A stretch of 34,905 nucleotides of DNA. Source: Gammaproteobacteria bacterium. GTDB taxonomy: Bacteria > Pseudomonadota > Gammaproteobacteria > GRL18. The notes under the pieces were generated by a model that saw only the letters and a list, made by a program, of their open reading frames with translations, was not told where the DNA came from and did no database searches. Location of the stretch: assembly GCA_027012135.1 (NCBI GenBank), contig JALUZF010000078.1:1-34905 (forward strand). The letters are read 5' to 3'. Shown here piece by piece: positions 1-34,905 of the stretch. A program made the position numbers and the translations under genes. Each line of letters starts with the position of its first letter. The first letter of the stretch is position 1.

Positions 1-35
1 AGCCAAAACAGGTCAATATTTATACAGGTTAAAAA

Positions 36-257
36 ATGAAAACCGAACAAAAACAGAATATGGCAATGAATTTATTAATCCTATTATTAATAGCCCTGTT
101 CATTGTTTCTATCAGTATGATGTGGTTAAAACATGACCAGTATCATAGGGATGGTTCCAGTATAAGCTGGATGATGTCAGAAAATAGCAGTGTTTATCCT
201 CATATAGAGGACAACAAAATTCAGTCAGGAACTATTGATACTAACATGACTCGTTAA
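36..257 (+). CDS. Small single-pass membrane protein, unknown function
   Basis: A 73-residue protein that I do not recognise. Residues about 10-31 form one strongly hydrophobic segment (LLILLLIALFIVSISMMWL), preceded by a short charged N-terminus. The polar remainder after it would be extracytoplasmic or cytoplasmic depending on orientation. An AGG-like stretch in CAGGTT lies upstream of the ATG but is a weak ribosome site. It sits 43 bp before the SHOCT peptide and points the same way as the two-component and lap genes, so it may belong to that unit. No catalytic motif is visible. The length and membrane segment make it plausible as a real gene, but no family evidence supports it. Confidence 0.55.
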   Translation: MKTEQKQNMAMNLLILLLIALFIVSISMMWLKHDQYHRDGSSISWMMSENSSVYPHIEDNKIQSGTIDTNMTR

Positions 258-283
258 TTATTTAAGTTCGATATTCAAATATC

Positions 284-297
284 ACACCTGGAGGTGT
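284..297 (+). promoter_or_regulatory. Perfect hairpin covering the ribosome binding site of the SHOCT gene
   Basis: ACACCTGGAGGTGT is a perfect palindrome: a 5-bp stem ACACC/GGTGT closed by the loop TGGA. The strong Shine-Dalgarno sequence GGAGGTG (290-296), 4 bases before the ATG at 301, lies inside it, so folding would hide the ribosome site. A GGA in a hairpin loop overlapping the ribosome site is also the usual form of a CsrA/RsmA site. That reading is inference. A second small dyad, GATATT-CA-AATATC, is at 270-283. Confidence 0.45.
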
Positions 298-300
298 ATT

Positions 301-489
301 ATGCTATGGTTATTATTACTGGTTCTTCTGATTGTTCTGTATCAGGCAGGCGTTTTTAATCAGTTAATGAACTCCGGCCACCTTCCTGAAAAAAGCGCCC
401 TGGATGTTTTAAATGAACGTTATGCCCGTGGAGAAATCTCTACAGATGAATATGAGCAGATAAAAGCCACTTTAAACAAGAGCCTATAA
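301..489 (+). CDS. Small membrane-anchored SHOCT-domain protein
   Basis: A 62-residue protein with an N-terminal hydrophobic segment (residues 1-20) and a C-terminal SHOCT module at about residues 33-60. The module is recognisable from ALDVLNERYARGEISTDEY followed by EQIK. SHOCT modules are short helical pieces often found at the ends of membrane or envelope proteins and are thought to help oligomerisation; no enzyme activity is expected. The start is supported by a strong GGAGGTG ribosome site, which is itself buried in a hairpin. The response regulator begins 8 bp downstream, so co-transcription is likely. Confidence 0.75.
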   Translation: MLWLLLLVLLIVLYQAGVFNQLMNSGHLPEKSALDVLNERYARGEISTDEYEQIKATLNKSL

Positions 490-497
490 ACAGAAAT

Positions 498-1178
498 ATG
501 CGTATATTATTAATTGAAGACGATCAAAGTGTTGCAGACTTTATTATTAAGGGGCTGACTGAAAATAATCATGTCGTTGATCACCAGACCGATGGTAAGG
601 ACGGCCTTTTTTTTGCCACGACTGAAAGCTATGATGTTATGATTATTGACCGTATGCTGCCCAATATTGAGGGGCTAACCATTATCCGAACCCTGCGGGC
701 TTCCAATATAAAAACACCAGTTATTATTCTCAGTGCCCTGGCCGATGTGGAACAACGGGTAGAGGGTCTGCAAAGCGGTGCCGACGATTACCTGGTTAAA
801 CCCTTTGCTTTTTCTGAACTACAGGCAAGGGTAGAAATTCTTGGTAAAAGAAATACCAGCAGTGACGGCGTCCACCAGGAAACACAACTTGAACTGGCCG
901 ATTTAAAAATAGATTTGCTCACTCATAAGGTTACCCGGGCTAATCAGGATATAAATTTGCTGGCAACAGAATACCGTCTGCTGGAATATTTAATGCGCCA
1001 TGCCGGTCAGGTGGTTTCACGTACCATGTTATTTGAACATGTCTGGGATTATAACTTTGATCCTCAGACCAATGTCATTGATGTACACATGAGCCGCCTG
1101 AGAAAAAAAATAGACAAGCCTTTTAACAAGCCACTTATTCAGACTGTACGCGGAGCAGGTTATGTCATTAAAACCTGA
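498..1178 (+). CDS. OmpR/PhoB-family two-component response regulator
   Basis: A 226-residue cytoplasmic DNA-binding regulator. The receiver domain (about 1-115) has the acidic pair EDD at 7-9, the phospho-acceptor D51 (in IIDRMLP), the switch serine S79 and the invariant K101 (in YLVKPF). The winged-helix effector domain (about 130-226) ends with the typical VDxHxSRLRKK and RGxGYV motifs, here IDVHMSRLRKKID and VRGAGYVIKT. Its stop overlaps the start of the histidine kinase by 17 bp, so the two are a translationally coupled pair. The target genes are unknown. Position suggests the lap genes, but no binding site could be identified by eye. Confidence 0.93.
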   Translation: MRILLIEDDQSVADFIIKGLTENNHVVDHQTDGKDGLFFATTESYDVMIIDRMLPNIEGLTIIRTLRASNIKTPVIILSALADVEQRVEGLQSGADDYLVKPFAFSELQARVEILGKRNTSSDGVHQETQLELADLKIDLLTHKVTRANQDINLLATEYRLLEYLMRHAGQVVSRTMLFEHVWDYNFDPQTNVIDVHMSRLRKKIDKPFNKPLIQTVRGAGYVIKT

Positions 1179-2586
1179 GCCGTCAGGTTTTAATGACCAT
1201 TTTAAAAAGGTAATACACAATTCCACCTTTAGAATGGTATTTCTTTATTTTGTATTATTTATTCTTTCCTCCTTTATCCTGCTGAGCTTTATTTACTGGT
1301 CAACGGTCAGTTATAACTACGAACAACTGGACCATCATATTGAATACGATATGGAACGCCTGCAGACCATTTATAATGTCAGCGGTGTAGAAAAACTCAA
1401 GGAGAGTATTGAAACCAGTTTAAAACAGAAGAATTACGATTCCATTTACCTGTTATTTAACCCTCAGACAAAAACCATTCTGGCCGGTAATTTAACCAGA
1501 ATTCCGGAGCTGGATAAACCCGGATGGCATATTATTCTACTGGACGGTTTAACCGATAACCCGCAACAGAAAACCCATTCCGCCCGGTTATTATTAATGC
1601 CTCTGCCAGACAACCTGATGCTTATTAATGGTCTGGATATAGAGTCTGCTCACAAACAGGAGCATATGATTTTTAACTCCTTAATTACCGGTATCGCTAT
1701 CACCCTGTTACTGGGTGCCATTGGCGGGTTTATTATCAGTATCAGCACCATTAAAAAAATTAACCTCATAAATGAAACCATTAACCAGATCAGTGATGGT
1801 AATTTAAACCTGCGTATTCACCTGCGTGGTACTGACGATGATTATGATCTGCTGGCCCGTAATATTAATGAAATGCTGGATCAGACTCATAAACTGATGC
1901 AGGGTATTCAGAACATCTCCAATAATATTGCTCATGATCTGAGAACGCCGTTAACCCGCCTGCGCAGTCGTCTTGAAGCGATTCAGCAAAACTGCAGTGC
2001 TGAAACTTCCAAGGGCATTTCTCAGGCTTTACAGGAAACCGACAACCTGCTGACCACCTTTAATGCCATGCTGCGTATTAATAAACTGGAAAGCGGCGCA
2101 CAGAAAGGTTCATTTAGCCAGGTCAATATTGATCAGCTACTCAATGATGTGGTGGAATTTTATGAACCTCTTGCAGAAGAAAAAGGCCTTAAGCTGATTA
2201 ATGCAGGACGCCAGGACAACTCCGAACATAATACCATTTATGCTGATAAGGGTATGATTTTTCAGGTATTTACGAATATACTTGATAACGCTATTAAATA
2301 CACTCCGGAACATGGGAAAATCAGGATAGAATATAAATATGATATGAGTAGAAAGACACCTGAGATGGTTATTAGCATTGCTGATACCGGCAAGGGTATT
2401 CCCGCAGCAGAAAGAAAGAAGGTTCTGGAACCCTTTTACCGTCTTGAAAAACACCGCGATAAACAGGGCAATGGCCTGGGTTTAAGCCTTGTGGCCGCTA
2501 TTATCCAGCTGCATAAAGGCCAGATTGAATTTAAAGATAACAACCCCGGTCTGGTTGTCTGTATTAGTCTGCCCTGTTCCTGCTAA
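1162..2586 (+). CDS. Membrane sensor histidine kinase
   Basis: A 474-residue kinase paired with the preceding response regulator. Membrane segments lie at about 24-46 and 175-196 and flank a periplasmic sensor of roughly 130 residues. HAMP follows (about 197-248), then the dimerisation/phospho-acceptor domain with H258 in NIAHDLRTPLTRLRSRLE. The HATPase domain shows an N box (NILDNAIKYTPEHG), a G1 box (DTGKGIP) and a G2 box (GNGLGLSLV). The ligand is unknown. The ATG at 1162 lies inside the regulator gene and no later in-frame ATG precedes the first membrane segment. The last codons fall in a 16-bp direct repeat, and removing one 19-bp repeat unit would extend the frame to a 4-bp overlap with lapG. 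Confidence 0.93.
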   Translation: MSLKPEPSGFNDHFKKVIHNSTFRMVFLYFVLFILSSFILLSFIYWSTVSYNYEQLDHHIEYDMERLQTIYNVSGVEKLKESIETSLKQKNYDSIYLLFNPQTKTILAGNLTRIPELDKPGWHIILLDGLTDNPQQKTHSARLLLMPLPDNLMLINGLDIESAHKQEHMIFNSLITGIAITLLLGAIGGFIISISTIKKINLINETINQISDGNLNLRIHLRGTDDDYDLLARNINEMLDQTHKLMQGIQNISNNIAHDLRTPLTRLRSRLEAIQQNCSAETSKGISQALQETDNLLTTFNAMLRINKLESGAQKGSFSQVNIDQLLNDVVEFYEPLAEEKGLKLINAGRQDNSEHNTIYADKGMIFQVFTNILDNAIKYTPEHGKIRIEYKYDMSRKTPEMVISIADTGKGIPAAERKKVLEPFYRLEKHRDKQGNGLGLSLVAAIIQLHKGQIEFKDNNPGLVVCISLPCSC

Positions 2587-2603
2587 CCTGCCCTGTTCCT
2601 GCT
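2569..2603 (+). repeat. Two-copy 16-bp direct repeat, 19-bp period, at kinase stop
   Basis: CTGCCCTGTTCCTGCT occurs exactly at 2569-2584 and again at 2588-2603, with AAC between. The kinase stop TAA (2584-2586) is formed at the junction of copy one and the spacer. Because 19 is not a multiple of 3, gain or loss of a unit changes the kinase C-terminus. Confidence 0.85.
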
Positions 2604-2670
2604 TTGTATCCATCCGAAAATTATCTCCTGTCAATTTGCCAGAAGACAACTTCTCTGCTAGTTTTACTGT

Positions 2671-3333
2671 ATGATTAAACACCCGGGCATTGTCCTTGTT
2701 TTTATTATTTTAATTATAGGCTTAGGCCTTGCCCTGGCAGAAGACGAGTACCTGCTTTTTTCTGAGAAAAAACGTCAGCAGATAGAACTGCAGCACGGTG
2801 CCGAAGTCGCTAAACGCCTGTCACGATGGAAAACCTTTGTTGAAGAAAACCAGGAAAAAACTGAGCAGGAAAAATTAAAGCTGACCAATAATTTTTTTAA
2901 CCAGCAATTATTATGGATTTCCGACATTAAACTGTGGAAACAGAAAGACTACTGGGCTACTCCCGTAGAAACACTGGTAAAAGCCGCCGGTGACTGTGAA
3001 GACTTTACTATTATCAAATATTTTACTCTGACCTCACTGGGGGTTCCTGTCAAGCACTTAAGACTGACCTATGTTAAGGCACTTAAATACAACCAGGCCC
3101 ACATGGTACTTACCTATTCCAGAAACCCTCATGAAATCCCTCTGGTACTGGACAATATCAATAAAAAAATTCTGCCCGCTAACCAGCGCACTGATCTAAA
3201 ACCCGTCTACAGTTTTAACGGTGAAGGTATGTGGCTGCAGAGTAAGAAAAAACTGGGTAAAAAAGTCGGCAGCAGCAGCCGGATCCGTTTATGGACCGAC
3301 CTGAAAAAACGAATGCAGAAAGAACTTCTTTAA
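2671..3333 (+). CDS. lapG: LapG-type periplasmic cysteine protease (transglutaminase-like)
   Basis: A 220-residue member of the bacterial transglutaminase-like cysteine proteinases. LapG proteins cleave large surface adhesins behind their N-terminal retention module, releasing the cell from a surface. An N-terminal signal or anchor (residues about 5-23, ending ALA) points to the periplasm. The catalytic triad is C109 (GDCEDF), H144 (QAHMVL) and D161 (LVLDN). D108, E110 and D111 around the cysteine match the known calcium-binding positions of LapG. No Shine-Dalgarno sequence is visible before the ATG, so translation may depend on readthrough or coupling from the kinase gene. lapD follows directly. 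The adhesin substrate is not in this window. Confidence 0.9.
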   Translation: MIKHPGIVLVFIILIIGLGLALAEDEYLLFSEKKRQQIELQHGAEVAKRLSRWKTFVEENQEKTEQEKLKLTNNFFNQQLLWISDIKLWKQKDYWATPVETLVKAAGDCEDFTIIKYFTLTSLGVPVKHLRLTYVKALKYNQAHMVLTYSRNPHEIPLVLDNINKKILPANQRTDLKPVYSFNGEGMWLQSKKKLGKKVGSSSRIRLWTDLKKRMQKELL

Positions 3334-3345
3334 GGATGTATGGAT

Positions 3346-5295
3346 ATGACACTATTTAAACAGATAATTATAATTTTCTTTATTATTCTTATTATCCTGT
3401 TCAGCAGTACATTCTATGTCAGCATAGGCAATGCGCGGGATTATCTGAAGGAGCAGCTGGCTTCTCACGCACAGGATGCCGCTACCTCACTGGGGATCGC
3501 CTTAACAGCCGAAATCAAGGACAAGGATCTGGCCACCCTGGAAGTTTATACCAATGCCATGTTTGACAGCGGTTATTATACTGAGATTGAAATCAGGGAC
3601 ATTGACGGTAAGGTATTATTTGATAAGCGTCAGGACATTGTTATTGATAATGTTCCAAACTGGTTTATACGCCTGTTTCCACTTGAGGCACCATTTCAGG
3701 AAGCAACTGTAGAAGACGGCTGGCAGACAGTTGGGATTATCAGAATACAGAGTTATCCTGCCGTGGCTTATGAAAAGCTATGGAAAAACATTATCAATAT
3801 TATACAGATTTACCTTCTGGTAATGATTACCGTTTCTATATTAGCCGTGTTTTTACTGAAAAACCTGTTAAAACCACTGGTTGCCATTCGCCAACAGGCC
3901 AGAGCCATCTGTAACCGGGAGTTTCCCACTATTGATATAAAGCCAAAAACCGTTGAGTTTCTACAGGTGGTAGCAGCTTTTAACAGGATGTCTGAAAAAT
4001 TAAAAACGATTTTTGAAGAACAGGCAAAAGTAACCGAGGCCTTAAAAAAACAGGCCTTTCAGGATGAGCTGACTGGCCTTCCCAATCGCTCCATGTTTGT
4101 AAAACAGCTTAAATATTTCTGTGAATCAAGAAATGACCGAAAGCAGGGCTGCCTGATTATTATGCAGCTTAATGATCTGGTTCAGGTCAACAAGGAATAC
4201 GGTCATATTAAGGCCAATGATTTACTGAAAAAACTGGCAGAATTAATAAACAGCGTCAGTGAACAATATTCATCAGAAATGGTTGCCCGTCTGTCAGGCA
4301 GTGAATATGCCATATTAATTGAATCAGTCAATACTGATGTTATTTTACAACTGGGAGAAGATCTGCAGAATAAACTCGCAGACATCGCCAGGGAAATGCA
4401 GTTTGAAAATGAAGACATTGCTCATATCGGCATGGTGACTACTCAGGATGAACAGTCCATGGGAGAATTAATGACCCGGGCTGATATGGCTCTTAAACTG
4501 GCCCAGCAAAAAGGAGTTAATGCGTTTCATTTATATGACAGCAAGCAGAGTGCCGGAATTCATACCCGTGGCTCTGATGAATGGCTGTCCATTATCAATG
4601 ATGCTATTAAGCATGATCACTTTGAACTGTATTATCAGAAAACTGTTGATAACAACAACAATACGGTTTTCCAGGAGGTTATGCTGAGGCTTAATTATGA
4701 TAATCAGATTGTGTCTGCCGGTATTTTTATTCCCATGGCTGAGCATTTACAGATCACCCACCAGATTGACCGATGGGTCATTGCCAAAATTGTTCAACGC
4801 ATTAAAATTATTGAACAAACCATTTATTGTATTAACCTGTCCCGTGATACTCTGCAGGATGCTTCTTTTCCCATCTGGTTAAAAGAACAGCTGGATACCC
4901 TGTCTGTTTCTCAACAACAGCGTCTGGTCATTGAAGCACCTGAATATAACATTATTAAAGCACTGGCACAGTACAAGAGCCTGTTATTTATACTTGAACC
5001 TTATCATTGCCGTTTTTCAATTGATCACTTCGGCATCGGTTTTGCTTCAATGGCTTACCTAAAAGACATTAAAGTGGATTATATTAAGGTACACGGCAGT
5101 TATGCTTCTAATATTCAGGATAATAATGATATTATCAATTATATGAGACAGATTATTAATACTGCACATAACCTGGAAATAAAGATTATTGCAGAAGGTA
5201 TCGAGCATGAAGATGATCTGATTATTCTCAGGGACATGAAGCTGGATTATTACCAGGGCTATTATATTGGTAAACCCTCTGCTGATGAACAATAA
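3346..5295 (+). CDS. lapD: LapD-type c-di-GMP receptor with degenerate GGDEF and EAL domains
   Basis: An inner-membrane receptor of about 649 residues that binds c-di-GMP inside the cell and sequesters LapG in the periplasm. Order: TM1 (about 7-27), periplasmic LapD/MoxY domain (28-150) with W126 in DGWQTVG at the place of the LapG-contacting tryptophan, TM2 (about 152-175), HAMP, GGDEF-like and EAL-like domains. The GGDEF motif reads SGSEY (317-321) and the EAL motif reads EVM (444-446), so neither catalysis is expected; this matches a receptor role. I chose the ATG at 3346 over 3340: TAAGGA (3331-3336) is 9 bases from the former but only 3 from the latter, and known LapD proteins begin M-x-LFKQ. 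Confidence 0.92.
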   Translation: MTLFKQIIIIFFIILIILFSSTFYVSIGNARDYLKEQLASHAQDAATSLGIALTAEIKDKDLATLEVYTNAMFDSGYYTEIEIRDIDGKVLFDKRQDIVIDNVPNWFIRLFPLEAPFQEATVEDGWQTVGIIRIQSYPAVAYEKLWKNIINIIQIYLLVMITVSILAVFLLKNLLKPLVAIRQQARAICNREFPTIDIKPKTVEFLQVVAAFNRMSEKLKTIFEEQAKVTEALKKQAFQDELTGLPNRSMFVKQLKYFCESRNDRKQGCLIIMQLNDLVQVNKEYGHIKANDLLKKLAELINSVSEQYSSEMVARLSGSEYAILIESVNTDVILQLGEDLQNKLADIAREMQFENEDIAHIGMVTTQDEQSMGELMTRADMALKLAQQKGVNAFHLYDSKQSAGIHTRGSDEWLSIINDAIKHDHFELYYQKTVDNNNNTVFQEVMLRLNYDNQIVSAGIFIPMAEHLQITHQIDRWVIAKIVQRIKIIEQTIYCINLSRDTLQDASFPIWLKEQLDTLSVSQQQRLVIEAPEYNIIKALAQYKSLLFILEPYHCRFSIDHFGIGFASMAYLKDIKVDYIKVHGSYASNIQDNNDIINYMRQIINTAHNLEIKIIAEGIEHEDDLIILRDMKLDYYQGYYIGKPSADEQ

Positions 5296-5325
5296 AGTTT
5301 TAGGTATTCATAACGATAAAAAATT

Positions 5326-8292
5326 ATGCCCTTAAAAAAAACCTGGCCCTTTCGTCTGCACATCGGCACTTTAATGATTGCCGTACTGCTGATTTCCTGT
5401 ATTGGACTTGCTGTTTTTATCTATCATGCCAATATCAGGCTGGTTGAAAAACAGACTGCTAAATTACTTAATTATGTTACAGGCCGTATAACAAACGAAA
5501 TCGAACAGATCATAGAAAGTCCTAAAGCCGTCACCAGTATCATATCCAGGCAACAATCGGCCGAAAGTCTTGGACATGCAACTACATTCAGGCAGCGGAT
5601 GAACACCCTGCCCTTTTTTACAGAAATACTGGATCATAGCAGCCGGTTCCTGTCCATATACGCAGGTTATTCCAATGGTGAATTTTTTCAGATTAAAAAA
5701 TATGCACCGAAAATGATTCCTGATAACAATACCCTGTCATCATTAACCGGTTTAAAATGGATTATCCGCAGTATAGACAAACAGGATAGAAAAAAACATC
5801 AGCTAACCACCCTGTATCTTGATACCGATCTAAACATACTGCATACCCAAAAAGCCGCATCAGACTATGACCCAGGAAAAAGATCCTGGTTTAAAAAGGC
5901 ACTTCAGTCACCAGAGATACAACGTACTGATATTCAGATGTTTGTCTCGGACAGACAGCTCGGTTTTATTATTTCCCGTAAAACAAAAAATTATTCACAA
6001 AATAACAATCCCGACTTTTATTCTGTAATCGGTACTTCAGTTTATTTATCGACTCTGTCAGAGAGCATCAAAAAACAGCAGATAACACCCAGCTCTGAAA
6101 TTATTATATTTGATATCAACGGCGGACTGGTGGCCTATAAAGATATAAATCAGTTAATCGTGAAGGAAAACAATCAGTTTAAGCAGGGTAAGCTTTCCCG
6201 CCTGGCCATAAAGAATATGGATGATATTTTTAAGCAATGGCAGTCCGGACGTTATAAGAATAATATACCTTTTGACTACAAACTCAATAAAGAAACCTGG
6301 CGGACTATTATCATAAAATTAAAAATACAACCTGGCTCACCATTGTTTCTTCTTATTGCCATCCCACATAACGAACTGTATCAGCAGATAAGAAAGATCC
6401 GCAATACGGCACTGAGCATTACTATTATTTTCCTGCTGATTTTTCTGCCTGTCACACTATACCTGGCCAGACGTATATCAACACCGCTCAAGCGCCTGGC
6501 AGATGAAACTGATGCCATTAAAAGTTTTGATTTTAGTGAGCATCATTTACCGGACAGCAATATATCAGAAATCGATCATCTTAATACCTCTTTGTCCGAT
6601 ATGAAGTCCACTATCCGCCGCTTCCTGGATATCAATATGATTGTGGCATCAGAAGAGAATTTTGAGCGCCTGCTGCCCAGACTTTTAAATGAAACCCTGT
6701 CCGTTTCAAAAGCGGAGTCCATAGCCCTTTACCTGGTGGATCAGGATAATCAGTTAAGTCTGGCGGAAATCAGAACCCGCAATACTGACACTAATAATTC
6801 ATTGCCAATTTCTGAAACTGGACAAATAACTTCCTACCCCAATATTTTATTACGGGCCATTAATAGTAATAAACCGGTTGTTGCAGAAGTCAGCAGCAGT
6901 GAATTCAGGGAACACGGTCTTAAGGTAATGCTCCAGGATCACTCCAGCGCTACCCGTAATAGTATTGCCATACCCCTGTTTAACCGTAAACATGAATTGA
7001 TTGGTGTCATGTTGCTGATAACAGCCAATAAAATTGAAACCAGTCTGCTGGAATTTATTACGGCAATATGTTCATCTTCAGCCATTACACTTGAAACACG
7101 TTCCCTGATCCAGGCTCAGAAAGAGCTGTTTGAAGCTTTTGTAAAACTTATCGCGGGGGCCATTGATGCAAAAAGCCCTTATACCGGAGGCCATTGTGCC
7201 AGAGTCCCGGTATTAACAAAAATGCTGGCAAAGGCAGCCAATGAATCCAGCCAGGGATATTTTAAAGACTTTAAAATCCCCAATGATCAATGGGAAGCCA
7301 TACATATTGCCTCCTGGCTGCATGATTGCGGCAAGGTCACCACACCTGAATACATAGTCGATAAAGCAACCAAACTGGAAACCATTTACGATCGTATCCA
7401 TGAAATCAGAATGCGCTTTGAGGTGCTGCATCGGGACGCAGAGCTGGAATTCTGGAAAACCCTGGCTCAGAAGCCTCTTTCAGAAAAACAGCAACAGGAT
7501 TTAAAAGACAAGCTGGAACAGCAGCAGGATCAATTACAGGCCGATTTTGCCTTTATTGCTCAATGCAATGAGGGCGGGGAGTTTATGTCTGAAAATGATA
7601 TTGAAAGACTGAATAAACTGGCGCAATTAACCTGGTTAAGATATTTCAATGATCGTCTGGGCATCTCTGAAGATGAAAAACAACGTAAATCCACACTCCC
7701 GGAAGCTCAACTGCCCATCAGTGAAAATTTACTCATTGACAAACCGGAACATTTATTCAGCCGAAAACACAGCCGTTTTTCTGACCCTGACAATCCATGG
7801 GGATTTAAAATGAAAGTGCCGCAATGGCTTTATAACCGAGGAGAACTCTATAATCTTTCTGTTGCCAAAGGCACTTTATCAGAGGAAGAACGTTTTAAAA
7901 TTAATGAGCACATTGTGCAGACCATTATTATGTTGTCTGAACTCCCCTTGCCCAAACATTTAAAGTCAATCACTGAACTGGCCGGTGGACATCACGAAAA
8001 GCTTGACGGTAGCGGTTATCCCAGAGGATTAACTGCAGAGCAGATGAGCCCGGTTGCCAGGATGATGGCAGTAGCCGATATTTTTGAAGCCCTGACTGCG
8101 ATTGACCGCCCGTATAAAAAGGGAAAAACCCTCTCTGAAGCCATAAAGATTATGAGTTTTATGGTTCAGGACAGGCATATTGATGCCGATATTTTTAAAC
8201 TGTTTTTAACGTCCGGTATCTATCTGGATTATGCCCGACAGTATTTAAAACCGGAACAGATTGATGAAGTGGACATTAAAAAATATATTTAA
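5326..8292 (+). CDS. Cache-HAMP-GAF-HD-GYP protein, predicted c-di-GMP phosphodiesterase
   Basis: A 988-residue membrane sensor enzyme. TM1 is at about 15-35, a large periplasmic dCache-like region (36-345) follows, then TM2 (about 360-380), HAMP (380-435), GAF (about 440-610) and the HD-GYP domain to near the C-terminus. The metal-site HD pair is H666-D667 (WLHDCGK). The signature HHE (889-891) followed by DGSGYP (894-899) is intact, so hydrolysis of c-di-GMP is predicted. About 220 residues separate the HD pair from the HHE motif, against roughly 55-60 in structurally known HD-GYP proteins, so a helical, charged insertion of about 160 residues is present. It starts 30 bp after lapD in the same direction and could lower local c-di-GMP and so trigger adhesin release. 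Confidence 0.9.
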   Translation: MPLKKTWPFRLHIGTLMIAVLLISCIGLAVFIYHANIRLVEKQTAKLLNYVTGRITNEIEQIIESPKAVTSIISRQQSAESLGHATTFRQRMNTLPFFTEILDHSSRFLSIYAGYSNGEFFQIKKYAPKMIPDNNTLSSLTGLKWIIRSIDKQDRKKHQLTTLYLDTDLNILHTQKAASDYDPGKRSWFKKALQSPEIQRTDIQMFVSDRQLGFIISRKTKNYSQNNNPDFYSVIGTSVYLSTLSESIKKQQITPSSEIIIFDINGGLVAYKDINQLIVKENNQFKQGKLSRLAIKNMDDIFKQWQSGRYKNNIPFDYKLNKETWRTIIIKLKIQPGSPLFLLIAIPHNELYQQIRKIRNTALSITIIFLLIFLPVTLYLARRISTPLKRLADETDAIKSFDFSEHHLPDSNISEIDHLNTSLSDMKSTIRRFLDINMIVASEENFERLLPRLLNETLSVSKAESIALYLVDQDNQLSLAEIRTRNTDTNNSLPISETGQITSYPNILLRAINSNKPVVAEVSSSEFREHGLKVMLQDHSSATRNSIAIPLFNRKHELIGVMLLITANKIETSLLEFITAICSSSAITLETRSLIQAQKELFEAFVKLIAGAIDAKSPYTGGHCARVPVLTKMLAKAANESSQGYFKDFKIPNDQWEAIHIASWLHDCGKVTTPEYIVDKATKLETIYDRIHEIRMRFEVLHRDAELEFWKTLAQKPLSEKQQQDLKDKLEQQQDQLQADFAFIAQCNEGGEFMSENDIERLNKLAQLTWLRYFNDRLGISEDEKQRKSTLPEAQLPISENLLIDKPEHLFSRKHSRFSDPDNPWGFKMKVPQWLYNRGELYNLSVAKGTLSEEERFKINEHIVQTIIMLSELPLPKHLKSITELAGGHHEKLDGSGYPRGLTAEQMSPVARMMAVADIFEALTAIDRPYKKGKTLSEAIKIMSFMVQDRHIDADIFKLFLTSGIYLDYARQYLKPEQIDEVDIKKYI

Positions 8293-8331
8293 CTGTTCAA
8301 ACAAATAGTTATCTATTCAGTGTATCGGAAC

Positions 8332-8445
8332 GTAAATGGCTACAGGTACTGTATTTCCGGGGGCGCTCAAGTACGTCCATGTATCGCTTTGTGAAAACAT
8401 CCATGTTTTCAAAACCCCGTAAACACAGTACCTGCAACCATTTAC
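8332..8445. repeat. 114-bp imperfect palindromic element with CATCCATG-type cores
   Basis: Long outer arms pair in blocks: GTAAATGG (8332-8339) with CCATTTAC (8438-8445), CAGGTACTGT (8343-8352) with ACAGTACCTG (8425-8434), and CGGGG (8358-8362) with CCCCG (8415-8419). Inside are GAAAACAT-CC-ATGTTTTC (8393-8410) and a related TACGTCCATGTA (8372-8383) that one base change would make a perfect palindrome. It lies between two convergent genes. It resembles mobile palindromic intergenic repeats (REP or MITE class), and could also act as a two-way terminator. Confidence 0.7.
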
Positions 8446-8451
8446 TCTATG

Positions 8452-8467
8452 TCATAATAAATTATGA
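8452..8467. repeat. Small AT-rich inverted repeat
   Basis: TCATAAT-AA-ATTATGA is a perfect 7-bp dyad just right of the larger palindrome and 26 bases from the stop of the TAXI gene. It may add to termination between the convergent genes. The stem has no GC core and the role is uncertain. Confidence 0.4.
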
Positions 8468-8492
8468 TGAATAGTTACAACTCAGGGCTGTA

Positions 8493-9797
8493 TCAGGTCT
8501 TTAATTTTGACTTAAGCAATTTTCGTATTAAATCAATATGCACCAGCAAATTGTACATCTGATCCGCATTGGATAATGGGGTATGCAGCTTACCGACTTC
8601 CCGGGTAATTCTTTCCAGTTCGCTATTGAGTTTTTTAAATTCTTCATTGGATAAGGACTTCCCATAGGCCTGATCATCCACTTTCTGCAGTTCTTTATAC
8701 CAGCGGTATACTTTGGAGCGTACCCGCCATTTATATAATGGCGGCAGTATTTTAAACAACGGAACCAGCAATAATAATAAAGGCACAATCATGACAATCA
8801 TACGATCAATAAATGTGGCGACCCAGAACGGCAGATATTTCATAAGAAACGGCGGCCCGACTTCCAGATAGCGTTTTGCAACATTGCTTAAAGGAAATGC
8901 CGTTTGCTCTGCCGAAGGAAAATAACCGGGGCGGGAAAACAGGTCATTACTGCCGTGATAAAGTGTCATGGCATTGAGCAGTAATATTGCCAGCGATTTA
9001 TGCAGATCATCACGGATAACCAGGTTGGCTGTCGGTGCCAGTAAGGTGACTGGTTTGTCAGGAATATTCAGATTGAAATCAATAATGCCTTCGTATAAAG
9101 TCAGTCTGGACAGGAAAGTAAACACCTGGGCATAGGCATCCGCACGTTCAAAATCAAATAAGCTGAATTGCTCATTGCGTAATAACTGCTGGATTAAAGG
9201 TGTCTGAATCGAGGAGACAAAAAACGCAGCATCAATTTCTCCTGACTGCAGTTTTTTCAGGGCTTCATCCGGTGATAAATATAGAAATGTACTGTTCTGA
9301 GAATTGACATGATTAATAATAAATAACTGTTTAGCCAGCATATTGGTACCACTGCCCGGCTCACCAATAGCAATTTTAAGCCCGGCAAAATCATTCAGTC
9401 GTTTTAACTGTAAATCCTTTTGATAAAAAATAGTGACCGGTTCATAATACAGGCTGCCCAGAGACAGTAACTCTGATTTTTCATCGGCAAAAGCTGTGCC
9501 TCCCTGAACCATGGCAATATCAGCCGTACCTTTAAGCAGGCGCTCAATATTTTCCCTGGAACCCGTGGATTCCAGTATTTTTAATTCTATATCCTCTTTA
9601 GCCAGCTCCTCCCGATATTTTTGAGCAAAGGCGTAATAGGCGCCATGTGGATTGCCGGCAGAAATGGTAATCGTTCTGGGCGGCGCCGGAGATACAAACT
9701 GATAGGCCCCCCAGAAACCAAAATAAATAATCGCCAGTGCAGGCAGAATCAGTAACAATAATTCTTTATATGAGGGTTTACGTTTGTGTTCTGTCAT
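8493..9797 (-). CDS. Membrane-anchored TAXI-family (TRAP-type) solute-binding protein
   Basis: A 434-residue protein. An N-terminal membrane segment (about 12-32) is followed by a periplasmic binding domain of the TAXI type (about 40-320), seen in ITISAGNPHGAYYAFAQKY, the ADIAMVQGG strand and GEPGSGTNMLAKQLF. A second hydrophobic segment (about 335-356) and a charged cytoplasmic tail of roughly 75 residues complete it. Ordinary TAXI proteins are soluble partners of TRAP transporters. The two membrane segments and cytoplasmic tail, and the absence of TRAP permease genes nearby, suggest a sensor or scaffold role instead; that is inference. It begins 23 bp after the unknown exported protein and is likely the last gene of the smc-zipA-ligA unit. 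Confidence 0.85.
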   Translation of the reverse strand: MTEHKRKPSYKELLLLILPALAIIYFGFWGAYQFVSPAPPRTITISAGNPHGAYYAFAQKYREELAKEDIELKILESTGSRENIERLLKGTADIAMVQGGTAFADEKSELLSLGSLYYEPVTIFYQKDLQLKRLNDFAGLKIAIGEPGSGTNMLAKQLFIINHVNSQNSTFLYLSPDEALKKLQSGEIDAAFFVSSIQTPLIQQLLRNEQFSLFDFERADAYAQVFTFLSRLTLYEGIIDFNLNIPDKPVTLLAPTANLVIRDDLHKSLAILLLNAMTLYHGSNDLFSRPGYFPSAEQTAFPLSNVAKRYLEVGPPFLMKYLPFWVATFIDRMIVMIVPLLLLLVPLFKILPPLYKWRVRSKVYRWYKELQKVDDQAYGKSLSNEEFKKLNSELERITREVGKLHTPLSNADQMYNLLVHIDLIRKLLKSKLKT

Positions 9798-9820
9798 ATT
9801 TTTGGATCTATCAATTTAAG

Positions 9821-12822
<3,002 letters not shown>

Positions 12823-12838
12823 TTAGATAATTAATGCT

Positions 12839-13951
12839 CTAATGAGCCATACCCGCCAGTCGTTCTGCCTTGGCAATTTCAAAATTCAGCTTGCGGATCT
12901 GTTCTTTTTTATAGCTGATGGCCTGACGGGTTAACTGGCTGCGTGTTTCATCGCATAATTCACCCTCTAATTCATCTGCCAGCTTGCGGGCAATTTCCAG
13001 CAGCTTTTCATAGGCCTGATAATTATCTGTTTTTGCCGGTAGGCGCATAAACAGTGAGATCCCTGGTGTACTAAAGTTTTCCGCCGCGGCAGGGTCAGAA
13101 TCAAAAGTGCCCGGTTCAACAATATTGGCGACACTGAACAAAGCCCAGGTATTGGGATTATTATCCCCGGGATAATGATAAATATTCATTTCACCGAACT
13201 GCAGTCCGGCTCCTTCCAGGGCCCGGTACAGTTCAGTACCGCTAAAATATTTATCCTTTGCCAGGATACTATGGGAAATAATTAAATCCTCAACCCCTTC
13301 AGGCAAAGACACCGGCATAATTTTAATGCTCTGCTGTGGCTGTGTCTGCTTACTGACTGCAGCAGGTTCAGCCTGTTCAATGGTTTGAGTTATATTTTCG
13401 CTGGAAGATATTTCAGCAGATGGTTCCGTTATTATCTGCTCAGGTTCAGGGTTGGCTTCAGCAGACGATTCCTGATTTGCAGCACTGTTTTCAGCTGGTG
13501 ATGCTGTGTTTTCAGTCTGCTCATTGTGCACTGCCGATACCTGGTTTTTATGGGCAGCAAAGGTATCAGTCTGGGTTTTAAATGACGGTATTGTATTAGT
13601 ATTGTTCTGCCTGATAACACGTTTGGTATTGATATAAACACCATCAACCAGTTCCCGCTCGTCATGTTTATTTAGTGCGCTATTATGGGCCACTGAATCA
13701 TTACTCAGGCTGACCTGCTCAATATCAAAATTATCATTTCGACTGGCAGAAAAAGAAACCGGCAGTTCAGTATCATCTACCGCCAGATTACCATGATCCT
13801 TTAATAACACATCATCGATATCATGCGCATGATTATTAAAACTTTCTATTTCATCATTAATTTTTTTATGATGCTTATAATAAGTAAACATGGCCACCAG
13901 CAGCACTACGCCGATACCCGCAATAATCAGTAAAAATATAAGTTTGTCCAT
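12839..13951 (-). CDS. zipA: Cell division protein ZipA
   Basis: A 370-residue inner-membrane division protein that tethers FtsZ to the membrane. The N-terminal segment (about 4-25) is a signal-anchor with the N-terminus outside. A long variable, acidic and Ser/Glu/Gln/Ala-rich linker (about 30-215) follows, and the C-terminal FtsZ-binding domain occupies about 225-350 (LIISHSILAKDKYFSG, FGEMNIYHY and FSTPGISLFMRLP are typical). It lies between smc and ligA with 17- and 19-bp gaps, consistent with one transcript. Confidence 0.96.
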   Translation of the reverse strand: MDKLIFLLIIAGIGVVLLVAMFTYYKHHKKINDEIESFNNHAHDIDDVLLKDHGNLAVDDTELPVSFSASRNDNFDIEQVSLSNDSVAHNSALNKHDERELVDGVYINTKRVIRQNNTNTIPSFKTQTDTFAAHKNQVSAVHNEQTENTASPAENSAANQESSAEANPEPEQIITEPSAEISSSENITQTIEQAEPAAVSKQTQPQQSIKIMPVSLPEGVEDLIISHSILAKDKYFSGTELYRALEGAGLQFGEMNIYHYPGDNNPNTWALFSVANIVEPGTFDSDPAAAENFSTPGISLFMRLPAKTDNYQAYEKLLEIARKLADELEGELCDETRSQLTRQAISYKKEQIRKLNFEIAKAERLAGMAH

Positions 13952-13968
13952 AGCCCTTTTATCAGTTC

Positions 13969-16900
13969 CTAACTTTCCACCATTTCCACGGCTTCGTTGA
14001 TATCCACATCCACAATTCGGGAAACACCGGGTTCCTTCATTGTAACACCACAGAGATGATCGGACATCTCCATGGTGGTTTTATTGTGTGTAATATAAAT
14101 AAACTGCACCTGTTCAGACATTTCTTTTACCATGGCACAGAAACGTCCGACATTGGCCTCATCCAGCGGTGCATCCACTTCATCCAGCATACAGAACGGT
14201 GCAGGATTCAGTTCAAAAATAGCAAATACCAGAGCCACTGCCGTCATGGCTTTTTCACCGCCGGAAAGCAGGTGAATGGTGCTGTTTCGTTTACCGGGCG
14301 GACGCGCCATAATGGTTACCCCGGTATTTAGCAGATCATCTCCGGTCAGATCCAGGTAGGCATGGCCGCCACCAAACAGTTTTGGAAACAGACGCTGAAC
14401 TCCGGCATTGATCCTGTCAAAGGTTTCCCGGAAACGGGTACGGGTTTCACGGTCAATTTTAGCAATAGCGCCTTCAAGGGTTTCCAGAGATTTAAGCAAA
14501 TCTTCATTCTGGGCATCCAGATAGGTTTTACGTTCCGACTGTTCCTTATATTCATCAATAGCCGCCAGGTTAATAGAACCCAGCCGCTGGATTTTCTGAG
14601 CCAGGGCATCCACTTCTGATTTCCACAGGGCTTCACTGGCTTCCTTGGGCATACCCATAAAGAGTTCTTCCAGGGCAAAGCCTGATTCATCCACCTGCTC
14701 TTTTAGAGTCTGTCTGCGTACTGTAAGTTCCTGTGAGGACAGACGAATGCTTTCCAGCTCTGAACGCAGCTGCTGCAGATTATTTTCCACCTGGGCACGT
14801 TTATGATCGTATTCTCTTAAGGTATGCTCCAGTTCTTCTACTTTCTGACGGGCCTGAGCAAGCTGCTCTTCCACTTCCACCCGTGCTTCCAGGTGTGATT
14901 CCAGTTCTTCATTAAGCTGCTGAACCGGATCATCATCATGCTGAATAAGTTGTTTTAACTGCTCCCTGCGATGGGACAGTTGTTCCAGCTGTGACCGCAA
15001 ACGCACCAGCGCCTGTTCAATAGATGACAGCTCGGTTTTAATACCGCGCAGACGAATTTCCAGGGCATGGGAATTTTCCCGATCTTCCCTGGCTTTTATG
15101 CGAATTTCTTCCAGCTGTTCACGCCAGGATTCCCGTTCCTCGGTAAGCTGATCACGCTGCATCGCAAATTCTTCTATCTGTTCCAGAGCGATGTGCAGCC
15201 GTTCAGTCGCTTCTTCAATCAGCTGTTTATGTTCTTTTATTTGCTGTTCAATCTCGGCAATTTCTTCCTGTACCCGGTTCTGACGATTGTGCATCTGTTC
15301 CAGACGGGACTGTTTACTGCTGTACTGGGAACGGAGCTCTGACAGGGTGCGGTTGTGCAGATTGAATTCTTTCTGCCGGTTTTCACGATTGTGTTCAATC
15401 TCGCGCAGATACGCCCGGCCCTGTTCGATCTTTTCACTCAGTTCGTCTACTAATTGCTGAACTTCATCCAGTTCAGTATCCAGCTGTTTAAGTTCCTGCT
15501 CCCTGGCCAGAACACCGCCCCTGTGATCGCTGTCCCGGATAACACGGATCCAGTTCACACCCAGCCAGATCCCGTCACGGGTAATAATGGACTGTCCTGC
15601 AGTCAGCTGCTGCTGTTTTTCCAGAGCAATGGCTAAATCTTCTGCAGCAAATACACCGCGGGTCAGATCGGCCACCATGGCAGCATGAGAACCGCTGATA
15701 AACTGCTGCAGCTGGGGCAGATCAATACTGGATGACGGATTTTCTATTTCTGCCTGCGTAGTTTCAATCAGAGCCAGGGAGGATTGTTCCAGTTCGGCCA
15801 GGTATTGTCCCAGAGGTTCTATATTTTCCAGACAGGTAGCTTCCAGATAGTCGCCAAGCACACATTCAACCGCCGTATTCCAGTTATCCAGAACACTGAT
15901 CTGCTCGGCCAGACGGGGCCGGTCAATGATCTGATGGCGTTCAAGCCACTGCTTCAGCGGTTTGTCATTTTTACCCAGAGCCGCCTGCTGCAGGGCTTCC
16001 AGGGAAGCTTTTCGGCCTTTTAATGACTGCAGCCGGCTGCGCTGTATATCCAGCTCATTGGTTAACTGATAATTTTCATCACGCTGAGTCTGTATGACTT
16101 CCCGTTCATGATCCAGCTGTTCCTGCAGGGTTTGAGTCACTTCTTCAGAACCGGCCAGCTCCGTCTCAAGATGGGCAAGCGCCTCTTCGATATGTGCAGT
16201 GGAGAAGTGATTCAGTTCCTCCTGCAGTTTTTCTATTCGCCGTTCCTGATTCAGTATATTCTGTTCCAGCTGGCTTATTTTAGTACGTTCAATCTGCGCG
16301 GTCTGGGAAGGTTCCTGAGCCTGCTGATTAAATTCATCCCAGCGCATCTGCCAGTCCTGCATGGAGGACTCATGTTCCTGCAGCATGGCGGTAGACTGTT
16401 CTTCCAGTTCCCGGGCCTGTTCAAATTCCGGTTCAATGTCAGCTAACTGGCTCTGTAATAACTGGTATTTTTCTTCGTCTTCCTGCAGATGCAGATAGAC
16501 GTCCTGATAAGCGTGTTCGGCCTGTTCCAGATCATCCTGATACTGCTTGGATTTTTCCCGGGCATGGGTAATAGCCTGTTCAACCCGGGCTATTTCTGCA
16601 CCAATACGATAAAAATCTCCCTGCACGGTATTAAAGGCTTCATTGGCTTCAATATGTTCTTCCCGACTCTGTTCAATACCAGCCTCAATCTGGCGCAGTT
16701 CTGCCATTAACTGTTCCAGTGCCGTTTCTTTTTCCCTGATTTGACTGTCCTGCTGCTGAGCTTTTTTATCAATAGCATCCCAGCGCAGTGCCTGCAGCTG
16801 AGCTTTTTTCAGCCGTTCTTCTTTTTTCAGTTCGGTATAACGTTCAGCGGTACGGGCCTGACGGTTTAAGTGTGCCAGTTGTTTATCCAGCTCTGCACGA

Positions 16901-17490
16901 ATATCATCCAGACGTTCCAGGTTCTCTCGGGTATGACGGATACGGTTTTCTGTTTCCCGGCGGCGTTCCTTGTATCTGGAAATGCCGGCCGCCTCTTCGA
17001 TATAAACCCGCAGTTCTTCAGGTTTGGACTCAATCAGCCTGGAGATCATGCCCTGTTCAATAATGGAGTAACTTCTGGGACCCAGACCGGTACCCAGAAA
17101 CAGATCGGTAACATCCCGCCGGCGACAGCGGACATTATTGAGAAAGTACTGGGACTGGGCATCACGGTTTACAGTACGTTTAACGGAAATTTCATTGTAT
17201 TTGGCGTATTCACCGGTGATGGTGCCGTCAGAATTATCAAAAATCAGTTCAACAGTACACTGCCCTACCGGTTTACGCCCTGATGAACCGTTAAAAATAA
17301 CATCGGTCATTGATTCACCGCGCAGATTCTTGGCAGAACTTTCTCCCATTACCCAGCGTACTGCGTCAATGGTATTGGACTTACCACAGCCATTGGGTCC
17401 GAGGATACTGACCAGATCACTTGGAAAGGAGAGTACAGTGGGATCAACGAAAGATTTAAAACCGGCGAGTTTGATTTTGCTTAAACGCAT
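13969..17490 (-). CDS. smc: Chromosome segregation ATPase SMC
   Basis: An SMC protein of 1173 residues, normal for the family, which compacts and organises the chromosome with ScpA/ScpB. The Walker A motif is GPNGCGKSN (about 32-40). Two long Glu/Gln-rich coiled coils surround a hinge at about 505-660 (LDNWNTAVECVLGDYLEAT region). The C-terminal head has the signature LLSGGEKAMTAVALVFAI and Walker B FCMLDEVDAPLD. It is the first gene of the leftward unit smc-zipA-ligA, divergent from queF. Confidence 0.98.
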   Translation of the reverse strand: MRLSKIKLAGFKSFVDPTVLSFPSDLVSILGPNGCGKSNTIDAVRWVMGESSAKNLRGESMTDVIFNGSSGRKPVGQCTVELIFDNSDGTITGEYAKYNEISVKRTVNRDAQSQYFLNNVRCRRRDVTDLFLGTGLGPRSYSIIEQGMISRLIESKPEELRVYIEEAAGISRYKERRRETENRIRHTRENLERLDDIRAELDKQLAHLNRQARTAERYTELKKEERLKKAQLQALRWDAIDKKAQQQDSQIREKETALEQLMAELRQIEAGIEQSREEHIEANEAFNTVQGDFYRIGAEIARVEQAITHAREKSKQYQDDLEQAEHAYQDVYLHLQEDEEKYQLLQSQLADIEPEFEQARELEEQSTAMLQEHESSMQDWQMRWDEFNQQAQEPSQTAQIERTKISQLEQNILNQERRIEKLQEELNHFSTAHIEEALAHLETELAGSEEVTQTLQEQLDHEREVIQTQRDENYQLTNELDIQRSRLQSLKGRKASLEALQQAALGKNDKPLKQWLERHQIIDRPRLAEQISVLDNWNTAVECVLGDYLEATCLENIEPLGQYLAELEQSSLALIETTQAEIENPSSSIDLPQLQQFISGSHAAMVADLTRGVFAAEDLAIALEKQQQLTAGQSIITRDGIWLGVNWIRVIRDSDHRGGVLAREQELKQLDTELDEVQQLVDELSEKIEQGRAYLREIEHNRENRQKEFNLHNRTLSELRSQYSSKQSRLEQMHNRQNRVQEEIAEIEQQIKEHKQLIEEATERLHIALEQIEEFAMQRDQLTEERESWREQLEEIRIKAREDRENSHALEIRLRGIKTELSSIEQALVRLRSQLEQLSHRREQLKQLIQHDDDPVQQLNEELESHLEARVEVEEQLAQARQKVEELEHTLREYDHKRAQVENNLQQLRSELESIRLSSQELTVRRQTLKEQVDESGFALEELFMGMPKEASEALWKSEVDALAQKIQRLGSINLAAIDEYKEQSERKTYLDAQNEDLLKSLETLEGAIAKIDRETRTRFRETFDRINAGVQRLFPKLFGGGHAYLDLTGDDLLNTGVTIMARPPGKRNSTIHLLSGGEKAMTAVALVFAIFELNPAPFCMLDEVDAPLDEANVGRFCAMVKEMSEQVQFIYITHNKTTMEMSDHLCGVTMKEPGVSRIVDVDINEAVEMVES

Positions 17491-17525
17491 TCCATTCTTT
17501 TATTTAGAGGTTTAATTAATTTCCC

Positions 17526-17549
17526 AATTTTACCTAATAGTGTAAAATT
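17526..17549. promoter_or_regulatory. Dyad symmetry between divergent smc and queF
   Basis: AATTTTAC (17526-17533) and GTAAAATT (17542-17549) form a perfect 8-bp inverted repeat with an 8-base spacer, in the 94-bp gap between the two divergent genes. A weak rightward -10 (TAATCT, 17554-17559) lies just downstream. The form suits an operator, but the region is AT-rich and chance is possible. No preQ1 riboswitch could be recognised. Confidence 0.35.
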
Positions 17550-17584
17550 TGCCTAATCTTTTTTAGCTTTCAGGAATACCCTAC

Positions 17585-17974
17585 ATGTCGACCAGACCCA
17601 GTAAAGACTTAGAAACCTTTGACAACCCAACCCCTGAGCGGGATTACACCATCCGCATCAAGGTGCCGGAATTTACCTGCCTGTGCCCGAAAACCGGCCA
17701 GCCTGATTTTGCGACTATTAATATCGAATATATTGCCGATCAGAAGTGTGTCGAGCTTAAATCTTTAAAGCTTTATATGTGGTCGTTTCGTGATGAAGGG
17801 GCTTTCCATGAAAAAGTCACCAATGATATGCTCAGTGATCTGGTCAATGCTACGGCCCCCCGCTTTATGCGCATAAAAGCCGAGTTTTATGTCCGCGGCG
17901 GCATCTATACCACCGTGATTGCCGAACACCGCGCCGATAACTGGACACCACCAGTTCCCGTTCACCTGCCCTGA
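17585..17974 (+). CDS. queF: NADPH-dependent preQ0 reductase QueF, short type
   Basis: A 129-residue cytoplasmic enzyme of the unimodular (short) QueF class, which reduces the nitrile of 7-cyano-7-deazaguanine to preQ1 in queuosine biosynthesis. The nucleophile is C34 in [13 protein letters not shown] with D41 nearby, and the [20 protein letters not shown] segment is the QueF motif that binds substrate and cofactor. The long form found in E. coli has a second, N-terminal half that is absent here. The kinase gene follows after 8 bp. Confidence 0.95.
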
Positions 17975-17982
17975 ACTCTTTT

Positions 17983-19335
17983 ATGTTGTTTCTGGGGATT
18001 GATGTCGGCACCTCCGGCATACGTGCGGTAGTTATTGACAAGCAGCACAAGGTTATTGCACAGGCTCAGCAGGCTCTGCCTCCAGGCCGGCCCTGGATTG
18101 TCAATAAACAGACTATTGGTTTTGCCCAGCAACCACAGCAGTGGTGGTCCGTTTTAACATCAGTCATTAGGCAACTGTCTGATGAACTGAGTTCCCAAAC
18201 CTGTTTCTGCCTGAAAAATATTAACAGTCTGGCCATTGATGGCACTTCCGGCACGGTACTGCTGGCCGATCAGAGCGGTGAACCCTGCTCTGAAGCCCTG
18301 ATGTATAATGATCAGAGGGCCGTACAGGAAGCACAGCTTATCAGTACTCAGGCACCACCGAATACCGCCGCTATCGGCCCGACCTCAGGACTGGCCAAGC
18401 TACTCTGGCTGTTTCAGCAGGCCGACGACCAACAGAAGATTGCCTATGCCCTGAACCAGGCCGACTGGCTTTCCGGCCGGCTTATGGAAAATTTCGGCCA
18501 TAGTGATCCTAATAATGCCCTCAAAATGGGCTACGATGCCTGTCAGAATGACTGGCCGCTTTGGCTCAAAGAGTTATTAAAGCAACAGTCTGTACCCGCT
18601 GATATACTGCCCCAGGTACATTTACCCGGTGAGATTATAGACCGGATCAGTCCGCAATGGGCTGACGAGTTCGGCTTTAGCTCTGAACTTGCAGTCTGCG
18701 CCGGAACCACTGACAGCACCGCTGCCATTCTGGCAACCGGAGTGGTCAATACCGGAGAAGCAGTGACTTCTCTAGGCTCGACCCTGGTAATGAAAGTCAT
18801 TGCCGATAAACCGGTGTTTAATGCCCGCTATGGTGTTTACAGCCAGCCTTATGGTGACCTCTGGCTTATCGGCGGCGGTTCAAGCTCCGGCGGAGCAGTA
18901 CTTAAATCCTTGTTCTGTCCCGGAGAAATTTCAGATTACAGCGAACGCTTAGTGGACAAAATTGAACAGAGTAAGTTTGAGTTTTTAAACCTGAATTATT
19001 ATCCCCTGCTTATGCCTGGTGAGCGTTTCCCGGTACAGGATCCGCAACTGCAGCCGGTGTTAAGCCCAAGGCCGGCCGATGATCTGGATTTTTTTCAGGC
19101 CGTTCTGGAAGGTATGGCCGATATTGAGGCCCGCGCCTATGCTCTGCTGCTTGAATTAGGAGCACCTTATCCCAAACTGGTATGCAGTATTGGCGGCGGC
19201 GCGTATAATCAAGCCTGGCAATATATTCGGGAACAGAAAATCGGTGTATCCGTACAACTGGCCCGGCAGCAGGAAGCCGCTGCAGGAACCGCTTTGCTGT
19301 CGGGCAGGCACTTTATTAACCAAAAAGATATATAA
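17983..19335 (+). CDS. FGGY-family sugar kinase, D-ribulose-kinase-like
   Basis: A 450-residue two-lobed FGGY kinase that transfers phosphate from ATP to a sugar. The N-terminal phosphate loop is FLGIDVGTSGIRAVVID with D7. The strand LAIDGTSGTVLL, the MYNDQR motif, ADWLSGRL, SDPNNALKMGYD and the catalytic D244 in GTTDSTAAI are all visible. These match the cyanobacterial/plant D-ribulose kinases (SePSK, XK-1) better than xylulokinase or glycerol kinase, going by recalled motifs. No pentose catabolic genes lie nearby, and the neighbours queF and cysZ do not explain it. The start is supported by tight spacing to queF. Confidence 0.82.
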   Translation: MLFLGIDVGTSGIRAVVIDKQHKVIAQAQQALPPGRPWIVNKQTIGFAQQPQQWWSVLTSVIRQLSDELSSQTCFCLKNINSLAIDGTSGTVLLADQSGEPCSEALMYNDQRAVQEAQLISTQAPPNTAAIGPTSGLAKLLWLFQQADDQQKIAYALNQADWLSGRLMENFGHSDPNNALKMGYDACQNDWPLWLKELLKQQSVPADILPQVHLPGEIIDRISPQWADEFGFSSELAVCAGTTDSTAAILATGVVNTGEAVTSLGSTLVMKVIADKPVFNARYGVYSQPYGDLWLIGGGSSSGGAVLKSLFCPGEISDYSERLVDKIEQSKFEFLNLNYYPLLMPGERFPVQDPQLQPVLSPRPADDLDFFQAVLEGMADIEARAYALLLELGAPYPKLVCSIGGGAYNQAWQYIREQKIGVSVQLARQQEAAAGTALLSGRHFINQKDI

Positions 19336-19344
19336 GGAATTTTT

Positions 19345-20106
19345 ATGGCACTATCCAATAACCCGGTCACCGGGATCAGCTATCTGTTCAGGGCCCTGCC
19401 TTTATTAACCCGCCCTGGAATTAAAGCATTTGTCCTTATTCCTTTATTAATCAATATCGTGATTTTTTCCATTGGTATTTATTTCGGCTTCAGTTATTTT
19501 GAAGAGTATATGGAGCGGTTTCTGGATTCCTCCGGTATGTGGTCCTGGGTAGCGGCAATCGTCGAGTTTATTAAACCCCTGCTGTATATTTTATTCAGTT
19601 TAACTCTGCTGGTCCTTATTTTTTATACCTTTTCCATTCTGGCCAATATTATTGCCGCTCCTTTTAATGGACTGCTGGCTGAAGCGACAGAGAAATACCT
19701 GACCGGCAAGCCTCCACTGGATGAAGAAGGCGGTTTTAAACAGATGATGAAAGAACTTGTGCCCACCCTGTTAATGGAGGTTCGTAAACTCATTTACATG
19801 CTGCTATGGTCTATTCCCTTTCTGATCCTGTTATTTGTGGTTCCCGTGATTGGTCCATTACTCTGGTTTCTGTTTACAGCCTGGATGATGTCTCTGCAAT
19901 ATCTGGATTATCCTATGGGGAATCACAAGGTTAAATTTTCTGAGCAGCGCCGCCTGCAGAGAAAAAACCGCCTGTTTTCACTTGGCTTTGGCGGTGTCAC
20001 CATGGGCGCATCCATGATACCTTTTGTTAATTTTATTGTAATGCCCACGGCCGTTATCGCTGCCACCATGATCTGGGTTGAACAGTATTCAGATAATCAG
20101 TCGTAA
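19345..20106 (+). CDS. cysZ: Sulfate permease CysZ
   Basis: A 253-residue inner-membrane protein of the CysZ/EI24 family, which in E. coli takes up sulfate for cysteine synthesis. Motifs shared with E. coli CysZ include RPGIKAFVLIPLLINI, NIIAAPFNGLLAEATE, LWFLFTAWMMSLQYLDYP and NHKVKF. Several long hydrophobic segments are present. GGAATTTTT precedes the ATG, with 9 bp after the kinase stop. A hairpin terminator candidate follows the gene. Confidence 0.94.
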   Translation: MALSNNPVTGISYLFRALPLLTRPGIKAFVLIPLLINIVIFSIGIYFGFSYFEEYMERFLDSSGMWSWVAAIVEFIKPLLYILFSLTLLVLIFYTFSILANIIAAPFNGLLAEATEKYLTGKPPLDEEGGFKQMMKELVPTLLMEVRKLIYMLLWSIPFLILLFVVPVIGPLLWFLFTAWMMSLQYLDYPMGNHKVKFSEQRRLQRKNRLFSLGFGGVTMGASMIPFVNFIVMPTAVIAATMIWVEQYSDNQS

Positions 20107-20118
20107 CCGCTAAACAAA

Positions 20119-20153
20119 TGACCTGTGACTAAGGCTTATCGGATCACAGGTCA
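20119..20153 (+). terminator. Hairpin after cysZ, probable terminator
   Basis: TGACCTGTGA (20119-20128) and TCACAGGTCA (20144-20153) form a perfect 10-bp stem with a 15-base loop, 13 bases past the cysZ stop. The following T-run is weak (ATTTC), so it may end transcription inefficiently or just stabilise the 3' end. Confidence 0.55.
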
Positions 20154-20219
20154 ATTTCAGCTCCCCCTTCCCGCTCCAGTCAATATCATTTCATCCTACC
20201 TAAAACAAGGTTTAGCAAC

Positions 20220-20225
20220 TATAAT
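20220..20225 (+). promoter_or_regulatory. Consensus -10 box ahead of the diguanylate cyclase
   Basis: A perfect TATAAT lies 32 bases before the ATG at 20258. No good -35 is seen at the right distance (TACCTA at 20197-20202 is poor), so an activator or an alternative sigma could be involved. It fits independent transcription of the downstream gene. Confidence 0.45.
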
Positions 20226-20257
20226 CAATTGTAATTAACATACCGACAAAATACTCT

Positions 20258-21571
20258 ATGACCCTGAGCACTATACACTCTACAATTGAGTCTAATAAAA
20301 CCCGCCGTTACCTGAGTATATCCTTTATTGTCATTATTATTCTTATTGCCTTAAGCACTATTATCAGTTTTAAATATCTAAGTTCTGTACAGAACCATAT
20401 TATCAATATTATTGATACCCAGAATAAGCAGATTGACTTAATGCATAAGCTGCGTTCTATTTCCAGGGAAAGAATCCTTATCCTGCAGGCATTAACCAAT
20501 TCCACAGATTCCTTTAAAAAGGATTCTTATATTCAACAGTTCCACTCTCTGGGGGGATTTTTTCTTGAAGTAAGACAGGAATTGCTTAAAACCGAACTGA
20601 ATGAAGATGAAAAAAAATTACTTGAAATCCAGCGGGAAATTGCCCGTAATGTGGTCAGCAGTCAGTATAAAGTCATTGAACTGGTAGAAAATAATAAAAA
20701 TCAGAAAGCACTTAATGTACTGGTCAATGAAACCGTCCCCATGCAGAATCAGAATATTTCATATATGGACCAGTTTATCGTTTACCAGAATCATGAAAAC
20801 CAGTTTATAAAATCAGAATCTGAAAAAAAACTGAAAACATCCTATTCTATTGTAGCAACATTAACAGCTCTGAGCATTTTACTGATTATTACAGTAGCTG
20901 TTATCGTAACCCGTCACACTTCCAGAATTATAAGTTTGCTTTCCACCCTGGCTGAACAATATAAAAATACGGCTTTAAAATTAACCATTGCCCACGACTC
21001 ACTGGAACAGAAGGTAAAGGAAAAAACCCTGGAATTACAGGAAGCTAATGAACACCTTAAACACATAGCCGGACATGATAGCCTGACTGAACTGCCTAAC
21101 CGCCGCCTGTTTTCAGAACTGCTTAAGCAGGAACTCAATCGAGCAAAGCGTAACCAGTACATGCTGGCACTGCTGTATATGGATCTGGATGCTTTTAAAC
21201 TGATTAACGATCAGTATGGTCATGATATCGGGGATGAAGTGCTGATCAATGTGACTAAACGTCTGCAGACATCACTACGTAAGGAAGATTTAATTGCCCG
21301 CCTCGGCGGTGATGAATTTACCATCTGTTATTCTAATATAAAAAATATTGATGATGTAAAAGCCCTCTGCACATTACTTATTGATAAAATAGGTCAGCCC
21401 ATCAATATCCAGGGCAAAATCTGCCATGTCGGACTGAGTATTGGTGTGAGTGTATTTCCTGAACACGGGGATAATTGTCAGACCCTGCTTAAAATTGCCG
21501 ATGCCGCCATGTATCAGGTAAAAAACCGGGGCAAAAACAGTTTTCAGATAGGTCCTGCTGAAACCGATTAA
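20258..21571 (+). CDS. Membrane diguanylate cyclase (GGDEF)
   Basis: A 437-residue protein that should make c-di-GMP from GTP. TM1 is at about 19-39, a periplasmic four-helix sensor of about 150 residues follows (40-190), then TM2 (about 194-216), a coiled coil (225-270) and the GGDEF domain (about 275-437). The active motif GGDEF is intact at 350-354, and a product-inhibition site RxxD is present as R341-K-E-D344. No obvious Shine-Dalgarno precedes the ATG. It is convergent with the phosphatase gene, with only 12 bp between stops. The c-di-GMP it makes could feed LapD, but no direct link is visible. Confidence 0.93.
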   Translation: MTLSTIHSTIESNKTRRYLSISFIVIIILIALSTIISFKYLSSVQNHIINIIDTQNKQIDLMHKLRSISRERILILQALTNSTDSFKKDSYIQQFHSLGGFFLEVRQELLKTELNEDEKKLLEIQREIARNVVSSQYKVIELVENNKNQKALNVLVNETVPMQNQNISYMDQFIVYQNHENQFIKSESEKKLKTSYSIVATLTALSILLIITVAVIVTRHTSRIISLLSTLAEQYKNTALKLTIAHDSLEQKVKEKTLELQEANEHLKHIAGHDSLTELPNRRLFSELLKQELNRAKRNQYMLALLYMDLDAFKLINDQYGHDIGDEVLINVTKRLQTSLRKEDLIARLGGDEFTICYSNIKNIDDVKALCTLLIDKIGQPINIQGKICHVGLSIGVSVFPEHGDNCQTLLKIADAAMYQVKNRGKNSFQIGPAETD

Positions 21572-21583
21572 ATCAAACAATGA

Positions 21584-22066
21584 CTAAGACAGTTCCTTGC
21601 TTTTAATAGTTTCCAGCAAGCCCTTGCTGGCTTCATTAACCAGATTAAAAACATTGTCAAATCCCTTGATACCGCCATAATAGGGATCAGGTACTTCCTT
21701 TTGTGATGTCTGGGGCGCAAAATCAAGAAACAGAGACAGTTTATGCTGATATTCTTCAGGACAGGCACTTTTCAGTTTATCCAGATTATCCCGATCCATG
21801 GCCAGAATATAGTCATAATACTCAAAATCATTATCATGAACCTTACGGGCTGTAATATAAGACAGATCCACATTATATTTAAGCGCCGTTTCTGATGCCC
21901 GACGATCCGGAGATTCACCCACATGATAAGCATGGGTACCCGCTGAATCAATTTCTATTTTATCATCCAGATTTGCAGATTTGACCAGATGTTCAAAAAC
22001 ACCGTGCGCCGTTGGCGATCTGCAGATGTTACCCATACAGACAAAAAGAATTTTTACTCTGGACAT
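21584..22066 (-). CDS. Low-molecular-weight protein tyrosine phosphatase
   Basis: A 160-residue cytoplasmic phosphatase. The P-loop CMGNICRS at the N-terminus holds the nucleophile C10 and the phosphate-binding arginine, and the general acid lies in PDPYYGG. The frame is open 46 codons further upstream, but those codons overlap the Trm112 gene. MSRVKILFVCMGN is the normal family start, so I place the start at 22066. Bacterial members act on exopolysaccharide tyrosine kinases or small phosphotyrosine targets; no kinase is nearby. It lies 22 bp after the Trm112 gene, where related genomes usually have kdsB in between. Confidence 0.93.
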   Translation of the reverse strand: MSRVKILFVCMGNICRSPTAHGVFEHLVKSANLDDKIEIDSAGTHAYHVGESPDRRASETALKYNVDLSYITARKVHDNDFEYYDYILAMDRDNLDKLKSACPEEYQHKLSLFLDFAPQTSQKEVPDPYYGGIKGFDNVFNLVNEASKGLLETIKSKELS

Positions 22067-22088
22067 ACTTTGTTTATCCGTACCTGTA

Positions 22089-22262
22089 TTACTTTGAAGG
22101 CTCAATGGTTCTGGCTTCGGATTCGAGCATAACCGGGATATCATCGCGAATGGGGAACGCCAGGTGGTCTTTTTCACAGATGAGTTCGTTGTTTTCCTTG
22201 TCATATTTTAATTCACCTTTACAGACTGGGCAGGCCAGAATATCCAGAAGCTTTTTATCCAT
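22089..22262 (-). CDS. Trm112/YcaR-family small protein
   Basis: A 57-residue protein with the family start [18 protein letters not shown], a CPVC pair typical of this zinc-ribbon-like fold, and the [13 protein letters not shown] ending. The start at 22262 is chosen over a longer frame (22313) because family members start here and GAG lies upstream. Trm112-like proteins stabilise methyltransferases in eukaryotes; the bacterial role is poorly defined. It sits 54 bp after lpxK. Confidence 0.9.
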
Positions 22263-22316
22263 AGTTTTACTCTCAAGTTTTTTTAATAATTGTTTGTTAT
22301 AAATTAATAGCAATCG

Positions 22317-23360
22317 TTAATTGTTAGGGGACTGCAATTGCTGGGCAATCCCCGTAAAAAACTGCCTGTCTATATCAGCCTGTACCGGAAGATACCAGGT
22401 GTCTTTTAAATTAAAAGTAGTGCATTTTACCGCATCTTTCTGGGTCATGATTATGGGCTTTTGATCTTTAAAATCAAGAGCCTGTTCCGTAAACTGAAAA
22501 TGATCCGGAAACGGATGTTCAATAACTTTCACACCCGCCTGTTTTAACTGTCTAAAGAATGCATCAGGTTCACCAATGGCTGCCACTGCATGTACCATTT
22601 TACCTTTAAAATCATTCAGCGTCATACTGCTCTGATCCGGGTTCAGGCTGCCGACACTCTGGAGCAGTCCGGCTTTATACTCCATAGAGTAAACTTTAGG
22701 GAAAATATCTGGCGATGGCACTAAATCAGCCGGTTTTTCCAGTTTACCACGGGAAGTATTATACACAATATAATCGACTGACTTAAGACGGCTCTCAGGC
22801 TCTCTTAGCGGCCCGGCCGGCAAGCATAAGCCATTGCCATACTGGCGGCGGGCATCGGTAACATTAATCTCAATATCCCGGTACATGGCATAATGCTGCA
22901 TGCCGTCATCACTGATTATGACATTGCAATCAGTCTGTTGTTCAATAGCCTGTACCGCCCTGCTGCGAACAGGATCTATAAATACCGGACAGCCTGTCGC
23001 CTGCTGTATTAGCACCGGCTCATCACCATATAGCTGAACATCATTATTCTGTACACGACGGGGAAATGGCGGTGTCTGGTTATCTTTTTTAGCCCCATAT
23101 CCACGGCTGACAATACCCGGCCGGTATCCCTGAGCCTGCAGCTGCCTCGTCAGTTCAATAACCAGCGGGGTTTTACCGTTACCGCCAATATAAATATTGC
23201 CCACAACAATCAGGGGCAGACGAGAACGATAGACCGATAAAAGCCCAAACTGATACATCTGTCGGCGCAGGAAAGTTAAAGCACAAAAGATAAAACTAAC
23301 AGGAGCCAGAGCCATACTGACGATATTAAAACTCTGCCAGTATGCACTCACAGACTTCAT
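22317..23360 (-). CDS. lpxK: Tetraacyldisaccharide 4'-kinase LpxK
   Basis: A 347-residue inner-membrane enzyme that phosphorylates the 4' position of the lipid A precursor disaccharide. An N-terminal amphipathic/hydrophobic segment anchors it. The P-loop is GNIYIGGNGKTPLVIEL (about 52-68), followed by VSRGYGA, YGDEPVLI and the ISDDGMQHY motif that carries the catalytic region. It starts 12 bp after exbD, as in the Pseudomonas-type comEC-exbB-exbD-lpxK order. Confidence 0.96.
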   Translation of the reverse strand: MKSVSAYWQSFNIVSMALAPVSFIFCALTFLRRQMYQFGLLSVYRSRLPLIVVGNIYIGGNGKTPLVIELTRQLQAQGYRPGIVSRGYGAKKDNQTPPFPRRVQNNDVQLYGDEPVLIQQATGCPVFIDPVRSRAVQAIEQQTDCNVIISDDGMQHYAMYRDIEINVTDARRQYGNGLCLPAGPLREPESRLKSVDYIVYNTSRGKLEKPADLVPSPDIFPKVYSMEYKAGLLQSVGSLNPDQSSMTLNDFKGKMVHAVAAIGEPDAFFRQLKQAGVKVIEHPFPDHFQFTEQALDFKDQKPIIMTQKDAVKCTTFNLKDTWYLPVQADIDRQFFTGIAQQLQSPNN

Positions 23361-23372
23361 GTTTGAGCCCTG

Positions 23373-23786
23373 TTATTCCGGTTTGACGGCAGCAAAGGTG
23401 ATATGCAGAAAACCAAGCTGACGTGCGGCGTCCATTGCTGTCATAACAGACTGATGAGTGGCATTTTTGTCGGCACTGATAATAACTCTGGGTTCTTTAT
23501 TATCTCCTGCTACTTCACGCATAGCCCTGAGCAGACTTTCTATCTGGGTATTAAGCAGAGTTTTACCGTTGATGGTATATTCACCTTTTGGACCGATAAA
23601 GACTTCAATATCAAGAGCTTCAGTTTCAGAAATCTCACCGCTGGCTTCCGGCAGTTCAATATTAAGCTCGGACTGACGGTCGAAAGTGGTAGAAACCATA
23701 AAAAATATTAACAACAGGAATACCACATCAATCAACGGCGTAATATTAACGTCCAGATCTTCGGGGGTTTTATGCCTGAAATTCAT
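23373..23786 (-). CDS. exbD: ExbD/TolR-family biopolymer transport protein
   Basis: A 137-residue protein with one N-terminal membrane helix carrying the conserved proton-path aspartate D20 (in TPLIDVVFLLLIFFMV), then a periplasmic domain. It forms an ion-driven motor with the ExbB protein. Its start is 1 bp past the exbB stop. No tonB gene is in the window, so the energised partner is elsewhere or the pair serves another purpose. Confidence 0.93.
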   Translation of the reverse strand: MNFRHKTPEDLDVNITPLIDVVFLLLIFFMVSTTFDRQSELNIELPEASGEISETEALDIEVFIGPKGEYTINGKTLLNTQIESLLRAMREVAGDNKEPRVIISADKNATHQSVMTAMDAARQLGFLHITFAAVKPE

Positions 23787-23787
23787 A

Positions 23788-24408
23788 TCAGTCTTTTAGC
23801 TCCTGACGATCGCCATGGATAACTTCCACCAGATAAACCGCCTGGGCTTCCATTTTTAATAACAGCTCATCCACTCTGCCGCGAAAATACCGGTAAAACA
23901 TAACAGTAGGAATGGCAACAGACAGACCTGCAGCGGTTGTTATCAGAGCTTCAGAAATACCATCGGCCAGCACTTTGGGATCACCAACCCCCAGACTGGT
24001 AATCACGGCAAACACCTTAATCATACCGATAACTGTACCCAGCAGACCCAGCAAAGGCGTAATGGAAGCAATAGTTCCCAGGGTATTCAAAAACCGTTCC
24101 AGCTCCTGAGCCACCTGGCGGCCTTCTTCTTCAATGCTTTCTTTCATGATATCGCGGGCACCATTCATATTACGCAAGCCTGCGGCAAGAATCCTGCCCA
24201 GAGGAGAATCACTGTATAGCTTTTCTATAACTTCGTTGGTTATCCGTTTTTTCTTGTGCAGCTTTATGATTTGATCGGCCAGATTAGAGGGTGCAATAGA
24301 CTTTTCCCGTAAGGTCCAGAAACGTTCTGCAATAATGGTAAAGGCCAGAATAGAACATAAAATAATCGGGGCCATGATCCAGCCGCCGGAAACAATTAAT
24401 TCAAACAC
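23788..24408 (-). CDS. exbB: ExbB/TolQ/MotA-family proton channel protein
   Basis: A 206-residue polytopic inner-membrane protein. TM1 is near the N-terminus (IMAPIILCSILAFTIIAERF), and the conserved block TPLLGLLGTVIGMIKVF plus ALITTAAGLSVAIPTVM forms TM2 and TM3. With the ExbD protein it uses the proton gradient to drive envelope work. It lies 36 bp after comEC. Confidence 0.94.
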   Translation of the reverse strand: MFELIVSGGWIMAPIILCSILAFTIIAERFWTLREKSIAPSNLADQIIKLHKKKRITNEVIEKLYSDSPLGRILAAGLRNMNGARDIMKESIEEEGRQVAQELERFLNTLGTIASITPLLGLLGTVIGMIKVFAVITSLGVGDPKVLADGISEALITTAAGLSVAIPTVMFYRYFRGRVDELLLKMEAQAVYLVEVIHGDRQELKD

Positions 24409-24444
24409 ACAGGTTCCTATTTATTGAAAATACTAAACTATACA

Positions 24445-26865
24445 CTAGAGGTTTCGGGCCTGACGATGCCAGAAACGTTGTTTTAACTCCCGGTATTGTA
24501 TCACCAAAAGTGAATTATTGGTTATATCAGACTGAATATCAATAGCCCCATTCACCGTTGTATAAATTTTTACTGCCTTTTTTTTATATTTTTGAACTAC
24601 CTTTTCAGAGGGATGGTGAAAACGATTATGATAGCCGTAGGAAAACAATACCATTTTCGGTTTAAGCTGATTAATAAAAGCGGTTCCTGAAGAGGTTTTA
24701 CTGCCGTGATGGGGTACCTGAAGTACATCGGCCTTTAAATCAGGATATTGTATAAGTAATTGCCGTTCGACCTGCTTTTCAATATCCCCGGTCAGCAGGT
24801 AGCGGGTTTGTCTGGCTGTGGTTATGAGTAAAACACAGGAAAGATTATTATTATTTTTTATTTTCCTGGTTGTATATTCACTTTTTGGCAAGGGTGACAG
24901 GATTTCAAACCTGACACCATCCCAAACCCAATGCTGACCACTTTGACAGGCTTTAACTGAATAACCATTAAATATTGGCGAATCCGCTTCACCGGACATA
25001 ATTGATTTAATGTTGAACCCCTTATACAACGGCCGAAATGAACCGGCATGATCACTGTCAGTATGACTGATTATTAAACGATCGATACGACTGATACCCC
25101 GATAATTTAAAAAGGGAATAATAACACTGTCTGCCATATTAAACTGCTGTGAATAATTATCTCCGGTATCAAAGACCAGACTATGCTTCTGGGTTTGAAC
25201 CACCATTGCCAGTCCCTGTCCTACATCCAGCATAGTCAGACGAATATTGCCGCTTTCAGGCTTATCTATCGGGGTAAAAACCAGCGGGAGAAACAATAAC
25301 AATCCAAAAGGTCTTCCCGGCCAGCCCCTGGGCATTAACAACCATAAACCAGCAATTAACAGACTGCCTGCTAGTAATGAAAAACCTTGAATATGAAAAA
25401 TATTAAATGAGGTGTTATCCAGAAAATGTAAATAACCGAATAGAATATCCAGCGGGTATACCAGGACGTTAAATACCATTCCTGCAATAGTTTCACTGAT
25501 AAGGCTTAATGCGGCAGCGGCAAGAGTCAGCGGAACAATAAACAGGCTCATAAATGGGACAGCAACCAGGTTAGCAACAGGAGCAACCAAAGAAAACTGA
25601 TTAAAAAAAATAGCCGTCAGTGGCAGTAAACCTAAAAAAACGACCAGCTGAATTCGTACTAAGCCTGTAATTTTACCCGCCCTGCCTGGCCCGGAAGCTA
25701 ACCTTGATGTGACAGACATAACGATCACCGCCACCGCTGAAAATGACAACCAGAAACCGGAAGAAAGACTGCTTAGGGGATCGATTAGAAGTACCAGCAA
25801 TAAGGCGGTTAACAGGACATAAGAAGGATAAAAGGTACGCCTTAGTATCACTGCTACAAAAACCACCATTAACATTAACAGCGCCCTTTGAGTAGGTATA
25901 GCAAACCCGGCCAGGGCAGCATAAACAACGGCAGCCAGAAAAGCAGATACACTGGCTGCCATAAAGGCTGGAAACCTGAGGTTTAAAGAAGCAATCCGCC
26001 GCCAGATAAAAAACACCAGGGTTCCGCTTAGCGCCGCAAATAAACCGATGTGCAGACCGGATATCGCAATTAAATGGTTAGTCCCGGTATGTATAAGCAA
26101 CTGCCATTGCTGTGGGCTAATGTCGGCACGGGAGCCAATGGCCAGAGCCTTGAACAGGCCTTTATACGGATTATCAGCCAGTACCCTGTCCAGGTTATCG
26201 GCCAGCTTCTGCCTCAGGCCGAACAGGCTGTATTCTGTCTGTTCAGACCTGAGCAGCTTAGCTTTGCGTACATAGCCTATAGCCTGAATATGGTTCTGAA
26301 ACAACCACTGTTCATAGTCAAAAGCCCCGGGATTTATTAGACCGTTATTGTGTTTCAGACGAATATCAAGCTGCCATATCTGACCGGCTTTAATTTTTTC
26401 CCGTGTACTATTACCGCCATACCGGCTGCCCACATACCAGCTTAAATAGACTTTAGCCTTAAATGCCTGCGGCTGACCGCCTGTATGACTCGTTTCCCTG
26501 GAATGGATATTAAAAACAAACTGTACTTTTCTATAATCCTTTTTTGGTAAAGAAGCTATCTCTCCTGTTACCCGAATGGTTTGCCCTTCTATTTGTTCCA
26601 GATCAAGTGGCGGTACCACCTGCTTAATATATAATGCTGTCCATAGAAAACCACTGATAAACCACAGCACAAATAGAACTAATGGCACGCCTGATGGAAA
26701 AAATGCTTTGTTTATAAGAGTATATTGAGACCGGTAGCGGTATAATAAGAGAGTCAGAACCAGGGTGATCCCGGCAGACAGAATGGTAATTTGAAGATTG
26801 GGAAAATACGGCCAGTAAAGCAAAGCCATATTTCCGGCTAAAAACGCCACAATCCCTGTGCGCAT
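24445..26865 (-). CDS. comEC: ComEC/Rec2-family DNA uptake channel protein
   Basis: An 806-residue inner-membrane protein, the channel for single-stranded DNA during natural transformation. An N-terminal DUF4131-type soluble domain (about 60-190) is followed by the competence membrane domain (about 225-510; HLIAISGLHIGLFAAL is typical). The C-terminal metallo-beta-lactamase domain (about 535-780) shows LDVGQGLAMVV, FDTGD, SHTDSDHAGS, LTGDIE and VPHHGS. All metal motifs look intact. The ATG follows ACCAGAGAA. It heads the leftward comEC-exbBD-lpxK unit and is divergent from the DUF2062 gene. Confidence 0.95.
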   Translation of the reverse strand: MRTGIVAFLAGNMALLYWPYFPNLQITILSAGITLVLTLLLYRYRSQYTLINKAFFPSGVPLVLFVLWFISGFLWTALYIKQVVPPLDLEQIEGQTIRVTGEIASLPKKDYRKVQFVFNIHSRETSHTGGQPQAFKAKVYLSWYVGSRYGGNSTREKIKAGQIWQLDIRLKHNNGLINPGAFDYEQWLFQNHIQAIGYVRKAKLLRSEQTEYSLFGLRQKLADNLDRVLADNPYKGLFKALAIGSRADISPQQWQLLIHTGTNHLIAISGLHIGLFAALSGTLVFFIWRRIASLNLRFPAFMAASVSAFLAAVVYAALAGFAIPTQRALLMLMVVFVAVILRRTFYPSYVLLTALLLVLLIDPLSSLSSGFWLSFSAVAVIVMSVTSRLASGPGRAGKITGLVRIQLVVFLGLLPLTAIFFNQFSLVAPVANLVAVPFMSLFIVPLTLAAAALSLISETIAGMVFNVLVYPLDILFGYLHFLDNTSFNIFHIQGFSLLAGSLLIAGLWLLMPRGWPGRPFGLLLFLPLVFTPIDKPESGNIRLTMLDVGQGLAMVVQTQKHSLVFDTGDNYSQQFNMADSVIIPFLNYRGISRIDRLIISHTDSDHAGSFRPLYKGFNIKSIMSGEADSPIFNGYSVKACQSGQHWVWDGVRFEILSPLPKSEYTTRKIKNNNNLSCVLLITTARQTRYLLTGDIEKQVERQLLIQYPDLKADVLQVPHHGSKTSSGTAFINQLKPKMVLFSYGYHNRFHHPSEKVVQKYKKKAVKIYTTVNGAIDIQSDITNNSLLVIQYRELKQRFWHRQARNL

Positions 26866-26893
26866 TTCTCTGGTTTCCGTTATTTAATACTTT

Positions 26894-26909
26894 CAATTCA
26901 GATGAATTG
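26894..26909. promoter_or_regulatory. Palindrome between divergent comEC and DUF2062 gene
   Basis: CAATTCA-GA-TGAATTG is a perfect 7-bp inverted repeat with a 2-base centre, 29 bases ahead of the comEC start and 84 bases ahead of the DUF2062 start. It has the size and symmetry of an operator. No regulator can be named from it. Confidence 0.35.
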
Positions 26910-26992
26910 CACTATGCTAATTTACAAGACGCTATTTTATAAAACTATTAGATAATACAATTGCTTATTCTAACCATACAATTATTTACATT

Positions 26993-27523
26993 ATGCCAAA
27001 AAAGCTAATCAAAAAATACATGCCTGATCATAAAACGATCAAGGAGCATAAAAACCTGCAGATTTTCGGAAAGCTTCTGCACGATGGCAATCTCTGGCAT
27101 TTTAACCGACGCTCTGTATCCGGTGCCTTTGCCGTTGGTTTATTTGTGGCTTTTATTCCCCTGCCCTCCCAGATGATTATTGCAGCCACAATCGCCATTA
27201 TGTTACGGGTTAACCTGCCTATTTCCGTAGCACTGGTCTGGGTATCCAACCCGATAACCATGCCGCCCCTGTTTTATGCAGCATACTTGGTGGGAGCAAA
27301 AATAATGGGTGTTAAGGCACTTGAAAGCAACTATGAACTGACACTGGACTGGTTCAGCCACCAGCTGCATATTATCTGGCAGCCGTTTTTACTGGGCTGC
27401 TTTATATTCGGTGTAATCAGTGCTGTTGTTGGTTATGCCAGCATCCGGCTGTTATGGCGCCTGCATGTTGTCAATCATTTAAAAGAGCGTAAAGCACGGC
27501 GGAAAAACCGCCAGAAGAATTAA
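26993..27523 (+). CDS. DUF2062-domain inner membrane protein
   Basis: A 176-residue protein. The N-terminus (MPKKLIKKYMPD, then LQIFGKLLHDGNLWHFNRRS) matches the usual start of this proteobacterial family, so I keep this ATG. Hydrophobic segments at about 45-75, 80-105 and 125-155 suggest three or four membrane passes, with SNPITMPPLFY the DUF2062 hallmark. The C-terminus is very basic. Function is unknown. Its stop overlaps the stop of the convergent OsmC gene. Confidence 0.88.
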   Translation: MPKKLIKKYMPDHKTIKEHKNLQIFGKLLHDGNLWHFNRRSVSGAFAVGLFVAFIPLPSQMIIAATIAIMLRVNLPISVALVWVSNPITMPPLFYAAYLVGAKIMGVKALESNYELTLDWFSHQLHIIWQPFLLGCFIFGVISAVVGYASIRLLWRLHVVNHLKERKARRKNRQKN

Positions 27524-27975
27524 GTTCTCACAGGTTCTATAATAATTTGAGAACGCACTGAACGGGCCAGGAAACAACGTTCATGGGCCTGATGATGTAT
27601 TTTCTCGATCGCCTCCCATGCTACTTCCACACCCTGAGCAAAACGTACTTCTGGCCTCAGTACCACTTTTGAAATGACCAGTTTACCCTCAGCATTTTTC
27701 TCAAGATAAGCCGTGGCATTGTCCTGGTAATGTTCCAGGATTAGACGCTTTTTGGAACAGATGGCAATAAAGAATAATAACTGGCAGCTGGACAGAGCAG
27801 CAGCAAAAGCCCGTTCCGGATCAGCGTATTCAGGCGTACCCAGAAATTGCGGGGCGGATGAGGCATTAACAATCAGACCGTGACCAAAGTCCCATTGATG
27901 ATCCCGATTATAATCCTGATAAGCAAAGGATTCAGTCTGTTTCTCCCAGCTGACCCTGACGTTGTGTTCTGACAT
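27520..27975 (-). CDS. OsmC-family peroxide-reductase-like protein
   Basis: A 151-residue cytoplasmic protein of the OsmC/Ohr fold, a family that reduces organic hydroperoxides through two cysteines. Both cysteines are present, in LSSCQLLFF and ERCFLARS, and the central FAAALSSCQ helix motif is typical. The exact subgroup (OsmC, Ohr or YhfA-like) cannot be decided by eye. It starts 2 bp after the binding-protein gene, so the two are probably co-transcribed. Confidence 0.88.
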   Translation of the reverse strand: MSEHNVRVSWEKQTESFAYQDYNRDHQWDFGHGLIVNASSAPQFLGTPEYADPERAFAAALSSCQLLFFIAICSKKRLILEHYQDNATAYLEKNAEGKLVISKVVLRPEVRFAQGVEVAWEAIEKIHHQAHERCFLARSVRSQIIIEPVRT

Positions 27976-27977
27976 AC

Positions 27978-28742
27978 TTATTTACCGACTTCTATTCTTA
28001 AAGGCAGCCATTTATTGGTAATGCGTTGCACCAAACCCTGCTGCTGCATTTTATCCAGGGCATTATTCAGTTTGTCTCTTAATTGGGTATTGCCCTTTTT
28101 AACGGCCCAGGCCAGGGGTTCTTCGGTCATATATTCATACAGACCAAATAATTCACGATCCTGTGTTCTGGGCAATACTGTGTATTTCCAGACAGTAGGC
28201 GCATCATGAACAAAATAATCAATCTCTCCAGCCTTAAGGGCGGCAACACCTTCTTCAATAGTCGGGTAGGATTTTATCTCTGCTGCATGAAAAGTATCAT
28301 TCACATATTGCTGACCCGTAGTATTATTTTCCACTCCAAAGCGGCGTCCGGCTTTATACATAGACAACTTAGAGGAATGGGTCATAATATTATCAGTCTT
28401 AATCATAACCATCTGACCAATAACCATATAAGGTTTGGTAAAGTCCACCCGCTGCCGGCGGTCCTGGGTAATTGAAACACCAGACATGACCACGTCAATT
28501 TTACCGTCATTAAGGGCACTTTCCAGTGATTCCCAGGACATTTCATCAAACCTGATATCCATACCGGTTTCTTTACCGACAGCCTGAGCCAGATCAGCCT
28601 CAATACCGACAATTTTGCCATCATGTTTAAAAATAACTGGAGGATAATTGGTTGCCACACCTACTTTCAGAGTATCTGAATACACAAGAGGTGACAGAAA
28701 CAATAAAACCAGCAGCATAATGCCGGACAGATAACGATACAT
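27978..28742 (-). CDS. Family 3 (amino-acid-type) extracellular solute-binding protein
   Basis: A 254-residue periplasmic protein. A signal peptide (residues about 1-22, ending VYS) precedes a type II binding domain: LKVGVATNYPPVIFKHDGKI, GIEADLAQAVGKE, GKIDVVMSGVSIT and RVDFTKPYM. It should bind an amino acid or a similar small polar ligand. No ABC permease or ATPase gene is adjacent, so it either uses a transporter encoded elsewhere or serves as a sensory binding protein. AAGGA lies at a good distance before the ATG. Confidence 0.9.
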   Translation of the reverse strand: MYRYLSGIMLLVLLFLSPLVYSDTLKVGVATNYPPVIFKHDGKIVGIEADLAQAVGKETGMDIRFDEMSWESLESALNDGKIDVVMSGVSITQDRRQRVDFTKPYMVIGQMVMIKTDNIMTHSSKLSMYKAGRRFGVENNTTGQQYVNDTFHAAEIKSYPTIEEGVAALKAGEIDYFVHDAPTVWKYTVLPRTQDRELFGLYEYMTEEPLAWAVKKGNTQLRDKLNNALDKMQQQGLVQRITNKWLPLRIEVGK

Positions 28743-28811
28743 TTTAGATCCTTTTTTAGTATACAGGTGGGTGGCTGAACCGGATAGATTCAGATAATAT
28801 AAATTAAATGC

Positions 28812-29081
28812 TCAGCAGCAATCGACCTTACTGATAAGATCGGCACGTTTTTTAGCTTTTTTAATTATGCGGCTGATTGCTTTAAATTCCTTACAGAGAT
28901 TATAAGCTTTTTTACTGTTTTTCTCTTTATGGGTTTCTCTACGTATTTTTCGTTTAAGTGTAGCCTTTTTTTCTTCCAGAGATACAATCAGTTTATCCAG
29001 TTTTTCACGTTTTTTTCTCTGTTTCTTTCTGGACAGATCAAAGAAATCGTCCAATTGTTCCAGCAGGCTCTTAATACTCAT
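28812..29081 (-). CDS. Small basic coiled-coil protein, unknown function
   Basis: About 89 residues starting MSIKSLLEQLDDFFDL, then a very Lys/Arg-rich helical region (about 17-80) and a C-terminal DCC. It has no membrane segment or recognised domain. The frame is open to an ATG at 29102, but the ATG at 29081 overlaps the end of the Na/Pi gene by only 11 bases, which fits translational coupling, so I prefer it. The charge suggests binding to nucleic acid, acidic lipid or a partner protein. Link to phosphate transport is inference from position only. Confidence 0.6.
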   Translation of the reverse strand: MSIKSLLEQLDDFFDLSRKKQRKKREKLDKLIVSLEEKKATLKRKIRRETHKEKNSKKAYNLCKEFKAISRIIKKAKKRADLISKVDCC

Positions 29082-30834
29082 ATTCATCCCCGAGTTCAGC
29101 AATTTCTTTATCTTTCACCCATAATACAGCTGCCACTTTAAGTAGTTTTTTACAGATGCTGTGCATAAATCCCACATCATTAATCAGCGAAGCGGCCATT
29201 TTTGGATCAATTTTATTGTCTCTGATTAACTTATCAATACCCTGATTAAGCTTTCTTTCATTATCGGCTGCTTTTTCTTTTAAAACTTCCAGCTCCGTCA
29301 TAATTTCAGCAGAATCAAAATCCGTATCCCTGATCTGCTGAATACTCCTTAAAATGGTCACAATTTCCCGGCGCAGTTTATTGTACTCATTAATCATGTA
29401 ATTATTTTTAATTTTGATGAAATAGTTAAGGTTTTTCTGTAACTCTCTTATATCCTTGACCATTTCAACAATATTTCGTGCTGTCAGTTTTAACTCATAG
29501 ACTTTATTATTGTCCTCTTCATCCATATAAGCCTGGGTTTGAGAAGAATAGCGCAGGATCTCTGAGTAAATGTTTTTAATTTCTTCCTGGTAGACCCTGT
29601 TTATATCCACATGGATGGTTTCATTAGACAGTTCTACCAGTTCTGGAATTTCACGCTCTGAAAATATTTCTGAACGATGCAGGTTCATAGCATGCACCAG
29701 GGCTTCCAGGGACTTGTCATACAGGTGAATGGTTTCCTTGCGCAGGGCTTCCAGTGCCGATGCCGGTATCTGCATGACTTCCTCAGTCAGGTATTTGACC
29801 TGTCCGCGACCTTTTTCCTTTACACAGAACAGAGTTTGAAGATAGTTGACCAGCGGCCTGATAAAGGGCGTTACCAGTAAAACACCCAGAACATTAAAAA
29901 TAGTATGAAACAGAGCCAGCTTCATGGCATAGTCATTTTGTGCTATGGACAAATAAGGGGCCAGGAATTCTACCAGATCACGCAGTTGATAGATAAGCAG
30001 TACCGCAACCAGACCGGTAATGATATTAAAAATAAAATGTGCGACTGCCAGACGTTTGCCATTTCTATTGGAGGCCAGAGACCCCAGAATAGCGGTTACC
30101 GTAGTACCAACATTAGCCCCAATAGCAAGAGACAGGGCATTGATGTAATCAATCTGCCCGGAAGCCAGGGCAGTAATAATAATGGCCATTGTGGCGCTGC
30201 TGGACTGAATAATGACCGTAGCAATAGCCCCCAGCGAAAGGTAAACCAGCACCCCGGAATAACCCGTCATGGCATACTCTGCAAGGTTAATACCCTCTTT
30301 AAGGGTATCAAAACCTTCCTTCATATAGGCAATGCCCAGAAAAATAAAACCCAGACCAATTAAAACACTGCCCAGTCCCTTATAGCTGTTATGTCTGGAA
30401 AACTGAAAAATAACACCAAAAATCAGCATGGGCATGGCGTACTGGGCAATTTTTATTTTTAGACCAAAAGAAGAAACCAGCCAGGCGGTTGTCGTAGTAC
30501 CGATATTGGAACCAAAAATAACCCCAACGGCCTGAGTCAGACCAATCAGTTCAGCAGATAGAAAAGAAATAATAATAACGGATATAAGCGAAGAACTTTG
30601 TACTACCGCTGTAGATAAAAAGCCTACACCAATAGCCTTTGGGGTGGTATTAGTAAACTTTTCAAGAAAGGATTCCAGGGTTCCGCCGCTAAACAGCTTA
30701 AAGCCGTTTTCCATATAGTGCATACCGATAAGGAAAATAGCAATACCGGAAATAATGGTTTTGGCATCATCAGAGGATACGACAAACCAGGCAAAAATCA
30801 GGAATATTAAGGGACTGATTATTTGTTTTAACAT
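29071..30834 (-). CDS. Na/Pi cotransporter family protein with PhoU-like C-terminal domain
   Basis: A 587-residue protein. The N-terminal half (about 1-320) is a polytopic NptA/PNaS-type transporter with the paired QSSS motifs (VVQSSSLISVIII and VIIQSSSATMAIII) and GSNIGTTTTAW / GANVGTTVTAI repeats. The C-terminal half (about 345-580) is a helical PhoU-like cytoplasmic domain. Sodium-driven phosphate movement is the family role. No Shine-Dalgarno precedes the ATG, and the best promoter would start the transcript only 2-3 bases before it. Confidence 0.93.
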   Translation of the reverse strand: MLKQIISPLIFLIFAWFVVSSDDAKTIISGIAIFLIGMHYMENGFKLFSGGTLESFLEKFTNTTPKAIGVGFLSTAVVQSSSLISVIIISFLSAELIGLTQAVGVIFGSNIGTTTTAWLVSSFGLKIKIAQYAMPMLIFGVIFQFSRHNSYKGLGSVLIGLGFIFLGIAYMKEGFDTLKEGINLAEYAMTGYSGVLVYLSLGAIATVIIQSSSATMAIIITALASGQIDYINALSLAIGANVGTTVTAILGSLASNRNGKRLAVAHFIFNIITGLVAVLLIYQLRDLVEFLAPYLSIAQNDYAMKLALFHTIFNVLGVLLVTPFIRPLVNYLQTLFCVKEKGRGQVKYLTEEVMQIPASALEALRKETIHLYDKSLEALVHAMNLHRSEIFSEREIPELVELSNETIHVDINRVYQEEIKNIYSEILRYSSQTQAYMDEEDNNKVYELKLTARNIVEMVKDIRELQKNLNYFIKIKNNYMINEYNKLRREIVTILRSIQQIRDTDFDSAEIMTELEVLKEKAADNERKLNQGIDKLIRDNKIDPKMAASLINDVGFMHSICKKLLKVAAVLWVKDKEIAELGDEYEY

Positions 30835-30843
30835 GGTTGGTTT

Positions 30844-30871
30844 TTTATAATCCTGCCGTTTGTACTGTAAA
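30844..30871 (-). promoter_or_regulatory. Candidate promoter for the Na/Pi gene, close to its ATG
   Basis: On the minus strand, TTTACA (30871-30866) and TATAAA (30849-30844) are 16 bases apart, each one or two bases from the sigma-70 consensus. The predicted start is about 30837, only 2-3 bases before the ATG at 30834, which would make a nearly leaderless mRNA. Confidence 0.4.
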
Positions 30872-30927
30872 AGACGATGGCCTAACTGACTTTAAGACTA
30901 AACAATAAAAACTGTAGATTCAAGTTT

Positions 30928-32265
30928 TTAGAAACTCATGGACATTTCCGGACAGGCAAGAATTTTTTTGCGGCTTCTTAAATACAGTAAATAAGCCTGA
31001 AACAGACACCAGCTCAGCCAGCAGAAATTAGCCAGCATAATAACTGCAGCCAGTACAGTCAGAGCCGGGTAATAGACAGAGATCAGTAACAGGGTACCTG
31101 AAAGCAGGTGCAGCATAAACTGAATCTGGGAGTTACGGGTACTGATCACCTGTTTCATATTAGGTACCAGGGTCATTGCTTCCGGGCGCTTCAATGACTG
31201 CTTCTGTAAATGTAAAAATATTAAAAAAGAGACGATCTTATGCAGCATTCCATTAATTATGGATATGGCCAGACCGTATATTAATAATATGGCTAATAAA
31301 TACGTTAAGTGAGCCAGGGGGAAAAAAACAGCCGCCCACCAGAGCAGTATCGCAGCCAGCAGTGAAAACAGCGCCAGGCGGTAAAAATTAATGGTTACAT
31401 CGGCAATTTTACGTTTTCTCTGGGCAATTTTAAGCAGTGTATAAAACACAAAAACCAGCAGCTCCGCCGACAGTAAAAAGGCCAGAGTATAATATATAAA
31501 AGGCTGACCAGAGTCAGTGCCGGACTGTTTACTAGAAATAACAGTATAAAAACTCATCACCAGTAAAGTCAGCATAATGACCAGCGGCAGTATTTTAAGG
31601 TAACGCGGGGAAAACTCAGATATTACATAAAACATCGGGATTACCTGCGAACTAACCGCCATAATAATCAACACCACCCAACCCAACAGTCCCCAGAGCG
31701 CATGCAGATCGGTATAGAGCCGGTAGGACAGATTAAGTTCAGGCAGCGCATGTCCCAGCAGCAAAAAAAATCCCAGCCCCAAGGTTATCAGCAACACCAG
31801 AAACAGTACTCTGAGCAGATACACAATTAACTGATTTCCCAGCCTGGAAATCAGCAGAGGTAATAGTGAAAGAGCAAATAAGCCGGTTGCAGAACCAAGT
31901 GCCGCCACTGCTGTCTGGAATAGTTCACTATAAGCAGATAAAAAACCTGATACCATAGTCAGCACACCCAGAATCATTAAAACATGAATAACAGCGGCCA
32001 GCTTTTTACTGCCGGGTATCAGCTGGCCGTTCATAACGGGTATAAACTGATATAAAGCGCCCATCATGACCATCAGCATAAACCCAATGGTGAGCAGATG
32101 AGTCAGAGCCAGATTAGTATTACTCCAGCGTGTAAGCCAGAAATCATCTCCACTGTATAATAACAGCAGCGCGGCTAAAACACCGAACAAAGGCGCACTG
32201 AGAAAAAAACGAAACGGAGTCAGGATGGGGGGGATGGTGTCCAGGGACAGTTTATGAAGGTTCAT
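30928..32265 (-). CDS. Polytopic membrane protein, NnrS- or heme-copper-oxidase-subunit-I-like
   Basis: A 445-residue, almost wholly hydrophobic protein with about 12 membrane segments. Histidines sit within helices in patterns like those of heme-binding membrane proteins: LALTHLLTIGFMLMVMMGAL, DLHALWGLLGWVVLIIM, PLAHLTYLLA and MLHKIVSFLIFLHLQ. This resembles NnrS and distant cytochrome-oxidase subunit I relatives, but I cannot assign a family with certainty, and the full HCO ligand set was not confirmed. It lies 11 bp after the DUF2249 gene in an operon led by a hemerythrin, so a role in nitric oxide or oxygen chemistry is plausible inference. Confidence 0.7.
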   Translation of the reverse strand: MNLHKLSLDTIPPILTPFRFFLSAPLFGVLAALLLLYSGDDFWLTRWSNTNLALTHLLTIGFMLMVMMGALYQFIPVMNGQLIPGSKKLAAVIHVLMILGVLTMVSGFLSAYSELFQTAVAALGSATGLFALSLLPLLISRLGNQLIVYLLRVLFLVLLITLGLGFFLLLGHALPELNLSYRLYTDLHALWGLLGWVVLIIMAVSSQVIPMFYVISEFSPRYLKILPLVIMLTLLVMSFYTVISSKQSGTDSGQPFIYYTLAFLLSAELLVFVFYTLLKIAQRKRKIADVTINFYRLALFSLLAAILLWWAAVFFPLAHLTYLLAILLIYGLAISIINGMLHKIVSFLIFLHLQKQSLKRPEAMTLVPNMKQVISTRNSQIQFMLHLLSGTLLLISVYYPALTVLAAVIMLANFCWLSWCLFQAYLLYLRSRKKILACPEMSMSF

Positions 32266-32276
32266 AGGCAGCCTGC

Positions 32277-32552
32277 TCAGGATGAATCTGGAGCAAAGTG
32301 ACTTCGGCAGTATTCATTGCTTAGAGGATCAGCAGTATTCCAGATAAATATTTCCCAGGGTCTGCTGTCTCCTTTATGCATAACAGCCGCATAACCATTT
32401 TCTTCCAGCACCTGCAACAGAGGTAATGGCTGCTTTCGATGCAGCATATGAATATATTCTCCGGGACCAAGTATCTTAAGCTGCTTCAAAACCACTTCAA
32501 AGGGCTGAGGCGCTTCTAAATCGCTGACATCAACAACTATTTCCCTGGCCAT
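32277..32552 (-). CDS. DUF2249-domain protein
   Basis: A 91-residue cytoplasmic protein. The DUF2249 pattern is visible: VVDVSDLEAPQPFEVVLKQL, then LGPGEYIHMLHRKQPLPLL, and a C-terminal EIFIW strand. The fold is expected to be TusA/SirA-like. The family often sits beside hemerythrins and nitric-oxide or denitrification genes, as here. The biochemical role is not established. AGGAAAA precedes the ATG. Confidence 0.85.
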   Translation of the reverse strand: MAREIVVDVSDLEAPQPFEVVLKQLKILGPGEYIHMLHRKQPLPLLQVLEENGYAAVMHKGDSRPWEIFIWNTADPLSNEYCRSHFAPDSS

Positions 32553-32598
32553 TTGTTTTCCTGATCATTGTCTGGTATTCCCTGCCGTCATAAGGAAT

Positions 32599-33030
32599 TT
32601 ACTGGTTCATACGCTCAATAATTTCCTGAGCATTACCTAAAGACTGATCGGTCATGGGATAAAGGATCTGCTCCTCTTTCATATTATGCTGCTGCATGGT
32701 CACCATCAGACTTTCGCTTAAACCCAGAAACTGATCCATATCCCGTGCAGTACCGGCCTTATTAATTTCATTCACCAGGGAGCGCATCTGCTCATGCTCC
32801 ATACGCATCATCTGAGTCGGTCCTCCGGTCATACCGGTTGCCTGTTCAAATTCAGGAAACAGAATCTGTTCTTCGCGAGTAAAATGCTTTTCCAGTTCAT
32901 CAGCAAAAACCTGCCAGCGGGATAAACCACCTTCCCAGTCACCTTCAGAAACGGCCTGTTCTGCCTGCGCAAACAGTTCATCACATTCCTTGTGGTGTGC
33001 AGCCATAAATGAGTTAATTGTAGAAGACAC
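32599..33030 (-). CDS. Hemerythrin-domain protein
   Basis: A 143-residue cytoplasmic four-helix protein expected to hold a di-iron centre. Candidate ligands are H12 or H13, H49 and E53 (HFTREEQILFPE), H79 (MEHEQM), and H115 and E119 (HNMKEEQILYP). Such proteins bind oxygen or nitric oxide, or repair nitrosylated iron centres. The start codon is GTG at 33030, supported by TAAGGGG about 7 bases upstream; the ATG at 33006 would lose the first 8 residues and has no such site. A perfect TATAAT with an FNR-like box lies upstream. First gene of the unit with DUF2249 and the polytopic membrane protein. Confidence 0.9.
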   Translation of the reverse strand: MSSTINSFMAAHHKECDELFAQAEQAVSEGDWEGGLSRWQVFADELEKHFTREEQILFPEFEQATGMTGGPTQMMRMEHEQMRSLVNEINKAGTARDMDQFLGLSESLMVTMQQHNMKEEQILYPMTDQSLGNAQEIIERMNQ

Positions 33031-33070
33031 GTATCAGCCCCTTAACCTTAATATGTAGTTACCAGGGGGA

Positions 33071-33111
33071 ATTATATTTTAATTGTCTGAAAGCGCCTTA
33101 ACTCATATCAA
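33071..33111 (-). promoter_or_regulatory. FNR/DNR-like box and consensus -10 for the hemerythrin operon
   Basis: On the minus strand, TTGAT-ATGA-GTTAA (33111-33098) matches the FNR/DNR consensus TTGAT-N4-ATCAA at 8 of 10 positions. A perfect TATAAT (33076-33071) follows. With a start near 33064, the box centre (33104.5) falls at about -41, the class II activator position. The box overlaps the last codons and stop of mnmH, so it is partly constrained by coding. The leader would be about 34 bases. Confidence 0.6.
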
Positions 33112-34237
33112 GGATTTTGTTCTGATTGGCGAGAATCTGATGAGAATTACCGCGAAAAACAACCCGTTCCTGTTTCTTTTCCAGCTGATAATCATACATG
33201 GGATCATAGTACGAGGTTAATAAAGCCTCTATCCAGAGTTTGTGCTGGGCAACTGAACCGCTGGATTGCTGCTCATTCAGTGCCGCTGACATCAGTCTGT
33301 TGATGGACTGATAGCATTCTCCGCCAAGGCGTTTTTTAACCCGTTCCAGGCTATTGAGCAGATAATCAGAAAACATCTCAAAAGCCGGTTTTGAAAAATC
33401 CTGCGCATCATCCTTTATCGGGTTATCGGCCAGATAGCGCTCATAACAGGCATAGAGATCAATCACATAATCTTTGAGAATAACATTAATGCGATAGTCC
33501 AGATCTTCCTCAAGCATAACCAGCGGAGCTTCCGTCATTTTGTCTCGTAAAGACTGAGGCAGGCATAAGCTGCCTATCATCCGGCCTTCATCCTCCAGCC
33601 AGAATCTATGTGCCCCGCCGGCCCGCAGACGCATCAGTAAAATGGCCAGGGTATTTTCAAAGTTGATCTGACTGGGCTGGCCGTTGGGGAAACGCCCAAA
33701 ACTCGATCCCCGATGATTGGCCAGCTCTTCCAGATCAATGCTGTGACTCAGTTCTTTTAATAACCAGGTTTTACCGGTACCAGTTTTGCCTCCCAGGATA
33801 ACAAAATTGGACAGTTCTATACCCTGTTGGAGTTCATCAATTAATACCCGGCGCATGGCTTTATAGCCACCATTAACCAGGGGCAGCTCTATACCCTGCT
33901 CTTTCAGCCACTGCTGGGCAGTTCTGGAACGCAAACCACCCCGAAAACAGTACAGGTAGCCATCAGGATGCTGCTCTGCAAAACGCTTCCACTGAGCAAT
34001 CCGCTGAGCTTTTATCTCACCGCTGACTAGCTTATTGCCCAGTTTTATGGCCGCATCCTGACCAGCCTGTTTATAACGAGTGCCCACTTCGTGGCGTTCC
34101 TGATCATTCATCAGGGGCTGGTTAACAGCATTGGGAAAGGCGCCCTGCTCAAACTCGATGGGAGCCCGGACATCCATTAGCGGAACATTTTTAAGAAACA
34201 GGGAGCGTATCAGTTCTCTATCTATTGCATTGGCCAT
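33098..34237 (-). CDS. mnmH: tRNA 2-selenouridine synthase MnmH (SelU)
   Basis: A 379-residue enzyme that exchanges sulfur for selenium at the wobble 2-thiouridine of certain tRNAs, via a geranylated intermediate. The N-terminal rhodanese domain has the catalytic C97 in YLYCFRGGLRSR. The C-terminal half has a P-loop GGKTGTGKT (149-157) that binds the tRNA-modifying nucleotide or isoprenoid phosphate region. It is full length with intact motifs. The selenium donor, selenophosphate, comes from SelD; just upstream in the same direction is only what looks like the tail of a broken selD. Confidence 0.94.
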   Translation of the reverse strand: MANAIDRELIRSLFLKNVPLMDVRAPIEFEQGAFPNAVNQPLMNDQERHEVGTRYKQAGQDAAIKLGNKLVSGEIKAQRIAQWKRFAEQHPDGYLYCFRGGLRSRTAQQWLKEQGIELPLVNGGYKAMRRVLIDELQQGIELSNFVILGGKTGTGKTWLLKELSHSIDLEELANHRGSSFGRFPNGQPSQINFENTLAILLMRLRAGGAHRFWLEDEGRMIGSLCLPQSLRDKMTEAPLVMLEEDLDYRINVILKDYVIDLYACYERYLADNPIKDDAQDFSKPAFEMFSDYLLNSLERVKKRLGGECYQSINRLMSAALNEQQSSGSVAQHKLWIEALLTSYYDPMYDYQLEKKQERVVFRGNSHQILANQNKILDMS

Positions 34238-34255
34238 AAAATTAACTCATCAGTG

Positions 34256-34456
34256 TTAGAGAGGCAACGATTTCATATGGGGTATTTCTGAGCTGGGTTC
34301 AGCATCTGTTGCCGCTCCAATTATCTGAGCCTGATAATAACCTGCTTTGTGTAACTGCCGCAAACAATCATCCGGTTTTGAAATATTAAAAAGAAATGAT
34401 TTACTGATATTGATTGTTAATTTTAACAATAGTGGATATTTTTTTCCAGACAGCTT
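34256..34456 (-). pseudogene. selD: Probable selD remnant (C-terminal end only)
   Basis: Reading the minus strand, a frame open from 34456 to a TAA at 34258-34256 has no usable start (its only ATG is nine codons from the stop). It encodes DDCLRQLHKAGYYQAQIIG near the middle, which looks like the closing segment of selenophosphate synthetase (D-x-C-L-x-x-L-H-x-A-G-Y-x-Q-A-x-x-I-G). The DPQTSGG motif expected just before it is not recognisable. selD is the usual upstream neighbour of mnmH, and the stop here is 18 bases from the mnmH ATG. The match is by recalled family pattern, so it needs a database check. Confidence 0.5.
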
Positions 34457-34482
34457 TTATTAGCATCATATTTTATAGCAGG

Positions 34483-34673
34483 CATAAAAAAAGCCCATTA
34501 ACAAAATGGGCTTTCAGGCTTTAAACCTGTATCGCTAAAATATCAGAAACGAATCATACAGTGCATTTCTAGTAGCATCCTGCTAATTAGTTGCGCCTTA
34601 TTTTTATCGCTGAACCGCTTCTTTTAAAGCATTTTATTAATTCAGGTTTTCGCTCCCCCGTTTCCCCTTAGTA
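34483..34673 (-). ncRNA. Candidate small structured RNA, about 190 nt
   Basis: Between a plausible promoter and a strong terminator on the minus strand lies non-coding sequence with several nested stems: CTGAA/TTCAG around GCTT/AAGC, TAGCA-GGA-TGCTA (34568-34580), and CTGTAT/ATACAG. GGA also occurs in a GGGGAAACGGGGGAGCG stretch near the 5' end, and a GGA in a hairpin loop is a CsrA/RsmA-type feature. I recognise no known family (not tmRNA, 6S, 4.5S, RNase P or a c-di-GMP riboswitch). The class is open. Confidence 0.4.
34486..34515 (-). terminator. Rho-independent terminator, leftward
   Basis: AAAGCCCATT (34490-34499) and AATGGGCTTT (34506-34515) form a perfect 10-bp stem with a 6-base loop. 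On the minus strand the stem is followed by a run of seven T residues (34492-34486), the classic form. It ends a leftward transcript coming from the right, with no gene in that position, and separates it from the selD remnant. Confidence 0.8.
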
Positions 34674-34679
34674 GGTTTT

Positions 34680-34709
34680 ATTATGTGCTTTATATAAAAA
34701 CACATCCAA
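34680..34709 (-). promoter_or_regulatory. Candidate promoter for the small RNA
   Basis: On the minus strand TTGGAT (34709-34704) and CATAAT (34685-34680) are 18 bases apart, near-consensus -35 and -10 boxes. The predicted start is about 34673, upstream of the structured region. The surroundings are AT-rich, so chance matches are likely enough to keep this tentative. Confidence 0.4.
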
Positions 34710-34905
34710 CTATATAAAAAAAGAAGGGAAAACCCTAATATTTCATAAAAAAACAACTAAGCCACTGTATTTAAAGGGAATATGATTTTATTAAAAATCA
34801 TATATTATTTAAAGCATAGCATCACAAGAACTATATACGATTTGGCAAATGTGTTTTTATGGTCAAAAAAACTGTTTTTTTAATAATTTACAGTTTATTT
34901 ATAAC
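34710..34905. other. AT-rich non-coding stretch with an inverted repeat
   Basis: No gene is seen here. Poly-A and poly-T runs are frequent. ATATGATTTT (34780-34789) and AAAATCATAT (34794-34803) form a perfect 10-bp inverted repeat, flanked by TATTTAAAG direct repeats at 34768-34776 and 34806-34814. It could be a regulatory region for a gene beyond the window edge or decayed sequence. Confidence 0.5.

Follow-up and report, generated by a model that had tools for sequence, protein, structure and literature searches.

The window analysed here, 34,905 nucleotides in length, is the entire contig C78 of a gammaproteobacterial draft MAG (G000; 3.9 Mb, 325 contigs, contamination estimated at 4.59%), and towards its right end lies an intact mnmH gene, also named selU or ybbB, on the minus strand at 33098-34237. 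Its predicted product of 379 residues, a tRNA 2-selenouridine synthase, scores 516 bits with the equivalog profile NF008751, whose cut-off is 361, and carries the rhodanese-type cysteine motif CFRGGLRS at residue 97 and the P-loop GGKTGTGK at residue 149, all of which place it within the MnmH/SelU family. MnmH requires selenophosphate for the selenation of tRNA and is able to geranylate tRNA without it (PMC9105526, PMC4830565), and ybbB is reported to lie often in one operon with selD (PMC2432076, PMC5029168). The frame just upstream of mnmH had been predicted to resemble the end of SelD, and this was borne out both by its position and by its homology to the C-terminus of the ndh-selD gene of G002, which is the closest relative of G000 (MnmH 94% identical). 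DNA and protein alignment to that gene delimits a remnant of the last part of the SelD domain at 34242-34372 (minus strand), which retains about 29 codons in the ancestral frame, reading DDCLRQLHKAGYYQAQIIGAATDAEPSSE, before a 1-bp deletion near 34282 shifts the frame, and which still ends at the ancestral TAA stop codon at 34244-34242. The remnant is 90% identical to the C-terminus of the intact G002 protein over 31 aa (tblastn), or 93% over 29 aa, and further relatives have weaker matches in the corresponding position. About 45 SelD residues had been claimed for this fragment; the stretch from 34372 to 34242 is indeed selD-derived, but only those 29 or so codons are in the ancestral frame. 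Likewise, of the interval 34256-34456 first assigned to selD, only the part lying within 34372-34242 belongs to it, since the part above 34379 is ancestral promoter and 5′ leader, and the mechanical open reading frame at 34256-34429 (minus strand, 57 aa, TTG start) is not native. A profile search of this 34256-34429 fragment against the SelD family gave no match in NCBIfam or Pfam because the fragment is too short, lying at or beyond the profile end, and homology and synteny with the intact selD of the close relative (G002 contig C15, same neighbours) were used instead. These, together with the loss of the catalytic N-terminal part (about 2.2 kb deleted) and of the reading frame through the 1-bp frameshift, confirm at the sequence level that the fragment preceding mnmH is truly what remains of an NADH-oxidoreductase/SelD fusion gene. 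It is a real pseudogene, ordinary in kind, and the gene loss itself is also ordinary.

In G002, the order is cobW, an intergenic region of about 545 bp, ndh-selD (773 aa, TTG start at C15:1828) and mnmH. Comparison with close relatives thus gives an intact ndh-selD at the syntenic position and an ancestral selD-mnmH locus, in agreement with the earlier view that selD, the normal upstream partner of mnmH, is broken here. Window positions 34905 to 34361 (minus strand) correspond to G002 C15:1293-1830 at 86% identity; a second block begins near 34379, covers mnmH and corresponds to C15:4011 onward at 92%, so that about 2.2 kb are missing in G000. The deletion junction lies at 34365-34379 (minus strand), and its two sides in G002 are the imperfect repeats AAAACCGGAT and AAAAGCAGAT, 2200 bp apart. 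As read from these alignments, an imperfect 10-bp repeat marks the two ends of the deletion, about 2.2 kb long, through which ndh-selD was lost, and a 1-bp frameshift came afterwards. The contig ends at 34905, which is the only reason why the window stops there, and its last 126 bp (34780-34905) overlap at 100% with contig C256 of the same genome, which continues with cobW as in G002 and G004. It had also been proposed that a terminator and small-RNA region replaced the N-terminal part of selD. We reject this replacement, given that the region is the ancestral cobW-selD intergenic region, present at 86% identity and at the same place in G002 and G004, where selD is intact at least as far as the contig allows in the latter; by this comparison the RNA-like element, the terminator and the operon promoter are all ancestral, and it was the deletion that brought them next to mnmH.

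For the ndh-selD-mnmH operon a promoter is predicted at 34420-34448 (minus strand), TGGAAA-N17-TAAAAT plus a TG extension. It was called by pattern scan together with family conservation: the scan alone does not raise 34448-34420 above the shuffled background, and a promoter-like motif TGGWAAAA...TTGTTARAAT is conserved in 16 of 17 family loci, ahead of selD or, in loci that have lost selD, ahead of mnmH. As a result of the deletion, mnmH would now stand behind this predicted operon promoter with a leader of about 180 nt. Further upstream, between cobW and selD or mnmH, there is an ancestral intergenic RNA-like element at 34481-34667 (minus strand) that is conserved in two genera, with the pattern 5′ ACYRAGGGGA...GGGGAGC followed by an intrinsic-terminator-like hairpin at its end. 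A possible long-range helix pairs ACCUG with CAGGU in G000 and ACUUAA with UUAAGU in the sister genus; the folding z-score is −2.41, RNAalifold on 10 rows supports the terminator hairpin only, and a search of Rfam at gathering and relaxed thresholds gave nothing credible. The idea that this element is a selD leader is weakened, because the element stays in genomes without a linked selD. Just upstream of it, at 34690-34760 (minus strand), there is a conserved palindrome-like sequence, TAGGGTTTTCCCTT (TAGGGTTAACCCTT in relatives), a possible operator or promoter part.

The genome search for another selD found one, intact, on contig C204: with TIGR00476 there is a single SelD over the cut-off in G000, at C204:14864-15778 (292 bits against 125). 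It is part of a 753-aa NDH-SelD fusion (TIGR03169, 485 bits against 310), it has the catalytic-type motif GGCGAK with Cys418 and Lys421 present, and it falls below the cut-off of TIGR04369 fusion_not_SelD (459 against 700), so that profile and catalytic motif agree on a true SelD. Adjacent to this ndh-selD are SenB (427 against 300) and a selenate-type ABC binding protein (393 against 250), and the same contig encodes SenA (L059:2913-5153), over the cut-off only narrowly (425 against 420), as well as EgtD (408 against 291), the enzyme that makes hercynine, an OvoA C-terminal-type methyltransferase beside SenA, and a PatB-type C-S lyase. With SenA, SenB and SelD encoded together, C204 carries a complete predicted selenoneine locus on an acquired island. 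As to selenocysteine, no SelA was found in the draft genome, the best SelB match reached 100 bits against a cut-off of 242 and the best tRNA-Sec match 43.3 against a gathering score of 47 bits; these sub-threshold matches are probably translation GTPases and ordinary tRNAs. With none of the three over its cut-off, selenocysteine is unlikely to be made, and by gene content selenium in G000 probably serves tRNA, through MnmH, and selenoneine.

These genes bear directly on the original prediction that the cell recently lost its selenium use and that MnmH, if no other selD exists, could only geranylate tRNA or use another donor. The intact second SelD removes the premise of a geranylation-only MnmH, and the presence of SenB, SenA, EgtD and a selenate transporter component on the SelD contig leaves the loss of selenium use without support. 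That tRNA selenium use alone was lost, with MnmH left to geranylate 2-thiouridine or decaying, would agree with the missing operon partner, with the lack of Sec genes over cut-off and with the known geranylating ability of the enzyme, but we consider it improbable, because mnmH is intact, with its active-site motifs, and keeps its predicted promoter in a genome that encodes SelD. Most probably, the resident selD was deleted without harm to the cell because the selenoneine island was already present, with a SelD that supplies SenB and most likely MnmH. In the ancestor, ndh-selD would have been the first gene of a selD-mnmH operon; the island would then have brought SenA, SenB, EgtD, a selenate ABC transporter and its own ndh-selD, making the resident selD redundant, and the latter would have been lost when about 2.2 kb between two short imperfect repeats were deleted, which left the promoter, the leader and the last 130 bp or so of ndh-selD before an intact mnmH. 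Given that selenophosphate acts in trans, the island SelD would make it for SenB and most likely for MnmH too. We infer here that the island SelD is expressed and active, that it supplies MnmH, and that acquisition preceded loss.

This reading depends on C204 belonging to G000, and the opposite case, in which C204 is a contaminating contig and the organism truly has no SelD, must be weighed. The assembly is a MAG with some estimated contamination, the tetranucleotide make-up of C204 is intermediate between the core contigs of G000 and G009, and its sequence has only weak paralogue matches in the nearest relatives, G001-G004. Nevertheless, an intermediate composition is as expected for an acquired island, and G009, G014 and G017 share most of C204:40001-47511 at 80-87% identity, G016 sharing part of it, while C204:50143-52000 is shared at 79-82% by G005, G009, G014, G016 and G017. 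Contig C117 is a hybrid of two kinds of sequence: C117:12001-12882 resembles the island in G009, G016, G017 and G005 (82-88%), and C117:12906-23454, which holds ordinary genes, corresponds to chromosomal sequence of G002 and G004 (85-93%). At their starts, C117 and C204 overlap over 172 bp with an identity of 98% (not 100%). In G009, a single 245-kb contig has homologous sequence for both C204 and the island edge of C117, and G005, a separate MAG of the same genus, also has the island and lacks the linked selD. Since C117 joins island to native sequence and overlaps C204, we take C204, as judged from the assembled contigs, to be part of a chromosomal island of G000, and a wholly contaminant C204 was judged unlikely. 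The stretch C117 ~12,883-12,905 is the boundary between acquired island and native chromosome, and no tRNA was found at the island edge on C117.

The proposed takeover of the resident gene's role by the island was followed across 24 family genomes, G000 included. SenB is present in six of them (G000, G005, G009, G014, G016 and G017), and in the same six an island-type NDH-SelD is present and mnmH has no linked selD. Conversely, selD is linked to mnmH in ten genomes without SenB (G001, G002, G008, G010, G011, G013, G015, G018, G019 and G022), and in G004, also without SenB, the linked selD runs off the contig end. Counting the genus of G000 and one sister genus, where the region upstream of mnmH could be read, the mnmH-linked selD is lost in 6/6 genomes with SenB and 0/10 without (Fisher p = 1.2e-4, uncorrected for kinship, and a single loss may be common to the four genomes of the sister genus). 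G007 restricts the rule to these two genera: it belongs to a third genus, its mnmH is only 50% identical, and it has no SenB although its mnmH and selD are unlinked. G000 and G005 are of the same genus and differ at the locus, the former with the remnant and the latter without any remnant and with a 209-aa open reading frame, which suggests separate events or separate decay. That frame (G005 C447:342-971) has an N-terminal membrane-like segment and occupies the place of the missing selD, after the RNA-like element and before mnmH. Across the two genera, the island-type NDH-SelDs are 92-94% identical and group in a single shallow clade, whereas the mnmH-linked SelDs are only 63-70% identical between G002 and other genomes, and the simplest reading of this difference is that the island spread by horizontal transfer. 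A stand-alone SelD is encoded as well in G009, G014, G016 and G017, so that the replacement there need not be the island NDH-SelD. In G009 (C4:76965-80795), the stand-alone SelD has a SenA-like gene on either side and lies about 10 kb away from the island NDH-SelD, and by these annotations some relatives carry two SelDs on the island.

A wider proposal, which we put forward tentatively and which falls somewhat short of being probable, is that a mobile selenoneine island repeatedly takes over the selenophosphate supply in this family, with the resident selD deleted, the promoter and mnmH kept, and tRNA selenation made dependent on the island.

An assembly misjoin that hides an intact selD would fit a junction with short repeats in a draft assembly judged from its contigs, but it is very improbable, since no other G000 contig carries the linked ndh-selD, the remnant has an additional frameshift, and five other genomes show the same loss. 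Least credible of all is a functional small protein encoded by the 57-aa frame, for although G002 has the same residue at most of the 29 in-frame positions, this residual identity fits a recent deletion, the TTG start falls within the old 5′ leader, no family matches, the second half is frame-shifted and ends early, and other sen-bearing genomes have no such fragment.

The acquisition of the island and deletion of the resident selD, our preferred explanation, touches on several known facts, namely that SelD is common to several selenium traits, that selD-ybbB operons and NADH-oxidoreductase-SelD fusions exist, and that selenium traits undergo horizontal transfer (PMC2432076, PMC5029168). The ancestral family layout, with ndh-selD directly upstream of mnmH, is that of the selD-ybbB operon of the 2-selenouridine trait (PMC2432076, PMC5029168), from which G000 and five relatives differ by having deleted selD while keeping mnmH and the promoter. 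The fusion of SelD to an NADH oxidoreductase (COG1252, PMC2432076; TIGR03169 with TIGR00476) is the architecture of the island gene and, judging from G002, of the deleted one, but the two belong to separate deep clades that are about 48% identical to each other. In the open-access literature, we found no paper on the replacement of an mnmH-linked selD by the selD of a sen island, and repeated replacement would be a modest, testable novelty. The case corrects the tempting inference that a broken selD means lost selenium use, and it suggests how a core metabolic step may pass to an island for an accessory natural product. Selenium-trait surveys that rely on the selD-mnmH neighbourhood can misjudge island-bearing genomes, and the family offers a natural test of whether selenophosphate from a sen-locus SelD can serve tRNA selenation. 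If true, the dependence of tRNA selenation on the selenoneine island would entrench the latter.

Finally, in the selenoneine pathway as outlined in a summary of Kayrouz et al. 2022 (PMC9814287), SelD/SenC makes selenophosphate, SenB a selenosugar, and SenA moves selenium to hercynine. Compared with the senABC cluster in that outline, C204 likewise has SenB, SenA and SelD on one contig, along with EgtD and a selenate transporter protein, but its genes are dispersed over about 35 kb instead of compact, its SelD is an NDH fusion, and its SenA stands beside the OvoA C-terminal-type methyltransferase. Because SenA is barely over its cut-off and this methyltransferase adjoins it, the final product of the C204 locus might be a selenium compound with a methyl group or some other modification instead of plain selenoneine.
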